A stretch of DNA of 64,000 bases, taken from contig JAJDUL010000035.1 in the NCBI GenBank assembly GCA_022826685.1, positions 62,001 through 126,000 on the forward strand. The letters are read 5' to 3'. This document shows positions 1 to 64,000 of this stretch, one piece after another. Each line of letters opens with the position of its first letter. Position 1 is the stretch's first letter. Below the pieces are notes generated by a model that worked only from the letters and a program-made list of their open reading frames with translations, ran no database searches and was not told where the DNA came from. Both the position numbers and the translations under genes were made by a program. The DNA comes from Gemmatimonadota bacterium. GTDB taxonomy: Bacteria > Gemmatimonadota > Gemmatimonadetes > Palauibacterales > Palauibacteraceae.

Positions 1-1478
1 GGCACGCGCCCGAGACTCAGGTCGTCCTCCGTATTCGGCTCGCCGTCGGGGCCGTCGTCCCACCCGATCGCGTCGTACGCCTGATGGCCCTTCGGGAAGG
101 CCGCGCCGCCGATCCGCGCCATGCCGGCGCGCGGCGTCACCTGGAGGCGGTCCACGCCGTCGTGGACCTGAATCGCGCCCGCCAGACTCACGCCGCCCAC
201 GAAGAGGTCGCGTCCGCCGACCGCCGCATCGTCATCGACGGAGAGGCGAAGCGTGACCTGGCTCCCGTCGCCGCCCGTCGCGGACTCGACCCGGACGCCC
301 GGCCCGAAATCGAAGTCCATCGCGTCGGGACTCGCCGGGAGGTTGGCGCCGTGGACCCGGAGGTCGGTGGACGAGGCACCCGTGCGGATCGCCTGGGGGT
401 GTACGCCCGATATGACGGGGCCGCCGCTCGCGCGGGTGAGCTTCACGTCGGGGCCGAACTCGTCGTACGCGCCCGTGAACCAGCGGCCGGTCATCGCCTG
501 CCATCCGCGGTCCACCGTCATGACTTCCCGCAACTCATCCGCTCCGCCGGGATTCGACCGTCCCCGCCACTGATAGCCGGTATAGACGATGGCCGTTCCG
601 CTGCGACGCACCTCCTGCCCGGACTCCGCGTACGTGTACGTCGCGCGAGAGCGGAACTCATCGGGTCCGTCGCCGGCGGAGATCTCGACCGTGCCGAAGA
701 TCTGACCCTTCCCGGGCTCGAAGCCCGCCAGCGCCCAGGTGCCGGCGAGGCGCGGCGAGCGCATGGAGGCCGACCAGGCGGACCATTCGGGCGTCTCGAG
801 AGGGAAGGCCTCGGAGAGGTGGTCGATCGCCTCGTCCACCGGCTGGGGTCCGTCGCCGCCGTCCTGGAAGCCCTGGAAGTCGACGAGCGGGTAGAGGCCG
901 CGGTGCGTCGCCATGAGGAGTTCCCACTCCTCGCGCGTGCGCCGCTGGGTGATGACGCGGCCCATGCTGTGGCACTGGATGCAGGTGTTCTCGACGTCGC
1001 GGTCCGCCTCGTAGACGTGTTCGATGAGGCGGCGCTCCACCTCGAAGCGGCCGGGCTCGAGTTCCTCCGGAGCGAGGCCCTGCCGGTTGGAGAGATAGCG
1101 CACAACCTCGCGCGCCTCGTCGGGACCGAGGGAGACATCGTTGAGCGCCATCATGCGGCGGACCGACGTCTGCCACCCTTCCGGCGTCTTCCGCTCGTAG
1201 GAGATCCGCGTCATCCGCCCTTCGTCATCGCGCTCGTGACAGCGCTGACAGCGACGGATGATGATCTCGTGGTCGATCGGATAGCCCTCGTCGTCGGCCT
1301 GAGCCGGGGCTCCAGCGGTGCCGCCGATCTGAACCGAAGGGAGGTCGGCGGGCGAGGGCGAGGGCGTTCCCGGGACCGGAGGAAGCGCGCGCGCGCCGAG
1401 AAAAACCAGCGCACCGACGGCCATTCCGGCCGCCGGCAGTCGGTCAAGTGCCCGTCGCGTAGTCGCTTCGCGTCTCAT
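1..1478 (-). CDS. qhpA: Quinohemoprotein amine dehydrogenase alpha subunit, 3' end cut by window edge
   Basis: Reading the minus strand from an ATG at 1478 gives an open frame of about 492 codons that leaves the window before a stop. A GGAGG ribosome site lies 4 bases before the ATG. Residues about 12-33 form an export signal. Two c-type haem sites are visible, CQRCH (about 77-81) and CIQCH (about 166-170), separated by the block GRMTRISYERKTPEGW, which I recognise from the diheme domain of QHNDH alpha subunits. The rest is beta-rich, as in the later domains of that subunit, including an Ig-like stretch (TDLRVHGANLP). The enzyme oxidises primary amines in the periplasm and passes electrons through the haems to cytochrome or azurin. 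The family is usually a little over 500 residues, so little is missing. The QhpG-like neighbour upstream supports the call. The beta and gamma subunits and the radical SAM maturase would be expected beyond position 1. Confidence 0.8.
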   Translation of the reverse strand, partial: MRREATTRRALDRLPAAGMAVGALVFLGARALPPVPGTPSPSPADLPSVQIGGTAGAPAQADDEGYPIDHEIIIRRCQRCHERDDEGRMTRISYERKTPEGWQTSVRRMMALNDVSLGPDEAREVVRYLSNRQGLAPEELEPGRFEVERRLIEHVYEADRDVENTCIQCHSMGRVITQRRTREEWELLMATHRGLYPLVDFQGFQDGGDGPQPVDEAIDHLSEAFPLETPEWSAWSASMRSPRLAGTWALAGFEPGKGQIFGTVEISAGDGPDEFRSRATYTYAESGQEVRRSGTAIVYTGYQWRGRSNPGGADELREVMTVDRGWQAMTGRWFTGAYDEFGPDVKLTRASGGPVISGVHPQAIRTGASSTDLRVHGANLPASPDAMDFDFGPGVRVESATGGDGSQVTLRLSVDDDAAVGGRDLFVGGVSLAGAIQVHDGVDRLQVTPRAGMARIGGAAFPKGHQAYDAIGWDDGPDGEPNTEDDLSLGRV

Positions 1479-1581
1479 TCATCCTCCGTTTCGAACCGGT
1501 CAATTGTGCGCCGTTCGGAGCGGGCGCGCCACCCCGAACGGAGCCTTCTCCACGCCCTGCGGCCGCCCGCCTGCCCAGCCG

Positions 1582-3123
1582 TCACGGGTCGGCCAGCTCG
1601 AGAAAGCCCGCGCCCACGGCAAAGGAGAGGGCGGCCAGGAAGTCCGGGAGCGGCACCGCGGTCCACCGCCGGTTGTACGTCTCGAACAGGTCGGGGACCT
1701 GGTCGGACTCCGGCGCGACCTCCACGAGCCGGCGGAGGTCGACATTGCGTACGTAGCGCGCGCCGTCCGGGAGTCGGTCGGAGATGAGGTGGGCCTCGAG
1801 GGCGATCCGGTCGTCCACGACGGCGGGGCGGCGCACGCTCGAGAGTCGCGCCGCCGGGCGGAGATGCACGGCCGGCAGCGAACGGATCGTCTCCCAGGCC
1901 GTCCGCACCTCGGGGCGCGCCAGGAAGGCGTCGACCCGGCGTTCGGCGAGCGAGCGGTCTCCGGGTTCCGACACCGCGGGCGCCGCGGGCGCGGGGGCGG
2001 GTCCCGGGATGTCCGCGCCTGCTTCCCGCGCCGCGGCCAGGCGAACCTCCCAGAACGCGTGGCCGTTCGCGGCGGCGGCCTGCTCGAGGAAGGGGACGGA
2101 CAACGCCCGGTAGGTCCGGTACACCTCGCGTTCCCGGTCGTCGTACAACTCGCAGGCAGGCCCGGCCATGGCGTCGTCCTCGAGCGCCGTATGCGTCACG
2201 ACCGCGGCGAGCCACGCGGAGGCGAGCGCCTTCTTGACGCCGTACGAGGAGAGGGGGTCGATGAAGGAGCCGGCGTCGCCGACGAGGAGCAGGCCCGGCC
2301 GGCCGTGCGAGGTCGCGCCGTAGAGCGACGCGGGACATGCCCGCACGGGCCCGTCCAGCCGTCCTCCCTCGAGGCGCCGGCCGAGCCGCGCCGCCTTGGC
2401 GAGTTCGGCGCGCCACATGCCGTCGAGGCCCGTCTCGCGCGCCAGGTGCGTGCGGCGCGGGTCGACCATCGCCGTGACGCAGCGGGTACGCGGCGACGTG
2501 GGCACCGACCACGCCCACCCGTCCGCGTAGCTCTCGATGAGCGTACAGCCGGGGTCCGGCGGAGCGTGGCCGCGGTCCGCGGTCCAGCGGCCGACGAGCG
2601 CGAGCGTGGCGATCCCGCGCTCGCGCACCCGCAGCCCCCGCCGGGCGAGCACTCCGGCCCGGCCGGAGGCATCGAGCACCCAGCGGCCCCGGTAGCGCGC
2701 GGTCGCAGTGGCCACGCGCCAGCCATCGGGCTCGACGGCCGTCTCGATGACCGGCCCGTCCGTCATCAGGCGCGCGCCCGCATCGCGGGCCACTCCGTGG
2801 AACACGGCTTCGAGCGCTGCCCGCTCCGCATGAAAACCATGCTCGGGCGCCCCGAACCGTTCTTCACGGCGGGGCATCCCGGCCCACCACACCGTGTTGC
2901 CTTCGTTCGGCACGAGGCCCGCCGCGTCCAGAGCGTCCAGCGTCCCCACGCGTTCGAGGAGCTTCCGCGCCGAGCCGGGGATCGATTCGGCGAGCCATTT
3001 CGCCGGCGGTGCCGGCCGCGTGATCAGCGCGACATCATGCCCGCGCCGCGCCAGCGACGCCGCGGCGGCGCAGCCGGCCGGTCCCCCACCGACGATCAGG
3101 ACGTCGTATGGCGTGCCTGTCAG
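1582..3123 (-). CDS. qhpG: QhpG-like FAD-dependent monooxygenase (QHNDH maturation), CTG start
   Basis: This is a flavoprotein of the halogenase/monooxygenase class. An N-terminal Rossmann motif GGGPAGCAAA lies at about residues 12-21, and a second FAD motif GDAGSFIDPLSSYGVKKAL lies mid-protein. In QHNDH clusters QhpG hydroxylates the tryptophan of the gamma subunit that becomes the quinone cofactor; the adjacent haem alpha subunit suggests the same job here. The first in-frame ATG (2949) would remove the FAD motif. Upstream of the motif the frame is closed by TAA at 3132-3130, which is the stop of the preceding lectin-like gene. The only plausible initiator is therefore CTG at 3123, 6 bases after that stop, with GGGAG further upstream. 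About 513 residues. Function is by family and context; a tryptophan halogenase relative is the main alternative. Confidence 0.7.
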   Translation of the reverse strand: MTGTPYDVLIVGGGPAGCAAAASLARRGHDVALITRPAPPAKWLAESIPGSARKLLERVGTLDALDAAGLVPNEGNTVWWAGMPRREERFGAPEHGFHAERAALEAVFHGVARDAGARLMTDGPVIETAVEPDGWRVATATARYRGRWVLDASGRAGVLARRGLRVRERGIATLALVGRWTADRGHAPPDPGCTLIESYADGWAWSVPTSPRTRCVTAMVDPRRTHLARETGLDGMWRAELAKAARLGRRLEGGRLDGPVRACPASLYGATSHGRPGLLLVGDAGSFIDPLSSYGVKKALASAWLAAVVTHTALEDDAMAGPACELYDDREREVYRTYRALSVPFLEQAAAANGHAFWEVRLAAAREAGADIPGPAPAPAAPAVSEPGDRSLAERRVDAFLARPEVRTAWETIRSLPAVHLRPAARLSSVRRPAVVDDRIALEAHLISDRLPDGARYVRNVDLRRLVEVAPESDQVPDLFETYNRRWTAVPLPDFLAALSFAVGAGFLELADP

Positions 3124-3129
3124 GTCGGC

Positions 3130-3813
3130 TTACCGCTCCCGCCGCGCGAACCGCAGCAGCACGTCCCCGCCGCTCGGCCCATCCGTCGCGAAGCAGTAGA
3201 AGCGTCCGTCCCCGCCCGTCCCGCGCAGATTCTCGAGGCTGCAGCCCCGCGACCCGTGCGCCTCGTTCCACGAGGTCGGGTTCTGTCCGCCACCCACGCG
3301 GTCGTGGTGCCCGACGAGCGCGCTGCCCTCGCCGCTCGACGTCCAGTTGCCGCACGTCGTGTCCCCGTCCGCGTCCGACGCCATTCCGCTCATCAGCGAC
3401 CCGGTGAGGATGTCGTGCTGGTTCGGCTGGTCGCCCCGGCCGTTCACCTCATTGCCGTTCTCCGTGAGGATCGTGGCCTTCGTGAGGTTCGGGCCGTTGC
3501 TGTGCAGGTGCTCGACATCCCGGGCGATCATCGTCCCCGCGTGGTTGTACCACGGCCCGTCTCCGATGCGTTCGCGCGCATGCACGCCGCCCGCGCCCGT
3601 CGTGCTCAGGTAGGCTCGCCACGTGCGGTCGGGCAGCCCCGCCGCCTCGGCCAGCGCCTCGCAGTACGCGTCCGCGCCCTCGAGACCGCCGAGATCCGCG
3701 CCGTCCCCCGGATTCGAACTGGTGATGAAGAAGCTGATGTTCTCGTCCTGCGCCGCCGCCCCGCTCGCGCCGAACGTGAACAGGATCGCCATGAAGCCAA
3801 TCGTGCGTCTCAT
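3130..3813 (-). CDS. Secreted DUF1554/endostatin-like lectin-fold protein
   Basis: A 227-residue protein starting at ATG 3813, with GGGAG about 7 bases upstream. The open frame extends further upstream but without a signal peptide; from 3813 there is a clear one (MRRTIGFMAILFTFGASGAAAQ). The mature part begins with a pattern typical of bacterial proteins related to the collagen XV/XVIII endostatin or C-type-lectin fold: ITSSNPGDGADLGGLEGAD, then YCEALA and TWRAYLST. Paired cysteines (DTTCGNW, RGCSLEN, RFYCFATD) probably form disulfides in the periplasm. Exported proteins of this type are often annotated as lectins, but ligand and role are unknown. Its stop codon lies 6 bases before the proposed start of the qhpG-like gene, so the two are probably co-translated. 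Confidence 0.6.
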   Translation of the reverse strand: MRRTIGFMAILFTFGASGAAAQDENISFFITSSNPGDGADLGGLEGADAYCEALAEAAGLPDRTWRAYLSTTGAGGVHARERIGDGPWYNHAGTMIARDVEHLHSNGPNLTKATILTENGNEVNGRGDQPNQHDILTGSLMSGMASDADGDTTCGNWTSSGEGSALVGHHDRVGGGQNPTSWNEAHGSRGCSLENLRGTGGDGRFYCFATDGPSGGDVLLRFARRER

Positions 3814-3845
3814 CTCCGACTCCCGTGCTGGTTGTGCGAAATCTG

Positions 3846-4871
3846 CTAACGCCGGATGTATTTTCTCATCTGGCGGGGTCCGACCTCGGCCCCGTAGAGG
3901 TTGCCGTGCGCATCGATCGCGATCCCCTCCGCGCCGCTCGTGCCGGACGCGTCCTGATTGGGCTCCGGATCCGGGATGAAGGCCGTCACCCAGCCGGTCG
4001 CCGCGTCGCCGATGTAGATGCCGCGGAGCCACCCCTTGTTGCGGCGCGCGTTCGACTCCGAGTCCGTCGAGTAGAGGACATCGCCCCCATCGATGAACAG
4101 CCCGCTCGGACGTCCGAACTGGTGCCAGGTTTCAAGGTGATTCCCCTCCTGATCGAAGATCTGGACGCGGCTGTTCCCGCGATCGCCGACGAAGAGGCGT
4201 CCCTGCGAGTCCATCGCGAGCGCGTGCGGGTCGCGGAACTCGCCGTTCGCCGTGCCCGCGCGCCCCCACTCCATGAGGAAGGTGCCATCGGGCGCGAACT
4301 TCACGATGCGGTTGTTGCCGCCCGCGTCGTGCCCGTCCGCAACGAAGATGCTGCCGTCGGGCGCGATGAGGATGTCCGACGGCTTGTTGAAGTGGTTCGG
4401 GCCGTCCCCCGCCACGCCCTTCTCGCCCAGCACCATCAGGACCTCACCCTCGGGGCTGAACTTGTAGACCACGTGTCCCCAGCCCTCCGGCACCGGCGCG
4501 TATCCGACGGCGTCGGCCACCCACACGCTGCCGTCCTCCTCGACGAACATCCCGTGCGGCCAGGCGATCAGTCCCGAACCGAAACTCCGCACGACGTTCC
4601 CCTCGGTATCGAAGAGCAGGATCGGGTCGACATCGCTCTCGACGCACAGGTTCGCGCCGCACCGCTCGCCCACCCAGATGTGTTCGCCGTCCGGGGCCGG
4701 GTAGACGGCGCTGGTCGCGCCCCACGTGCGTCCGTCGGGAAGCTGTCCCCAACCGTCCATCGCCCTGTAGGGGTTCGGCGCCGTTAACTGCGCTTCGAGC
4801 GCGCCGGCCCCCGAAACGACCGCCGCAAGCGCGAGTCCCGTGACGAGTCCGATTCGCCGTGTGCCTTGCAT
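3846..4871 (-). CDS. Secreted NHL-repeat beta-propeller (PAL-like family)
   Basis: 341 residues from ATG 4871, which has an AGGAGG ribosome site 4 bases upstream. A longer frame reaches further upstream but has no such site. The signal peptide (about residues 1-25) ends near GALEAQ. The rest is a run of NHL-type blades: PHGMFVEEDGSVWVAD, KPSDILIAPDGSIFVADGHD, DPHALAMDSQGRLFVGDRGNSR and AEGIAIDAHGNLYGAE. This arrangement is like peptidyl-alpha-hydroxyglycine amidating lyase propellers. No substrate can be inferred. The window has an unusual number of such propellers (also 6478, 7703, 20906 and 40347). Confidence 0.75.
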   Translation of the reverse strand: MQGTRRIGLVTGLALAAVVSGAGALEAQLTAPNPYRAMDGWGQLPDGRTWGATSAVYPAPDGEHIWVGERCGANLCVESDVDPILLFDTEGNVVRSFGSGLIAWPHGMFVEEDGSVWVADAVGYAPVPEGWGHVVYKFSPEGEVLMVLGEKGVAGDGPNHFNKPSDILIAPDGSIFVADGHDAGGNNRIVKFAPDGTFLMEWGRAGTANGEFRDPHALAMDSQGRLFVGDRGNSRVQIFDQEGNHLETWHQFGRPSGLFIDGGDVLYSTDSESNARRNKGWLRGIYIGDAATGWVTAFIPDPEPNQDASGTSGAEGIAIDAHGNLYGAEVGPRQMRKYIRR

Positions 4872-4906
4872 CCGTCCTCCTGTCTTTCCGGTCCGCACCA
4901 TCCACA

Positions 4907-6331
4907 TCATGTCCCCCCCTTCGCCTTCGCCGCCAGCCGGCCGAAGGGTCCGCTGACCGCCCACGCCGCGCCCACGACGATCAGCGCCAGCGCCCCCCAG
5001 CGCATGAGCGCGGCGGCCAGCGCTCCGTCGAAGGCCGGCCACGCAAATCGGTAGGCCAGCAGGTCGGAGCCCCGGTCCGTCATCCAGTGCCAACCCGTGT
5101 GCGCCAGCAGCGCCGACCCGATGATCGTCCCCATCCGCTCCGCCACGACCTTGCGGAACAGCACTTCGACCACCGGAACGGCGACCGCGACCACGACGAG
5201 CTGTCCCAGTTCCACGCCGACGTTGAACGCGAGCAGGGACGTGAGCAGGTGTCCGCCCGCGAACTGCAGCGACTCGCTGAGCGCGAACGAAAAGCCGAAG
5301 CCGTGCACGAGCCCGAATCCGAACGCGAGCAGCCAGCGTTTTCGAGGCTTCGCCCCGACGATGTTCTCGAGCGCCATGTAGACGATGGAAAGCGCGATGA
5401 GGGTCTCGATCAGCGGCGGAAACCAGAGCGCGCGGGGCGCGATGCCGAAAGCGGAGGCGATGAGCGTGATCGAGTGCGCGATCGTGAAGGACGTGATGAC
5501 GGGGATCAGACCCCACAGCGTCCGCAGCGGGATGACGAGACAGAGGAGGAAGAGGAGGTGGTCGATCCCGTCGAGGATGTGCGTGAAGCCGAGCGACACG
5601 AAGCGCAGCGCGGCCTGGTGCCAGCGGGGGTCGAGCCGCACGAGCCCCGGGTCGCCGACGTACTGGAAGATGCGCTCCGGCCGGTCCGGCGGCCGCAGGC
5701 GCAGCACCGTGACCGTGCGCAGGCCGAGGTGCGCGAAGCCCGGATCGATCGAGAAGCGGGACTCGTCCGACGCGATGTCGTACTCCAGCAGTACATCGAG
5801 CAGAGCCTGGCGCCACGGGAGCTGCAGCGCGGGGTCGAGCGGCGGGGCGTCGAAGTGCGCCAGCGCCGTCTCGTAGCTCGCGAAGGATCGGTCCGAGGGG
5901 AGCGAGACGCGGGTCGCCACGATGCGGGGCGCCTCCAGGCGTCGATCTTCCTCGTAGAACGTCACATAGTCGGCGAGCCAGAGTTGCGCCGCATCGCGGA
6001 GGAACGGATCCGCCGCCTCCAGGTCCAGATACCCGAGTCCGTACCGGGGAAACTCGATGTCCCGCATCGCCTCGAGCGGCGCCCGGACGAGGAAACGGAG
6101 ACGGGATCCCTCCGGCGTGACGAAGGCCTGCACGGTGACGTCCGCGGGAATCTCGTGCGGCGCGGCAGGGGGTACCCCGGCCGCGCGATCCGACGTCGCC
6201 CGCTCAGGCGCCTCCCCCTCGGGCGCCGCCCGCGCCGCGCCGGCCAGACTCGTCAGGCCGTAAAGCGCGAGGACGCACCCCATCAAGAGCGCCGTGCGCC
6301 GCGTGGGACGCTGTGTGTTGCCTCGCTTCAT
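4907..6331 (-). CDS. HupE/UreJ family membrane protein with periplasmic N-terminal domain
   Basis: 474 residues from ATG 6331. This start gives a proper signal peptide (MKRGNTQRPTRRTALLMGC), whereas the upstream ATG at 6400 gives a leader with no export character. A soluble region of about 200 residues precedes a bundle of six or seven membrane helices. The membrane part carries the histidine-rich signatures of the HupE_UreJ_2 family: LDGIDHLLFLL, SFTIAHSITLIAS and FGFGLVHGFGFSFAL. HupE/UreJ proteins are proposed nickel or metal permeases, but members of this sub-family occur away from hydrogenase and urease genes, as here, so the metal is not known. Confidence 0.75.
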   Translation of the reverse strand: MKRGNTQRPTRRTALLMGCVLALYGLTSLAGAARAAPEGEAPERATSDRAAGVPPAAPHEIPADVTVQAFVTPEGSRLRFLVRAPLEAMRDIEFPRYGLGYLDLEAADPFLRDAAQLWLADYVTFYEEDRRLEAPRIVATRVSLPSDRSFASYETALAHFDAPPLDPALQLPWRQALLDVLLEYDIASDESRFSIDPGFAHLGLRTVTVLRLRPPDRPERIFQYVGDPGLVRLDPRWHQAALRFVSLGFTHILDGIDHLLFLLCLVIPLRTLWGLIPVITSFTIAHSITLIASAFGIAPRALWFPPLIETLIALSIVYMALENIVGAKPRKRWLLAFGFGLVHGFGFSFALSESLQFAGGHLLTSLLAFNVGVELGQLVVVAVAVPVVEVLFRKVVAERMGTIIGSALLAHTGWHWMTDRGSDLLAYRFAWPAFDGALAAALMRWGALALIVVGAAWAVSGPFGRLAAKAKGGT

Positions 6332-6477
6332 CCTGCAACGATGGCGCGCCCGGCGCGCGCCGTCGACCCCGGCCGGTCTCTGGACGAACGCGGATGGCAT
6401 CTGTAGCGTGAATCGATCGGAAAAAGTCAGGATCGGGCGACTCGGGAGCGACTCAGGCTCCGCAAGGAGAGACAGCC

Positions 6478-7674
6478 ATGAACGGAAAGCGGCGAACCCT
6501 CATCTTCGGTGTGGTCGCGGGTATCGCCCTCGCGCTGGCGTGCGGCCAGGCGGCCATGGACGACGGGGCTCAGGCCAGCGAGGGGCAGGGCGTCGAGGCG
6601 CCGATGTTCGAGGTGGATCCGTTCTGGCCGAAACCGCTGCCGGACCACTGGGTGCTCGGCTCGGCCATCGGCGTGGGTGTGGACTCGCGCGACCACGTCT
6701 TCATCGTGCACCGCGGCAACCTCACCGAGCGCACCGAGGGCGGGGCCGACGCCGATCCGCCCATCGGCGAATGCTGCCGCGCCGCGCCGCCCGTGCTCGA
6801 GTTCGATCCGGACGGGAACCTCGTGAACGCCTGGGGAGGCCCCTCCGAGGATTACGTGTGGCCCGGCTCGAACCACGGGATCACGGTCGACCACATGGAC
6901 AACCTGTGGATCGGTGGGAACGGACCGAACGACACGCACATACTGAAGTTCTCCCGCGACGGCGAGTTCCTCGCCTCCTACGGTGAGCCGGAGGCGGGAC
7001 CGGAACCCGACAGCCACAGCGAGACGCGCTTCAACCGGGTGGCGAAGCTCGCCTTCGACGCCTCGGCCAACGAGGCCTACCTCGCGGACGGCTACGGCGG
7101 GCGCAGGGTCGCCGTGCTCGACGCATCGACCGGAGCCTTCAAGCGCTACTGGGGCGCCTACGGGAACGCGCCCGACGACACGCGGACGCCGCCCTACGAC
7201 CCCGACGCGCCGCTCATCCAGCAGTTCCGGACGCCGGTGCACTGCGCCGAGCCTTCGCTCGACGGCCTCGTGTACGTGTGCGACCGCCCCAACGACCGCA
7301 TCCAGGTCTTCCAGACGGACGGCACGTACGTGGACGAGGTGCAGATCGCGCCGCGCACGCTCGGCGACGGGTCGACGTGGGACATCGCCTTCTCGCGCGA
7401 CGCGGACCAGAAGTACATGTACGTCGCCGACGGAAAGAACATGCGGGTCTACATCATGGACCGCGCTTCGCTCGAGATCCTGACCAGCTTCGGGGACGGG
7501 GGCCGTCAGCCGGGCCAGTTCTTCGCCGTCCACAGCATCGCGACGGACTCGAACGGCAACATCTACACGACGGAAACCTACGAGGGGAAGCGCGTCCAGA
7601 AGTTCGTGTACATGGGCCTGGGCCCGGTACCGGCCGAGCACCAGGGACCGCCCTGGCCGCGCGGCGACCAGTAA
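6478..7674 (+). CDS. NHL-repeat beta-propeller lipoprotein, copy 1 of a tandem pair
   Basis: 398 residues; AAGGAGAG lies about 6 bases before the ATG. The N-terminus is a lipoprotein signal (MNGKRRTLIFGVVAGIALALACGQ), with the cysteine at about 22 as the probable lipidated residue. The mature part is an NHL propeller: GVGVDSRDHVFIVHRG, HGITVDHMDNLWIGG, KLAFDASANEAYLADGYGGRR and STWDIAFSRDADQKYMYVADGKN. It starts 29 bases before its close paralogue at 7703 and shares most of its sequence with it, so the pair arose by tandem duplication and is probably one transcript. Location is predicted as membrane-anchored in the periplasm or at the cell surface. Function unknown. Confidence 0.75.
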   Translation: MNGKRRTLIFGVVAGIALALACGQAAMDDGAQASEGQGVEAPMFEVDPFWPKPLPDHWVLGSAIGVGVDSRDHVFIVHRGNLTERTEGGADADPPIGECCRAAPPVLEFDPDGNLVNAWGGPSEDYVWPGSNHGITVDHMDNLWIGGNGPNDTHILKFSRDGEFLASYGEPEAGPEPDSHSETRFNRVAKLAFDASANEAYLADGYGGRRVAVLDASTGAFKRYWGAYGNAPDDTRTPPYDPDAPLIQQFRTPVHCAEPSLDGLVYVCDRPNDRIQVFQTDGTYVDEVQIAPRTLGDGSTWDIAFSRDADQKYMYVADGKNMRVYIMDRASLEILTSFGDGGRQPGQFFAVHSIATDSNGNIYTTETYEGKRVQKFVYMGLGPVPAEHQGPPWPRGDQ

Positions 7675-7702
7675 ACCGTCGGACCGGCGAGGACGTACAG
7701 CC

Positions 7703-8896
7703 ATGAACGGGAAACGGCGAACCCTCATCGGCGGCGCGACGGCCGGCGTGGCCATCGCGCTCGCCTGCGGGCAGGCCGCGATGGACGACGCGGGCTCGGC
7801 CGAAGCGGCGGGACAGGGCGTCGAGGCGCCCCGGTTCGAAGTCGATCCCTTCTGGCCCAAACCCCTGCCGGAGCACTGGCTGCTCGGCTCCACCGTCGGG
7901 GTCGGCGTGGACTCCCGCGACCACGTGTTCATCATCCATCGCCGCGCCTCGATCAACCCCGGAACGGAACTGGGGCTCGATGCGGATCCGCCGACCAGCG
8001 AGTGCTGCCGGGCGGCCCCGGAGGTGCTCGAGTTCGATCCCGAGGGGAATCTCGTGAACTCGTGGGGAGGCCCGTCCGACGACTACGTGTGGCCAGAGTC
8101 GAACCACGGGATCACGGTTGACCACATGGACAACGTGTGGATCGGCGGAAACGGGGCGAGCGACTCGCACGTCCTCAAGTTCTCGCGCGACGGCGAGTTC
8201 CTCGCGTCGTACGGGCAGCCGGCCCTGGGGCAGGAGCCGGACAGCCACAGCGAGACCCGCTACAACCGCCCGGCGAAGGTCGCCTTCGACGCGGAGGCGA
8301 ACGAAGCCTACGTCGCCGATGGCTACGGCGGCCGCCGCGTGGCGGTGCTCGACGCGTCGACGGGCGAATTCAAGCGCTACTGGGGCGCCTACGGCAACGC
8401 GCCGGACGACGCTCCGACGCCGCCCTACGATCCGGATGCGCCGCCCCACCAGCAGTTCCGCACGCCCGTCCACTGCGCCGACCCCTCGCTCGACGGTCTG
8501 GTCTACGTGTGCGACCGTGCCGGCGACCGGATCCAGGTCTTCCAGCGGGACGGGACGTACGTGGATGAGATGATGATCGCGCCGCGCACGCTGGGCGCGG
8601 GCTCGACGTGGGACATCGCCTTCTCGCGCGATGCGGACCAGAAGTACATGTACGTCGCCGATGGGTCGAACCACAGGGTCTACGTCGTGGACCGGGCCTC
8701 GCTCGAGGTTCTGACGACGTTCGGCGACGGAGGCCGCCAGCCGGGCCAGTTCATCGGCGTCCACAGCATCGCGACGGACTCGCAGGGCAACGTCTACACG
8801 ACCGAGACGTACGACGGGAAGCGGCTCCAGAAGTTCGTGTACATGGGCATGGGCCGCGTACCGGCCGAACAGGGCCCCCTCTGGCCAAACCGCTAG
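7703..8896 (+). CDS. NHL-repeat beta-propeller lipoprotein, copy 2 of a tandem pair
   Basis: 397 residues with the same architecture as the upstream copy: a lipoprotein signal ending IALACGQAAMDD, then NHL blades with the conserved strings GVGVDSRDHVFI, HGITVDHMDN, DGYGGRRVAVLDAST and FKRYWGAYGNAPDD. A GAGGA ribosome site sits upstream of the ATG. The copies differ mostly at the N-terminal linker and around residues 90-100 (ASINPGTELGLDADPPTSE in this copy), so they may have diverged in ligand. It converges on the TonB receptor gene at 8931. Confidence 0.75.
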   Translation: MNGKRRTLIGGATAGVAIALACGQAAMDDAGSAEAAGQGVEAPRFEVDPFWPKPLPEHWLLGSTVGVGVDSRDHVFIIHRRASINPGTELGLDADPPTSECCRAAPEVLEFDPEGNLVNSWGGPSDDYVWPESNHGITVDHMDNVWIGGNGASDSHVLKFSRDGEFLASYGQPALGQEPDSHSETRYNRPAKVAFDAEANEAYVADGYGGRRVAVLDASTGEFKRYWGAYGNAPDDAPTPPYDPDAPPHQQFRTPVHCADPSLDGLVYVCDRAGDRIQVFQRDGTYVDEMMIAPRTLGAGSTWDIAFSRDADQKYMYVADGSNHRVYVVDRASLEVLTTFGDGGRQPGQFIGVHSIATDSQGNVYTTETYDGKRLQKFVYMGMGRVPAEQGPLWPNR

Positions 8897-8942
8897 GAGA
8901 CCTGGGCCGCCAGGGGACGATCCGGAGCCGCTAGGAGACCTG
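8890..8942. repeat. 15-bp direct repeat spanning two convergent stop codons
   Basis: CCGCTAGGAGACCTG occurs at 8890-8904 and again at 8928-8942. The first copy contains the TAG stop of the plus-strand propeller gene; the second contains, on the minus strand, the TAG stop of the TonB receptor. A short duplication during rearrangement is likely; no function is claimed. Confidence 0.6.
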
Positions 8943-11528
8943 CAGGCGCGCGTACAGGTAGCGGCCGTTGAATCCCATCGCCGAGAATGAGCGGTAGGGG
9001 AAGATCCCTCCGAACGCGTCCACCCGCGTGGGGAAGGAATCGAAGAGGTTCTCGCCGCCGAACGTGAGGCGCCACCTTTCCGCCAGATCGATGTGGACTC
9101 CCGCATCGAAGGTGACCCTCGGTTCGAGGAGTCGGATCCTGTGGGGGTGCTCTCCAACGCCGAGCGAGCGCAGCTCCTCCTGTGCCCCGTAGACGTTCGC
9201 CCCGAGGCCGAACTCGAACGCTCCGCTCGTGAACCTCGCCTTGAACCTGCCGCGCCAGTCCGGGAGTCCCTCCTCGAGGAAAAAGACGTCGAACCCGTCG
9301 TAGATCCTGAACGATTCTTCCCGCAGCACCTCGTGCTCCTTCACGCAGGCCGCGATGTCGCCGTCGGGGCAGCGCCCGCGGACCTGTCCCCAGTTCGCGG
9401 AGGCGCCGAGTTCAAGGCGTGACGCCTCCCCGAGCCGCCGCCCCCATGTGACCCCCGCATCGATGCCGTACGACCGGAGGTCGACCGCGTTGGAGAAGAA
9501 GCGGACCGATTCCGCGGCGAAGTCCGCCAGCAGATGCTCGACCAGGCCGCCGGCACCGGTCTCCAGCCGGTTGGAGAGAAGGAGGGCGTCGTCGACGTCC
9601 GTCGCATAACCGTCGATCGCAATGTGGAGATCATCGACCGGCGTGAGCGCAAGCCCCGCGACGACGGATCGCGACCTCTCCCCGCGGAGGGGCGAGGCGC
9701 CGACGGCCCGGGCTTCCGGCGCGTCCAAGGGAAAAGTGCCCGCCTCGATCCCGAGAACGGCGCCCGGCTCGTCCGGGTCTTCGCGACGCCCCGCCGTGAC
9801 GTGTCCGTAGTGGGACTGGCTCAACGCGGGCGGCCGGAATCCCGTGGACACGCTCGCGCGGAAGACGGCGGCCCCGGAGAGCGCGAGGCGCAGCGCGAGC
9901 CTCCCGTTCAGCGTGCCGCCGACATCGCTGAAGCGTTCGTAGCGTCCCGTCGCGGAGACCCGGAGCTGCCGCGGAAGCGGCGCGTCGACGTCACCGTGGA
10001 GGCTGACACTCGACCGATGCCAGCTCCCGGACTCCTCCGGCCGGAAACCGGTGAAGCGTTGAGCGCCCGCCGCGGCGACGCCGCCGCTCTGGGTCGGGTG
10101 GAATCCGTCGATCCGCGACGCGGGCTCCCCCGCCAGAATCCGGTAGCCGTCGACGCGGAACGTCGCCCCGAGGGAGAGGCTCAACGGCCCCGCGCCGAAT
10201 CCCGTCTCGATCCGACGCCCCACGTCCGCATTCGCGAGGAACTGGCGGTTCTCGAGCGCGCCCGTGGAGAACCGCGTCCGGTTCGGAATCCCCGGGTCGT
10301 CCGCGGTCCCGGGAATCCCGTCCGCGCCGGGTGCGCACGCCGACTCGAGGCAGGGTCCGAGCGACGGGTTGAGCGTATCGAACAGGTCATTGTCGATCCG
10401 GTTGGCGCCGTACTGCGCGTTCAGATCCCAGCTCCAACCCCTCTCGAAGCCGGCCCCGGAGCGCCGGAGGCCTGTGACGAGAGAAACGTCCCGCGTATCG
10501 GTATCGAAGCTCGGCAGAAAGCCCAGCGGATGGATCCCGGGCCAGTTGCGGTCGTCCATCGAGCGCACGAAGAAGCCCGAGTGCAGGTCCCGGCGCCGAC
10601 TGTAGCCGCCGAATGCGTAGAGTTCGGCGCCGCCGGAGTCGTCGCGCGCGACCGTGAGGGGGAGTTCGAGGCTGGCGAACCACATGAAGTTCGAGGACTC
10701 GCCGTCTCCCCACAGGTGGTTCGGCTGCGCCACCTCGTTGTGCTTGCGGATGACGAGACCCTGATCGACGAAGTCCGCGTCCCCCGGTAGGACCTGGTCG
10801 CGGCCATCGGCGCCCGCGCGGTTCACGGGTTCCCGCTGGCTGAACGCGCCCGTGAGGTTCAGGACACCGCCGCCGCCGATGTCCAGTCCCCAGTTCCCGG
10901 AGAGGTCGTATCGAAATCCGTCGTCATCCCATTCGTCCGGAAAGTGGTGGCCGACGGAAACGATGAACTCGGGCGCCGAGACCGTGTTCCGGAGGCGCAC
11001 GTCGATGACCCCGGCGATCGCGTCGGAGCCGTGCCGCGTCGTACCTCCGTCGCGCACGACCTCCACGCGGTCGATCGCCTGAAGCGGGAAGGCGTTCATG
11101 TCCACGCCGCTCGCGCCCGGAAAGGCGCCGCCGCCCAGCGTGTGCACGACCGCCGTGGCATGGCGGCGTTTCCCGTTCAGGAGGACGAGCGTGTGATCCG
11201 GCGAAAGCCCGCGCAGCTGGAAGGGCCGAACCCCCGAGGTGAGATCCGCGAGCTGCCGGCGCGGGAAGTAGGCGGATGGCAGGAGTTCGCTGAGGACGGA
11301 AGCGAGTTCCGCCTGTCCGGCCTCGAGAATCTCCGCTCGCGAGAACAGTTCGCCGGACGCTGTCCTCCGTTCGTGGGCCGCCCGGTCGAGAGTGTCCGGC
11401 GATGTGCCACCCGACGGGCCGGCCTGTGCCTCGGCGGCCCGGGGCGCGGCGGCGGAATACGTCGCGGCGCCGGCGAGCAGCAGCGTCCCGAGCACGAATC
11501 GCGCGGGTGAGATCCGCGTGTCGGTCAT
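8931..11528 (-). CDS. TonB-dependent outer-membrane receptor
   Basis: 865 residues, the usual size for the family. A signal peptide covers about residues 1-35. A plug domain follows (about 60-185): RAEILEAGQAELASVLSELL, PFQLRGLSPDHTLVLLNGKR and IDRVEVVRDGGTTRHGSDAIAGVIDV. The remainder is a 22-strand-type barrel with alternating aromatic strands, ending ...YLYARLQVS. The last residue is serine rather than the usual aromatic. There is no carboxypeptidase-like N-terminal domain and no SusD-like partner nearby, so it is more like a siderophore or small-molecule receptor than a SusC. The substrate cannot be read from sequence. Confidence 0.85.
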   Translation of the reverse strand: MTDTRISPARFVLGTLLLAGAATYSAAAPRAAEAQAGPSGGTSPDTLDRAAHERRTASGELFSRAEILEAGQAELASVLSELLPSAYFPRRQLADLTSGVRPFQLRGLSPDHTLVLLNGKRRHATAVVHTLGGGAFPGASGVDMNAFPLQAIDRVEVVRDGGTTRHGSDAIAGVIDVRLRNTVSAPEFIVSVGHHFPDEWDDDGFRYDLSGNWGLDIGGGGVLNLTGAFSQREPVNRAGADGRDQVLPGDADFVDQGLVIRKHNEVAQPNHLWGDGESSNFMWFASLELPLTVARDDSGGAELYAFGGYSRRRDLHSGFFVRSMDDRNWPGIHPLGFLPSFDTDTRDVSLVTGLRRSGAGFERGWSWDLNAQYGANRIDNDLFDTLNPSLGPCLESACAPGADGIPGTADDPGIPNRTRFSTGALENRQFLANADVGRRIETGFGAGPLSLSLGATFRVDGYRILAGEPASRIDGFHPTQSGGVAAAGAQRFTGFRPEESGSWHRSSVSLHGDVDAPLPRQLRVSATGRYERFSDVGGTLNGRLALRLALSGAAVFRASVSTGFRPPALSQSHYGHVTAGRREDPDEPGAVLGIEAGTFPLDAPEARAVGASPLRGERSRSVVAGLALTPVDDLHIAIDGYATDVDDALLLSNRLETGAGGLVEHLLADFAAESVRFFSNAVDLRSYGIDAGVTWGRRLGEASRLELGASANWGQVRGRCPDGDIAACVKEHEVLREESFRIYDGFDVFFLEEGLPDWRGRFKARFTSGAFEFGLGANVYGAQEELRSLGVGEHPHRIRLLEPRVTFDAGVHIDLAERWRLTFGGENLFDSFPTRVDAFGGIFPYRSFSAMGFNGRYLYARLQVS

Positions 11529-11683
11529 CCCGCATGTTCACACGCGCTCGCGCCGAGCGCCAACGTGCGGCGCCGGATCCCGGCCATCGCCGGCATCCAT
11601 CCTCCCGCGCTGTCCGGCGCGCGGACGGAGCGCAAGATTCCGGGCTCGGCTGCACTGAACGACTTCCGAAGGATACGGCAACC

Positions 11684-14600
11684 GTGGCAGAATCCCGCAT
11701 CGCCCGACCGACGACCCGAATCGCACGGACCCTGCTCGCGCTGGCGCTGCTCGGCACTTCCGCTTCCGCGGGCGCGCACGCCCAGCCCGTCGACGACGGT
11801 TGGCTCGATCTCCTCGAATGGCGCTCGATCGGACCCACCCGCGGCGGCCGCGTGCTCGGCGTGGCCGGCCACCCCACGGACGATCTCGTCTTCTACCAGG
11901 GCACCGCCGGCGGCGGCGTCTGGAAGACCGGGGACGGCGGGGCGAACTGGCGGAACGTCTCCGACGGCTACTTCGGCACCGGTTCCGTCGGAGCCGTCGA
12001 GGTCAGCTCTTCCCACCCCGACATCGTCTACGTCGGCATGGGCGAGACGTGCTTCCGCGGCAACGCCTCGCACGGCGACGGCGTCTACCGCTCCGACGAC
12101 GGGGGCGTGAGCTGGCGGCACCTCGGGCTTGCGGAGACGCTTCAGATCGCCCGCGTGCGCATACATCCGGAGAACCCCGACATTGCGTGGGTGGCGGCGC
12201 TCGGTGACTCCTGGGGCGCGAGCGAGGCGCGCGGCGTCTACCGTACGCGCGACGGCGGGGCGACCTGGGAGAAGGTTCTCTACCGGGACGAGGACACCGG
12301 CGCGATCGATCTCGTCCTCGATCCCGCGAACCCGGACATCGTGTACGCGTCGTTCTTGGAATTGAGGCGCTTCCCCTGGGGCTTCCGCAGCGCGGGCCCC
12401 GGCACCGGACTCTTCAAGAGTACCGACGGCGGCGACACGTGGACGGAGCTGACCGACAATCCCGGCCTGCCGTCGGGTCTCAAGGGAAAGATCGGCATCA
12501 CCGTCTCGCCGCGGAATTCCGGTCGTCTGTGGGCGATCGTCGACGCGGCGCGCGGAGCGAAGGGGATCTTCCGCTCCGACGACGCGGGAGAGACGTGGAC
12601 CCGCGTGAACGAGGACGCCAACCTCCTGCAGCGCCCGTGGTACTACCACCACATCGTCGCGGACCCCGGCGACGAGAATACGGTCTTCGTCCTCAACGTC
12701 TTCCTCTGGAAGTCGACGGACGGCGGCGAGACCTTCGAGCGCGTCTTCACGCCGCACCCGGATCACCACGACCTGTGGATCGATCCCGCGAATCCCCGTC
12801 GGATGGTCAACGGGGGCGACGGCGGCGCCGCGGTGAGCTTCGACGGCGGCCTCTCGTGGTCGAGTCTTCTCAATCAGGCGACGGCGCAGATGTACCACGT
12901 GACCGCCGACCACCAGACGCCGTACCGGCTCTACGCTTCCCAGCAGGACAACACGTCGATCTCCATCCCCGTCCGCTCGGACTTCGGCCGCATCAGCATC
13001 GAGGACTGGTACACCGTGGGCGGAGGCGAAGACGGTTACATCGCGGTGAACACCGAGGATCCGAACATCGTCTACGCGGGGGATCACCACTGGGTGTACC
13101 GGTACGACCACCGCAACCGGCAGGTGCGGGACATCTCCCCGAACCCCGAGACGCACTACGGCTGGGGTTCGGCCGACATCAACTACCGGTTCTGGTGGAC
13201 GTACCCGGTGATGACGTCGCCTCACGATCCGGACGTCCTCTACGTGACGTCGCAGCACGTCCACCGGACGACGGACGAGGGTCACAGCTGGGAGATCATC
13301 AGCCCCGACCTCACGCGCGCCGACCCGAGGACGCTGGAGCCGACCCCGGTATACGAAGACGAGGAAACGGGAGAATACTGGGGGCCCATCACGCGGGAGG
13401 CGTACGGTCCCGAATGGTACGCGACGATCTTCGCGTTCGCAGAATCGCCGCTCGAGCCGGGGCTCCTGTGGGCGGGATCGGATGACGGATACATCCACGT
13501 GTCGCGCGACGGCGGGGCGAACTGGGAGAACGTGACGATCCCGGATCTGCCCGAGTTCGCGTTGATCTCCATCCTGGAGCCATCGCTCCACGATCCCGCG
13601 ACGGCGTACGTCGCCGCGACGCGGTACAAGCTCTCCGACCATGCCCCGTACCTGTACCGGACGACGGACTACGGGGAGACGTGGACCCGGATCACGGCGG
13701 GTATCCCGGACAATGACTTCACGCGCGTCATCCGGGAGGATCCGGGCCGGGCCGGGCTCCTCTACGCCGGCACCGAACGCACGGTCCATGTTTCGTTCGA
13801 CGCCGGGGACTCCTGGCAGCCGCTGAGCCTCAACCTCCCGGTCGTCCCCATCCACGACCTCGTGCTCCGGGACGGGGACCTCGCGGCGGCCACGCACGGG
13901 CGCTCCTTCTGGGTCCTGGACAACGTGGACCTGCTCCATCAGCTCGCGGCCGGGGAAGCGGCGAGCGAGCCGAGGCTCTTCCGCCCGCCGACCACGACCC
14001 GATTCAATCCGGGCGCCTCACCCGCCGCCCTGTTCTCGACCATGGGCCGGCCGGGCGCGGGGGATCCGGCCGGGGCGAATCCGCCGGATGGCGTCGTGAT
14101 CCCGTACTACCTGCCCGAGGCCGCGCCCGGCGGGATCACGCTGCGGATCCGCGAAGGCGAGGCGCTGATCCGCGAGTTCTCCAGCGAGTCGGCCGCGGAT
14201 CCGGCCGGGGCGGGCTTCTTCGGCCTGGGCGGAAGCGGCGCGACGCTTTCCGCCGACGCCGGCGCGCACACCTTCGTGTGGGACCTTCGCGTGGAGTCGG
14301 CCGATGTGCTCGACGGCGCCGTCTTCCAGGGAAGCGCCCAGGGTCCTCGCGTGCCGCCCGGCGATTACACCGTCGAGCTGGATCTCGGCGAGCGGACCCT
14401 CTCGCAGCCCTTCACGGTCGTACGCGATCCGAGGGTGGATGTGACGGACGAGGAACTGCGCGCACAGTTCGAGTTCCTCCTCGAGGCGAGGGATCGCCTG
14501 ACCGAGACGATGGAACTTGTGGCGAGGATCCGGGACCTGCGCACCCGGGCCGAGCAGGCCGTGGAACGCGGCGGGGGAGGGGACCGTCTGCAGGCCGCGC

Positions 14601-14869
14601 TCTCCGAGTTGAACGGCGAACTCTACCCCGTCGAGGAGCGCCTCGTGCAGTACCGGGCTCGCGCCGGTCAGGATCTGATCGCGAACCCGACGGGCATCGA
14701 CAGCAAGCTGGCCCGGCTCATGGGGTTTGCCTCGATGGGAGACGGCCCGCCCACACAGGGACAGATCGATCTGCTGGCCCGGCTGGGGGTCGGAATCGAG
14801 GAGCGGGCCGCGGCGGTGGACGAAATCGAGCGAACGACGTGGGCGGAACTCGTGAGACTCGTCCCCTGA
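11684..14869 (+). CDS. Large exported Asp-box (VPS10/sortilin-like) beta-propeller protein
   Basis: The frame is open from 11402, but the signal peptide (ARTLLALALLGTSASAGAHAQ) fits a GTG start at 11684, with AAGGA about 10 bases upstream. This gives about 1061 residues. At least ten Asp-box loops of the form S/T-x-D-x-G-x-x-W/F are visible, including SDDGGVSW, TRDGGATW, STDGGDTW, SDDAGETW, SFDGGLSW, SRDGGANW, TTDYGETW and SFDAGDSW. They make two propellers of the kind called VPS10, sortilin-like or BNR. The C-terminal about 250 residues have an Ig-like part (PPGDYTVELDLGERT) and a helical tail. These proteins are common in Gemmatimonadota and Bacteroidota and are often mis-annotated as glycosyl hydrolases; no catalytic residues are recognisable. 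Confidence 0.8.
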   Translation: MAESRIARPTTRIARTLLALALLGTSASAGAHAQPVDDGWLDLLEWRSIGPTRGGRVLGVAGHPTDDLVFYQGTAGGGVWKTGDGGANWRNVSDGYFGTGSVGAVEVSSSHPDIVYVGMGETCFRGNASHGDGVYRSDDGGVSWRHLGLAETLQIARVRIHPENPDIAWVAALGDSWGASEARGVYRTRDGGATWEKVLYRDEDTGAIDLVLDPANPDIVYASFLELRRFPWGFRSAGPGTGLFKSTDGGDTWTELTDNPGLPSGLKGKIGITVSPRNSGRLWAIVDAARGAKGIFRSDDAGETWTRVNEDANLLQRPWYYHHIVADPGDENTVFVLNVFLWKSTDGGETFERVFTPHPDHHDLWIDPANPRRMVNGGDGGAAVSFDGGLSWSSLLNQATAQMYHVTADHQTPYRLYASQQDNTSISIPVRSDFGRISIEDWYTVGGGEDGYIAVNTEDPNIVYAGDHHWVYRYDHRNRQVRDISPNPETHYGWGSADINYRFWWTYPVMTSPHDPDVLYVTSQHVHRTTDEGHSWEIISPDLTRADPRTLEPTPVYEDEETGEYWGPITREAYGPEWYATIFAFAESPLEPGLLWAGSDDGYIHVSRDGGANWENVTIPDLPEFALISILEPSLHDPATAYVAATRYKLSDHAPYLYRTTDYGETWTRITAGIPDNDFTRVIREDPGRAGLLYAGTERTVHVSFDAGDSWQPLSLNLPVVPIHDLVLRDGDLAAATHGRSFWVLDNVDLLHQLAAGEAASEPRLFRPPTTTRFNPGASPAALFSTMGRPGAGDPAGANPPDGVVIPYYLPEAAPGGITLRIREGEALIREFSSESAADPAGAGFFGLGGSGATLSADAGAHTFVWDLRVESADVLDGAVFQGSAQGPRVPPGDYTVELDLGERTLSQPFTVVRDPRVDVTDEELRAQFEFLLEARDRLTETMELVARIRDLRTRAEQAVERGGGGDRLQAALSELNGELYPVEERLVQYRARAGQDLIANPTGIDSKLARLMGFASMGDGPPTQGQIDLLARLGVGIEERAAAVDEIERTTWAELVRLVP

Positions 14870-14896
14870 GCGGGGCCCGTCCCGTCTAACGGACTG

Positions 14897-15679
14897 TTAA
14901 CGGTCGCGCGTCGTGATCACGAGAGCGCCGATGTAACCGTCGCCCCCGTAGCGCGCCGAAGCTTCCGTGCGCGACAGGATCTCGATCCGGCTCACCTCGT
15001 CGATGGACAGCTCGCGAATCGCGTTCACGCCATCGCCTTCGCGCCTCTCGTTGATGCGTACTTCCATCGCCTGCTCCCGGAACGATCCCCACGAACTCAA
15101 CGTCACCGACGTGAGAAGGATGACCTCGCCGAGCGTGCTCATGCGGTCGAATTTCAGGAGCGAGTGTTGGCGCAGCAGCTCGTACACGCTCATCTCCGGA
15201 AGATCCACAAGATCCTCGGCGCGGATGACCTCGGAGCCCAGGATCCGGCTCCGGCTGCCCCCCGCGGCCAGGGATCCGACCTCCTCCCTCCGTCGGGGGT
15301 CCGAGGTCAGCGAGAGGGAGAGGTCCTGCTGGGCCAGCGCGACGGCCGTGGTGTACGGGACGGCTTCGCCGCGCCGGTCGCCGAAGGCGGCCCGCAACGA
15401 AACCTCCATGTCAAGCGGCAACCCGCAGATGGCGTAGAGGCCCTCCATGCCGACCTCGGCTTCGACGCGTTGACGGGCGTCAAACTGCACCCAGCTCGCC
15501 GCCACGGTCGCGCCGGGCACGATCGTCTCCGCTTCGGGATCCGTCACGTAGCCCACGACGGCCGCTTCCGTCTCGGGGTCCCCGCCGGGGCAGAAATCGG
15601 CGAAGGACTGGGCGGCCGCGGAGTTCGCGACCACGAGCATCAAGGCGGGCGCCGAAAGGCGCACGAACGAGTACGGCAT
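14897..15679 (-). CDS. Exported TonB-plug-like protein without barrel, copy 1
   Basis: 260 residues from ATG 15679, with GGAGGGAG about 9 bases upstream. After a signal peptide ending NSAAAQ, residues about 30-125 form a CarboxypepD_reg-like beta domain (AVVGYVTDPEAETIVPGATVAASW). The C-terminal half resembles a TonB plug: EVIRAEDLVDLPEMSVYELLRQ, SIDEVSRIEILSRTEASARYGGDGYIGALVITTR. The protein stops exactly where a receptor would start its barrel. A close paralogue lies directly upstream (15706). Either a periplasmic plug-only protein or a relic of a receptor is possible; two intact copies with good ribosome sites favour a functional protein. Confidence 0.65.
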   Translation of the reverse strand: MPYSFVRLSAPALMLVVANSAAAQSFADFCPGGDPETEAAVVGYVTDPEAETIVPGATVAASWVQFDARQRVEAEVGMEGLYAICGLPLDMEVSLRAAFGDRRGEAVPYTTAVALAQQDLSLSLTSDPRRREEVGSLAAGGSRSRILGSEVIRAEDLVDLPEMSVYELLRQHSLLKFDRMSTLGEVILLTSVTLSSWGSFREQAMEVRINERREGDGVNAIRELSIDEVSRIEILSRTEASARYGGDGYIGALVITTRDR

Positions 15680-15705
15680 GTCGACTGCTCTCCCTCCGAA
15701 GCCGG

Positions 15706-16485
15706 CTAGCGGCCTCGCGTTGTAATCGCGATCGCTCCGACGAACCCGTCTCCGCCGTAGCGCGCGGAAGCTTCGGTACGCGTCAGGATCTCGATCCGGC
15801 TGACCTCGTCGATCGACAGGTCGCGGATCGCCGCAACGCCGTCCACCTCCCGCCGCTCGTTGATTCTCACCTGGACGGACTGCAGGCGGCCGGCGCGGAG
15901 GCTCGAGGTCGCGGACGTGAGGAGGATGACCTCGCCGAGCGTGCTCATGCGGTCGAATCTGAGGAGCTGGTGCCGGCGCAGCAGCTCGTACACGCTCATC
16001 TCGGGCAGATGAAGGAGATCCTCCGCGCGGATGACTTCCGAGCTGAACGCCTGGCCCCTGCCGCCGCCTGCGGCCAGCGATCCGACCTCCTCCCTCGTCT
16101 CGGGCTCCCCGGTAAGCGAAATGAAGAGATCCGCCTGGGCGAGCGGAGCGGACGTCGCGTAGGGCACGGCCTCTCCGCGCCTGTCTCCGAGGAGGGCGCG
16201 CAGCGTGACCTCCGTGCCCTGCGGCAGCCCGCAAAGCGCATAGAGACCCTGAATGTCCGTCTGTACCTCGATTCGCTGGCGCTCGTCGTCGTGCACCCAG
16301 CTCGCGGCCACGGTCGCGCCGGGCACGATCGTCTCCGCTTCCGGGTCCGTCACATAGCCCACCACGGCCGCCTGCGTCGCTTCGTCGCCGCCCGGGCAAA
16401 AGTCGACGAACGACTGGGCTGCGGCGGTGTTCGTGATGGCCAGAAACAGAACAGGCCCCGGAAGGCGCAAGAGCGAGTGCCGCAT
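15706..16485 (-). CDS. Exported TonB-plug-like protein without barrel, copy 2
   Basis: 259 residues from ATG 16485, with an AGGGA ribosome site about 7 bases upstream. The open frame extends upstream without a signal; from 16485 a signal peptide (MRHSLLRLPGPVLFLAITNTAAAQ) is present. It has the same two-part layout as the downstream copy: a beta domain (AVVGYVTDPEAETIVPGATVAASW) then a plug-like part (EVIRAEDLLHLPEMSVYELLRR ending TEASARYGGDGFVGAIAITTRGR). The next start (15679) lies 26 bases beyond its stop, so the pair is one operon. CPGGD near the mature N-terminus and ALCGLP give two conserved cysteines, perhaps one disulfide. Confidence 0.65.
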   Translation of the reverse strand: MRHSLLRLPGPVLFLAITNTAAAQSFVDFCPGGDEATQAAVVGYVTDPEAETIVPGATVAASWVHDDERQRIEVQTDIQGLYALCGLPQGTEVTLRALLGDRRGEAVPYATSAPLAQADLFISLTGEPETREEVGSLAAGGGRGQAFSSEVIRAEDLLHLPEMSVYELLRRHQLLRFDRMSTLGEVILLTSATSSLRAGRLQSVQVRINERREVDGVAAIRDLSIDEVSRIEILTRTEASARYGGDGFVGAIAITTRGR

Positions 16486-16707
16486 GTCGATCCCTCTCGT
16501 CTGCAATCGTTCTCTCGGCTGTAGCACGCGCGTGCGGGCACAGTGCCGATGGTTGTCGCGGTGCGAGCGACCCACCGACCTTTTAGGATACTCCCCGTCC
16601 GTTTTGCGTTTAGTCCGGGGCCCGTTCAGGAAGTCGACGACCCCGGTCACTCCCTATACCCGGCAACATGCCGCGGGTGCCGCCCCGGGGCCGCTACGGA
16701 GGAGCCG

Positions 16708-18081
16708 CTGAGCAAGATCGACCGACGAGACTTCGTGCGCCGCGCCGGACGCTGGGCGGGGGCCGCGGCGCTCGCGCCTTCGCTCTCGGGTCTCGCCGCG
16801 TGTGCCGGACCCGCAGCCGCGTCCCCGCGCCGGACGGCTCGCGGATCCGCCGGATACGGACCCCTGCGCCCGGCGGGCCCGGAACTCGCCCTCCCGGAGG
16901 GGTTTTCCTACGCCGTCTTCGGGGTGGAGGGCCGTCCGATGTCGGACGGTCGGCCCACGCCGCGCGCGCACGACGGAATGGGACTCTTCCCGGTGAGCGA
17001 CGACGTCGTCCGCCTCGTGCGAAACCATGAAGATCAGGATCCCCCCGGCGTTGCGGTTCCGCTCGTCCCCTCCGACCTGGCGTACGATCCGCTGGCGGGC
17101 GGGGGCACGACGACGCTGGAAGTCCGGATCGAGGCGGACGGGCGTCCGGTCCTCCTGCGGGATTTCGTCAGCGCGGGGGGAACGATGATCAACTGCGCAG
17201 GGGGGACGACGCCGTGGCGCAGCTGGCTGACGTGCGAGGAAACGACCTTCGGACCGGGTCGCGGCTGGACGGTGCCCCACGGGTATGTGTTCGAGGTTCC
17301 GGCCGACGCGGACGAACCGGTCCGGGCCGAACCGATACGCGACATGGGACGGTTCACGCACGAGGCCATCGCGGTGGACCCCGCGACGGGGTTCGTCTAC
17401 GAGACGGAAGACTACAATCGTCGCTCGGGGTTCTATCGCTTCCGCCCCCACACCCCCGGCGTTCTCCGGGATGGGGGCATTCTGGAGATGCTCGCCGTGC
17501 GGGGGGCGCCGCAGGTGGATCTCCGCACCGGCCAACAGCCGGGGGCGTGGCGTGAAGTCGAATGGGTGCCGATCGAGAACCCCGACCCGCCCGAGGCCGA
17601 GCGCAGCCCGACCACGGTGTGGGCGGAGGGGTTCGAGGCGGGCGGAGCCCGGTTCTCCCGGCTCGAGGGCTGCTGGTACGGGGATCGGAGCATCTACTTC
17701 CACGCGACGAACGGGGGCGACGCCCAACTCGGCCAGGTCTGGCGGTACGTACCGGACGAAGAGGCGCTCGCGCTCGTCTTCGAGTCGCCGTCGGAGGACG
17801 TGCTCTCCGGTCCGGACAACCTCACGGTGAGTCCGCGGGGCGGGATCCTCATCTGCGAGGACAACTCCGGGGAAACGCACCTCCGGGGATTGTCGCCCGA
17901 GGGGGAGATCTTCCCCTTCGCCCGGAATCTCCTGAACGTGCGCGAGTTCGCCGGCGCCTGCTTCACGCCCGACGGCCGGACGCTCTTCATCAACCTCCAG
18001 GGAGACACGATCTCGATGGGTGCGGGGAACCTCGGCCAGACGTACGCGATCTGGGGACCCTGGGAGCGGGGACCGCTCTGA
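16708..18081 (+). CDS. PhoX/DUF839-family Tat-exported protein, CTG start
   Basis: The likely start is CTG at 16708, 3 bases after GGAGGAG. There is no ATG, GTG or TTG in frame nearby, and the twin-arginine signal begins immediately (SKIDRRDFVRRAGRWAGAAAL). The ATG at 16543 would put 55 residues before the Tat motif. The 457-residue product is a DUF839 beta-propeller like PhoX alkaline phosphatases: GMGLFPVSDDVVRLVRNHED, INCAGGTTPWRSWLTCEET, FTHEAIAVDPATGFVYETED, GPDNLTVSPRGGILICEDN, FAGACFTPDGRTLFINLQ. PhoX enzymes are calcium/iron phosphatases of the periplasm, and the acidic clusters seen here are of the metal-binding kind. The next gene (RlpA-like) overlaps its stop. Confidence 0.75.
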   Translation: MSKIDRRDFVRRAGRWAGAAALAPSLSGLAACAGPAAASPRRTARGSAGYGPLRPAGPELALPEGFSYAVFGVEGRPMSDGRPTPRAHDGMGLFPVSDDVVRLVRNHEDQDPPGVAVPLVPSDLAYDPLAGGGTTTLEVRIEADGRPVLLRDFVSAGGTMINCAGGTTPWRSWLTCEETTFGPGRGWTVPHGYVFEVPADADEPVRAEPIRDMGRFTHEAIAVDPATGFVYETEDYNRRSGFYRFRPHTPGVLRDGGILEMLAVRGAPQVDLRTGQQPGAWREVEWVPIENPDPPEAERSPTTVWAEGFEAGGARFSRLEGCWYGDRSIYFHATNGGDAQLGQVWRYVPDEEALALVFESPSEDVLSGPDNLTVSPRGGILICEDNSGETHLRGLSPEGEIFPFARNLLNVREFAGACFTPDGRTLFINLQGDTISMGAGNLGQTYAIWGPWERGPL

Positions 18082-18731
18082 GCCCGCGAGGGGCCGCGTT
18101 GGGCGGGGCGCTCGCCATCGCGCTCTCCGCGCAGGCCTGCGTGTGGTCCGTGCCGCTCGCGACCACGCCGCCCGCGACGGCGCCGCCCGCCGACCCCTCG
18201 CTCTACGCCGTCGGCTGGACGCAGACCGGCATCGCCTCCTGGTACGGGGAGCCGTTTCACGGTCGGACGACGGCGGCCGGGGGCACCTACGACATGGATG
18301 AAATATCGGCCGCCCACCAGACGATCCCGTTCGGCACGTGGATCCGCGTGGACAACCTCGACAACGGGAGCTCCATCGAACTCGACGTGAACGATCGCGG
18401 CCCCTTCGTGCGCGGGCGCATCCTGGACGTGTCCCGGGCCGCCGCGAGGGCGCTCGGAATGATCGGCCCCGGCACGGCGCGCGTGCGGATTACGATCATC
18501 GAGACGGCGAACGCGGTCTCCGCGCGCGGCGGCTGCGTCGTCGTCCAGGTCGCGGCCTTTCGGGAGCGTCGGAGCGCCGAGGCGAAACGACAGGCGGTCG
18601 TGCGGGCGGGGTTCGATGCCTCGATCGAGCCGTACGAGAACATGTACCGCGTCGTGGCCGGCCCTTTCGCGGACGAGCCTGCAGCCAGCCGTGCGCGCGA
18701 ATCGCTGGGCGGGTTCATGCGCCGCTGCTGA
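18078..18731 (+). CDS. rlpA: RlpA-like septal lytic transglycosylase lipoprotein (DPBB + SPOR)
   Basis: About 217 residues. The double-psi beta-barrel is recognisable: GIASWYGEPFHGRTTAAG, HQTIPFGTWIRVDNLDNG, VNDRGPFVRGRILDVSRAAA. A SPOR domain follows (CVVVQVAAFRERRSAEAKRQ to YRVVAGPF) that would bind denuded peptidoglycan at septa. The N-terminus has a short hydrophobic signal ending SAQAC, a likely lipidation cysteine. No ATG is available. Candidates are CTG at 18078, overlapping the stop of the upstream gene in CTGA and keeping a basic residue before the hydrophobic core, or TTG at 18099 with GAGGGG upstream. The first is used here; the second would shorten the product by seven residues. 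Confidence 0.75.
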   Translation: MSPRGAALGGALAIALSAQACVWSVPLATTPPATAPPADPSLYAVGWTQTGIASWYGEPFHGRTTAAGGTYDMDEISAAHQTIPFGTWIRVDNLDNGSSIELDVNDRGPFVRGRILDVSRAAARALGMIGPGTARVRITIIETANAVSARGGCVVVQVAAFRERRSAEAKRQAVVRAGFDASIEPYENMYRVVAGPFADEPAASRARESLGGFMRRC

Positions 18732-18980
18732 CGGTCGTGGGGGAGACCGGCGGCCGTCGAGGACGTGACCTTGCCCGCGCTTCAGTCGTACCGGCAGCTC
18801 TAGAGCCGACCGTCCCTCATCGGCTCCCTTCCCCCCAAAACCTCGGGAGTATTTTCCGATACGGAGATGAGCTTGGACGAGGAATCGTGAGCCGACCCTG
18901 CGGGCTGTTGGGCGTTCTTCCGGACAATCCTCGCTGGAGGGGGGGCGGCGCAACGGGGCTCGGGGGGCAGACACGGGGAC

Positions 18981-19634
18981 TCAGGCGACCGACGCGGCGG
19001 GGTCGAGGGAGCGGAAGAGGTCGCGGCGGGCCTCTCGGACGGTCTTGGCGGTCCGGAGGTGGCGGGGGCGACGCGGTCGAGTGTCTCGAAGGTGACGCCC
19101 TCGCGCAGCAAACTCTCCGCGTCGTCGAGGGACTTAAGCTTCTCGTAGGGTGTGGCGACCTCCGGTTGGCATTAGCGCTTCTTGGTGCGGCCGCACGTGC
19201 CTCGGCCTCGGAGGGGAAGAGGCAGGCCGGAAGTTGAGGAAGGGACAGAGGTGGTCGCGGAGGAAGTCGTTGACGGCGGGTTTGGAGAGGCGGCCGTAGG
19301 CCTCGTCGACCTCGACCCGGAGGGCGGCGTCCCTGGGCGTGTAGCGCCGCCGGTAGGCGCTGGCCGGGGGCTTCCCGCAGCGGTCGCGGATGTCGCCGGT
19401 CCTTCGGTGCTGGGCGATGAGCCGCATGAGCTGGGCGCGCGAGAGCCCGGTCACCTTGGCGATGTGAGCCCCCCGTCCGAACCTCCCCAGCCGGTAGTGG
19501 TAGCCGAAGCCCTCCAGCGTCCGGCGCACGAGGGCGTAGGCCGAGTCCCGGTCATCGAGGGTGAAGTCCACCGGATTCGTTGCCGTCGAGAAAGGCGCGA
19601 ACTCCGTCAAGCGTACAGATCCGTTCGATGCCAC
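18981..19634 (-). pseudogene. Integrase-type transposase remnant with the catalytic core deleted
   Basis: The N-terminal part (from 19634 downward) encodes a DNA-binding region of an rve-type transposase: LDDRDSAYALVRRTLEGFGY, KVTGLSRAQLMRLIAQHRR, RRRYTPRDAALRVEVDEAYG. It runs straight into a C-terminal tail of the same kind of protein (NDFLRDHLCPFLNFRPA, then after a stop and shifts VATPYEKLKSLDDAES, LLREGVTFETLDRVA and TAKTVREARRDLF, ending at TGA 18983-18981). The DDE catalytic domain that should lie between is missing, and two frameshifts follow. It is an internally deleted, dead element. The stretch 18732-18980 downstream holds no gene that I can support. Confidence 0.65.
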
Positions 19635-19741
19635 GCGTCACGATCCTACCTCCGTGATCTCATCGCCCCGCGCTTCGGCCCAACTGCCACTGGAAACCCC
19701 TCCTTCGTTCAGGCCTATCTGCCGTCGGACAAGACTCGGCC

Positions 19742-19770
19742 TTGACAGCTAATCGGGCGCACCCTACGAT
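19742..19770 (+). promoter_or_regulatory. Sigma70-like promoter of the cysteine-peptide cassette
   Basis: TTGACA (19742-19747) and TACGAT (19765-19770) are separated by exactly 17 bases. A start near 19777 would give a leader of about 130 bases before the first peptide gene. No other gene lies between. Confidence 0.55.
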
Positions 19771-19780
19771 AACCTTCCCT

Positions 19781-19876
19781 TGCATAAAAAAAATGCACGG
19801 CTCGGTCGCCGGAGACCGTCGGCTGGACGTTTAAAAGGGACACGGTGACGTTGGCGGCGCTTCCAGAGGGAGCGCC
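19781..19876 (+). promoter_or_regulatory. Structured 5' leader of the peptide cassette
   Basis: Three short hairpins follow the proposed promoter: TGCAT/ATGCA around an A-run (19781-19797), CGGTC/GACCG (about 19803-19818), and GGCGCT (19856-19861) with AGCGCC (19871-19876). The last ends about 30 bases before the ATG. A regulatory role is only a guess. Confidence 0.3.
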
Positions 19877-19906
19877 AGAACACCAAAGAACAAGGATGAC
19901 TCTACC

Positions 19907-20140
19907 ATGCGGATCAAATGGTCTCGGTATCTGCCCATCACGCTCGCAGCATCCCTCTTCGCTTTCCTTGCGCTCACGTTCGCGGCCCAGCGTAGTAGCG
20001 CTTCCACGCCTAGCATCCAAGCCTGCGGCGCCTACCAGGGCAATGTCTGTAACAAGAAATGTACTCGCCGCTGCTTCGTGTCGGGAGAAGGCTGGAAGTG
20101 CTGCACTTGGACCTACAAGTATTGGCAGATAATCCAATAG
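19907..20140 (+). CDS. Secreted six-cysteine mini-protein 1
   Basis: 77 residues; AAGGA lies 10 bases before the ATG. A strong signal peptide covers about residues 1-33 (MRIKWSRYLPITLAASLFAF then LALTFAAQRSSAS). The mature part is about 43 residues with six cysteines in the order C-x7-C-x3-C-x3-C-x8-CC, then an aromatic tail (TWTYKYWQIIQ). Basic residues fill the central loops (NKKCTRRC). The same framework, C-x7-C-x3-C-x3-C-x5-CC plus an aromatic tail, appears in the mini-protein at 22247, so this is a family rather than a chance ORF. The spacing is like small disulfide-knotted peptides. The next gene encodes a DsbA-like thiol oxidoreductase, a natural partner for folding. I do not recognise the family. 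Toxin, bacteriocin, signal or structural peptide are all open. Confidence 0.7.
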   Translation: MRIKWSRYLPITLAASLFAFLALTFAAQRSSASTPSIQACGAYQGNVCNKKCTRRCFVSGEGWKCCTWTYKYWQIIQ

Positions 20141-20151
20141 GTCGGGAAGCG

Positions 20152-20163
20152 GTACAAGTACCG
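20152..20163. repeat. 12-bp repeat after peptide gene 1 (GTACAAGTACCG)
   Basis: The 12-mer begins 12 bases after the stop of the first mini-protein. With the two preceding bases it forms the dyad CGGTAC-AA-GTACCG (20150-20163). An identical 12-mer lies downstream of the second mini-protein at 22547-22558, next to the end of the IS481 element. Confidence 0.5.
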
Positions 20164-20237
20164 GCAAGTAGTAATCGGGGCTGAGGTTCCACCGCTCTCG
20201 CGGTTGTTCCATCGACCGCGATAAGGAGATGGTCACT

Positions 20238-20909
20238 GTGCCTAACTTTTTGAACAACGCCTTTAAGTTACTGTGGATCCTCTTCTTGGCTTTTGCGGTA
20301 GCCCTATATGGTCGTGCACAATTTCGTACCATTGACGAATCCCATTCTGTTGCATCCGTCTCGCCTGACGTGGCAAGCGCCATCCGAGGAGTCGATAGTC
20401 ACGCCCCCGCTGCGGGAACTAGCGGCCAAGTCGTCGTTCTCTACTCGAACTATCTGTGTCCATTCTGCCGTGAACTGTGGAATAATATAGAGTTGCTGAT
20501 ACGCGACGATCATCCCTCCACATCCATGCGAGTCTACGTTAGGCATCTCGTGGCGCCCATAGCTGACGATCCCGCCTACATGGCGGCCTTAGCTGCGGAG
20601 TGCGCGGGCGAACAGGGTAAGCTTCGCGAATACCACCGCGCGATCTTTGCTGAGACCGAGCGAGGCATCCTTACGCGGGCCGTGCTTGATCGCTTAGCCG
20701 CTGGGACGGTCGGGGATACGGTGCGCTTCCAGTTGTGCATCAATACGGACAAATATAGGCCTCGCATCATCATGGCGGGCAACGAAGCTGCGCAGCTATC
20801 CGTGATCGGGACTCCGACGCTGCTCGTAGGTGATCGGTTGATAAGCGGTACGCCCGATGCGGAGGAGCTCCGCCGTATTCTCAATAAACACGGAGGATTG
20901 GCCCGATGA
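20238..20909 (+). CDS. Membrane-anchored DsbA-like thiol:disulfide oxidoreductase
   Basis: The GTG at 20238 is chosen because AAGGAG (20223-20228) lies 9 bases upstream; the ATG at 20229 abuts that site and is too close. 223 residues. An N-terminal helix (about 8-26, FKLLWILFLAFAVALYG) looks like an uncleaved anchor. The thioredoxin-fold domain has the active site CPFC at about 74-77 (LYSNYLCPFCREL), a helical insertion with a third cysteine (AAECAGEQGKLREYHRAIF), and a cis-proline loop (IGTPTLLVGD). This is the Thioredoxin_4/DsbA layout and points to the periplasm. Position between two cysteine-rich peptide genes suggests it makes or isomerises their disulfides. It overlaps the next gene by 4 bases (ATGA), so the two are co-translated. 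Codon use is less GC-rich than in the flanking chromosome. Confidence 0.8.
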   Translation: MPNFLNNAFKLLWILFLAFAVALYGRAQFRTIDESHSVASVSPDVASAIRGVDSHAPAAGTSGQVVVLYSNYLCPFCRELWNNIELLIRDDHPSTSMRVYVRHLVAPIADDPAYMAALAAECAGEQGKLREYHRAIFAETERGILTRAVLDRLAAGTVGDTVRFQLCINTDKYRPRIIMAGNEAAQLSVIGTPTLLVGDRLISGTPDAEELRRILNKHGGLAR

Positions 20910-22087
20910 TGCGATGGTTGGGGACGGAGCACGTCGGAGCGAAGATCACGATGGTGTGTTGTGTGATGGGTCTCGCTTTCGCGTGCAACAAGGGGACAAG
21001 GGACGAGCGTGCGGTAGTAGGCGCACCCACTGTGAGCATAGATCGGCACACCAGCGACGTCACGGGAGAGGAAGCAGCCCGGAAATGGGTGCCGACCGTG
21101 CAGTTGGGCCGATCGGTCGGTCGGGACGAGAATGTGTTTTACAGAATCGTGGCTGCTTTTCGAGATCGCAGAGGCTACTTGTTCGTCGCCAACGCAGGTA
21201 CGAACGAGATTCGAATTTATTCCGAGGCTGGCCACTTCGTGGATTCGTTTGGTGGCGACGGAGCGGGACCCGGGGAATTTCTCGACCTGTCAACCATCGT
21301 GCCAATGGGGAGGGACTCAATCATGGCCTTGGACTCCGGGAACAATGGCATTTCTATCTTCGATCGGAGAGGTGTGTATGGCCGATCCTTCAATATCTCG
21401 TCGCTAGGGTCCCACCAAACGATCGGCGCGATGTGGTTGCCGGGCCGCATGGATGCGACCGGCGTCAGCGAAAAGATGTATGTCGCAGTAACGGGTGGTC
21501 TAGATCCGAGGATGATGAGCCTCGCGAGGGACTCGATATCTGTGTTGAATGTCACGGACAATGGTTCCGCGACGAACTCGCTCGTGTCGATTGGCGATCG
21601 TTGGTGGGAGAGCTATCGTGCCGCAGCGGCGTTTGGGCTGCGAGCCGCGCTGGAGGGACCGGCGGCGGTCATGTCGATTTCCGTCGATGGAACGCGAATT
21701 GCTTCGAGTTCGAATGATCAGCCAATAATTGAGCTCTGGACAGGATCGGGACAGCTGTCGGCGACATGGGAGGACCGGGATCATCCGGCAGGGTGGAGAG
21801 ATGGTGCGAACATAGTGCGGTCATTGGAAGACGCAAACCGCGCGGGACGGTTTTACGCACAACTGCTGTGGAGTGAGAACAATAAATTGTGGATCGGTGA
21901 TCATGTAGAGGAGAGTAATCCTGGACGGATGTGGACTATCGTAAATGAGGAAGGAGCGGTCGAGGGATCAGTTACATTGCCGTCGAATGCGCGTCTGTTA
22001 CAGGTGGGCGCGGACTTCGTGTTGCTAGTGACGATGGATCGCTACGGTGTGGAACGAGTCGAAGTGTGGCAGCAGAACGGAGCCTAG
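20906..22087 (+). CDS. 6-bladed beta-propeller lipoprotein of the peptide cassette
   Basis: 393 residues; GGAGGA lies 9 bases before the ATG, and the start overlaps the stop of the DsbA-like gene. A lipoprotein-type signal ends at MGLAFACNKG. Propeller blades follow: AFRDRRGYLFVANAGTNEIR, SFGGDGAGPGEFLDLSTI, DSIMALDSGNNGISIFDRRG. This is the 6-bladed propeller type common in Bacteroidota and Gemmatimonadota, often encoded next to small secreted peptides. A binding or processing role toward the mini-proteins is inferred from position only. G+C is visibly lower than in the flanking chromosome, like the rest of the cassette. Confidence 0.7.
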   Translation: MMRWLGTEHVGAKITMVCCVMGLAFACNKGTRDERAVVGAPTVSIDRHTSDVTGEEAARKWVPTVQLGRSVGRDENVFYRIVAAFRDRRGYLFVANAGTNEIRIYSEAGHFVDSFGGDGAGPGEFLDLSTIVPMGRDSIMALDSGNNGISIFDRRGVYGRSFNISSLGSHQTIGAMWLPGRMDATGVSEKMYVAVTGGLDPRMMSLARDSISVLNVTDNGSATNSLVSIGDRWWESYRAAAAFGLRAALEGPAAVMSISVDGTRIASSSNDQPIIELWTGSGQLSATWEDRDHPAGWRDGANIVRSLEDANRAGRFYAQLLWSENNKLWIGDHVEESNPGRMWTIVNEEGAVEGSVTLPSNARLLQVGADFVLLVTMDRYGVERVEVWQQNGA

Positions 22088-22246
22088 GAGCGACGGATAC
22101 GCGACGAGCTTGAATGAGCCCGTTGCTTGTCCCGTCCCGTCGATTGGAGGGTGAAAACGGAAACATGAGATGTGAGTAGGCGAACCACTAGCTAGAAGCG
22201 CGAATGCGAGACGTTCCGAATCCGTTAGACTGAAAGGACGATGAAC

Positions 22247-22450
22247 ATGACGTGGACGAAACTGGTATTGCGATCGGGATTGGCGGCCGTCGTCAGTATG
22301 CTGCTGATCAGTGCCGTTCCGACTCAGGCAGGAACGGTTGCGAACTGCGGTGCGGGGAAGGGCAAACTGTGCAAGACGGATTGCAAATCGTGGTGTGAAG
22401 GCGGCAGGACCTGCTGCGATCAATGGTACTATTACTACATCATCGAATAG
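22247..22450 (+). CDS. Secreted six-cysteine mini-protein 2
   Basis: 67 residues from ATG 22247, which sits 8 bases after AAAGGA; the ATG at 22241 is only 2 bases from that site. A signal peptide ends near VPTQA. The mature part of about 39 residues has six cysteines, C-x7-C-x3-C-x3-C-x5-CC, followed by an extremely aromatic tail (DQWYYYYIIE). It aligns with mini-protein 1 through CGA-x-x-G-x-x-C, the two x3 loops, the CC pair and the final I-I-Q/E. The 150 bases before it show no clear promoter, so it may depend on readthrough from the upstream genes. No known family is recognised. Confidence 0.7.
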   Translation: MTWTKLVLRSGLAAVVSMLLISAVPTQAGTVANCGAGKGKLCKTDCKSWCEGGRTCCDQWYYYYIIE

Positions 22451-22546
22451 TACCGAGTTCCTCGCTGGTTCCGGATGGGTAGTGTGAAGGTGAGCTTTCC
22501 GCACACAAGCTGGGCGATGGCGATGGCGTTCGGGTGGGTGCGGTGT

Positions 22547-22558
22547 GTACAAGTACCG
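22547..22558. repeat. Second copy of GTACAAGTACCG, at the IS481 left boundary
   Basis: Identical to the 12-mer after the first mini-protein (20152-20163). Its last three bases, CCG, are also the left flank of the IS element, and CCG follows the right end at 23769-23771. Confidence 0.5.
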
Positions 22559-23768
22559 TAATCACCTCACACCCGGCCTCGTTGAGGTCAGCGCTTCAGG
22601 CTGCGGTCTTCACCTCCTTTTTGGTTGACTTCTTCCGGCTCCGGGGCTTCCGGATCCCCTTCTTGAAGACCTGGTACGGGGTCCGCCCCTCCATGCCGCG
22701 GCCGCGGTGCGGACGGTTGCGGTTGTACGTCTCGAGGTAGGCGTCCAGGTCGGTCTGCATCTCGTCGACCGACTCGTACCAGGTCGTCCGTCCCTTCACT
22801 CTGAGGTGCTCGTCCAGGAGCGTGCGGTGGAAGCGCTCGATGAAGCCGTTTGACTGCGGACGGCCCACCTTCGTCTTCCGGTGCTCGATCTCCTCGAGCT
22901 GGAGGAACAGCTCGTACGGGTGCCGATCCTCGCGGCCGCAGTACTCGCGTCCGTTGTCGCTCAGCACCGTCTCGACCTTCACGCCGTGCTCCTCGAAGAA
23001 GGGCAGCACGTGGTTGTTCAGGATCTGGACGGCGGTCACCGGCATCTTCGACGTGTAGAGCCGGGCCCACACGTAACGGCTGAAGCAGTCCAGCACCGTC
23101 TGGATGTAGACCTTGCCCACCCCCTTCAGCGTGCCCGCGAAGAAGGTGTCCACGGCCACAAGTTCGCCCGTCTTCTTCACTTCGATGTGCCGCTCCCGGT
23201 ACTCGGGGTCGAAGCGCTCCAGCGCCAGGATCTGCTCCTCGGTGAGCTCGAAGTCGCGCTCCCGGACCGTCTTCTCCAGCCTGAGGAGCCGCTCGTGGCG
23301 CCTCTTCAGTCCGTTGCGGATCCACACCCCCCGCACGCCTCCGGAGCTCACCTGCACGCCGCGGAGCATGAGCTCGTCGGCCACCCGCTGCGCCCCGTGC
23401 GTCGGGTGCGCCAGCGCGTGGGCCAGGATCGCCTCCTCGACCTCCGAGGCGACGCGGTTCGGGTGAGGACCTCGAGCGCCCGGCATGCGGTCCAACAGCC
23501 CCTCGGCCCCGTACATCTGGAAGTTCCTTCGGATCTCGTAGAACTGCTGCCTGCTGTAGCCCGCGATCCGGCACGCCTTCGACACGTTGCCGAGTTCCTG
23601 GGCGAGTTCTAGCAGTGACAGCTTCCGCCGAGCTATCTTCTCGGCCTGGACGGTGGTCATTCTTCTCTCCTCCGTGGTTGTTGAGTCGTTTAGAGCACTT
23701 CTCAACTAACCTCGGCGGAGGCCGGGTGGCCACCGTCCCCCTTTTTGGGGGCAGCTGTCAGGTGATTA
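22559..23768 (-). mobile_element. IS481-family insertion sequence
   Basis: About 1.2 kb. Imperfect terminal inverted repeats are visible: TAATCACCTCACA at 22559-22571 and TGTCAGGTGATTA at 23756-23768, matching at 12 of 13 positions. CCG flanks both ends and could be a short target duplication. The single transposase gene fills most of the element. A CCCCC-TTTTT-GGGGG hairpin lies just inside the right end (23737-23751). Confidence 0.7.
22596..23660 (-). CDS. IS481-family transposase
   Basis: 354 residues from ATG 23660, with GGAGAG 6 bases upstream. An N-terminal helix-turn-helix region (LAQELGNVSKACRIAGYSRQQFYEIRR) and a second winged-helix part (HPTHGAQRVADELMLRG) precede the rve DDE domain. 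The catalytic residues are in LVAVDTFFAG (D), TVLSDNGREY (D) and GFIERFHRTLL (E). The tail RGMEGRTPYQVFKKG is typical of the family. The frame is intact, so the element may still be active. Confidence 0.9.
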   Translation of the reverse strand: MTTVQAEKIARRKLSLLELAQELGNVSKACRIAGYSRQQFYEIRRNFQMYGAEGLLDRMPGARGPHPNRVASEVEEAILAHALAHPTHGAQRVADELMLRGVQVSSGGVRGVWIRNGLKRRHERLLRLEKTVRERDFELTEEQILALERFDPEYRERHIEVKKTGELVAVDTFFAGTLKGVGKVYIQTVLDCFSRYVWARLYTSKMPVTAVQILNNHVLPFFEEHGVKVETVLSDNGREYCGREDRHPYELFLQLEEIEHRKTKVGRPQSNGFIERFHRTLLDEHLRVKGRTTWYESVDEMQTDLDAYLETYNRNRPHRGRGMEGRTPYQVFKKGIRKPRSRKKSTKKEVKTAA

Positions 23769-23773
23769 CCGTA

Positions 23774-24020
23774 TCAGAACATGCGGTGTGACCTCGGGCC
23801 GAGATCCTTGGCCGCTTGGACGAGAGAGTTCATGCCTTCGGTGATCGTCGAGCGGCACCGCAGGAGGGTACCGGTCCAGTGTTTCCGGATCGACGTCGCC
23901 GCGTGGGTGACGGGCGGGAGGCCGCTGCCGGCGACGCAGGAGCAGCACTGGTCGAGGTAGGCCTCTGGCAACGGGGGCGGGATGTCCGAGAACGCCTCGA
24001 AGGCGAGCGAGTCGCGAGGT
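23774..24020 (-). pseudogene. ISL3-like transposase C-terminal fragment
   Basis: Within a longer chimeric frame, the last about 80 codons match the tail of ISL3-type transposases (FSDIPPPLPEAYLDQC, TSIRKHWTGTLLRCRSTITEG, MNSLVQAAKDLGPRS). No catalytic part is present. Its stop lies 6 bases outside the right end of the IS481 element. Confidence 0.5.
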
Positions 24021-24285
24021 GGGTCTGGCCGGCGCCGGGCGGTCCAAGGAAGACGACGTTGTCCCTGCGCTCGACGAAGCCGAGTTCGTGCACGGCGTCG
24101 ACCTGCTGGCGCTTGACCGAAGGCTGGAAGCTGAAGTCGAAGTTGGCTAGGGTCTTCATGGAGGACAGCCGGCTGGCGCGGATGGCGGTGCACGTCCGGC
24201 GGCTGACCCCCAGCCGCCGCGCGACCTCCGCCTTGCTCGCCCCCCGCTCGAGATAGTGCCGCAGAAGCACCCGCGTCTATCTCCC
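24020..24285 (-). pseudogene. IS21-like istA/istB remnant
   Basis: A chimeric reading frame joins the N-terminal helix-turn-helix of an IstA-type transposase (LLRHYLERGASKAEVARRLG) to an IstB-type helper (LSSMKTLANFDFSFQPSVKR, HELGFVERRDNVVFLGPPG). The Walker A loop is degenerate: GAGQTH where GxGKTH is expected. The rest of both proteins is missing and the frame then enters the ISL3 fragment. The 24286-24521 stretch shows no gene. Confidence 0.55.
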
Positions 24286-24521
24286 CGATCATCGCGTCTT
24301 CTCCTCTTGCGAGTGAAGACGCCAGCTTACCCGCCGGCAGCATCGCGACGCGGCACGATCCCCTCCCCCGGCTACTCCCCCGCACCCATCCGGACCGTGC
24401 CATTTTCGATGCCCGGATGTGTGCAGTTTTCAGGCGCCCGCCAGCATAGCGAGGCTTGGGCGCAACGAAAAACCTCTGCGATGGCTAGCCAGCCAGAGCT
24501 TCCCCGCAGCGCCGTCTTCGG

Positions 24522-24871
24522 CTACTTCTTCCTGCGCGGCTTGAGGAAGACGTGTAGCACCGTCGCGACGATCGACATGACGAGCGCGCCGCCGACCGCA
24601 GCCGCCAGGCTGTCGAGTTCGAACCCCGGAATCAGCGAGGCGGCGAGTTGGAACATCAGGCCGTTGAGGACGAAGTAGAAGAGCCCCAGCGTCAGGACCG
24701 TGATCGGAAAGGTCACGACACGCAGGATCGGCCGGACGACCGCGTTGACGAGGCGATCGCGAGCGCCCCTCCGATGAGCGCTTCCGGACTGTCGACCCGG
24801 ACCCCGACGAGGAGCCGTGCCGTCGCGTACAGCGCCGCCGCGTTAACGAGCCAGCTCCGAATCAGACCCAT
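24522..24871 (-). pseudogene. Phage-holin-4-like (YvlD/DUF360) membrane protein, frameshifted
   Basis: From ATG 24871 the frame reads GLIRSWLVNAAALYATARLL and PEALIGGALAIA, then shifts near 24749. The correct continuation in another frame is VNAVVRPILRVVTFPITVLT and GLFYFVLNGLMFQLAASL, ending at 24522. Joined, they would give the usual about 115-residue, four-helix membrane protein. One missing base in the GATCGC-CTCGTC region explains the break. It is either a recent pseudogene or a sequencing error; the downstream half on its own lacks the first helices. Confidence 0.6.
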
Positions 24872-24905
24872 GAATCGCCGTCCGCGGCGGTCGCCGGCCT
24901 CGCCG

Positions 24906-27900
24906 TCAGAAGCCGGGCGTCAGATTGAACTGCCAGATCCAGCCCTTGTCGGGACGATCGAATGGCCGCACGAAACTGAGTTCGCCGATCATGAGGCCGA
25001 AGAGGTTGACCCGTGCCAGTAGGCCGGCGCTCGACACCCAGTTCCGGTCCTCGAACGAGCAGTTTCCATCCGGGCAGTTCAGGGGCGTTTCCCCCGACCA
25101 CGCCTTGCCCATGTCATAGAAGAGGCCGACTTCGACCGGCGGTACGCCCGGGGCCCGGATCACGCCGATCCCGCCCAGGAGCGGAAGCCGCAGTTCCACG
25201 TTGCCTACCGCCACGCGGTTGCCGATGAGATTCGCGATGAGAGGACAGTTGAAGAACGCGGCCTGACCCGAGCCCGTGCACTCGATGACATCGATGGACC
25301 GGTTGTCGTATCCGCGAACGAGGGATGGCACCCCGAGGTAGAGTCGGCCCAGGCGAGGGTCGTCCGCTCCGCCGCCCCAACGGCCGAAGTGAAGCGCCCG
25401 TCCGGCGACCGTGAAGGGCCCGGCACGAACATATTGCCGAACGTCGCCGGTGACCGTGAGGAAGTTGAGGGTTCCCACCGCCGGCTCCACTTCCAGACGG
25501 TAGCGCTGCCCGGCGATCGGACTGGTGCCGCCGAAAATCGAACTGTCGTACACGAGGGCCGCGCTGCCGCTCGCCGTATACAGCGACTCAAAGGCGCAGG
25601 GGTCCTCCCCGAACGACACGATCTCTCCCTCGCAATCCGGCAGATCTGTTTCCTCCTGGAACAGCAGCTGACCCGTGAAGGCGTCGAAGCCGAACTCCTC
25701 GATCTCGCCGGAGAAGTCGATCTGGCGTGCCGAGGCGGAGAACTCGACCCGCGAGTTCCGGTTGAAGGGATATGCGACGATCCCGGTCAGCTCCCGGTTG
25801 ACCTCGAACCAGCGGAAGTCCTGAAAAGCGTTTACGTACCTGCCCCCGGCCTGAACCGACTGGAATCCGATCTGGCGCGTGACCAGCGGCACCTGGCCTC
25901 CGATCATCGCCCAGTTCCAGCGGCTGGACCGGTTCTCGTAGCCGGCCAGGAGCGCCGTCCCCTGAACCAGGTTCCCGAAAGTCGTATTGACCTGCAGGAT
26001 CGTCTGCAGCGTGCGGTTTCCGAGCAGGTCCGAGAAGAAGAGGCTCGCGCCGCCCGCGAAGAAGACCCCGAAATCGCTCGCCCCGAAGGCGATGGTGGGC
26101 TGCGAGATGAAGTCGAGGGACAGCCGCGACTGGAACTCGCCGTCCTCGAAGGTGATCGGGTCGGCCAGGCCGAGGCGGGCGTTGGAGAGCAGTTCCGCGT
26201 GCGTGGTCGACATCCGTTCCCGCGGCGGGATGATCGAGGCATCGACGCCCACGAGCATCTCTGGCGCCGGCACCCCGGCCAGGACTTCCGGGTCGTCGAT
26301 CACATAAATCTCGTAGCTGAACGGCCCGCCCTTGTTCACGCTGAATGCGACATCGCCGGTGCCGCGCGCCACGGACACGGCCGGGCTGATGGCCGTGAGT
26401 CCGCTCACGCCGGTCCACAGGTCAGTGACGAGGTACCGCTCCCGCGTCTCGAGGTCGAGGCGGTAGAGATTGGCAATCCCGTCGTGGTCCGACACGAAGT
26501 ACAGGCTGCGACCGTCCGGCGACCACTGCGGATTGTAGTTCCTGAACTGGTCGTCGAAGCCCGGCAGCGGCTCGATCGCCCCGCTCTCCAGATCCACCAG
26601 CGCGACCTGGTAGGTTCCCGGAACGAGCAACTCCAGGTCGGTCGTGAAGCGGTCCGTCGCGAACGCCACCGATCGGCCATCGGGCGACCACGCGGGCTGG
26701 AGGTCGGCAAAGGGATCCTCCGTGAGCCGCCTCAGCTGCCCGGTCTCGACGTTGATCACATACAGGTCGGTGAATCCGGCGGAGTGGCCGCTGAACGCGA
26801 TGTGCGACCCGTCCGGCGACCAGCTCGGCGTGAAGATCGCGCCCAGCTGAAACCCCTCGACCGGGATCTCCCGGACGATATTTCCGCTTTCCGCCTCCAT
26901 GACCGTGAGCAGCGGATTGCCCGTCTTGATGCCGGCCACCGCGAAGAGCCGGCCGTTCGGGTGCCAGTCCCCCGCCGAGTGGATGAACTGGAGGCTCTCG
27001 AAGTGCGGGTCGACCGCGTTGTTCGTGAGGCGACGCTTCACCTCTCCGGTGCGGGCGTCGGCCCCGAACATCTCGATGGAGAAGAGGTCGCTCTGCGAAA
27101 CGTAGACCATGTCCAGGCCGTTGGGACTCAGCGCCGGGCCAAGGTGAAGCTTCCCCTCATCGGGAGGCTCGTAGACGACGCGGCGCCCGTAGTCGTCGGG
27201 GGAGCGGGTCTCCTGGCGCGCATCCGCGAAATAGGTCTCGAGTTCGTTCTTCCAGCGGTCCGAAAGCTCTCCGATCGGCACCTCGAGGACGGCTTCGATC
27301 GCCGCCAGCGCGTTCCCCGTGCGGGCGGCGAGATTGAGAATCCTGCCGATCCGGTCGTCCCCGAACGCGCCGCCGATGTAGGACCAGAAAGCGTGGCCGT
27401 AGCGGTACGGGAAGTACCGCCTGTCAGCGAGTTCCGGAATCGTCGGGAACCCGTCCTCCAGGTCCAGGGCGTCCCGCATCCACATCGTCGTGAACGGGTC
27501 GATGGGTCCGATCGAGAGGTATTCGGCCATGCCTTCGATGAACCACAGCGGGAGCCGGATCGCGCCGGGCACGTCCAGCCCCGGGCCTCCCGTCCCCTGC
27601 CCCGTCATGTCGAACTGGAAGGCGTGTACGAGTTCGTGGCCGAGCAGGTGATCGGTCTCGTGCAGCGACACCATCATCGGCATGACGAGCCGCCGCTTCA
27701 GGATCTCCGTGAAGCCCTGCGTGCCCTCGTCGATGAACTGGCCGGAGGTGTTCGTCTGCTCGAAGTCCGGATGGTCGGCGTAGAGGATGATCGGCTGGCG
27801 CTGGCGGAACTCGTGGTTGAGCACCCGGGAGAGGCGGGCGTACCAGCGCTCGGCGAGGCGCCCCACCATCTGCGCGCCGACCGCGCTCTCCTCGTAGTAG

Positions 27901-28067
27901 TAGATGTCGAAGTGCTGCGTCTTGAGCACCTCGAAGTCGAAAGACTCGTAGACCACCTTGTTTCGGCCGAAATACCGGCCGGCCTGCCCCTCCAGCGCGG
28001 CGGCGGCGGGACCCGAGAAGACCGCGAGGGCGGCGAGCGCGACGAGCGCGTGAGTTCTCCGAAGCAT
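24906..28067 (-). CDS. Peptidase-MA-like / TolB propeller / BamA-type barrel fusion
   Basis: 1053 residues; GGAGG lies 4 bases before the ATG. A signal peptide (1-28) is followed by a gluzincin-like peptidase domain with HELVH in LGHELVHAFQFD (about 142-153) and the downstream helix LWFIEGMAEYLS carrying the third zinc-ligand glutamate. Residues about 300-620 form a PD40/TolB propeller (PSWSPDGSHIAFSG, PAWSPDGRSVAFAT, PQWSPDGRSLYFVS). The last about 380 residues look like an Omp85/surface-antigen beta-barrel (LYLGVPSLVRGYDNRS, NVELRLPLLGGIGV, final WIWQFNLTPGF). The protein would sit in the outer membrane with peptidase and propeller on one side. Function is not known. Confidence 0.8.
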   Translation of the reverse strand: MLRRTHALVALAALAVFSGPAAAALEGQAGRYFGRNKVVYESFDFEVLKTQHFDIYYYEESAVGAQMVGRLAERWYARLSRVLNHEFRQRQPIILYADHPDFEQTNTSGQFIDEGTQGFTEILKRRLVMPMMVSLHETDHLLGHELVHAFQFDMTGQGTGGPGLDVPGAIRLPLWFIEGMAEYLSIGPIDPFTTMWMRDALDLEDGFPTIPELADRRYFPYRYGHAFWSYIGGAFGDDRIGRILNLAARTGNALAAIEAVLEVPIGELSDRWKNELETYFADARQETRSPDDYGRRVVYEPPDEGKLHLGPALSPNGLDMVYVSQSDLFSIEMFGADARTGEVKRRLTNNAVDPHFESLQFIHSAGDWHPNGRLFAVAGIKTGNPLLTVMEAESGNIVREIPVEGFQLGAIFTPSWSPDGSHIAFSGHSAGFTDLYVINVETGQLRRLTEDPFADLQPAWSPDGRSVAFATDRFTTDLELLVPGTYQVALVDLESGAIEPLPGFDDQFRNYNPQWSPDGRSLYFVSDHDGIANLYRLDLETRERYLVTDLWTGVSGLTAISPAVSVARGTGDVAFSVNKGGPFSYEIYVIDDPEVLAGVPAPEMLVGVDASIIPPRERMSTTHAELLSNARLGLADPITFEDGEFQSRLSLDFISQPTIAFGASDFGVFFAGGASLFFSDLLGNRTLQTILQVNTTFGNLVQGTALLAGYENRSSRWNWAMIGGQVPLVTRQIGFQSVQAGGRYVNAFQDFRWFEVNRELTGIVAYPFNRNSRVEFSASARQIDFSGEIEEFGFDAFTGQLLFQEETDLPDCEGEIVSFGEDPCAFESLYTASGSAALVYDSSIFGGTSPIAGQRYRLEVEPAVGTLNFLTVTGDVRQYVRAGPFTVAGRALHFGRWGGGADDPRLGRLYLGVPSLVRGYDNRSIDVIECTGSGQAAFFNCPLIANLIGNRVAVGNVELRLPLLGGIGVIRAPGVPPVEVGLFYDMGKAWSGETPLNCPDGNCSFEDRNWVSSAGLLARVNLFGLMIGELSFVRPFDRPDKGWIWQFNLTPGF

Positions 28068-28205
28068 ACAACCTCCACCAGGAAACCACTGCTCTCGACC
28101 TTCCCGGGTTCCTGGGCCCCGGGGGGCCGTGCCGTATCGCGGACGGCACGCAGTCTGGGGGTTCCGAAAACTACCCGCGGCACCGGACCTTCGCTAATCC
28201 CGCGT

Positions 28206-28219
28206 TAGTGTCGACACTA
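28206..28219. promoter_or_regulatory. Perfect 14-bp palindrome upstream of the surface peptidase gene
   Basis: TAGTGTCGACACTA is an exact inverted repeat about 140 bases before the start of the gene at 28067 (minus strand) and about 100 bases after the nfuA-like stop. It could be an operator for a dimeric repressor. No regulator is assigned. Confidence 0.3.
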
Positions 28220-28319
28220 GCACGACTGAAGCGCGAGGGAGGTCACGTTGCCTCCGATCCCGGGCTGCTCCGGACCGGCTTCCGCGCACCGTTCCCGGGA
28301 GGCGCCTGAGAAACCCAGG

Positions 28320-28916
28320 CTAGGCGTAATAGGGATTGCTGCCGGCGGCGTGGTCGGTCACGTCCTGCACGTCGACGATCTCCGGCGCCGCGTCCCGGAT
28401 CATCTGCTTGATCCCCTGCGTGAGCGTCACCGAGGCCATGCCGCAGCCCTGGCACCCGCCGCCCATGGTCACGTAGACGACGTTTTCGCGGATGTCGACG
28501 AGGCGCACGGTCCCGCCGTGCGATGCCACCCCCGGGTTGATCTGCTCGTCGATGACGCGGCGCACGCGGTCGACGAGAGGTCCGTCCAGCGGCTTGGAGC
28601 CGAGCGGCTGGATGTTGGGGTTGTTGAAGTGGAAGCCCGAGCCCTGGAGCGACTCCACCCAGTCGATGCGGGTTCCGGAAAGGATGTCCGCGCTCTTCGA
28701 ATCGACGACGACCTCGAAGCCGGGGGCGTCGAACGACTGGTCCTCCGCTTCGCGCTCGAAGGGTTCGATGAGCGCCATCTCGTATTCCGGCGCGATGGGG
28801 CTCGCGTTCTGGACGCTGACGCGTACCGCGAGACCCTCCGCGGGGTCCTCGCTGATGAACGATCGGATCCGCTCGCTGGCGGCGTCGGTGAATGTCAAAA
28901 GATCCTTGTCGGACAC
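28320..28916 (-). CDS. nfuA: NfuA-like iron-sulfur cluster carrier
   Basis: 198 residues from GTG 28916, preceded by GGGAGAG. The N-terminal half is a degenerate A-type (IscA-like) domain: FTDAASERIRSFI, FEVVVDSKSADILSGTRIDW, SGFHFNNPN. The C-terminal half is a NifU-like domain with the cluster-binding C-x-x-C in GGGCQGCGMASVTL (about 154-157). The A-type plus Nfu layout is that of NfuA, which delivers [4Fe-4S] clusters in the cytosol. It is followed downstream by the unrelated peptidase gene and preceded by pyrE and fur on the same strand. Confidence 0.9.
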   Translation of the reverse strand: MSDKDLLTFTDAASERIRSFISEDPAEGLAVRVSVQNASPIAPEYEMALIEPFEREAEDQSFDAPGFEVVVDSKSADILSGTRIDWVESLQGSGFHFNNPNIQPLGSKPLDGPLVDRVRRVIDEQINPGVASHGGTVRLVDIRENVVYVTMGGGCQGCGMASVTLTQGIKQMIRDAAPEIVDVQDVTDHAAGSNPYYA

Positions 28917-28968
28917 GTTCTTCTCTCCCGATGATTCCCGATGAAGCCGGCGTGCGGTCAGGCGTTCG

Positions 28969-29544
28969 TCAGGACGCCGAACCGTTGGAGGCCACCGCCG
29001 CCCTGAGATCGCTCGCCGTATAAAGTACCATTGTCCGCAGCCCCGCCCCCTCGAGCGTGGCTCTTCCCCCCTCTTCGCGGTCGACGAGGCCGAGCACGCC
29101 GAGCACCTCGCCGCGCGCGCGATTCACCGCCTCGACCGCCTGGAAGGCGGATCCGCCGGTCGTGATCACGTCCTCGACGACGACGACCCGGGCGCCGGGC
29201 TCGAAGCAGCCCTCGATCAACTGCCCCTTGCCGTGTCGCTTGGCGCGCTTGCGGACCGAGAACGCGTGGATCGGGTCCCCCGCGCGCCAACTGGCCGCGG
29301 CGATCGCGTAGGCCAGCGGGTCCGCGCCCATCGTCAGGCCGCCGACCGCATCCGGCCGAAGTCCGGTGTCCCGGATGGCAGCGAGACCGACCTCGCCCAT
29401 CAACACCTGTCCGTGCGCGTGCATGGTCGAGGTCCGGCAGTCGATGTAGTAGTCGCTCCGGGCACCGGAGGCGAGCACGAAGTCCCCAAGCCGGAACGAC
29501 CGCTCGGCGAGCAGATTCAGAAGTCTCGAATGGGCGGAACTCAG
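28969..29544 (-). CDS. pyrE: Orotate phosphoribosyltransferase, CTG start
   Basis: The PRPP-binding loop VVVVEDVITTGGSAFQAVEAV and the OPRT signatures ASGARSDYYIDCRTSTM and KRHGKGQLIEG identify PyrE, which makes OMP from orotate in pyrimidine synthesis. The first ATG/GTG-type starts in frame (FVLASG) would delete the conserved N-terminal helix (RLLNLLAERSFRLGDFVLAS). That helix is coded in frame, and the only possible initiator before the upstream in-frame stop (TAG, the end of fur at 29554) is CTG at 29544, which has AGGAGG 5 bases upstream. The result is 191 residues, normal for the family. The start is 9 bases after fur. Confidence 0.85.
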   Translation of the reverse strand: MSSAHSRLLNLLAERSFRLGDFVLASGARSDYYIDCRTSTMHAHGQVLMGEVGLAAIRDTGLRPDAVGGLTMGADPLAYAIAAASWRAGDPIHAFSVRKRAKRHGKGQLIEGCFEPGARVVVVEDVITTGGSAFQAVEAVNRARGEVLGVLGLVDREEGGRATLEGAGLRTMVLYTASDLRAAVASNGSAS

Positions 29545-29553
29545 CGGAGCCTC

Positions 29554-30054
29554 CTAACTGACCTGGCGAATCGCCTGACCGGATTCGGCGTCGCAGCGGG
29601 CACAGAGCCCGTACAGCTTGAGTTGACGTGTGAGTATATGGTAACCGAATTGCCGGGCGACCTCCGTCTGCAGCCGGTTGAGTTCATCGCGCTGGAAGCG
29701 GACCACGTCTCCGCACGCCGTGCAGATCAGGTGGTCCTGCTGCGCCCGGCCGACCTTCGCCTCATATCGCTTGAAACCCTCGTCGAAATCGTGCTCCGTT
29801 GCGAGGCCGACGCGAACCAGGAGGCTCAGGGTCCGGTAGACCGTTGCCTTCCCTGCGCGCTCGCCGTCGCCCCGCAGGCGTTCCACGATCTCGTCCGCCG
29901 AGAGTCGCTGTCCGGACTCGAACAGCACGCGGGAGATTGCTTCGCGCTGATGGGTGACGGGCAGATGATGCTCCTGCAGCGCGGCCCGGAAGAGGCCGAG
30001 CATCACGGCGGCGCAGCCGAGAGGCGGTCGGGGGGTGAGGGTATCCGTGGTCAT
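29554..30054 (-). CDS. Fur-family transcriptional regulator
   Basis: 166 residues. The winged-helix part (VTHQREAISRVLFESGQRLS, ADEIVERLRGDG, KATVYRTLSLLVRVGLATEH) and the C-terminal metal part (DHLICTACGDVVRFQ, LYGLCARC, a pair of C-x-x-C motifs) are those of Fur/Zur/PerR proteins. The metal sensed cannot be told from sequence. It lies directly upstream of pyrE and, further on, of the Fe-S carrier gene, so iron or oxidative stress is plausible. A dyad just before the start codon may be its own operator. Confidence 0.85.
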   Translation of the reverse strand: MTTDTLTPRPPLGCAAVMLGLFRAALQEHHLPVTHQREAISRVLFESGQRLSADEIVERLRGDGERAGKATVYRTLSLLVRVGLATEHDFDEGFKRYEAKVGRAQQDHLICTACGDVVRFQRDELNRLQTEVARQFGYHILTRQLKLYGLCARCDAESGQAIRQVS

Positions 30055-30058
30055 GGTG

Positions 30059-30076
30059 TTCTCAACGCGCTGAGAA
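30059..30076. promoter_or_regulatory. Dyad TTCTCA-N6-TGAGAA before the Fur-family gene
   Basis: The 18-bp sequence TTCTCAACGCGCTGAGAA has perfect 6-bp arms and ends 5 bases upstream of the regulator start. It is a reasonable autoregulatory operator but does not match the classical AT-rich Fur box. Confidence 0.4.
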
Positions 30077-30090
30077 AATAAGCGCCCTCG

Positions 30091-30825
30091 TCACGCCTGC
30101 AACCAGCGCGCCTCGAAGTCGTCCACGACCTGCCGCAACAGGCGGTCGACGGGGGAGGCCGGTCGGGGCGTGAGGAATCGGTCCGAAAAGCGGTTCAGAG
30201 CGACGCGGAGGGCGGTGAACGTCTTTGCGGCGTCGCGATAGCATCCATCGAGTTGCTGGCGGCGGGCGAACGGGGCGTCGGCGGCCAGCGAGAAGCCGGT
30301 CTGGCCCATCGCCTCGTAGTAACCGAGGTCGGGTCCCGCCCTCCGTCGCTCCCGGGTGGAAATCGAATCCGGGAAGAGGCCCGACAGCCAGAGCGCGAAG
30401 TTGCCGAGATGCGCGCTGAGCAGAAAACCGCGGCGACCGTCCGATTCGGCGATCTCCGCCACCAGGTCGACGAGATAGCGGTATTCGCAGTCGTCGTACT
30501 CGGCGATCCGGTGGGCTCGGGCCTCCCTCGCGAAGTGGAGGAAGATCGAGGTCACGTAGTCGGCCATGAGGCGGGACTCGACCCCGCCCTCGAGAAGGCT
30601 GTGACGCAGCGCCACATAGGAGAAGAGGGCCAGCGGGAGCGCCGAAAGCCCCGGTTCGGCCGTGAGCGCGCCGGGGGCCTTCGGGTGATCGAGCAGGGCG
30701 TCGATCCCCCGCTCCGAGACCAGCGTCTCCAGGCGGGTCCGGTCCTCGCCCTCGCGGGCGAGCATATAGACGAGTCGGGCCGCGTCGTCCCGTCCGAAGG
30801 AAGCTCTGACATCCGGAAGAATCAT
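30091..30825 (-). CDS. Conserved-looking hypothetical protein
   Basis: 244 residues from ATG 30825, with GGGGGAG 4 bases upstream; the earlier ATG at 30879 has no such site. No signal peptide or membrane segment. The sequence is helix-rich, with an acidic central part (RIAEYDDCEYRYLVDLVAEIAESDGRR cut short here to EYDDCEYRYLVDLV) followed by GFLLSAHLGNFALWLSGLFP and a basic loop STRERRRAGPDLGYYEAMG. I do not recognise a family. It ends 37 bases before the Fur-family gene on the same strand, so the two may be co-transcribed. Confidence 0.6.
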   Translation of the reverse strand: MILPDVRASFGRDDAARLVYMLAREGEDRTRLETLVSERGIDALLDHPKAPGALTAEPGLSALPLALFSYVALRHSLLEGGVESRLMADYVTSIFLHFAREARAHRIAEYDDCEYRYLVDLVAEIAESDGRRGFLLSAHLGNFALWLSGLFPDSISTRERRRAGPDLGYYEAMGQTGFSLAADAPFARRQQLDGCYRDAAKTFTALRVALNRFSDRFLTPRPASPVDRLLRQVVDDFEARWLQA

Positions 30826-30956
30826 GCCGCTCCCCCTTCCCGTGGTCCCCTCCCGTCGGCCCCCGCCACCTCGTTCCATACCCCAACCTCGCCTGCTAGT
30901 TTTCTTTCCGGGAGGAGTGGCCGCAACGGAGTCGACCCGGATGACGACGATCTGAC

Positions 30957-31469
30957 ATGCTGAGAGAACGATTGAGAGAGCGCGGATTCGTGCTGCTGGC
31001 GGCCCTTACGGCCGTTTTGACGGCGTGCGGCTCGGTGGACGCCGGCGTTCGCGGCACCGACGCTGGAGGAAATGGCGAGCAGGCCGCCGAGGCGGGAGCG
31101 GGCGCCGCCGCCCAGGCCGTGGAACTCGTCCCGCTTCGGGTGGGCGGGATCGAGATCCAGGTCGAGGTCGCCGACGACGCCGACGAGCGGCAGCGCGGGC
31201 TGATGTACCGGGAGTCGCTCGCGGAGAATCAGGGGATGCTGTTCGTCTACCCCGAGCAGCGCATCCTTGGGTTCTGGATGAGGAACACGCTCATCCCCCT
31301 CGACATCGCGTACATCGACCGCGAAGGCCGCATCGTCGACATCCAGCAGATGGAGCCGCAGACCACGGAAACCCACGACTCGGCCGCGCCCGCCATGTAC
31401 GCGCTGGAGATGAACCAGGGGTGGTTCGAGGCCAACGGGATCCGCATCGGTGACCTCATCGAGTTCTAG
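30957..31469 (+). CDS. DUF192 lipoprotein
   Basis: 170 residues. A lipoprotein signal ends at VLTACGS (cysteine about 23), followed by a low-complexity Ala/Gly linker. The DUF192 domain fills the rest: VEVADDADERQRGLMYRESL, GMLFVYPEQRILGFWMRNTL, PLDIAYIDREGRIVDI, YALEMNQGWFEANGI. DUF192 proteins are small beta-barrel proteins found in the envelope of many bacteria; no reaction is established. It is followed after 46 bases by fumC. Confidence 0.85.
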   Translation: MLRERLRERGFVLLAALTAVLTACGSVDAGVRGTDAGGNGEQAAEAGAGAAAQAVELVPLRVGGIEIQVEVADDADERQRGLMYRESLAENQGMLFVYPEQRILGFWMRNTLIPLDIAYIDREGRIVDIQQMEPQTTETHDSAAPAMYALEMNQGWFEANGIRIGDLIEF

Positions 31470-31515
31470 CCAGGCAATCCGGACAACCCACGACCCACGC
31501 ACGGACAACCCACGC

Positions 31516-32904
31516 ATGGATCATCGCATAGAGAGGGACTCCATGGGGGAGATGGCGATCCCAGCCGACCGGCTCTTCGGAGCGCAGACGGAGCGGGCCC
31601 GCCAGAACTTCCCCATCTCCGACCTCCGCTTCGGACGCCGCTTCATCGAGGCGCTCGGCGCGATCAAGCTGGCCGCGTCCCGCGTGAACCGGGAGCTGGG
31701 GCTCCTCGACCCCCGACTCGGCGAGGCGATCGAGCGGGCGGCCGGCGAGGCCATGGCCGGCGACCTGGATTCCCATTTCGTGCTGGACATCTTCCAGACC
31801 GGATCCGGCACGTCGACGAACATGAACGCGAACGAAGTCATCGCGAACCGCGCCATTCAGCTTCTGGGCGGCGTCGTGGGTTCGCGCAGCCCCGTTCATC
31901 CCAACGATCACGTGAACCTGGGGCAGTCGTCGAACGACGTGATTCCCACCGCCACCCACGTCTCCGGACTCGTCGCGATCGAGCGCGAGCTTCTGCCTGC
32001 GCTGGAGCGGCTGCGCGCGGCGCTCGCGGAGAAGGCGGAGGAGTTCGACCACATCGCCAAGGCGGGGCGCACGCACCTGCAGGATGCGACGCCCGTCCGC
32101 CTGGGGCAGGAGTTCGGCGGCTATGCGAGCCAGGTGGGGCACGGGATCCGGCGCGTCGAGGCCGTCCGTCCCGCGCTGGCGGAACTCGCCATCGGAGGGA
32201 CGGCGGTGGGGACCGGCATCAACACGCCGGCCGACTTCGGCGCGCGGATGTCGGCCGCCCTGAGCGAGGTCCTCGGGGTCGAGTTCGTGGAGGCGTCGAA
32301 CCACTTCGAGGCGCAGTCGGCGCGCGATGCGGTGGTCGAGGCGAGCGGAGCGCTGCGAACCGTCGCCGTGAGCCTGACCAAGATCGCGAACGATCTGCGC
32401 TGGCTGTCGTCCGGCCCGCGCACGGGCCTCGGCGAGATCAACCTTCCCGCGGTGCAGCCGGGCTCGTCGATCATGCCGGGCAAGGTCAACCCGGTGATGG
32501 CGGAATCGGTGCTTCAGGTCTGCGCGCAGGTCATCGGCAACGACGCCGCGATCGTCGTGGGCGGGCAGTCGGGGAACCTCGAACTCAACGTCATGATCCC
32601 CGTGATGGCCCACAACCTGCTCGAGAGCGTCAGGATTCTCTCCACCGCGAGCGTCGAGTTCGCCGAACGCTGCGTCCGCGGGATCACGGCGAACGAGGAG
32701 CGCTGCCTCCGGAACGCGGAATCCACCGCGGCGCTCGCCACCGCGCTCGCGCCCGTCATCGGGTACGACAAGGCGGCCGAACTCGCCAAGCTCAGCCTCG
32801 CGGAAGACCGCACGCTGAAGGAACTCGTGCTGGAGCAGGGGCTCGTCGCCCCGGCGGAACTCGACCGGATCCTCGATTTCCGCGCGATGACCGAGCCCGG
32901 CTGA
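31516..32904 (+). CDS. fumC: Class II fumarate hydratase
   Basis: 462 residues. It converts fumarate to malate in the TCA cycle. The superfamily signature GSSIMPGKVNPVMAES is complete, with the catalytic serine in its mobile loop. TGSGTSTNMNANEVIANRA, HPNDHVNLGQSSNDVIPTA and KAGRTHLQDATPVRLGQEF match the FumC active-site regions. The frame continues upstream, but the N-terminus MDHRIERDSMGEM (ATG 31516) is the normal one. No ribosome site is obvious. The start follows two copies of CGGACAACCCACG (31480-31492 and 31502-31514). Aspartase is the nearest alternative. Confidence 0.92.
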   Translation: MDHRIERDSMGEMAIPADRLFGAQTERARQNFPISDLRFGRRFIEALGAIKLAASRVNRELGLLDPRLGEAIERAAGEAMAGDLDSHFVLDIFQTGSGTSTNMNANEVIANRAIQLLGGVVGSRSPVHPNDHVNLGQSSNDVIPTATHVSGLVAIERELLPALERLRAALAEKAEEFDHIAKAGRTHLQDATPVRLGQEFGGYASQVGHGIRRVEAVRPALAELAIGGTAVGTGINTPADFGARMSAALSEVLGVEFVEASNHFEAQSARDAVVEASGALRTVAVSLTKIANDLRWLSSGPRTGLGEINLPAVQPGSSIMPGKVNPVMAESVLQVCAQVIGNDAAIVVGGQSGNLELNVMIPVMAHNLLESVRILSTASVEFAERCVRGITANEERCLRNAESTAALATALAPVIGYDKAAELAKLSLAEDRTLKELVLEQGLVAPAELDRILDFRAMTEPG

Positions 32905-32952
32905 CTCGACCCGGCCGAACGAGGGCCGATCGAACCCCGTCGACCCGGATGG

Positions 32953-33882
32953 CTAGGGGACGGGGACCAGCGCCTCCGGGAGCAGTCGGTTCACCGTGAG
33001 GCTGGAGAGCCGGAAGGCTTCCGTTCCGTCCGCGACACGGGCGACCCAGTCTCCGCGCTCCTCGTCCTCCAGCAGGAGGATCGCGAGTTCGAGTCGGCGG
33101 CCGGTCACATCCGCGGACCCCTCCGAGAACACTTCGAACGATCCGTCCGCGAGCGTGAAGTCGGCGACCGCCTCTTCCTCCTCCGTGGGGAAGCCGGAAG
33201 CGGAGACGGAGGGCAGGATGGCGAGGAGCCTCTGCACAAGCGCCGAATCCGCCGGCGCGTCCCCCGCGAGCCACCCCTCGTCGCTACGGCGCAGCACGGC
33301 CTCCCGGTCCCCGCGACGCATGAGGATTTCGCGTACGCCGGCGGTGTCCACGGAGGCGATCAGGCGCGGACGCCACCCGTCGCGGTCGCGGTTCAGGTAG
33401 CCTCCGGCCGGACCGTCGAGCCGGTAGACGACATCGTCGCCGGGGAGACGCACGAAGTAGCCTCCGGAGCGCGTGTCGCGGCCGCCGAGATGGAACCGCC
33501 GCACCTCGCCGCCGGCCGTTCGCACTTCGACGCGCCGACCGCCCTCCGCGACGCCCAGGTTCGCGTGATTCGACGGGTTGCGCGCGACGAGTTCGGACGA
33601 AGAGAGCTGCCCGATCACATCCAGGAGGTCGCGGATCTTCGGTTCATCCGCCACGTATCCGTCGACCGTCCACCCCCCGTCCGTCCGCTCGAGACGCACC
33701 GTGCCGGCGTTCTCCGCGAGCACGATCTCCACGCCCGCGATGGAGTCGGTCACCACGAAGGAGAAGCCATCCCCGACATCCAGCGTCCCTCCCTCGCCGC
33801 TGTCCCTGAACAGCCGGGGCAGGTAGAGGAGAACCGCCACGCCGAGCACGACCGCGATGACCTTCAGTTGCTTCGCGTTCAT
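32953..33882 (-). CDS. DUF4340 protein of a gliding-type ABC exporter operon
   Basis: 309 residues from ATG 33882, which overlaps the stop of the upstream gene in ATGA. One N-terminal membrane anchor (VIAVVLGVAVLLYLPRLF) is followed by a periplasmic beta-rich domain with two repeated modules (VRLERTDGGWTVDGYVADEP and VLRRSDEGWLAGDAPADSAL), the DUF4340 pattern. Proteins of this family are regularly encoded after GldA/GldFG-type transporters, as here, and are assumed to be accessory parts. It converges on fumC. Confidence 0.8.
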   Translation of the reverse strand: MNAKQLKVIAVVLGVAVLLYLPRLFRDSGEGGTLDVGDGFSFVVTDSIAGVEIVLAENAGTVRLERTDGGWTVDGYVADEPKIRDLLDVIGQLSSSELVARNPSNHANLGVAEGGRRVEVRTAGGEVRRFHLGGRDTRSGGYFVRLPGDDVVYRLDGPAGGYLNRDRDGWRPRLIASVDTAGVREILMRRGDREAVLRRSDEGWLAGDAPADSALVQRLLAILPSVSASGFPTEEEEAVADFTLADGSFEVFSEGSADVTGRRLELAILLLEDEERGDWVARVADGTEAFRLSSLTVNRLLPEALVPVP

Positions 33883-36130
33883 ACGAGCGCTCCTCCCTCC
33901 GTGAAGGAACGCTGCTGCACCTGCCGCCGCCTGGCGAGCCGCAGCACGCCGACGAGGACGAAGAGCAGCGGGACGCCGGCCAGGTTCCCGTACCGGGTCA
34001 GGTCCGGGAGCCATTCGTTGGGGAAGAGAAGGAGCGGCGGCGCGCGGTCCTTGGACCGGATCGAGATCAGCGCCTCGTCCTGGGCGAGCCAGTCGATCGC
34101 GTTCTGGAAGAAGATCATCCCGGCCAGCCCGGACATCGACTGCGAAAGCGTCTCGTCGTGGACCAGCGACGAGGAGCCCGCGAGGACGATGCGGCCACCG
34201 CCCGGCTGCGTGTAGGCCAGGGCGAGCGTCTCCATCGTCACGTCTTCCTCCGAGATCTCCCCGCCCGGCGCGATGATCGCGGCCCAGTCCTGCATCGCGT
34301 CGATCGAGAGCGGGGTCTGGAGTCGACCACCTCCCTCCGAAGTCGCGAGAAGCGGCGTCACGAGCGTGCTGTCCTCCACCTCGACGAGGAGCGGACTTCC
34401 GAATCGGATCGGCACGTTGGCCACTCCGTCCACGATCACATGTTCGGAGGCTGGCTGGGCGAGCGCCCACGGCGGATACGGTACGATGAGGGCGCCGCCC
34501 TGGGACGGCACCTGTACTTGTTCGTGGAGCAGGAAGTCGAAGGCCAGCGACGGGACGATGCCGAGTCCTCGCGCCTGCAGCAGCGAATCGAGCGCCGGAT
34601 CGAAGGTCGGGCCCGCGTAGAGCGCCTGCATATCCGCCGTCACGCCCGATTTCAGGATGAAGAGGCTCCCGCCCTCGTCGACGAAGCGGCTCAGGATCTC
34701 GCCGGCCGCGGGCTCGAGCGGCGTCCGACCGCCGGCGATCACGAGTATGTCGATCGAATCCGGCACCGCCGCGGTCGTCGAGTCGACGCGGAACTCCATC
34801 AGGTCGTACTCCAGGGCGAGGCGGCCGCGGGCGAGCCGAAGCCCCGCGTCCAGACTCAGTTCGCCGTGTCCGGTCAGGACTCCGATGGTGGGACGTTCCG
34901 GGCGCGTGAGGGCGCGGATCATCGAGGCGAGACGGTATTCGAGGTCCGCCGTCTGCCGGACGAGCGGGATAATCTGGCTCTCGCCCGCGTACTGGATCGC
35001 GAGCGCGAAGTAGCGCTCCTGATACGACACCTCGTCATCGGCGCGAATCTGGAACGGCACGGGGCGGATGCCGAGCAGGCCCGCCTCCTCCTGCGCGTCG
35101 GGGTCCTCGTCGGGGTTCGCGCGGACGAGGTTCACGTTGGCGCCGCCGGTTGCATCGAGATCCCGGAGGAGATCATCCACGTCCCGGCTCACCGGCTCGA
35201 GTTGCACCGGCAGTTCCGCGGATTGGAAGAGCTTGATCGTGACGAGGTCGTCGAGACCGCGCAGCAGGTCGGCCGTCGGCGGGGAGAGCGTGTAGACCTT
35301 GCCGGGCGTGAGGTCGAGCCGGCCGCGCAACTGCGCGCCCGCCAGCGCGGCGAAGACGGCGATTCCTACCAGACCGAGCACTCCCACGCGCAGCCGCCCA
35401 TACGCCGGCCTGTTGCGGCTCAGGCGTTCGCGCATGACGGAGAAATACGTGAGCGAGAAGAACGCCGTCCCGAGCGCGGCGAAGTACAGGACGTCCCGCA
35501 GGTCGATCACGCCTCGCGCCACGTTCGAGAAGTGCCCGAGCACGCCCAGCCGCGTCGCCACCGCCGCGAGCGGGGCGGGGAGGGAGAGGGTGACCGTGGG
35601 TAGTCCGATGAGGTAGAGGGCGAAGCTGACCGTGACGCCGATGATGAACGCGGTCACCTGGTTTCTCGTGAGCGAGGAGGCCCACAGCCCGACCGCGATG
35701 AGTGCCGATATGAGGAACATCGATCCCAGGTACTGGGAGAAGACGACCCCCCACTGAAGGTCGGCGCCGAAGGTGAGGCCGAGCGGGATGCCCAGCGTCC
35801 CCGCCATCGCGATCAGCAGGAAGAAGAGGACGCCGAGGAACTTGCCGAGCAGGAACTCCACGACCTGGATCGGCTGCGCGAGCACGAGTTCGAGCGTCCC
35901 CGCGTTCCGCTCCTCCGCGAACGACCGCATGCAGACGGCCGGAATGAAGAAAAGCAGGAGCCACGGAAGGAGCGACAGCATCGGCCGCAGCGAGGCCTCG
36001 CCGAGGAGGTAGGCCTCCTGGAAGTAGAAGTAGAAGTTGATCCCGAGGAAGATGACGAGGAGGATGTAGGCGGTCGCGTGGTCGAAGTAGCCCGCGAACT
36101 CCCGCTTCGCGACCGTCAGGATGCGGCCGA

Positions 36131-36134
<4 letters not shown>
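33879..36134 (-). CDS. GldF-GldG fusion ABC permease with periplasmic domain
   Basis: 751 residues from ATG 36134. Residues about 1-240 are an ABC-2 permease with six helices (FAGYFDHATAYILLVIFLGI, SFAEERNAGTLELVLAQPIQ, the GldF type). A further helix (VGVLGLVGIAVFAALAGAQL) starts the GldG-like part: KVYTLSPPTADLLRGLDDLV, IGVLTGHGELSLDAG, IDILVIAGGRTPLEPAAGEI. A last helix near the C-terminus (GVPLLFVLVGVLRLARRR) closes the protein. In Bacteroidota these are two proteins; here they are one chain. Both ends overlap neighbours by 4 bases. The substrate is unknown and gliding itself is not implied. Confidence 0.8.
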
Positions 36135-37165
<1,031 letters not shown>

Positions 37166-37429
37166 GCGAGTGATGTCGGATCCGGGTTGGAGTGTGCGAA
37201 CCGCCCGCAGTCGACGGAACGTCGCCGGGCGAACCCGCCGATGGACAGTCGAGCGGGGTCGAATTGTTGCCCGCGCCGCGGCCATGTTCGGGCCGTCTCC
37301 CGACGGGGCGGGAAAGGTAGATGGGGCGCGGTGCGAGTCAAGCACCGCCGGGCCTGTGGGCGGATGCTCCCGGCGGGCCGTCGCGGGTCATCGCAGACAG
37401 GCCGGTGGCGCGGGTGTAGCTTCCCCGGC

Positions 37430-39370
37430 ATGAACGTACTCCTCGATGCCGGCCGGCGCGTGGTGGGACTCGCGCTGGTCGTGCTCGTCGCCGTCCCCGT
37501 CTTCGTGGTCCTCGATCCGTCTGCGCCTCCGGGCGCGCTGGATGACCTCATGCGTCGGTCCGGGTTCGAGCACTGGACGTACAGTTGGGGCGTTACGGCC
37601 GGCGTCTGGACCCTCCTCGTGGTCGGGGTCGCCGTCCTGGCAGGGGCGTTCGGGGGAGGGAGGCTGTCCGCCATTCTCACCCGGATCGGGCGGGTGATCG
37701 AGCGGCCGCCCGCGTGGTCCGCAGCCGCGTTCATGGGGCTCTTGGGCGCCGGGCTGACGGTCGCGGTCGCGCTGGTCGTGTTCGAGGGACGACCGGTCCT
37801 CAACGACGCGAGCGTGCAGCTCCTGCAGGCCCGCTACTTCGCTGCCGGGGAATTGGCCGGGCCTCCGCTCTCGATGCCCGAGTTCTGGGTGATGCAGTTC
37901 ATGGTCCCCACCGCCGCGGGATGGGTGTCCCAGTACCCGCCCGGGCAGGCCCTGTGGCTTGCTGCGGGATTCAAGCTGGGCGGTGCGTGGATCGCCATGG
38001 CCGCAGCCATGGGAATCCTAGGTGTCTTCTCGGTGCTGTCCTTCGAACGTCTGCTCCCCGGTCGAATCGCGGTCGCTCGACTCGGCGCCCTGCTCGCCGT
38101 CACCAGCCCCATGCTGCTGGCCCTGGCCGGAGCCTACATGAACCACGCGACCGTGGCGGCCTTCGCCGCGCTCGCCCTCTGGCTCTCGCTCCGGGCCGAG
38201 ACGGGCCGGGCCGTGTGGGCGCTGGCGGCGGGCGGCTCGATGGGTTTCATGGTCACGATGCGCCCGGTCTCCGGTCTGCTCATCGGTGCCGCCGTGACGG
38301 CCGGCGTGTGGCTCACCGCGCCACGGCAGGAACCGGGTCTGCACCGGCCGTGGCTCCTGCGCCGCTTCGCCTGGTGGGTGCTGGGCGGCCTCCCGTTCGC
38401 GGTCGGTTTCGGGTGGTTCAACGCCCGCTTCTTCGGCAGCCCGCTCACCCTCGGCTACACGGCCGCCGCCGGCCCGAGCCACGGCCTCGGCTTCCACATC
38501 GACCCTTGGGGCCGCATGTATGGCTTCACGCAGGCCTTGGGCTATACGTCGGCCGAACTGCTTTCGGTCGGGCGCGAACTCTTCGGCGCCGTGCTACCGG
38601 TTGCCGCCCTCATTGGACTCTACCTTCTCTTCGCCCGCCGCCTGCGGCGTGGCGAGCGCCTCCTCGTCGCATGGGCGCTCCTGCCGATCCTGGCGAGCGC
38701 GCTCTACTGGCATCACGACCTCGTGTTCGGGCCGCGCATGCTCGGCGAGGCCGTGCCCGCGTGGTGCGTGCTCCTCGTCCTCGCTGCGATCGGTCTCGCG
38801 CGCGCAGGCCGCCGCCCGTGGCTGTCCGACGGGATCGCCGTCCTCGTCCTCGTCTCCCTGGGTTACGGCCTGGCCGTGGGGGGAGTGGAGCGCGTCGTGC
38901 GACTGGGAGGCCGCGCCCCGCTCGTTCCCGAGATCGCGGAGTCCGGCCCGTTGCTCGTGTTCGTGCACGAGTCCTGGCAGGACCGGATCGGCGCCCGGCT
39001 CGCCGCGCGGCCCATGAGGCTCGACAGCGTTCGGGCGCTCATCAATCAATACTCGCCCTGCCGCCTCGAAGGTGCCCTCGTCGGAGCGCAGCGACCGGAA
39101 GAGGTCGTCGATCGGTGTCGGCGCGAGGCGGCGGCCGACCGGCTCGGCCTGATGGGCCTCACGAGCTACGTGTGGCGTGGCGACCTGCCCGGGCTCGGCG
39201 GTTCGGGTGTGCTTTGGACCCGGGATCTCGGGCCGGAAGCGAACGCGCGCCTCATCGAGGCATCCCCCGACCGAACGCCCCTCTTCGTGCTCCCGGACAG
39301 TGCGAGCGCCGGCCTCGTGGTCCCCTACGAGATCGGCGTGGCGGCCCTCTGGGGTCCCGCCCCGCCGTAG
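37430..39370 (+). CDS. Polytopic membrane protein, glycosyltransferase-39-like
   Basis: 646 residues from ATG 37430; the frame is open further upstream but lacks coding character there. About eleven to twelve membrane helices are visible. The first extracytoplasmic loop has a dolichyl-mannosyltransferase-like look (EGRPVLNDASVQLLQARYF, PGQALWLAAGFKLGG). The C-terminal about 150 residues are soluble. This fits GT-C type enzymes that use lipid-linked sugars, but the acidic pair normally seen in the first loop is not clear (only ND is present). Treat the function as tentative. Confidence 0.6.
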   Translation: MNVLLDAGRRVVGLALVVLVAVPVFVVLDPSAPPGALDDLMRRSGFEHWTYSWGVTAGVWTLLVVGVAVLAGAFGGGRLSAILTRIGRVIERPPAWSAAAFMGLLGAGLTVAVALVVFEGRPVLNDASVQLLQARYFAAGELAGPPLSMPEFWVMQFMVPTAAGWVSQYPPGQALWLAAGFKLGGAWIAMAAAMGILGVFSVLSFERLLPGRIAVARLGALLAVTSPMLLALAGAYMNHATVAAFAALALWLSLRAETGRAVWALAAGGSMGFMVTMRPVSGLLIGAAVTAGVWLTAPRQEPGLHRPWLLRRFAWWVLGGLPFAVGFGWFNARFFGSPLTLGYTAAAGPSHGLGFHIDPWGRMYGFTQALGYTSAELLSVGRELFGAVLPVAALIGLYLLFARRLRRGERLLVAWALLPILASALYWHHDLVFGPRMLGEAVPAWCVLLVLAAIGLARAGRRPWLSDGIAVLVLVSLGYGLAVGGVERVVRLGGRAPLVPEIAESGPLLVFVHESWQDRIGARLAARPMRLDSVRALINQYSPCRLEGALVGAQRPEEVVDRCRREAAADRLGLMGLTSYVWRGDLPGLGGSGVLWTRDLGPEANARLIEASPDRTPLFVLPDSASAGLVVPYEIGVAALWGPAPP

Positions 39371-39411
39371 AGTCCGGCACAGCCGCGAAGGGTCGCTCGT
39401 ACGAGTCTCGC

Positions 39412-39828
39412 TCAGGTACGTGATTCAGGTGTGGGCGGCACGACGAGTTCCAGGTCCGTGTGGCGAGCGATGGTGTCGAAGTCGCGATTCCGGGCCAGCA
39501 GGGGGCGACGCGCATCCAGGGCCGCAGCGGCGACCAGGCAGTCTACCGTGGACCGAATCGTACGTCCCGCCCGCTGACACGTGCGGTAGATCCGCGCTGC
39601 GCTCCGGAACTGGCCCAGCGAGTCGGGGATCAGGATCTCGAAGCGGCCGAGCAGCCTCAACAGATCCAGCTCCTCGGATTCGCTACGACAACCTGCGAGT
39701 AGTTCCATGACTGCGGGAGCAGGCGTGGCGATCGGGCTCCCGGTCTGTACGGCGTGTCTCAGACTGACGTTGACGGGACTTTCAGTGCGGCGCAGGTATT
39801 CGATCCACGCGGACGTGTCGACGATCAC
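39412..39828 (-). CDS. vapC: VapC-type PIN-domain toxin
   Basis: 138 residues from GTG 39828, overlapping the antitoxin stop in GTGA. The PIN fold acidic residues are present: [10 protein letters not shown] (first Asp near the start), VMELLAGC (Glu), [12 protein letters not shown] (Asp) and [10 protein letters not shown] (Asp). VapC proteins are ribonucleases that cut tRNA or rRNA when freed from VapB. Upstream sequence in the same frame is part of the vapB reading region and is not coding in this frame. Confidence 0.88.
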
Positions 39829-40238
39829 GGGAGGGCGCCGGGGTTGCCGTCTCGCATTGCCTCCAGATCCCCCTCCCAGCCCACGCCCTGCATGGCGAGC
39901 GCCTCCTCCTTCGTCATCGGGACGAAGGCCTGGCGGGCCAGCGCCTCCGCCACGGCCGCCGACCAGTCGGCCAGTCCGTACCGCCGGCGTACCGCCAGGT
40001 CGTGCTCCGGCAACCTCACTTCCAGATCGACGAACCGCAGGCCGGCGGACTCGGCGGTCCCGAATGGCGGTCCCGTCTCTCGCACCGCACCAGTGCTTCC
40101 GCCCCGCAACTCGCGCGCGCGCGCAGCCCGCAACGCCCGCCGGACCCACGCGGACACGGTGACGCGGTTGCGCCGCGCGGCGTCGCGGATCTCATCCAGC
40201 TCCGCCTCCGGCATGACCACCTGCAGTCGCGTACTCAT
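39825..40238 (-). CDS. vapB: VapB-like ribbon-helix-helix antitoxin
   Basis: 137 residues, long for an antitoxin. The N-terminal about 45 residues are a ribbon-helix-helix DNA-binding part ([36 protein letters not shown]). The C-terminal half ([35 protein letters not shown]) ends with the acidic/hydrophobic segment typical of VapB toxin-binding tails. No ribosome site precedes the ATG; an AT-rich stretch with a dyad does. Confidence 0.8.
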
Positions 40239-40244
40239 ATAATA

Positions 40245-40257
40245 AGTATGATATACT
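40245..40257 (-). promoter_or_regulatory. Candidate vapBC operator
   Basis: AGTAT-GAT-ATACT is a 13-bp dyad, 6 bases upstream of the vapB start, inside an AT-rich patch in otherwise GC-rich DNA. It is where a VapBC complex would bind to repress itself. With no Shine-Dalgarno and AT-rich promoter-like sequence touching the ATG, the mRNA might be leaderless. Confidence 0.4.
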
Positions 40258-40346
40258 CAATACATTCGCGCCAGACGAAGCGACGCTCGAGCGTGGCGCC
40301 GATGGCGGGGCCTCCACAACTTCGATGAGGACCGCAACTTCACGTA

Positions 40347-41648
40347 ATGGGCGGGTTTATGCGCAGCACATCTGGCAGATCTCTGGCATGGGCAGCGGCT
40401 CTGGTCGCGTCTTTCTCGCCCGGCAACGCGATGGCCGGACAGGATCGGCCGCTCTCGGCCGACTTCCCCGAGGTGTATCGCGTCGGGGGTTTCGACGCGC
40501 CCGAATGGGCGGAGTTCGCCGGCGCGCCGATGGTGACGTTCGACGCGGCGGGCCACCTGTACGTCCAGGAGAGTACCGCCCTGTCCGCCGTCCTGGGCGG
40601 TTCCGCGGGGCCCGTGGTCGTGATCGATTGGGATGGGAGCCTGGTCCGGACCATCGGAGGGCCGGGGGAGGGGCCGGGCGAGTTCGACGAGCCGCGCGGG
40701 TTCGCGGTCTGGCGGGACGGTCGTCTGGCCGTCGCGGACGTCGGCCACAACGCCTACCAGCTGTTCACTCCCGATGGCGAGTTCGAGCGGCTCGTCCGCA
40801 TGAGGGGCGGGTCCGGCGCGTTCAGCGGTCTAATGAACGCGCGTTCCCGTCTGCGGCCCGACCCCGCGGGGCAGGCTCTCATCGCACAGGGCATATCGTC
40901 GGGGGAAAGCGCGTTCACGAGTGCCGTCGGAAGAATGTTCGGGGCGGATGCGGCGGAGGAGGGCCGGGTCGACGACCGGGGGCTCGAACGCCTCCGGCTC
41001 GATGGCGAAGACGTCGTCGGAGAGAAGCTCCTCGAAGGATGGCGGCCCGCCACCGACGACGGGCAGGAGTCGCCCCTCGATCTCTCGGACCCCTCGTCGA
41101 TCGTGGGCACCATCATGGGCGGCGAGCGATGGTTCGAACCCGAGTTGCTGTGGGATATCCTGCCGGACGGCGGAATCGTCTACTCGGATTCCACCGCCTA
41201 CAGGATCCGGGTGACGGATCCCGGGGGGCGCGTGATACGGACCCTGACCCGCCCCTTCGCCCCGAAGCCCGTCACGCGAGGGGTCCGTTCCGCCGTGCGC
41301 GACCGCTCGCTGGCGCAGCTCTCCGGGGGGGACGGAGGCGACATGCAGGCGGCGATCCGCGAACAGATCCGGAACCGCGGGTTCATGGACGAGATTCCCG
41401 TGCTGTCGGCGCTGCGGACGACGTGGGACGGCGCGCTGTGGATTCAACGGCGCGGCGAGGAGCCGTGGGACGAGGACGGCCCCATCGACGTGATGCGCGC
41501 GGATGGCGCGTATGTCGGCTCGTACGCCGCCGGAGCGACGGACATGCCGGAGGCCTTCGGACCGGACGGCCTCGTCGCCTTCGTCGAACGCGACGAACTC
41601 GACATCCCGAGCATCGTGGTCCGGAGAATCCCCGTCGCGGTTCGCTGA
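40347..41648 (+). CDS. Secreted 6-bladed beta-propeller protein
   Basis: 433 residues from ATG 40347 (ATG 40359 is equally possible). A signal peptide ends near SPGNAMAGQ. Blades of the 6-bladed type are visible: VTFDAAGHLYVQESTALSAV, TIGGPGEGPGEFDEPRGFAV, RLAVADVGHNAYQLFTPDGE and GGIVYSDSTAYRIRVTDPGG. The phrase GGPGEGPGEF near a blade start is shared in form with the propeller at 20906 (GGDGAGPGEF), so both belong to one broad family. Function unknown. Confidence 0.7.
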   Translation: MGGFMRSTSGRSLAWAAALVASFSPGNAMAGQDRPLSADFPEVYRVGGFDAPEWAEFAGAPMVTFDAAGHLYVQESTALSAVLGGSAGPVVVIDWDGSLVRTIGGPGEGPGEFDEPRGFAVWRDGRLAVADVGHNAYQLFTPDGEFERLVRMRGGSGAFSGLMNARSRLRPDPAGQALIAQGISSGESAFTSAVGRMFGADAAEEGRVDDRGLERLRLDGEDVVGEKLLEGWRPATDDGQESPLDLSDPSSIVGTIMGGERWFEPELLWDILPDGGIVYSDSTAYRIRVTDPGGRVIRTLTRPFAPKPVTRGVRSAVRDRSLAQLSGGDGGDMQAAIREQIRNRGFMDEIPVLSALRTTWDGALWIQRRGEEPWDEDGPIDVMRADGAYVGSYAAGATDMPEAFGPDGLVAFVERDELDIPSIVVRRIPVAVR

Positions 41649-41684
41649 CCGCTCCCCGCGCCGCCGCCGGGTCGCGCCAGACCG

Positions 41685-42683
41685 CTACGAGAAGGCGGCG
41701 TCGAAGGCGGTGGCGGAGGGAGGGAACGTCAGGGCCCGGAGCCGTTCGCAGGCTTCCCGGGCGCCGTGCTCGCGGTCCATGCCGCTGTCCTCCCACTCGA
41801 TCGAGAGGGGGCCCGCGTAGCCCACGCGGTCCAGCGCGCGGAGGATCTCCTCGAAGTTCACGCGCCCGCGCCCGATCGAGCGGAAGTCCCAGCCGCGGTC
41901 CGCATGCCCGAAGTCGAGGTGGCCTCCGAAGACACCCGAGCGGCGCGGCGTGTCGGCCCACCACACGTCCTTCATGTGGGCGTGGTGGATGCGGTCCGCG
42001 AACTCGAGGATGAAGCCGACGTAGTCGACGCCCTGGTAGGCGAGGTGGCTGGGGTCGTAGTTGAAGCCGAAGGCTGCCCGCCCCTCCACAGCCTCCACGG
42101 CCCGCGCCGCGCTGGCAGCGTCGAAGGCGATCTCCGTGGGGTGCACTTCGAGGGCGAACTTCACGTCCGCCCCGTCGAAGGCGTCGAGGATCGGGTTCCA
42201 GCGGTCGGCGAAGTCGGCGAAGCCGGCCTCCACGAAGCCGGGCGGGTGTGGGGGGAAGGCGTAGGCGGCGGCCCAGATCGAGCTGCCGGTGAAGCCGTTC
42301 ACGACCGGAACGCCGAGCGCAGCCGCCGCGGCAGCCGTCCGGTTCATTTCCGCCGCGGCCCGCCGCCGCACGGCCTCGGGGTCGCCGTCGCCCCACACGC
42401 GCTCCGGCAGAATGAGCTGGTGGCGGGCGTCGATCGGATCGCACACGGCCTGACCGACGAGGTGGTTGGCGATCGCGTGCACCTCGAGGCCGTGGGCCGC
42501 CAGCAGATCGCGCTGCCCGGCGGCGTAGCCGTCTTCCTCCGTCGCGCGCACGACGTCGAAGTGGTCGCCCCAGCAGGCGAGCTCGAGCCCGTCGTAGCCC
42601 CACTCGGCCGCCTTCACGGCGAGCGTCGCCAGCGGCATGTCCGCCCACTGCCCGGTGAACAGCGTGATCGGTCGCGCGCTCAT
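41685..42683 (-). CDS. Sugar phosphate isomerase/epimerase (AP endonuclease 2 fold)
   Basis: 332 residues from ATG 42683, which overlaps the stop of the upstream oxidoreductase in ATGA. A TIM-barrel of the xylose-isomerase-like superfamily: [61 protein letters not shown] and [13 protein letters not shown] supply the metal-binding Glu, Asp, His and Glu. Last gene of a three-gene operon with an MFS transporter and a Gfo/Idh/MocA dehydrogenase, a common set for uptake and oxidation of inositols or keto-sugars. The substrate is not known. Confidence 0.85.
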
Positions 42684-43879
42684 CGCGCCGGCTCCCGGGG
42701 CTCCGCAGGCGGCTCTCCCGGCGGTTCGTACCGCGCGTCCACCCACGCTCTGCGCCGCCCGCTCTCCACCGCGCGTTCGAGGAAATGAACCCCGCGCGCC
42801 CCGTCCCACACGGTGGGGAAGTCGAGCTCCGTCTCGTCCGGCGTCCGCCCTTCGTCGAGCGCTCCGATGGTCGAGATCACATTCCGGTACAGGTTCCCGA
42901 ACCCTTCGATGAACCCCTCCGGATGACCCGGCGGGACCCGTGAGGCCCGGGCCGCCTCGGGCGAGATCCAGCCGTGTCCCGGCCGCCGCACCCGGGCCTG
43001 CCCGTCCGGCGTCCGGTACCACAGGGTCGCCGCGTCGTCGTGCCGCCAGGCGATCGAGCCCTCGCTCCCGTACACGCGGATCGCGAGCCCGTTCTCCTCG
43101 CCCGCCGCCACCTGCGACACCGTGAGCGTTCCCCGTACGCCGCCGTTCCACCGCATGAGCAGGCTCGCGTCGTCTTCGAGACGCCGCCCCGGCACGAACG
43201 TCGTCAGCTCGCCGCACAGCGCCTCGACCTCCAGCCCGGTCACGTAACGGGCCAGGTGATGCGCATGCGTCCCGATATCCCCCAGCGCTCCGGCGGCCCC
43301 CGCCTGCGCCGGGTCCGTGCGCCACACCGCCTGCGGGTGCCCGGTCTCCTCGAGGGGCGTCGCCAGCCACCCCTGGAAGTACTCGAGCTGGATGCGGCGG
43401 ATGGTCCCCAAGCGCCCCTCGCGCACGATGGCGCGCGCGTCCTTGATCATCGGGTAGCCGCCGTAGTTGTGCGTGAGCGCGAACACCCGGTCCCCGGTTG
43501 CCACGAACCGGCACAGCGCTTCGGCGTCCGCGGTCGTCGTCGTCAGCGGCTTGTCGCACACCACGTGGAAGCCCGCCTCGAGGAAGGTCCGCGCCACGTC
43601 GAAGTGGAGGTGGTTCGGCGTGACGATGATCACGAAGTCGAGCCGTCGATCCCGAGGCAGGGAAGCCTCGGCCTCAGCCATCTCCGCATAGTTTCCATAC
43701 ACGCGGTCCGGGTCGAGTCCGATCTCGGCCCCCTTCGCCGCGGACCGCTCCGGGTCCGAGGAGAAGGCGCCGGCCGCGATGCGCGCGAGGCCGTCGAGTT
43801 CCGCCGCCATCCGGTGCACGTCCCCGATGAAGGCGCCGGGTCCGCCCCCGACCATCCCGTAGCTCAGGCGACGAGTCAT
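42680..43879 (-). CDS. Gfo/Idh/MocA-family NAD(P) sugar oxidoreductase
   Basis: 399 residues. The N-terminal Rossmann fold begins [20 protein letters not shown]. The family signature is present as [27 protein letters not shown], with the lysine of the C-D-K-P motif. The C-terminal domain has [18 protein letters not shown] with the usual catalytic Asp and His. Both ends overlap neighbours by 4 bases, so translation is coupled with the MFS gene before and the isomerase after. Confidence 0.9.
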
Positions 43880-45354
43880 CCGTCGCCCGACCCCGCTCCG
43901 ATCCGGACCGCCCGGTATCCGCCCGCCCGCCGGTCGCGCATGCGGATGAGTCCGAAGATGAGGATGAGTACGGCCGTGATCGGAACGAGACGCCGGAACG
44001 AGACCCGGCCCCCGTAGTTGTCCGCCGGCCCGAGGATCGCGCTCGCCCGCTCCACCAGCGCCTCATCGCCTCCGGAGTCGATGATCGCCCGCAGCGCGTT
44101 CGCCGTGACCGACGCCGGCAGCGCGCCATCCGGCCCCAAGCCGGCGAGCGCTTCTCCCACCGCCTCGCCCGCCGCCGCCAGATCCGGGGCGGCGATCTCG
44201 TCGGCCCCCGTGAACGCCATCGACGCGTCCTCGAGGAGCGCCGTCGTCTCAGCCACGGGGATCCGCTCGTGCCCCACCTCGTCGGCGATCTTCCCCATCC
44301 ACGGGGTTGTCCACAGTCCCACCACCGCCATCCCCGTCGCCCCCATCATCCCCAGTCCGAGCGCGCCGGATCGCGGCACCCGCTCCGACACGAAGCCGAG
44401 CATCGTCGGCCAGAAGTAGCACACGCCGACCGCGAACACGGTGGCGGAAGCGAATGCCATCGCCGTTGTCTCCGCGTAGCTGAGCCAGAGCAAACCCAGG
44501 ACGGAGACCGCGGCGCTCGTCGACAGCACCCCCGTCGGCGAAAGCGTCTCGACCACGGGCCCGGCCTTGTAGCGCAGGATCGCCATCAGGCCGTTGATCC
44601 ACGCCAGCACGAGGATTCCCGGAATCCCGCCCGCTTCGAGCACCGCCGGCACCCAGCGGTTCGGTCCCAGTTCCGTCGACGCCGTGATCGCCATGCAGAA
44701 CAGCATCAGGATCATCAGGGGCGTCGTGAACGTGGCCTGGAACATATCACCCATACCGACCCCGGCCCGCACGCCCTCCGTCGGCGGGAACTCCTCCCGC
44801 CACATCAGATGCCCGTAGATGAGGGTGGGGATGAGGATGAGAGCGATCTTCAGTTGCCACGCCGTGAGCCCGGCCGAGTCGAGCCCGAAGGCGAGCACGG
44901 AGCCGATCACGATTCCGCCCGGGAACCACACGTGGAACTGATTCAGCTTGACCGTCTTCCGGTCGGGATACAGCGCCGCCACCAGCGGGTTGCAGGCGGC
45001 CTCGACGAGTCCGTTCCCCAGCGCCAGCGTCAGCGCCCCGGCGAAGGCCTGCCACAAGCCGCCCGCCGTGATGAGTACGATCGCCCCTGCCAGGTGACAC
45101 GCGAAGGCGAGCCGGAGCAGGAACCGCATGCCGAGCGTGTCGCAGAAGGGCGCGAAGAGGACCTGCGACACCGCGAAGCCCCAGATTGCCGCCCCGCCGA
45201 TGAGGCCCACCTCGTAGTTCGTGAGGGTGAACTCGCTCTTGAGCGTGAACATGACGATGCCCACCACCGCGAAGGTGACGGAAGTCGCGATCAGCGACAC
45301 GCAGCTGGCCAGGAAGAGCCGCCTGGGGCGGACGGCGGAAGACGTCGTATTCAC
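43876..45354 (-). CDS. MFS transporter of the sugar operon
   Basis: 492 residues from GTG 45354, with GAGGAG 8 bases upstream; longer frames upstream lack coding character. About twelve helices are visible, starting LFLASCVSLIATSVTFAVVG. It resembles fucose/glucose permease-like MFS proteins (LGNGLVEAACNPLVAALYPD, LNQFHVWFPGGIVIGSVL). A soluble insertion of about 100 residues, rich in Ala and Glu, sits before the last helix. First gene of the operon. A divergent S9 peptidase gene starts 190 bases away. Confidence 0.85.
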   Translation of the reverse strand: MNTTSSAVRPRRLFLASCVSLIATSVTFAVVGIVMFTLKSEFTLTNYEVGLIGGAAIWGFAVSQVLFAPFCDTLGMRFLLRLAFACHLAGAIVLITAGGLWQAFAGALTLALGNGLVEAACNPLVAALYPDRKTVKLNQFHVWFPGGIVIGSVLAFGLDSAGLTAWQLKIALILIPTLIYGHLMWREEFPPTEGVRAGVGMGDMFQATFTTPLMILMLFCMAITASTELGPNRWVPAVLEAGGIPGILVLAWINGLMAILRYKAGPVVETLSPTGVLSTSAAVSVLGLLWLSYAETTAMAFASATVFAVGVCYFWPTMLGFVSERVPRSGALGLGMMGATGMAVVGLWTTPWMGKIADEVGHERIPVAETTALLEDASMAFTGADEIAAPDLAAAGEAVGEALAGLGPDGALPASVTANALRAIIDSGGDEALVERASAILGPADNYGGRVSFRRLVPITAVLILIFGLIRMRDRRAGGYRAVRIGAGSGDG

Positions 45355-45543
45355 GCGGATCGCTCCTCGGATGGGGCGGACTGGGCCGGATGCATCGGTG
45401 CTCGAATAGCCGAGGTATTTCCGGGACACGACACTAGGGCCGGCCCGTCCGAATCCGCAACGCCGCGGCGACGCTACCGGACGGCGGATGTGACAGTCTA
45501 TGTTCAGACGACGCCAAGGCCGCTCCAGACCCGGGAGGATCCC

Positions 45544-47916
45544 GTGAAACGTCCGTCCATCTTCGGTTCGCCAACGAAGTTGGCATCCCTCGTTCCGGTC
45601 GCCCTCTTCGCGGTGCCCGCCTTCGCCGCCGCGCCGCCGGCCGCCGCCGCCCAGTCCCGGCCCTACCAGCCGGAATCCGTGAGCGCGAGCGAGTACGCGC
45701 GCGCCGAGCAGTTCCTCCCCTGGCACGCGGAGAAGCTCACGTCGGGCGTCATGGTGAACCCCCGCTGGGTCGACGCGAACCGATTCTGGTACCGCAACCA
45801 GGTGTTCGGCGGCCACGAGTTCATCATGATCGACGCCGCGGCCCGCACCCGCCGGCCCGCCTTCGACCACGACCGGCTCGCCGCCGCGCTCTCCGAAGCT
45901 TCCGACGAGAGCCACGAGGCGACGGATCTCCCCTTCGACGAGTTCGAGTTCAACGCGTCCGGCGGGATCCGCTTCTGGACGGACACCCACGAGCGCTGGG
46001 ACTGCGACATCGGCGCCTACCGCTGCACGGGTCCGGATTCGGTCGCGCGGGCGACGCATGAAATCGATTCACCCGATGGCGCGCTCGCCGTCTTCTCGCG
46101 CGACGAGAACCTGTGGGTGCGCGACACCGGCACGGACGAGGAGCGCCAGCTCTCGACGGACGGCGAACTCCACTGGGGCTACGGCGTCGCGCCGGAGGGC
46201 TGCTGTCAGGAGATCTCCAACCGCCGCAGCGATTTCAAGCCGCCCCCGGTGGCCGAGTGGTCCCCCGACGGCCGCCGGATCGCGACCCACCGCTACGACG
46301 AACGCGACGTCGAGGATCTCCACCTGCTCGAGGCCGCGACCGGACGCCCGATCCTCCACAGCTACCGCTACGCGCTCCCCGGCGACTCCATCGTCCCCAC
46401 CTGGCAACTCCACCTCTTCGACGCCGAGACCGGCGCCCACGTGCGGGCCGACTACGACCCCGTCGTCGGGTACTTCGGCGGCGCGGACACGACCTGGCAC
46501 GCCGCCCAGTGGACCCCGGACGGCGCCCGCGTCTACTTCTCGCACCATTCGCGCGATTTCAAGAACCAGACGCTCGTCGAGGTCGACGCCACCACGGGCG
46601 CGTCCCGGAAAGTCATCGTCGAGAGCGGTGACACCTGGGTGGAGCTGAACCAGCTCCGCACGCCCTACAACTGGCGCGTGCTCGACAACGGGAGCGAGTT
46701 CATCTGGTTCTCCGAGCGCGAGGGCTGGGGCCACCTCTACCTGCACGACCTCGCCACGGGAGAGATGAAGAACCGGATCACGCAGGGGTCCTGGCTCGTC
46801 GTCCAGCTGCTCTCAATCGATGAGGCCGCGCGGCAGGTCTACTTCACCGGCGTGGGGCGCGAGCCCGGGCGCGATCCGTACCGGCAGCACCTCTATCGGG
46901 CGTCGCTCGACGGCGGCGGGGTGACGCTCCTCTCGCCGGAGGATGCCCACCACGCGGTCTCCGTCTCACCCGACGGCCGCTACTTCGTGGACACCTGGTC
47001 CACGCGCTCGACGGCCCCGGTCACCGTCCTCAGGGACGACGCCGGACGCCCCGTGATGACGGTCGAGCAGGGCGACATCTCCCCGCTCCTCGATGCCGGC
47101 TGGGAGCCCCCGGTGCGCTTCTCCGCGAAGGCGCGCGACGGAGTGACGGACGTGTACGGCTATCTCTGGCTCCCCCCGCACATGGACGAGGGGACCGTCT
47201 ATCCCGTCATCGACTACGTCTACCCCGGCCCCCAGATCGGCCCCATCCGCACGCCCGGCTTCACCTCCGGGCCGCGGGGCCAGGGCCACGCGCTCGCCCA
47301 GCTCGGCTTCATCACCTTCGCGGTCGACGCCATGGGCACGCCGTACCGCTCCAAGGCCTTCCACGAGAGCTACTACGGGAACATGCGGGACAACGGAATC
47401 CCTGATCACGTCTCGGCGCTCAAGGCGCTAGCCCTCCGCTATCCCATAGATATCGAGCGGGTGGGGATCTTCGGCCACTCCGGGGGCGGCTTCTCCTCGA
47501 CCGACGCCATCCTGACCTTCCCCGACTTCTTCAAGGTCGCGGTGTCGGGGGCGGGGAATCACGACCAGCGCGGGTACCACTTCCCGTGGGGAGAGAAATA
47601 CCACGGGCTGCTCGAACGGAACCCGGACGGGACGGACAGTTTCGACTCGCAGGCGAACCAGAACATCGCCTCGAACCTCAAGGGGAAGCTGCTGCTCCAC
47701 TACGGGTCGCTGGACGACAACGTGCACCCGAACATGACGCTGCTTGTGGCCGACGCCCTCATGGAGGCGAACAAGACGTTCGACATGCTCGTCTTCCCGA
47801 ACCGGAACCACGGCTACGCGCGCGAGCCGTACCTGATCCGGCGCACCTGGGACTACTTCATCGAGCACCTCATGGGCGCCGAGCCGCCGGTCGACTACCG
47901 GATCGTCCAGCCGTAG
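45544..47916 (+). CDS. S9-family (DPP-IV-like) prolyl peptidase, exported
   Basis: 790 residues from GTG 45544, with GGAGG 5 bases upstream; the much longer open frame upstream is antisense to the MFS gene. The signal peptide ends AAAAQ. An N-terminal propeller of DPP-IV type (about 100-530) leads to an alpha/beta hydrolase domain. The triad is complete: Ser about 646 in FGHSGGGFSS, Asp about 724/725 in GSLDDNVHPN and His about 756 in NRNHGYARE. It should release dipeptides or larger peptides after proline in the periplasm. The last 330 bases are duplicated downstream. Confidence 0.88.
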   Translation: MKRPSIFGSPTKLASLVPVALFAVPAFAAAPPAAAAQSRPYQPESVSASEYARAEQFLPWHAEKLTSGVMVNPRWVDANRFWYRNQVFGGHEFIMIDAAARTRRPAFDHDRLAAALSEASDESHEATDLPFDEFEFNASGGIRFWTDTHERWDCDIGAYRCTGPDSVARATHEIDSPDGALAVFSRDENLWVRDTGTDEERQLSTDGELHWGYGVAPEGCCQEISNRRSDFKPPPVAEWSPDGRRIATHRYDERDVEDLHLLEAATGRPILHSYRYALPGDSIVPTWQLHLFDAETGAHVRADYDPVVGYFGGADTTWHAAQWTPDGARVYFSHHSRDFKNQTLVEVDATTGASRKVIVESGDTWVELNQLRTPYNWRVLDNGSEFIWFSEREGWGHLYLHDLATGEMKNRITQGSWLVVQLLSIDEAARQVYFTGVGREPGRDPYRQHLYRASLDGGGVTLLSPEDAHHAVSVSPDGRYFVDTWSTRSTAPVTVLRDDAGRPVMTVEQGDISPLLDAGWEPPVRFSAKARDGVTDVYGYLWLPPHMDEGTVYPVIDYVYPGPQIGPIRTPGFTSGPRGQGHALAQLGFITFAVDAMGTPYRSKAFHESYYGNMRDNGIPDHVSALKALALRYPIDIERVGIFGHSGGGFSSTDAILTFPDFFKVAVSGAGNHDQRGYHFPWGEKYHGLLERNPDGTDSFDSQANQNIASNLKGKLLLHYGSLDDNVHPNMTLLVADALMEANKTFDMLVFPNRNHGYAREPYLIRRTWDYFIEHLMGAEPPVDYRIVQP

Positions 47917-47949
47917 CGAGTCCTGTGCCAACGGAGACCTCGGTGGCGG

Positions 47950-48004
47950 ATTTGGTATACATTTTCCGCCACCGGATGTCCGGTTTTGTATACATTTTCT
48001 GCCA
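47950..48004. repeat. Two direct repeats with TATACATTTT cores
   Basis: TTTGGTATACATTTTCCGCC (from 47950) and TTTTGTATACATTTTCTGCC (from 47983) lie 33 bases apart and each continues into AC. They resemble the multiple short terminal repeats of IS21-type elements. No transposase is adjacent. They sit between the S9 peptidase gene and its duplicated 3' piece. Confidence 0.55.
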
Positions 48005-48100
48005 CGGGCGACGCCGTGCGAGGCCTCAATTGGGCCGTCGTCGGCTTGTCACGCGCAATCGCTCGGACCACGTTCCAACGACTGCCACGGCACTCGAGGG

Positions 48101-48429
48101 GGGAGAAATACTACGGGCTGCTCGAACGGAACCCGGACGGGACGGACAGCTTCGACTCGCAGGCGAACCAGAACATCGCCTCGAACCTCAAGGGGAAGCT
48201 GCTGCTCCACTACGGGTCGCTGGACGACAACGTGCACCCGAACATGACGCTGCTCGTGGCCGACGCCCTCATGGAGGCGAACAAGACGTTCGACATGCTC
48301 GTCTTCCCGAACCGGAACCACGGCTACGCGCGCGAGCCGTACCTGATCCGGCGCACCTGGGACTGCTTCATCGAGCACCTCATGGACGCCAAGCCGCCGG
48401 TCGACTACCGGATCGTCCAGCCGTAGCGA
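48101..48429 (+). pseudogene. Duplicated 3' fragment of the S9 peptidase gene
   Basis: 48101-48429 repeats 47591-47919 with only about six base changes. It contains the Asp and His of the triad and the gene end, but no serine motif and no propeller. A frame starts upstream at 47986 (ATG in the repeat region) and could make a 146-residue fusion, but this has no signal peptide and is unlikely to be useful. One base change gives WDYF to WDCF, and others G to D and E to K. The duplication looks recent. Confidence 0.8.
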
Positions 48430-48707
48430 AGGGAGAGGATGACGAGGCACACGCACATGAAGCGTATCCCCTGACGCCACGAGTCCCGGTTGCCCGTCGC
48501 GTAGCGCCGGTGATGGTATGGAGGCGGTGACCATTGACTGATCCTCGTCCATCCCGTACGTCCAAGCCCGCCCGCCTACATGGTCCTACCCCGCCATCTT
48601 CCGGACACGTTCGGCAGCCCCAACGCATCCCCGTACTCGCTTCCCGATTGAATAAAATCCTTCAGACCAGCTGCGAAAAGGCCATCATCTACAAACATGC
48701 CGACCGC

Positions 48708-50003
48708 ATGTCCTACGACTTCGTACGCGCTGAGCCGTTTCTCGCCGACGCGGGTCTAGCCAATCACATACTCATCCGTCAACCACGCGGGAAAGATTTC
48801 CCTCGACATTTTGAGAGTGACATCTTTGACACAAACAATCTAATATTTCAACACTTAACCATCATTCTCGACACACCGCTCGTGTCTGATTGTCAGTTGG
48901 ATTCGGCGGTCATGGGTCATTACAAGCTTCACTTTCGGCACTGCTACTTCATGCCGGTAAGCCTAAACATGGCTGACCTCAGCTTTCCATGGCGCGGCAC
49001 GTTTAGATTCTATCAAAATGATTTTATCTTCCACCGTCGCGACCTGGGCGTATGGCTATTTGTTTTGGGCGACGGGAGCGAAGTGACTTTCCACGGCAAC
49101 AATTTTGGAGGGAATGATATACAGATTGTCTCCACTCGAGAGACAGAAGCTGATGACTCTTTCATTCCGGAGCTGACATGGAAAGGGTATCGCGCATACT
49201 TGCTGAAGGATGATGTGTATTATAAAGCAATGATTCGGAAGCGTCATGATCTTCCCGATTCGGTTCGATTGGCGACTCCAGATTCATCTCGTGGAACACC
49301 GCACGTGGGCTTGCGACAACTTTCGCTAATTGGGAACGGTGGGATTGGGAAACTACTCATGCGCTGTAATGCACGACACTATGCGTTCCGCGGGAGTAAT
49401 CACATCGAATCGTTGAGCTTCACGGAATCATGGTCGGATTTTGAAGAAAGGACGATATATGTTGGAAGACGAGAACGAATCGATCCGGAGTTCCACATGC
49501 CGACGGCTCACCGACGATTGTTCCTGTCGATCAAGAAGATTGCCGATGAGCGGGGCGATGTTGCTCTGGCAAGTGCCCTCGGAAGATACATTGATCGTAT
49601 TGAATATTTCTTGACAAAAGAACACGAAGTATCATTTCGCAACAGTAAAGGTGGATGGTTGGAGTATTGGCAGGACCGGTGGCGGTACTCGTGGCGGCGT
49701 TGGTCGTCAGATTTCTATGGGTCGTGGGTGCGGCCTCTGACACTGGGAATCGTTGGCTACATTGGATTAAATGCACTAGCGGGATTTTGGATGGAAGGGT
49801 TCACGGTTGCAGACTGGGTTGCCTTTTCGCTACGTCGCGTTGATCGGATCCCATTCTACACGGCTTGGTTGAAGGATTTAGATCCGGTGATGTATGAGAG
49901 TCTGGCCACCGCGAGCAAGAATTGGCTTCGAGCTATTGGTTTGGTGCAGAACGTGTGGGTGGGGATGTGTGGGTTTGCGTTTAGCAAGGTAATGAGGGCG
50001 TAG
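48708..50003 (+). CDS. AT-rich orphan protein with C-terminal membrane helices
   Basis: The frame is open from TTG 48534. The low-G+C character begins about 48645, and the first ATG is at 48708 (431 residues). TTG 48648 is also possible. None has a clear ribosome site. The N-terminal two-thirds is soluble and rich in aromatics and histidine, with short repeated beta-like units (NLIFQHLTIILDTPLV, HYKLHFRHCYFMPV, GTFRFYQNDFIFHRRD, EVTFHGNNFGGNDI), reminiscent of pentapeptide or right-handed helix repeats. Two or three hydrophobic segments end the protein (LTLGIVGYIGLNALAGFW, AIGLVQNVWVGMCGFAF), after a tryptophan-rich stretch (WQDRWRYSWRRWSSDFYGSW). Base composition differs sharply from all neighbours, suggesting recent transfer. 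No family is recognised. Confidence 0.6.
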   Translation: MSYDFVRAEPFLADAGLANHILIRQPRGKDFPRHFESDIFDTNNLIFQHLTIILDTPLVSDCQLDSAVMGHYKLHFRHCYFMPVSLNMADLSFPWRGTFRFYQNDFIFHRRDLGVWLFVLGDGSEVTFHGNNFGGNDIQIVSTRETEADDSFIPELTWKGYRAYLLKDDVYYKAMIRKRHDLPDSVRLATPDSSRGTPHVGLRQLSLIGNGGIGKLLMRCNARHYAFRGSNHIESLSFTESWSDFEERTIYVGRRERIDPEFHMPTAHRRLFLSIKKIADERGDVALASALGRYIDRIEYFLTKEHEVSFRNSKGGWLEYWQDRWRYSWRRWSSDFYGSWVRPLTLGIVGYIGLNALAGFWMEGFTVADWVAFSLRRVDRIPFYTAWLKDLDPVMYESLATASKNWLRAIGLVQNVWVGMCGFAFSKVMRA

Positions 50004-50356
50004 GGGAAGGGACATGGTGGCGGAGCGTCATTTTCCATCGAATGGAAGATTCGAAGTCCGATGGCTGGTGGGCGTGATTGCTTTGGGAAGAGTGAACGAT
50101 GAGTGGATGGGGAGGGGTGGGTGGGCTGGGGACACAACGCGGCGTCTGGGACATGGGACGCAGGGGAATGGAATGGTGGCACTGGTGGCAGGTGGGACGG
50201 GGATCGGGCGGCTGCGTGCGATTGAGTCTTGGAGCGTCTTGCGGGCGCTTGTCGGAGGCGTTCGCTTGGGCCACGTTCAAGCCGGAGTTGGGAAGTCAAG
50301 ACCATATGCGGGAGATCCAGCCCTAGCCATACGGTGAGAAGCGGGAGGCTACCGAA
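50004..50356. other. Intergenic stretch without a supported gene; holds a G-quadruplex motif
   Basis: A short hairpin, TTCCAT-CGA-ATGGAA (50034-50048), follows the orphan gene. The plus strand is then G-rich, with five G-runs at 50109-50131 (4, 4, 3, 3 and 4 Gs, loops of 1, 1, 1 and 2 bases). A 107-codon frame crosses it, but its composition looks non-coding. Confidence 0.5.
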
Positions 50357-51898
50357 ATGCAGCGTACTTGTGATCGAACGTTCGTGACGCATCTGTGCTG
50401 TGCGCTTTCGCTCTCTCTGTTCGGCCTTCTGGCGTGCGCGCCGGAGGACGGCGGCGAGGAGGGCATGGCATCCACGCAGGAAGTACCACCCGGTGACGGG
50501 TCCACCGAGAGCCTGATCGCGCGCGGGGAAGCGCTCGAGCTTCCGACGGAGTGGGATCCGCCCCCGGGCGAGCCGATCGTGCACCACACGGCGGGATTCG
50601 CGAAGACCCTCTGCTCCGGGACCTTCATCACCGGACTCGACTGGCGCGACGCGGCGGCGAATGTGGGCGGCTTCACGGCACCCTTCCAGCACCGCGGGGC
50701 GGTCGTCGACACAGTCGTGGACATGGAGGCGCAGACCGTCAGCCTCACCCTCGCCTCGGGCATCACGCGCACCGCGAAACTCTACGGCAGCCAAGGCTGC
50801 ATCGCGCACCCGCTGGGCCGGGACTCCATCTACTTCGCCCCGACCGTCGTCGAGCCGAACACCCCGGATCCGGCCACCACGCCGTGGCCCATGGGGGACG
50901 TGCTCCCGGACGAGCCGTATCCGCCCGAAATCGACATGGAGAAGGTCGGGCAGGCGGTCGAGATCGCGATGGACCAGGAAGGGATGACGCTCGGCTTCGT
51001 CGTCACCTACAAGGGGCGGATCATCGGCGAGGACTACGGCCCCGGCGTCGGCATGCACACCCCGTTCGAGAGCTGGTCGAAGGGGAAGTCGCTCACAGGG
51101 ACGTTCATGGCCGTCCTCATCCAGCAGGGCGTGTACGGCCTGTGGCAGCGCGCCCCGATCCCGGAATGGCAGGACGATGACAGGAAGAACATCCGCATCG
51201 CCGACATCATGCGCATGTCGAGCGGGATCCGGATCGTCGCTCCGCAGGACCCGGGGTACACGGAAGAGATGGGGTATCCCGACCACCTCTACCTCTACAC
51301 CGGCGAGAACGCCTTCGAGTGGGCGGCCACCCGCCCGCAGCAGTGGGAGCCGAACACGGTGGGACGGTACCGGAACACCGACCCGGCGCTCACGAACTAC
51401 CTGACCCGCCTCGGCGTCGAGGGGCGCGGCGAGGACTACCACGCCTTCCCGCAGCGGAACCTGTTCGACAAGCTCGGGATCCGGAACTTCATCATGGAGA
51501 CGGACCCGAACGGGAACTTCCTCACCCAGGGTTACGAGTTCGGCTCCGCGCGCGACTGGGCGCGGCTCGGCAACCTCTACCTCCAGGACGGCGTGTGGGA
51601 GGGCGAGCGCATCCTCCCCGAGGGCTACGTCGACTACGCGATGGAGATCGCTCCGGCCTGGATCGCCGACGGTCGTCCCACGTACGGCGGCGGCTTCGTG
51701 TGGAAGGACCTCGGCTTCCCGATCGAGGACGACTACGGCGGCTTCGCGGGCGCCGGCGGCCAGTACACGGTGTTCATCCCCGCCCGCGGCCTCGTCATCA
51801 CCCGCCTCGGCAAGTACACCGGCGCCGGTCCGGGCCGGGAGAACCTGGACGCCGCGATCGCCCTGCTGATGGAGGCCGTGCCGCTGATCAGCGACTAA
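50357..51898 (+). CDS. Beta-lactamase-fold serine hydrolase lipoprotein
   Basis: 513 residues with a lipoprotein signal ending FGLLACAPEDG. After a beta-rich region of about 150 residues, the class C/DD-peptidase domain starts near residue 195. The S-x-x-K motif is in ESWSKGKSLTG and the Y-x-N motif in RYRNTDPALTNYL. The third motif (KTG-like) is replaced by GAGGQYTVFI near the end, as in many esterase-type members. Such proteins are usually esterases or peptidases rather than true beta-lactamases. Membrane-anchored, periplasmic. GGGAGG lies about 9 bases upstream. Confidence 0.8.
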   Translation: MQRTCDRTFVTHLCCALSLSLFGLLACAPEDGGEEGMASTQEVPPGDGSTESLIARGEALELPTEWDPPPGEPIVHHTAGFAKTLCSGTFITGLDWRDAAANVGGFTAPFQHRGAVVDTVVDMEAQTVSLTLASGITRTAKLYGSQGCIAHPLGRDSIYFAPTVVEPNTPDPATTPWPMGDVLPDEPYPPEIDMEKVGQAVEIAMDQEGMTLGFVVTYKGRIIGEDYGPGVGMHTPFESWSKGKSLTGTFMAVLIQQGVYGLWQRAPIPEWQDDDRKNIRIADIMRMSSGIRIVAPQDPGYTEEMGYPDHLYLYTGENAFEWAATRPQQWEPNTVGRYRNTDPALTNYLTRLGVEGRGEDYHAFPQRNLFDKLGIRNFIMETDPNGNFLTQGYEFGSARDWARLGNLYLQDGVWEGERILPEGYVDYAMEIAPAWIADGRPTYGGGFVWKDLGFPIEDDYGGFAGAGGQYTVFIPARGLVITRLGKYTGAGPGRENLDAAIALLMEAVPLISD

Positions 51899-51969
51899 GC
51901 CGGGAACGGCGCGCTCGAGGATTCGGGCGACGGATCGAACATCGGCTCGTTGCCAGGGTACGGCCCAAC

Positions 51970-52398
51970 ATGAGACGCGAAACGCAGCGCTCATCGACGC
52001 GCATGGCAAGAGTCTCGTCCCTGGGCCTGATCGCCGCCGGGATATCGTTGACCTGCGATGGCGGCTTGGCGCCGGGCCCCTTCTCGCGGCTGGCCGTGAC
52101 GGGGACCGTTACGGACAACTCGGGACAACCAGTTCAGGGCGCGGTGGTGATTGCCACGATCCGGACCGACTACTCGGCCGAGTGCTCGCGCCGGTCGAAC
52201 CGGACGGGTGGACGAACGGATCGACGCGGGAACTACTTCGTACTTTGGGGCACTCCGCGCCGGGTGAGCGGTGGCTGCCTTGAGGTTCTCGCGACGCCCG
52301 GCGATAGCGCCTCAGCGCTCGGGCAGGCCAGGGTGGAGCAGAGGGTTGAGTTCCCGGACACCGTGACCGTGCACCTCAAACTTCCGAAGAGGCCTTGA
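51970..52398 (+). CDS. Small carboxypeptidase-regulatory-like lipoprotein 1
   Basis: 142 residues from ATG 51970. The signal ends GISLTCDGG, a probable lipidation site. One CarboxypepD_reg-like beta-sandwich follows (LAVTGTVTDNSGQPVQGAVV, then GNYFVLWGTPRRVSGGCLEV). Two cysteines of the mature part (SAECSRR, GGCLEV) may pair. It overlaps the next gene by one base in TGATG, and the two have the same design. Function unknown. Confidence 0.65.
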   Translation: MRRETQRSSTRMARVSSLGLIAAGISLTCDGGLAPGPFSRLAVTGTVTDNSGQPVQGAVVIATIRTDYSAECSRRSNRTGGRTDRRGNYFVLWGTPRRVSGGCLEVLATPGDSASALGQARVEQRVEFPDTVTVHLKLPKRP

Positions 52399-52913
52399 TG
52401 TTGAGGCGTGGCACGGGAGCATCGGAGATCGGACTCCAGTCGGGAAGATGGGGACCACGCGTCTTGGTGAGTGCGTTCCTCCTGGTCTGCGGATGCGGCG
52501 ACGAGGAGATCCTGGTCGACACTGGGTATACCGGGGTTGTCGTAGTCGGGACTGTCACGGATGCAAGAGGTCTCGCGGTGGCGGGTGCCCTGGTGAGAGT
52601 CGATGCCTGGCTTGATGTTGCCTTCCACGAGTGTGGCCTTTCTTTCTTCAACGATGGTCACCGAAGGCCAACGGATGAAAACGGCAGGTACTCTTCAGGC
52701 TGGGGGTTGCCGGGTGCCCTTGGCGGAGGAACGACGTATGATGGTTGCGTGTCGGTGTCGGTTACCCCTCCTGCGGAATCCGGGCTGCTGCTAGCGACGA
52801 GAGACCGCATCAGAGTCACATTCTATTCCCACAACGATCCGGACCGCCGTGACGCTGATCCGGTTGTTGTTGACGTGGTTCTCCCGCTCGCCGAGGCAGA
52901 GGTCGACAGCTAG
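52398..52913 (+). CDS. Small carboxypeptidase-regulatory-like lipoprotein 2
   Basis: 171 residues from ATG 52398, with GAGG about 6 bases upstream, overlapping the preceding stop by one base. The signal ends LLVCGCGDEE. The mature part is one regulatory-type beta-sandwich (VVVVGTVTDARGLAVAGALV, DENGRYSSGWGLPG). Like its partner it has cysteines that match in place (FHECGLS, YDGCVSV). The two are paralogues made as a pair. Its stop overlaps, in the opposite strand, the stop of the exonuclease gene. Confidence 0.65.
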   Translation: MLRRGTGASEIGLQSGRWGPRVLVSAFLLVCGCGDEEILVDTGYTGVVVVGTVTDARGLAVAGALVRVDAWLDVAFHECGLSFFNDGHRRPTDENGRYSSGWGLPGALGGGTTYDGCVSVSVTPPAESGLLLATRDRIRVTFYSHNDPDRRDADPVVVDVVLPLAEAEVDS

Positions 52914-53797
52914 GATTTGCCCTGCCGCGCTTCGGCCAAGTGCCGGGCGCGGGGGGCGAGGTCCCGCGCGTCGAGGATCGTAGCAACAAGATCGAAGTCG
53001 TCGCGGGGGCCCGTCCACTCGAGGTCGTCCACGGTCCGTGACACCGGGGCGTCCCGGACAAGCGTGGCGAGGCGGCGGAAGAGGAGCGCGTCATCGAGGG
53101 CGCCGCTCAGTGTCTTGGCGAGACGTTCAGCGCCCCGAACCGCGATGTCCCAGTCCCGCCCATCCAGCGGGATGTTCTCTATGCGGTCGTAGCGTGCGAG
53201 CACCGCGGCCGCCGTCTTCGCGCCGAAGCCGCGGATGCCGGGGAAGCCGTCCGCGGAGTCTCCCACCAGGGCCAGCCAGTCGGGGATCGCGGCGGGAGGG
53301 ACGCCGAACTTCTCGATGACGCCGGCCTCATCGCGCACAAGCCGCTGTCGCCGGTCGAACTGCACGACGCGGTCGCCCTCGACGCACTGAGCGAGGTCCT
53401 TGTCCGGGGTGCAGAGGAAGACGCGCTCCACGCGCGGGTCCGCGGCGGCCATCGCGGCGCCCGAAGCCATCGCGTCGTCCGCCTCGTGCTCCACGATCGG
53501 CCACACGGTGAAGCCCGCCGAGGCGAGCGCCTCATCGACGAGCGGGAACTGCGAGTAGAGCGCCGGATCGATGCCGGAGCCGTCCTTGTAGCCGGGCCAC
53601 AGCTCGTTGCGGAAGGACTCGATGACGCGGTCGGTGGCGACCGCGACGTGCGTGGCGCCGCCCTCGAGGAGGCCGAGCATCGAACCCACGACCCCGCGCG
53701 TCGCCCCCACCTCGTGGCCTCCGGCGTTCTTCGCCGAGGGCGCACCGTAGAAGTGCCGGAACAACTCGTAGGTGCCGTCGATGAGGTGGACCTGCAC
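52910..53797 (-). CDS. 5'-3' exonuclease (T5 FEN / PolI N-domain type)
   Basis: About 295 residues from GTG 53797, with GGCGGAG 5 bases upstream; an ATG at 53866 gives 23 more. The metal-binding acidic clusters of the family are visible: VHLIDGTYELFRHFYG, VAVATDRVIESFRNELWPGYK, WPIVEHEADDAMASGAA and VFLCTPDKDLAQCV. The helix-hairpin-helix DNA-binding part is GDSADGFPGIRGFGAKTAAAVL. This is a stand-alone version of the PolI N-terminal nuclease, which removes RNA primers and flaps. No polymerase domain is attached. Confidence 0.85.
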   Translation of the reverse strand: MQVHLIDGTYELFRHFYGAPSAKNAGGHEVGATRGVVGSMLGLLEGGATHVAVATDRVIESFRNELWPGYKDGSGIDPALYSQFPLVDEALASAGFTVWPIVEHEADDAMASGAAMAAADPRVERVFLCTPDKDLAQCVEGDRVVQFDRRQRLVRDEAGVIEKFGVPPAAIPDWLALVGDSADGFPGIRGFGAKTAAAVLARYDRIENIPLDGRDWDIAVRGAERLAKTLSGALDDALLFRRLATLVRDAPVSRTVDDLEWTGPRDDFDLVATILDARDLAPRARHLAEARQGKS

Positions 53798-53963
53798 GCG
53801 AACTCCGCCTTCCGTTGATGCCCCGCCGCGACTCTCCGCCCGTTCCGCTTCCGAAGCGTCGTCCATCCAAGCGATGGCTGCAACTGGCGGGTGTCCTCCG
53901 TTGTGCTCGCTCTAGACCGCCCGGTCTTCGAGGCGTTGTCGCGGACGGACAACTACGAGGGGG

Positions 53964-53992
53964 TTGACGCACAGTCACCATTCCAGTAGAAT
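53964..53992 (+). promoter_or_regulatory. Sigma70-like promoter of the retron-like cassette
   Basis: TTGACG (53964-53969) and TAGAAT (53987-53992) are separated by exactly 17 bases. Transcription would begin near 54000, just before the inverted-repeat-bounded RNA. Confidence 0.6.
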
Positions 53993-53999
53993 TGTGGGC

Positions 54000-54240
54000 A
54001 TGCGGGCGTCGGCCCGCGAGCTCTTTGACAAATCAGGGGTGGGGAAAGCGAGCTGTAGCCGCGCGACCCTGTAGCACTCTGCACGGGACACGGTGCGATT
54101 GACCGGCTCGCGTCGGGCGAGGAGTGGCACGCCCGACGCTCGGCACCGCCATTGATCGATCCGTGAACCGTTCGCGCTCGTTCCGTTTTTTGGCCAGTGC
54201 TGGTCAGCCAACAGGTTGGCTCGCGTGACGTTTTGTCAAA
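54000..54240 (+). ncRNA. Candidate retron msr-msd RNA
   Basis: TTTGACAAA (54024-54032) and its exact reverse complement TTTGTCAAA (54232-54240) bracket about 200 bases with no gene, as the a1/a2 repeats of retron RNAs do. Inside lies a perfect 10-bp hairpin, GCGTCGGGCG (54110-54119) with CGCCCGACGC (54130-54139) and a 10-base loop. It sits within an outer 6-bp pair, CGGTGC (54091-54096) with GCACCG (54143-54148), a good msd candidate. CAGGG (54034-54038) can pair with CCCTG (54067-54071), as an msr stem. A 6-bp hairpin (54002-54017) precedes a1. The branch guanosine and exact ends cannot be fixed by eye. The RNA ends about 60 bases before the first ORF. Confidence 0.55.
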
Positions 54241-54302
54241 CGGCGCGCGGTCTTCCTTTCGTGGGTGTTGTCGGTCGAACCATCAACGAAGGAGGTGCTC
54301 AA

Positions 54303-54692
54303 ATGGACCCCCCCACTCCAATCCCGGAGCGTGTGATCGAGCTTGTGCAGTCGATCAAGGCGGAAATGGATTTCCTCCAAGCCGCCGACTCCGACGAGGC
54401 ACGCTCACGGGCACGCGGCAGGATCGTCGCCGACCTCGCCCAACTTGAGAAGTTGGCGCGTGGTGAGGCACGACGGGGCGCCAGACTCAGCTGGGTCAGC
54501 TGGGCGCTCCGGCAGGTGAGTTCACAGCTTTGCGCTGAATTGATCTCGAAGCTACTGCGACTCTGGCCTTACAATCTACCGGGAGCCTATGGCAACCGAG
54601 AACAGAACAATAGACGTTTCACTGAGCACCGCGCTTCGCACGTTGCGCGAGTCCGCTGGCTATTCCCAGCGGCAACTTGCAGCGCGGCTTGA
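54303..54692 (+). CDS. Small protein of the retron-like cassette
   Basis: 129 residues; an ideal AAGGAGGTG lies 5 bases before the ATG. The first about 95 residues are helical and charged (PERVIELVQSIKAEMDFLQA, RIVADLAQLEKLARGEARRG), possibly a short coiled coil, then a hydrophobic stretch (LSWVSWALRQVSSQLCAELI). The last about 33 codons overlap the XRE gene in another frame, so the true end may have been extended by chance. No family recognised. Position between a structured RNA and the XRE/RT genes makes an effector or partner role possible. Confidence 0.55.
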   Translation: MDPPTPIPERVIELVQSIKAEMDFLQAADSDEARSRARGRIVADLAQLEKLARGEARRGARLSWVSWALRQVSSQLCAELISKLLRLWPYNLPGAYGNREQNNRRFTEHRASHVARVRWLFPAATCSAA

Positions 54693-54915
54693 TGTTGATC
54701 ACAGCTACCTGTCCCACCTGGAGAATGGGCGGAGGGAGCCGAGTCTCACTTTTTTGCGATGTTTCGCCAAGGAAGTGACGGCACCAGCTGCCCTGCTTCT
54801 CCTCATCGCCTTCGCTTCAGAATCGGACGCGGAGGATCGCGAAGTTTATGACCCCATCGTCCGCCAGTTGCTCAATCTGGCTCGATTCCGAGAGCTCGCC
54901 GACTCGGGTGAATGA
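54589..54915 (+). CDS. XRE-family helix-turn-helix regulator of the retron-like cassette
   Basis: 108 residues; GGGAG lies 3 bases before the ATG. The helix-turn-helix is clear: LRTLRESAGYSQRQLAARLD, VDHSYLSHLENGRREPSLTF. The C-terminal half is helical (ALLLLIAFASESDAEDREVY). The start lies inside the preceding ORF and the end overlaps the RT start by 8 bases, so all three are one translational unit. XRE proteins accompany some published retron types, where they may control or form the effector. Confidence 0.8.
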   Translation: MATENRTIDVSLSTALRTLRESAGYSQRQLAARLDVDHSYLSHLENGRREPSLTFLRCFAKEVTAPAALLLLIAFASESDAEDREVYDPIVRQLLNLARFRELADSGE

Positions 54916-55831
54916 ACCTGTGACGGCGCTGCGCGGCCTCACGCTGAAGCGGATTTCCTCTGAACTCGGGGTCGACGCCCACGAAATCCGATGGCTTACG
55001 AGGCGTGCAGCTCATCTCTATGAAGCGAGAGCGCTCTCGAAGAAGGGGAGCGGAAGTCGGCGACTCCTCGTGCCTGCGCCACGACTGAAGTCGTTCCAGC
55101 GAGCCTTCTACAAGAAGTACTTGCGTAACCACGCCTACCACCCGGCCGCCTACTGCGTTCCGGGGCGCGGCGTCCTCGACGCTGTGCGACAGCACCGTGG
55201 CCGCACCCACGTATTGCACCTGGATGTCACAGACTTCTTCCCGTCCGTCGACTGCGGCAAGGTGCGGGACTGCCTTCGGCGCGAACACGTTGCCGAGGAA
55301 GCGGTTCCCACGATTACGAGACTCCTTACCTGCGAGAACCAGTTACCCCAGGGAGCGCCGACGAGCGTCGCCATCGGTAACCTTGTTCTGCACCGCGTCG
55401 ACGCCCGCGTTACGGGATATTGTCGCAGACCGGGGGCGGGCCTCACGTATACGCGCTACGTAGACGACATCACGATCTCTGGAGGATCGAGAATCGAGAA
55501 GTTCGAAGGCGGAATCCGGAGGATCGTCGAGGACTGCGGTTGGGTCTTGAATCAGCGAAGCCGAATGGTAGGGCCGGATGAAGAACATCGGATTCTGGGG
55601 ATCCTCACCGGACGAACACTCGCCGTTGGTGAAGAATATGTCTCGGACGTCGAAGTTACCCTCGACACCCTGCGAGAAGCGGGGTGCGGACGTACACTAG
55701 CCCGGAGTCTACAAGGCAAGATCGCGTGGATTCGGGCCGTGGAGCCAAGCCGCGGGCGAAGACTGGAAGCTACCTTGCAGCGAATCCTCGACGGTGAACC
55801 GCTCGAAACGCCTAAACAGATCGCGTGCTGA
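54908..55831 (+). CDS. Retron-like reverse transcriptase
   Basis: 307 residues from GTG 54908 (GTG 54920 is possible). The polymerase motifs are in order: VLHLDVTDFFPSV with the first catalytic Asp, LPQGAPTSVAIGNLVLHRVD, and YVDD at about 184-187 in YTRYVDDITISGG. The region RILGILTGRTL matches the VTG position of retron RTs as LTG. The N-terminal RLLVPAPRLKSFQRAFYKKY and HPAAYCVPGRGVLDAV are also in the retron pattern, though the NAxxH motif is only approximate (DAVRQH). It lacks the maturase (X) domain of group II introns. It would reverse-transcribe the RNA encoded upstream into msDNA. Its 3' end overlaps the convergent Vsr gene by 20 bases. Confidence 0.8.
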   Translation: MNEPVTALRGLTLKRISSELGVDAHEIRWLTRRAAHLYEARALSKKGSGSRRLLVPAPRLKSFQRAFYKKYLRNHAYHPAAYCVPGRGVLDAVRQHRGRTHVLHLDVTDFFPSVDCGKVRDCLRREHVAEEAVPTITRLLTCENQLPQGAPTSVAIGNLVLHRVDARVTGYCRRPGAGLTYTRYVDDITISGGSRIEKFEGGIRRIVEDCGWVLNQRSRMVGPDEEHRILGILTGRTLAVGEEYVSDVEVTLDTLREAGCGRTLARSLQGKIAWIRAVEPSRGRRLEATLQRILDGEPLETPKQIAC

Positions 55832-56276
55832 GTCGCTCTGGACCGCGCCGAACTGAACGTTCGACGAGGTTCGCCGCTTCTTCCAAGTTGGCTCGGACAT
55901 CGGATTCCCAAAGCCGGACCACCGTCCAGCCGTCTTCCTCAAGCATGGACGTCACATGGTCGTCGCGTTCTACGCGCTTCGTGAACTTCGTGATCCAGTA
56001 GTCTCGGTTTTCGGTCTTCATCCGCTGTTCGAGAGCTACGGGGCCGCGCTCGCGGAGGATCCGTGCATGCCAGTAGTCGCCATCTATGAACACGGCGACA
56101 CGGGCTCGAACGAAGACGATATCGGGTCTACCCGGGAGCTTTGCATAGTTCTTACGAAACCGGAGGCCACGGCGGTGAAGCATGGAGCGGAGGGCAACCT
56201 CCGTCTTGCCTCCCGTGCCGCGGATGGCGGACATGTTGCGCCGGATCTCTTCCGCAGACTTGGGCTTGTAATCCAC
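55812..56276 (-). CDS. vsr: Very-short-patch-repair (Vsr) endonuclease
   Basis: 154 residues from GTG 56276. Family hallmarks: SAIRGTGGKTEVALRSMLHR, RKNYAKLPGRPDIVFVRARV, AVFIDGDYWHARI (the GRPDIVF and FIDGDYWH stretches carry the catalytic Asp and metal site), and a final helix WTVVRLWESDVRANLEEA. Vsr nicks T:G mismatches left when 5-methylcytosine deaminates, protecting the genome from its own methyltransferase. It starts 12 bases after the restriction gene, completing a methyltransferase-restriction-Vsr operon. The Zn-cysteine set of the E. coli enzyme is not evident. Confidence 0.85.
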   Translation of the reverse strand: MDYKPKSAEEIRRNMSAIRGTGGKTEVALRSMLHRRGLRFRKNYAKLPGRPDIVFVRARVAVFIDGDYWHARILRERGPVALEQRMKTENRDYWITKFTKRVERDDHVTSMLEEDGWTVVRLWESDVRANLEEAANLVERSVRRGPERLSTRSV

Positions 56277-56288
56277 CGCAGGATTCGC

Positions 56289-57131
56289 TCAGACGACGAG
56301 ATCGAGCGGAAGGTCGGAAATGTCTCGGAGGCGCTTTCCTTCCACCATGACTTCGACGGCAGCACGAGCGTCATCCCACCTGGCTGCGGCGACTACATCC
56401 GTGAGTTCGTGCAGGGCCACATGGTAGGTGCAGTCGATGTCTCCCGTTCCGATCGCGATCGAGACAAGTCGGCTGGGTAAGGGTTCTGCGGTCACCACAG
56501 CGATGTGCGGCGCGCGCCCCTTCCGGTTACGTACCAAATTGAGGGCTTCGGCTCTGGAATTCTGGGTTCGGTCGCTCCGGATCGTCCACTTGCATGAGAC
56601 GCTGGCGTGCAGGAGGTCTACGTGGTTGTTCTCCCTCCGGAGCGGAGCGAGGCCGGCTGTCTCATCGCCTACGTAGCGGCCTTGCTGGTTGATGCGGTCG
56701 TCAGGCTCCGGCGTACGCGTGATGATGATATCCGGTTTGATCGTGTAGTCGCTTCCGAGCGCCGCGGCAAGTTCCTGATTCTCTTCGGCGGCACGCTCGA
56801 GAGCGCTGAGGTGCGAGTATTGCTCGAAGTTGGCAATCGCGGATCCACTCTCGATCGCCCAGCTTCCCGGCCTCATGTGTCGTAGGGGCGGAAACGTGGC
56901 CCGCAGAAAACCGAGCGTCTGTCTCTCGAACTCCGCTCCAGCCTCAGAGCCGCGGAGCCGCTTTCGATCAGCCACGACGCCAACGGCTTCGGCCAACTCG
57001 CGTCCGATGCCGACGCTGGCGTTGTTGTGCTTGTCCGAGTTGCTGGGGACACCGTTTCGAACCGACCAGAGTCTCTCTTGAAGTCCCTTGTGCAGTTCCC
57101 GGCGAGCCGAGAGCAGGATCTCTTCAGTCAT
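56289..57131 (-). CDS. NgoMIV-type type II restriction endonuclease
   Basis: 280 residues from ATG 57131, overlapping the methyltransferase stop by 4 bases. The catalytic core of the family is seen: an Asp in TIKPDIIITRTPEP, then SCKWTIRSDRTQNSRAEALN (the C-K pair that replaces the usual E-x-K), followed by NRKGRAPHIAVVTAEPLPSR. The C-terminus MVEGKRLRDISDLPLDLVV also matches NgoMIV as I remember it. That family cuts GCCGGC as a tetramer; the same target is a prediction here. Length is normal. Paired with a 5-cytosine methyltransferase and Vsr. Confidence 0.85.
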   Translation of the reverse strand: MTEEILLSARRELHKGLQERLWSVRNGVPSNSDKHNNASVGIGRELAEAVGVVADRKRLRGSEAGAEFERQTLGFLRATFPPLRHMRPGSWAIESGSAIANFEQYSHLSALERAAEENQELAAALGSDYTIKPDIIITRTPEPDDRINQQGRYVGDETAGLAPLRRENNHVDLLHASVSCKWTIRSDRTQNSRAEALNLVRNRKGRAPHIAVVTAEPLPSRLVSIAIGTGDIDCTYHVALHELTDVVAAARWDDARAAVEVMVEGKRLRDISDLPLDLVV

Positions 57132-58114
57132 ACGGTCTGAGCCCGCAACGGCAACTGCTCGTCCACATCGTAGGTCGGTGTCTCCTTCATCAGGGCCCTT
57201 CGAAGGGATGTGCCCACGGCCTGTGCAACCGGCGGTGGCAGGGCGTTCCCTATCTGACGGTATGCCGCCGTCTTCCCTCCTTGGAACTGCCATGAATCGG
57301 GAAACCCCTGGATGCGTGCCGTCATGCGCAAGGTCAGGCGCGGCATCGAGCCTGCGGGGAAGCCGGGGCCGGGTGGCGCGTCGGCAAGCGAGAGCCCGTT
57401 GACGCCGAGCTTCTGCCAAGCGGCCCTGGCCCGTGTGGGTCCCAGATCAGCCCCGCCGTGTTTCTTGGAGCCTCCAACGAGCGTAGGTGCGATATCGCTT
57501 GCTCCAGCTGTCCAATCAGCCGCGCCCGGCCAGCCACCCGCCCCCATCAGGTCCGCAAGCAGTTCGCCAACGGGTCGGCCAGAACCAGAGGGCAGAGGCC
57601 AAGCGAAATACGGCGAAAGTTGTCTCTTCACCGCGACAAGGATGAACCGGGGACGCAGTTGTGACACGCCGAATTCGCTTGCGTTCAACACCTGCCAGTC
57701 AAGCCAGTAGCCGAGCGTGGTCAGACGCGCAGCGAGTCGTCGGCGGTAAGCGGAGAACCGCTTCGTTGCCAGGCCGGGCACATTCTCGAGCAGGACGGCA
57801 CGCGGCTCGATTTCTTCGATCAAGCGGAGGGCGGTCGGGAACAGATCACGCTCATCGTCGCTCCCGAGCTGTTTTCCGGCGACGGAAAACGGCGGACATG
57901 GTACCCCGCCCGCGAATAGATCCACGCCTTGGAATTCAGCTGACTCCAGCTCGCGAACATCACCTTCGATCACGCGCCAACGCGGCCGGTTCAAGCGGAG
58001 CGTGGCACAAGCGTGCCGGTCGTTCTCGACGAGCCCCGCGGCCTCGAACCCGGCATCCTCGAGACCTAAGGCCTGCCCCCCTCCCCCCGCACAAATTTCA
58101 AGAACGGTTAGCAC
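57128..58114 (-). CDS. DNA (cytosine-5) methyltransferase of the R-M system
   Basis: About 328 residues from GTG 58114 (GGAGGA 9 bases upstream); the ATG at 58174 is an alternative. Motif I is VLEICAGGGGQALGLE; motif IV has the catalytic cysteine in GGVPCPPFSVAGKQ; motif VI is LLENVPGL; motif VIII is SQLRPRFILVA; motifs IX-X are RMTARIQGFPDSW and AYRQIGNALPPPVAQAVG. All are intact. It should protect the host site of the adjacent NgoMIV-type enzyme. The 58115-58366 gap before proB shows no gene. Confidence 0.92.
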   Translation of the reverse strand: MLTVLEICAGGGGQALGLEDAGFEAAGLVENDRHACATLRLNRPRWRVIEGDVRELESAEFQGVDLFAGGVPCPPFSVAGKQLGSDDERDLFPTALRLIEEIEPRAVLLENVPGLATKRFSAYRRRLAARLTTLGYWLDWQVLNASEFGVSQLRPRFILVAVKRQLSPYFAWPLPSGSGRPVGELLADLMGAGGWPGAADWTAGASDIAPTLVGGSKKHGGADLGPTRARAAWQKLGVNGLSLADAPPGPGFPAGSMPRLTLRMTARIQGFPDSWQFQGGKTAAYRQIGNALPPPVAQAVGTSLRRALMKETPTYDVDEQLPLRAQTV

Positions 58115-58366
58115 TCCAGCACATCCTCCAGGGTCCCCGCCACCAACTTCCCAGTCTCCCCCTACATCTTCCATGTTCGGTCAACGCCCCGTCAATCCCG
58201 CCCCCAACATCTGGTTACGTCGCGGGACGGAACATGCTGGTTGCGGCTTCAGATCTGGCCAAAAGAACCGGGGACTGGTGCGGGGGTGGCGCCGGTGTAC
58301 CTTTGGTGGCCTTCCGCCGGCCCCGCGGCCGGCTGTGGGTCCCGGTCCCGCTGTGAGGCGTTCGAC

Positions 58367-59542
58367 GTGAGCCAGCTCCAACCAGTCTCGACCCCCGATG
58401 GCGCCGCCGCGCCCGCCGTGACGCGCGAGGTGATCGCGACGGCCGACCGCGTCGTTCTCAAGGTGGGGACGGGCGTCGTCACGCACGACGATGGGACGAT
58501 CGCCCTCTCCCGCCTCTTCCGGGTCGTGGAGAGCGCGAGCCGTCTGCGGCGGGAGGGCCGGGAGGTGCTCATCGTGACCTCGGGTGCCGTGGGCCTGGGG
58601 CGCGTCGCTCTCCAGCTCCCGGAGCCGCCCGAGACGGCCTCGCTGAAGCAGACGTGCGCCGCGATCGGCCAGAGCCGGCTCATGGAACTCTACCAGCAGG
58701 GGTTCGCCCGGCTCGGCGTGACCTGCGCGCAGATCCTGATCACGTGGACGGACTTCGACGACCGGGTACGCTACCTGAACCTCCACGAGACGCTGCAGAG
58801 TCTCTTCCGGCTCGGCGTCGTCCCCGTCGTGAACGAGAACGACGCGATCTCGCTGAACGATCGCGTGTACCGGGGGACGGGGAAGCGGCCGATCTTCGAC
58901 GACAACGACCGGCTGGGAGCGCTCGTCGCGAGCGAACTGGCCGCGGATCTCATCGTGCTTCTCACGGACGTGCCGGGCGTCATGACGGCCGACCCCAGAC
59001 GCGACCCGGACGCGAGGCTGGTCGGCCGGATCGACCGGCCCGATGAGCACGGGCTCGACGTGGACGGGCGCTCCGGGCTCGGCCGGGGCGGGATGGCGAG
59101 CAAGCTGGAGGCGGCCCGGGTCGCGTCGCGCGGGGGCTGCCACACCGTCATCGCTTCGGGGGTCGATCCGGGCGCGCTCGACCGGGTTCTGGCCGGCGAG
59201 GAGGAGGGAACGTGGATCCCGCCGCGCGCCGCCCTCTCCTCGCGCAGCCGCTGGATCGCCTACTGTTCACACCCGCGCGGGACGCTGGTCCTGGCCGAGG
59301 GCGGGGAGGAACGTCTCAGGGGCGGCGAGCCGCTGCGTGCCGGGGACGTCGCGCGGGCGGACGGCGCGTTCCGGCGGGGCGACGTGGTCGAGGTTCGGGC
59401 GCTCGACGGATCGCTCGTCGGACGGGGCGTCGTCGCGCTCGACTCCAGGCTCGTCCTTCAGGCGGCCTCGCACCACGCGGGAGCGAACGTCGAACTCGTG
59501 GGGACGGAGCATCTCATCCTCAAGGAAACGAACGATGTCTGA
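58367..59542 (+). CDS. proB: Glutamate 5-kinase
   Basis: 391 residues from GTG 58367, with GAGG 8 bases upstream; the longer frame is not coding-like. The amino-acid kinase fold is clear: VVLKVGTGVVTHDDG, LIVTSGAVGLGRVAL, VVPVVNENDAIS, FDDNDRLGALVASELAADL, GRGGMASKLEAARVA. A C-terminal PUA domain follows (GTLVLAEGGEERLRGGEPL). It phosphorylates glutamate, the first step to proline. It overlaps proA by 8 bases. Confidence 0.93.
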   Translation: MSQLQPVSTPDGAAAPAVTREVIATADRVVLKVGTGVVTHDDGTIALSRLFRVVESASRLRREGREVLIVTSGAVGLGRVALQLPEPPETASLKQTCAAIGQSRLMELYQQGFARLGVTCAQILITWTDFDDRVRYLNLHETLQSLFRLGVVPVVNENDAISLNDRVYRGTGKRPIFDDNDRLGALVASELAADLIVLLTDVPGVMTADPRRDPDARLVGRIDRPDEHGLDVDGRSGLGRGGMASKLEAARVASRGGCHTVIASGVDPGALDRVLAGEEEGTWIPPRAALSSRSRWIAYCSHPRGTLVLAEGGEERLRGGEPLRAGDVARADGAFRRGDVVEVRALDGSLVGRGVVALDSRLVLQAASHHAGANVELVGTEHLILKETNDV

Positions 59543-60824
59543 GACGCTGAGGGAGCGGGCGGCCGGAGTACGGGCGGCGCAACGCACGATCGGAAGTGCC
59601 TCGGCGGAGCGCCGGACGGCGGCGCTGCGCGCGCTGAAGGACGTGTTGGTCCGGTCGCGGGCCGAGATCTCGCGGGCGAATGACGAGGACCTGGCGCGGG
59701 CGGCGGAGGAAGGGCTTTCCGGATCCCTCCTCCACCGGCTGGGGCTCCCGGACGCCAAGTTCGAGAGCCTGCTCGAGGGGATCGACACGCTGGTCGAAGG
59801 CGAGGATCCGATCGATCGCGTCCTCACCCGCACGGAACTGGATGACGGTCTCGTCCTCGAGCGCGTGCGCAGCCCGCTCGGCGTGCTCCTCATCATCTTC
59901 GAGAGCCGGCCCGACGCCGTGATCCAGATCGGGTCGCTCGCGATCCGCTCCGGAAACGGAGTCATCATGAAGGGCGGCCGCGAGGCGGCGCGCTCGAACG
60001 AGGTGCTCGTCGGCTGCCTGCAGCAGGCGCTGGAGGAGGCCGGCCTCGATCGCCGCGCCGTCCTCGGCGTCCCGGACCGCCGCGATGTCGATGAATTGCT
60101 CGCGCTGGACGATCTCATCGACCTCGTGATCCCGCGGGGCTCGGGTGCGCTGGTGCGCTCGATCCAGGAGCGGAGCCGGATTCCGGTGCTGGGTCACGCG
60201 GAGGGGGTGTGCCACCTCTACGTCGACGCGTCGGCGGATCTGGAGATGGCCGTGCGGCTCGCCGTGGATGGGAAGTGCGACTATCCGGCGGCGTGCAATG
60301 CGACCGAGACGCTGCTCGTGCACGAGTCGTTCCTGCCGCGGTTGGGACCGGTCGGCGAGGCGCTCCGCGAGCGCGGCGTCGAACTCCGCTGCGACGAACC
60401 CTCCCGCCGGGTCCTGCCGTGGGCCGAGGCCGCCTCCGAGAAGGACTGGGGAGTCGAGTTCGGCGACCTCACGCTGGCCGTGCGGACCGTGGCCGGTCCG
60501 GAAGAAGCCATCGACTTCATTCACACGTACGGGAGCAGCCACACGGACGCCGTCGTGGCCGAAGATGGGGAAGTCGCGGCGCGGTTCCTGAAGGCGGTCG
60601 ACGCGGCGAGCGTGTTCCACAACGCGAGCACCCGCTTCGCGGACGGGTTCCGCTACGGTCTCGGGGCGGAGGTGGGCATCAGCACCGCCCGCATCCACGC
60701 GCGCGGACCCGTCGGCGTCGAGGGCCTCCTCACCACGCGCTGGCTGTTACGCGGCGAAGGACAGGGAGCCGCCGACTACGGCCCCGGCAAACGGGCCTTC
60801 ACCCACCGCTCGCTCGATTGCTAG
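59535..60824 (+). CDS. proA: Gamma-glutamyl phosphate reductase
   Basis: 429 residues. It reduces glutamyl phosphate to the semialdehyde with NADPH in proline synthesis. An aldehyde-dehydrogenase fold with the catalytic cysteine in DYPAACNATETLLVH (about 256). RSPLGVLLIIFESRPDAVIQ, SGNGVIMKGGREAARSNE and GLGAEVGISTARIHARGPV are typical of ProA. AAGGAA lies 6-7 bases upstream of the ATG. It forms an operon with proB. Confidence 0.95.
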   Translation: MSETLRERAAGVRAAQRTIGSASAERRTAALRALKDVLVRSRAEISRANDEDLARAAEEGLSGSLLHRLGLPDAKFESLLEGIDTLVEGEDPIDRVLTRTELDDGLVLERVRSPLGVLLIIFESRPDAVIQIGSLAIRSGNGVIMKGGREAARSNEVLVGCLQQALEEAGLDRRAVLGVPDRRDVDELLALDDLIDLVIPRGSGALVRSIQERSRIPVLGHAEGVCHLYVDASADLEMAVRLAVDGKCDYPAACNATETLLVHESFLPRLGPVGEALRERGVELRCDEPSRRVLPWAEAASEKDWGVEFGDLTLAVRTVAGPEEAIDFIHTYGSSHTDAVVAEDGEVAARFLKAVDAASVFHNASTRFADGFRYGLGAEVGISTARIHARGPVGVEGLLTTRWLLRGEGQGAADYGPGKRAFTHRSLDC

Positions 60825-60972
60825 CCCTGGAGCTGGCCCACGCGGCACCCGCCCCGCCACCGACTGCCATGAACCCAACCCTCCAGATCGAGCCCAGGTC
60901 TACGACCTGATCGATCAGCAGCAGGACGACGAACCCAGCGGCAGCCCACGCCGCAAAACGGCGGGCACGCAC
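60799..60972 (-). CDS. Possible small membrane protein
   Basis: 57 residues from GTG 60972, overlapping the TAG of the DUF1080 gene by one base. Two hydrophobic stretches (FAAWAAAGFVVLLLIDQVVD and VGFMAVGGGAGAAWA) could be membrane helices, and the protein ends in a short basic/serine tail. It overlaps the end of proA in the antisense direction by 26 bases. No ribosome site is clear; the case rests on coupling and hydrophobicity. Confidence 0.35.
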   Translation of the reverse strand: MRARRFAAWAAAGFVVLLLIDQVVDLGSIWRVGFMAVGGGAGAAWASSRASNRASGG

Positions 60973-61751
60973 TAGGACGGAATCCGGCGGACGCGGACGT
61001 TGCGGTACCAGACGGGGTCTCCGTGGTCCTGCAGGCCGAGGTGACCCTCGTGGTGTCGGCCGTAGTCGGGCCACTGGATGAACTTGCTTCCCGCGACCAG
61101 CGCCTCCCATTCGGGCGAGGCGATCTCGTACTCGACGACCTGCACGCCGTTCAGCCAGTGCACGACCTGGTTGCCGTGGCGGACGATCCGCACCTCGTTC
61201 CATTCGCCGACCGGACGCGTCACATCTTCCGGCGGTGCGTGGAGACCGTAGTTCGACCCCGCCGAGGTGAGCGGATCGCCCCCGTCGTAGTGCCCCGCGT
61301 TGTCGAGTACCTGCATCTCCGGGCCCGACTGAAAAGCGCTCTCCGTGCTCTCCACGATGCCGAAGAAGATCCCGCTGTTGCCGCCCTCGTCGACCCTCCA
61401 CTCGAGACGCAGATCGAAGTCCGTGTAGGTGTCGCGCGTGATCAGCGTGCCGCCCCCGACGCCCGGCGTGAAGGCGAGCGCGCCGTCCTTCGCGCTCCAG
61501 CCGGCCGGGACGTCATCCATCTGAAACCCGCGCCACGCGTCGACCGACTCCCCGTCGAACAGGAGTTCGAAGCCCTCGGCGGCCTCCTCGGCGGAGAGCC
61601 GGTTCGCGGCCGCCTGCATCTCGGCGTCTGCGTCGGCCGACGGCACGTTCTCGGCCTGCGATCCCGCGTCGGCCCCGGCACACGCCGAGAAGGCCAGAAT
61701 TACCCACGCGCCGGGGGACCACGTCCCGAGAAAATTGCTATGTCGTCTCAC
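60972..61751 (-). CDS. DUF1080 (3-keto-disaccharide hydrolase-like) lipoprotein
   Basis: 259 residues from GTG 61751; the long frame upstream is antisense to the MFS gene. The signal ends LAFSACAGAD. The DUF1080 concanavalin-like domain is typical: GFELLFDGESVDAWRGF, DFDLRLEWRVDEGGNSGIFF, GPEMQVLDNAGHYDG, GEWNEVRIVRHGNQVVHWLN, GHLGLQDHGDPVWYRNVRVR. Members of this family include periplasmic hydrolases of 3-keto-sugars; this would fit oxidative sugar catabolism such as that of the operon at 41.7-45.4 kb, but no substrate is shown. Confidence 0.88.
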   Translation of the reverse strand: MRRHSNFLGTWSPGAWVILAFSACAGADAGSQAENVPSADADAEMQAAANRLSAEEAAEGFELLFDGESVDAWRGFQMDDVPAGWSAKDGALAFTPGVGGGTLITRDTYTDFDLRLEWRVDEGGNSGIFFGIVESTESAFQSGPEMQVLDNAGHYDGGDPLTSAGSNYGLHAPPEDVTRPVGEWNEVRIVRHGNQVVHWLNGVQVVEYEIASPEWEALVAGSKFIQWPDYGRHHEGHLGLQDHGDPVWYRNVRVRRIPS

Positions 61752-61819
61752 GGCTGTACTCCGGGTTTCGAGCGGGGATCGAGGAGATGTCTCACGGTAG
61801 ACGGTACACGCAATGGCCG

Positions 61820-63055
61820 CTAGCGGCGGCCGCCGGCGATGCGGGCGGCTTCGGGGCGGCGGCGCAGGGCGAGCATGCTCCAGGTGCCGAGGGCCGGGCC
61901 GATGGCGAGGGGCGCGAAGGCCCACTCCCAGCCGATCCACGACTCCCACACCGGGATGAGGCGGATCGTGGCGATCGTGAGCAGGAAGCCGATCGCCGTC
62001 TGCAGGGTGAGTGCGGTCCCGACATACTCGGGTTCGGCGAGTTCGCTCACGCAGGCGGAGAACTGCGCGGAGTCGGCGACGATCGCGAACCCCCACACGA
62101 GACAGACGGCCGCGATCGGCCAAAAGGGACCGCCGAACAGGGGCCCGATGGCGAGACAGCAGGCGCCGCTCACCACCATGCTCCAACTCGTGACCGCCGT
62201 CCGTCCGAAACGGTCGGCGAGGACGCCCGCCGCGGCGGCGCCCAGCCCTCCGGCCGCGATCGTCCCGAAGGCCAGGTAGGAGGCGAGGGAGGCGGTCGTA
62301 CCCGCGCTCGCGTCCGCGGCGAAGCTTGCCGCCAGGAATGCGGGGATCCACGTCCACACGGCGAAGAGTTCCCACATGTGCCCGAAGTAGCCGCCGTTGG
62401 CGAGCATCGTCGCCCGGTCGGCGAAGATGCGCCGTGCGGCGCGGGGATCGAAGGGCGCGGCCGGCGCCTGGTGGGGGCCCGCGCGGAGCCCGGTCGCGGC
62501 GATAATGGCCGCCATGACGGCGAAGCCCGAGGCGAGCAGGAGCACGGGCTGCCAGGCGCCGATCCCGCCGAGCGGCCGCAGCAGGTGGGGCAGCGCGCTC
62601 CCGACCGCGAGAGCGCCGATGAGGATCCCGATCGCCATCCCGCGTCCCGCGCGGAACCAGCCGGCGACCATCTTCATCCCCGGCGGATAGACCCCCGCCA
62701 GCGCGACCCCCGTCACGAACCGGAGCACGACGGTGAGGGCGAGTCCGTCCGCGAACAGGGCGATCGCGGCGGTGGCGGTCGCGCCGAGCAGCGCCGACCC
62801 GGCGATGAGGCGGCGCGGATCCCAGACGTCGGACAGCGTGAGCAGCGCCGAGAGGACCGCGCCCGTGGCGAAGCCGAGTTGCACGGAAGTCGTGAGCCAG
62901 GCCGCCCCGGCGTCGTCGAGCCCCCACGCGTCGCGCAGCTCCGGCACGACCGCGCTGGCCGAGAACCAGAGGCTCATCGCGAGCAGATCCACCAGCGCCA
63001 GGAGCGCGAGTTGGCCCGCCCTCCGCGAACCGGCGTCCGACGAGGGCGGGGTCAT
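61820..63055 (-). CDS. MFS transporter
   Basis: 411 residues, about twelve helices. The loop after helix 2 has DVWDPRRLIAGSALLG, and VTGVALAGVYPPGMKMVAGWF and GVLADRFGRTAVTSWSMVVS match MFS loops. It resembles nitrate/cyanate-type permeases (CynX/NarK relatives) more than sugar carriers, but the substrate is not clear. It lies between acs and the DUF1080 gene on the same strand, 42 bases after acs, so it may be co-transcribed with acs and could move a small acid. Confidence 0.82.
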   Translation of the reverse strand: MTPPSSDAGSRRAGQLALLALVDLLAMSLWFSASAVVPELRDAWGLDDAGAAWLTTSVQLGFATGAVLSALLTLSDVWDPRRLIAGSALLGATATAAIALFADGLALTVVLRFVTGVALAGVYPPGMKMVAGWFRAGRGMAIGILIGALAVGSALPHLLRPLGGIGAWQPVLLLASGFAVMAAIIAATGLRAGPHQAPAAPFDPRAARRIFADRATMLANGGYFGHMWELFAVWTWIPAFLAASFAADASAGTTASLASYLAFGTIAAGGLGAAAAGVLADRFGRTAVTSWSMVVSGACCLAIGPLFGGPFWPIAAVCLVWGFAIVADSAQFSACVSELAEPEYVGTALTLQTAIGFLLTIATIRLIPVWESWIGWEWAFAPLAIGPALGTWSMLALRRRPEAARIAGGRR

Positions 63056-63097
63056 AGGCGGCGGCGGGCGGGCGCTGGCGTGGCTGGCTCTACCCGG

Positions 63098-64000
63098 TCA
63101 GCCCTCGCTGCCGGCGAACTGTTGCTGCAGGCTTCTCACCACGGCGGGATCGGCGAGCGTCGTCGTGTCGCCCAGTGCCCGTCCCTCCGCCACGTCGCGC
63201 AGGAGGCGCCGCATGATTTTTCCACTACGCGTCTTCGGCAGTTCGGCCGCGAAGATGAGGTCGGCCGGCCGCGCAATCGCGCCGATCTGCGCCGCCACGT
63301 GCCCTCGCAGTTCCTGGCGCAGCGCCTCGGAGGTCTCCGTCCCCTCCACCACGCTCACGAACGCGGCCACCGCCTGCCCCTTGATCTCGTCCGAACGCCC
63401 CACGACCGCGGCCTCCGCGACGGCCTCGTGGTCGACGAGCGCGGACTCCACCTCCATGGTCCCGATCCGGTGGCCGGCCACGTTCAGCACGTCGTCGACG
63501 CGCCCCATGATCCAGTAGTAGCCGTCCTCATCCACCCGCGCCCCGTCGCCGGGGAAGTAGATGTCGGGCCACTTCGACCAGTACGTCTCGCGGTAGCGTT
63601 CCTCGTCCCCCCACACCCCCCGCAGCATCCCCGGCCACGGCGACGTGATCGCCAAGTAGCCGGACTCCGCCGGGTTCCCCTCCTCGTCGAGAATCGCCGC
63701 CTCGATGCCGGGGAAGGGGACCGTCGCCGTCCCCGGTTTCGTGGTGATCGCCCCGGGAAGCGGCGTGATCATGATCCCGCCCGTCTCCGTCTGCCACCAC
63801 GTGTCGACGATCGGACAGCGGCCGCCGCCGATGTGGCGGTCATACCAGATCCACGCCTCCGGGTTGATGGGTTCGCCCACCGTCCCGAGCAGCCGGAGCT
63901 TCGAGAGATCGTAGCCCGCCGGCCAGTCGTCCCCCCACCGCATGAAGGCGCGGATCGCCGTCGGCGCAGTGTAGAACACCGTCACCGCGTAGCTCTCGCA
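63098..64000 (-). CDS. acs: Acetyl-CoA synthetase, 5' end cut by window edge
   Basis: The C-terminal about 300 residues. Acyl-adenylate motifs are present: [44 protein letters not shown] and the acetylatable lysine in [13 protein letters not shown]. The reading frame leaves the window at 64000 in [19 protein letters not shown], which is internal to the enzyme, so roughly half of the usual about 650 residues is missing. It makes acetyl-CoA from acetate, ATP and CoA. Confidence 0.93.

What the first reader, a model, noticed from the sequence alone, without database searches (positions are those of the whole stretch)
19742..22558. Cassette of two six-cysteine secreted mini-proteins with their own DsbA-like enzyme and propeller lipoprotein
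Seen: a 17-base-spaced promoter; two signal-peptide mini-proteins with the same cysteine framework C-x7-C-x3-C-x3-C-x(5 or 8)-CC and an aromatic tail; between them a CPFC DsbA-like protein and a lipoprotein propeller overlapping by 4 bases. The block has lower G+C than the chromosome and is flanked by dead and live IS elements. Known: DsbA-type proteins make disulfides, and small secreted cysteine peptides sit beside 6-bladed propellers in Bacteroidota (NVEALA-type families, from memory). Inferred: a horizontally moved system that exports and oxidatively folds knotted peptides, perhaps toxins or signals.
Basis: partly seen in the sequence, partly recalled or inferred. Interest (0 to 1): 0.8.

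Follow-up and report, generated by a model that had tools for sequence, protein, structure and literature searches.

The report
Mobile secreted-peptide, thioredoxin and propeller cassette
A small mobile gene set makes two exported cysteine-rich mini-proteins together with an enzyme-like protein that handles their sulphur bonds and a propeller-shaped partner protein; the same trio recurs through this bacterial phylum and echoes an uncharacterised peptide system in gut Bacteroidota.

Summary
In detail: miniA (19907-20140), a CPFC DsbA-like protein (20229-20909), a 6-bladed propeller (20906-22087) and miniB (22241-22450), with the stated six-cysteine framework. It is not chance. Another species of the genus (G481) carries the same four genes in the same order at an unrelated site, with 39-48% identity and dN/dS of about 0.2. 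Peptide-only profile searches of the phylum found 31 peptide loci. 28 have a propeller beside them and 27 a membrane-anchored thioredoxin-fold protein; most exceptions are contig ends or one lineage. Peptide-linked propellers cluster on a tree. Six sister genomes lack the block: 18790-24506 is an insertion, its cassette 56-60% GC within 65-70% GC DNA, with an IS beside it, so horizontal gain is supported. In Bacteroidaceae I confirmed that NVEALA peptides sit beside propellers of the same Pfam family, so the architecture has a known but uncharacterised analogue; these peptides are not NVEALA members and match no Pfam or NCBIfam family. Best reading: an exported disulfide peptide and its dedicated propeller partner, with a thioredoxin-fold protein managing the peptide's cysteines. 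'Knotted' and 'toxin' are unsupported. Plain oxidase activity is doubtful, because many partner proteins lack CxxC.

The parts
19907..20140 (+). miniA: exported 6-Cys peptide, 77 aa, C-G-x3-G-x2-C-x3-C-x3-C-x8-CC-x3-YKYW
   Evidence: ORF and motif; orthologue in G481 39% identical; profile relatives across the phylum
20229..20909 (+). membrane-anchored DsbA-like thioredoxin-fold protein, CPFC, TP before the second half (cis-Pro position)
   Evidence: Pfam PF13462 6.7e-16; PDB 4pwp DsbA 7.7e-12; G481 orthologue 46%
20906..22087 (+). 6-bladed (NHL/DUF5128-type) beta-propeller, probably lipoprotein
   Evidence: PF17170 over cut-off; PDB NHL 6d69 5.6e-20; G481 orthologue 48%
22241..22450 (+). miniB: second exported 6-Cys peptide, 69 aa, paralogue of miniA
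   Evidence: ORF and motif; orthologue in G481 42%; B-B' closer than A-B
18790..24506 (.). insertion carrying the cassette, absent from six sister genomes
   Evidence: blastn against orthologous regions L293-L298; low G+C of the cassette
22554..23773 (-). IS element (rve integrase, 369 aa) with 25-nt terminal inverted repeats
   Evidence: Pfam rve/rve_3/HTH; inverted repeat I2
23833..24270 (-). IS21-type IstB fragment
   Evidence: PF01695 1.4e-17
19134..19634 (-). possible dead IS remnant left of the cassette
   Evidence: no Pfam hit; lies in the insertion; imperfect inverted repeat 19136-19152/19760-19776
24507..28248 (.). neighbouring segment inverted relative to all six sister genomes
   Evidence: blastn order and orientation

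Best explanation
The four genes are one mobile unit that makes an exported, disulfide-bonded peptide pair and its dedicated partners. Both peptides carry signal peptides and six cysteines (shown by sequence; export inferred). The membrane-anchored thioredoxin-fold protein acts on the peptide cysteines in the periplasm as oxidase, isomerase or thiol chaperone (inferred), and can be recharged by the genome's own VKOR/DsbA system (genes shown, link inferred). The folded peptide is then held by the linked propeller at the cell envelope, docking through the conserved C-terminal aromatic strand C-x3-[YFW]-x-Y-[YWF] (inferred), so that peptide plus propeller form the working unit: a ligand-receptor pair or a small-subunit/propeller complex. 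It works like the NVEALA peptide-propeller loci of Bacteroidaceae, but with an unrelated peptide family.
For: Same four-gene order in G481 at an unrelated site, with all Cys conserved. 31 peptide loci found by peptide sequence alone: propeller adjacent in 28, thioredoxin-fold partner in 27; G125 lacks the propeller, G098/G060/G053 lack the thioredoxin partner, and G262/G176 are cut by contig ends. Peptide-linked propellers need 2 label changes on the tree against 18.3 for shuffled labels, 0 of 500 as low. Purifying selection between G139 and G309: dN/dS 0.19, 0.15 and 0.37 for thioredoxin-fold protein, propeller and peptide. Mature Cys number is even in 23 of 25 peptides, and the C-terminal aromatic signature is in 18 of 25 against a mean of 0.13 after shuffling. 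The single-Cys partner folds as thioredoxin (DsbE/ResA/CcmG, best E 5.4e-5). NVEALA peptides sit beside PF17170/PF15869 propellers. VKOR beside another DsbA-like gene in the own genome.
Against: No direct evidence of export, disulfides, peptide-propeller contact or expression. Several partners lack CxxC, and one lineage (G098/G060/G053) has no thioredoxin partner. Seven of 25 peptides lack the strict aromatic signature. Linkage could reflect shared regulation or movement only. The tree has long branches, and the comparison propellers were chosen by similarity to the window's.
Confidence: 0.6

Rival explanations
1. Antagonistic system: the peptides are secreted toxins or bacteriocin-like proteins, the DsbA-like protein folds them and the propeller protects the producer.
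For: Mobile insertion, patchy distribution, two divergent paralogous peptides, cysteine-rich exported product.
Against: No dedicated exporter, GG leader or recognisable immunity gene in the insert; no defence-family hit; purifying rather than diversifying selection; no peptide match in Pfam or NCBIfam.
Confidence: 0.15
2. Mau-like two-subunit redox enzyme: the small Cys-rich peptide is a catalytic subunit whose aromatic residues next to the last Cys become a cofactor, the propeller is the large subunit, and the thioredoxin-fold protein is the MauD counterpart.
For: Same kinds of parts (Cys-rich small subunit, propeller, thioredoxin-like protein); conserved aromatic signature after the last Cys; a MauE-like protein lies in a Bacteroidaceae NVEALA locus.
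Against: No MauE, MauG or other cofactor-forming gene in the cassette; 6- not 7-bladed type; peptides much smaller than MauA; signature missing in several peptide groups.
Confidence: 0.12
3. Loose association: propellers and thioredoxin-fold proteins are abundant envelope proteins in this phylum and the peptides merely co-transcribe with them.
For: Propellers are very numerous in some genomes (up to 248 first-look candidates).
Against: 28 of 31 peptide loci have a propeller next to them, including genomes with few propellers (G285: 18 candidates in 7.5 Mb); peptide-linked propellers cluster on the tree; the four-gene order is kept across sites.
Confidence: 0.1

Closest known systems
NVEALA peptide (PF14055) plus 6-bladed propeller (PF17170/PF15869) loci of Bacteroidaceae
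   Same: Short exported peptide with usually even Cys number next to a propeller of the same Pfam family; a thioredoxin-like CxxC lipoprotein and once a MauE-like protein nearby.
   Different: No NVEALA motif or PF14055 match; different Cys framework and an aromatic C-terminal signature absent from the 16 NVEALA tails compared; thioredoxin-fold gene directly in the unit rather than elsewhere in an array; another phylum (probably Gemmatimonadota, inferred).
decRiPPter Streptomyces candidate clusters with mauE/mauD homologues and Cys-rich precursors (PMC7794033)
   Same: Cys-rich precursor peptide with thiol/disulfide-related Mau-type proteins, proposed to modify the peptide.
   Different: No propeller mentioned in the passages read; no MauE in this cassette.
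Methylamine dehydrogenase maturation cluster (mauA, B, D, E; from memory and PMC7794033)
   Same: Cys-rich small subunit, propeller large subunit, thioredoxin-like MauD.
   Different: No MauE/MauG, smaller peptide, 6-blade NHL-type propeller.
DsbA family (PDB 4pwp, 7unn)
   Same: Thioredoxin_4/DSBA domain, CPFC, TP loop.
   Different: Linked to two putative dedicated substrates; related partners have lost one or both active-site cysteines.

Membership tests
NVEALA (PF14055) | sequence match to PF14055 / NVEALA leader motif | tested here: not met
   No Pfam match for either peptide up to E 1; no NVEALA motif in the sequences
NVEALA-type locus architecture | peptide next to PF17170-type propeller | tested here: met
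   Window propeller PF17170 27.1 bits; Bacteroidaceae partners PF17170 up to 1.5e-43
NVEALA-type locus architecture | thioredoxin-fold protein in the locus | tested here: inconclusive
   CxxC lipoproteins seen in NVEALA loci by motif but without a thioredoxin Pfam match
DsbA (PF13462/PF01323) | domain match with CxxC and TP loop | tested here: met
DsbA (PF13462/PF01323) | oxidase activity on substrates | not testable with these tools
   needs biochemistry
6-bladed propeller PF17170 | match over curated cut-off | tested here: met
   27.1 against 22.9 bits; NHL 6d69 5.6e-20
Inhibitor cystine knot | 1-4, 2-5, 3-6 knotted disulfides with CC in the middle of the framework | tested here: inconclusive
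   CC is at the end of the framework; model pLDDT 71, pTM 0.37, hairpin, no PDB hit
Methylamine dehydrogenase (mau) | MauE and MauG type maturation genes in the cluster | tested here: not met
   Only four genes between IS elements; no such Pfam hits
Bacteriocin / toxin system | dedicated exporter or immunity gene, antibacterial activity | tested here: not met
   No such gene in the insertion; PADLOC no hit; activity not testable here

The most novel reading that the evidence does not exclude
Exported even-cysteine peptide + membrane thioredoxin-fold protein + dedicated propeller is a general, cross-phylum kind of envelope system that is unrecognised as such. It is seen as NVEALA arrays in Bacteroidota and as several peptide families in this phylum, where the thioredoxin-fold partner is often a redox-crippled (single-Cys) peptide chaperone.
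Probability: 0.5. Interest if true: 0.82.

Novelty: new variant of a known kind. Interest (0 to 1): 0.68.

Why it matters
It gives a whole class of unannotated secreted peptides (no Pfam or NCBIfam model) a repeated genetic context and a testable partner, and it links them to the equally uncharacterised NVEALA peptides of human gut bacteria. A four-gene mobile unit is small enough to move into a laboratory strain and ask directly whether the propeller binds the oxidised peptide.

Tried and rejected
The viral-contig search with miniB found nothing. Weak single-protein hits from the first phylum search (most with stops or in other frames) were discarded. The third candidate in the own genome (C4:52857) showed no peptide-like ORF. 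The peptide structure model is too weak for disulfide pairing. The promoter is no better than chance. Literature: no paper in the library mentions NVEALA or DUF5128; MauE + propeller + thioredoxin + Bacteroid gave none. A knotted-toxin reading was considered and put down to 0.15 for lack of support. Profile hits include the sequences the models were built from, so only gene adjacency is used from it.

Full report
Observation. The four ORFs are as described: miniA 19907-20140, DsbA-like 20229-20909, propeller 20906-22087, miniB 22241-22450. Both peptides have an N-terminal hydrophobic signal-like stretch and C-G-x3-G-x2-C-x3-C-x3-C-x(8 or 5)-CC followed by an aromatic tail. The DsbA-like protein matches Thioredoxin_4 (6.7e-16) and solved DsbAs (4pwp, 7.7e-12). 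The propeller matches PF17170 over its cut-off and NHL propellers (6d69, 5.6e-20). The peptides match nothing in Pfam, NCBIfam or PADLOC. The promoter is at chance level and the lipobox is non-canonical.

Chance excluded. A profile of the peptides alone, run over about 395 genomes of the phylum and then 394 of the class, found relatives in a minority of genomes. The best is G481, of the same genus: miniA', a CPFC DsbA-like protein, propeller and miniB' in the same order. Identities are 39, 46, 48 and 42%, and dN is 0.5-0.63 against dS above 2. A-A' and B-B' are closer than A-B, so the two peptides duplicated before the split and were both kept. Its block is also low in G+C (0.58 against 0.68) and its flanks do not match the window's.

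Wider pattern. Of 31 peptide loci, 28 have a propeller next to the peptide and 27 a thioredoxin-fold protein; 25 have both. Exceptions: G262 and G176 (contig ends), G125 (no propeller), and the G098/G060/G053 lineage (no thioredoxin partner). The partner is either DsbA-like (CPFC, CVWC, CPAC, CAAC, but CPFS in G139/G309) or a shorter TM-anchored protein with a single Cys. That second kind matches no thioredoxin family in Pfam, but its model is a thioredoxin fold (pLDDT 77; DsbE/ResA/CcmG, best E 5.4e-5). Some loci repeat the peptide-partner-propeller-peptide order (L338, L339). In three genomes the propeller is fused to a membrane domain (L228, L230, L341).

Selection and signature. Between G139 and G309 all three genes are under purifying selection. 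The mature Cys count is even in 23 of 25 peptides. 18 of 25 carry lastC-x3-[YFWKH]-x-Y-[YFWNL], against a mean of 0.13 after shuffling; the rows are related, so this is not 25 independent trials. Peptide-linked propellers fall into two blocks on the tree: 2 label changes against 18.3 shuffled, with the long-branch and selection caveats stated by the tool.

Movement. In the sister genomes the sequence up to 18789 joins directly to the 24507-28248 segment, which is inverted in the window genome; 18790-24506 is missing there in all six stretches compared (the left join itself is seen in five of them). The insertion holds the cassette, a complete IS with terminal repeats and an IstB fragment. In G073 the cassette lies between two IS110-family transposases.

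Known analogue. NVEALA peptides were found in 16 of 81 Bacteroidaceae genomes. In the loci read, most are followed directly by a propeller-type lipoprotein (those scanned match PF17170 or PF15869), often in arrays, with CxxC thioredoxin-like lipoproteins and once a MauE-like protein nearby. The window peptides are not NVEALA members. The library holds no paper on NVEALA or DUF5128. A published Streptomyces survey proposes that MauE/MauD-type proteins modify Cys-rich precursors (PMC7794033).

Mechanism. Shown: gene unit, conservation, Cys and aromatic pattern, partner folds, mobility. Inferred: export, disulfides, the action of the thioredoxin-fold partner, and capture by the propeller. The loss of one or both active-site cysteines in many partners argues against a plain oxidase and for an isomerase, mixed-disulfide or chaperone role, with oxidation possibly supplied by the VKOR/DsbA pair of the genome. 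Toxin, Mau-like enzyme and mere linkage are kept as rivals.

Limits. Genomes in the search are unnamed. The phylum is probably Gemmatimonadota, inferred from family make-up rather than tested. Spread beyond the phylum, expression, binding and disulfide pairing were not measured.

Noticed in passing
window 24507-28248: Segment inverted relative to all six sister genomes compared, next to the 5.7 kb insertion; likely one rearrangement event.
   Followed up: partly
L072 4108-4746, L238 7577-8206: DsbA-like partner with CPFS instead of CxxC, and in G309 the linked peptide has lost its third cysteine: possible coupled decay of a disulfide.
   Followed up: partly
L338 2718-4897, L339 4890-7069: Peptide-thioredoxin-propeller-peptide four-gene units with a different peptide type, paralleling the window's architecture.
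   Followed up: partly
G017, G153: Around 245 first-look propeller candidates per genome and tandem propeller arrays in one genus (g22); most propeller loci checked have no Cys peptide beside them.
   Followed up: no
L237 4720-5289, L336 5325-5711, L337 5708-6232: LTXXQ/Spy-like protein between DsbA-like protein and propeller in one peptide lineage; a periplasmic chaperone may belong to that version.
   Followed up: no
L332 2103-2528 and relatives: Unknown ~150 aa membrane protein beside the propeller, perhaps fused to it in G337, G188 and G192.
   Followed up: no
window 14897-16650: Two tandem paralogous exported proteins ending in ARYGGDG(Y/F)(I/V)GA(L/I)xITTRxR, a TonB-plug-like ending.
   Followed up: no
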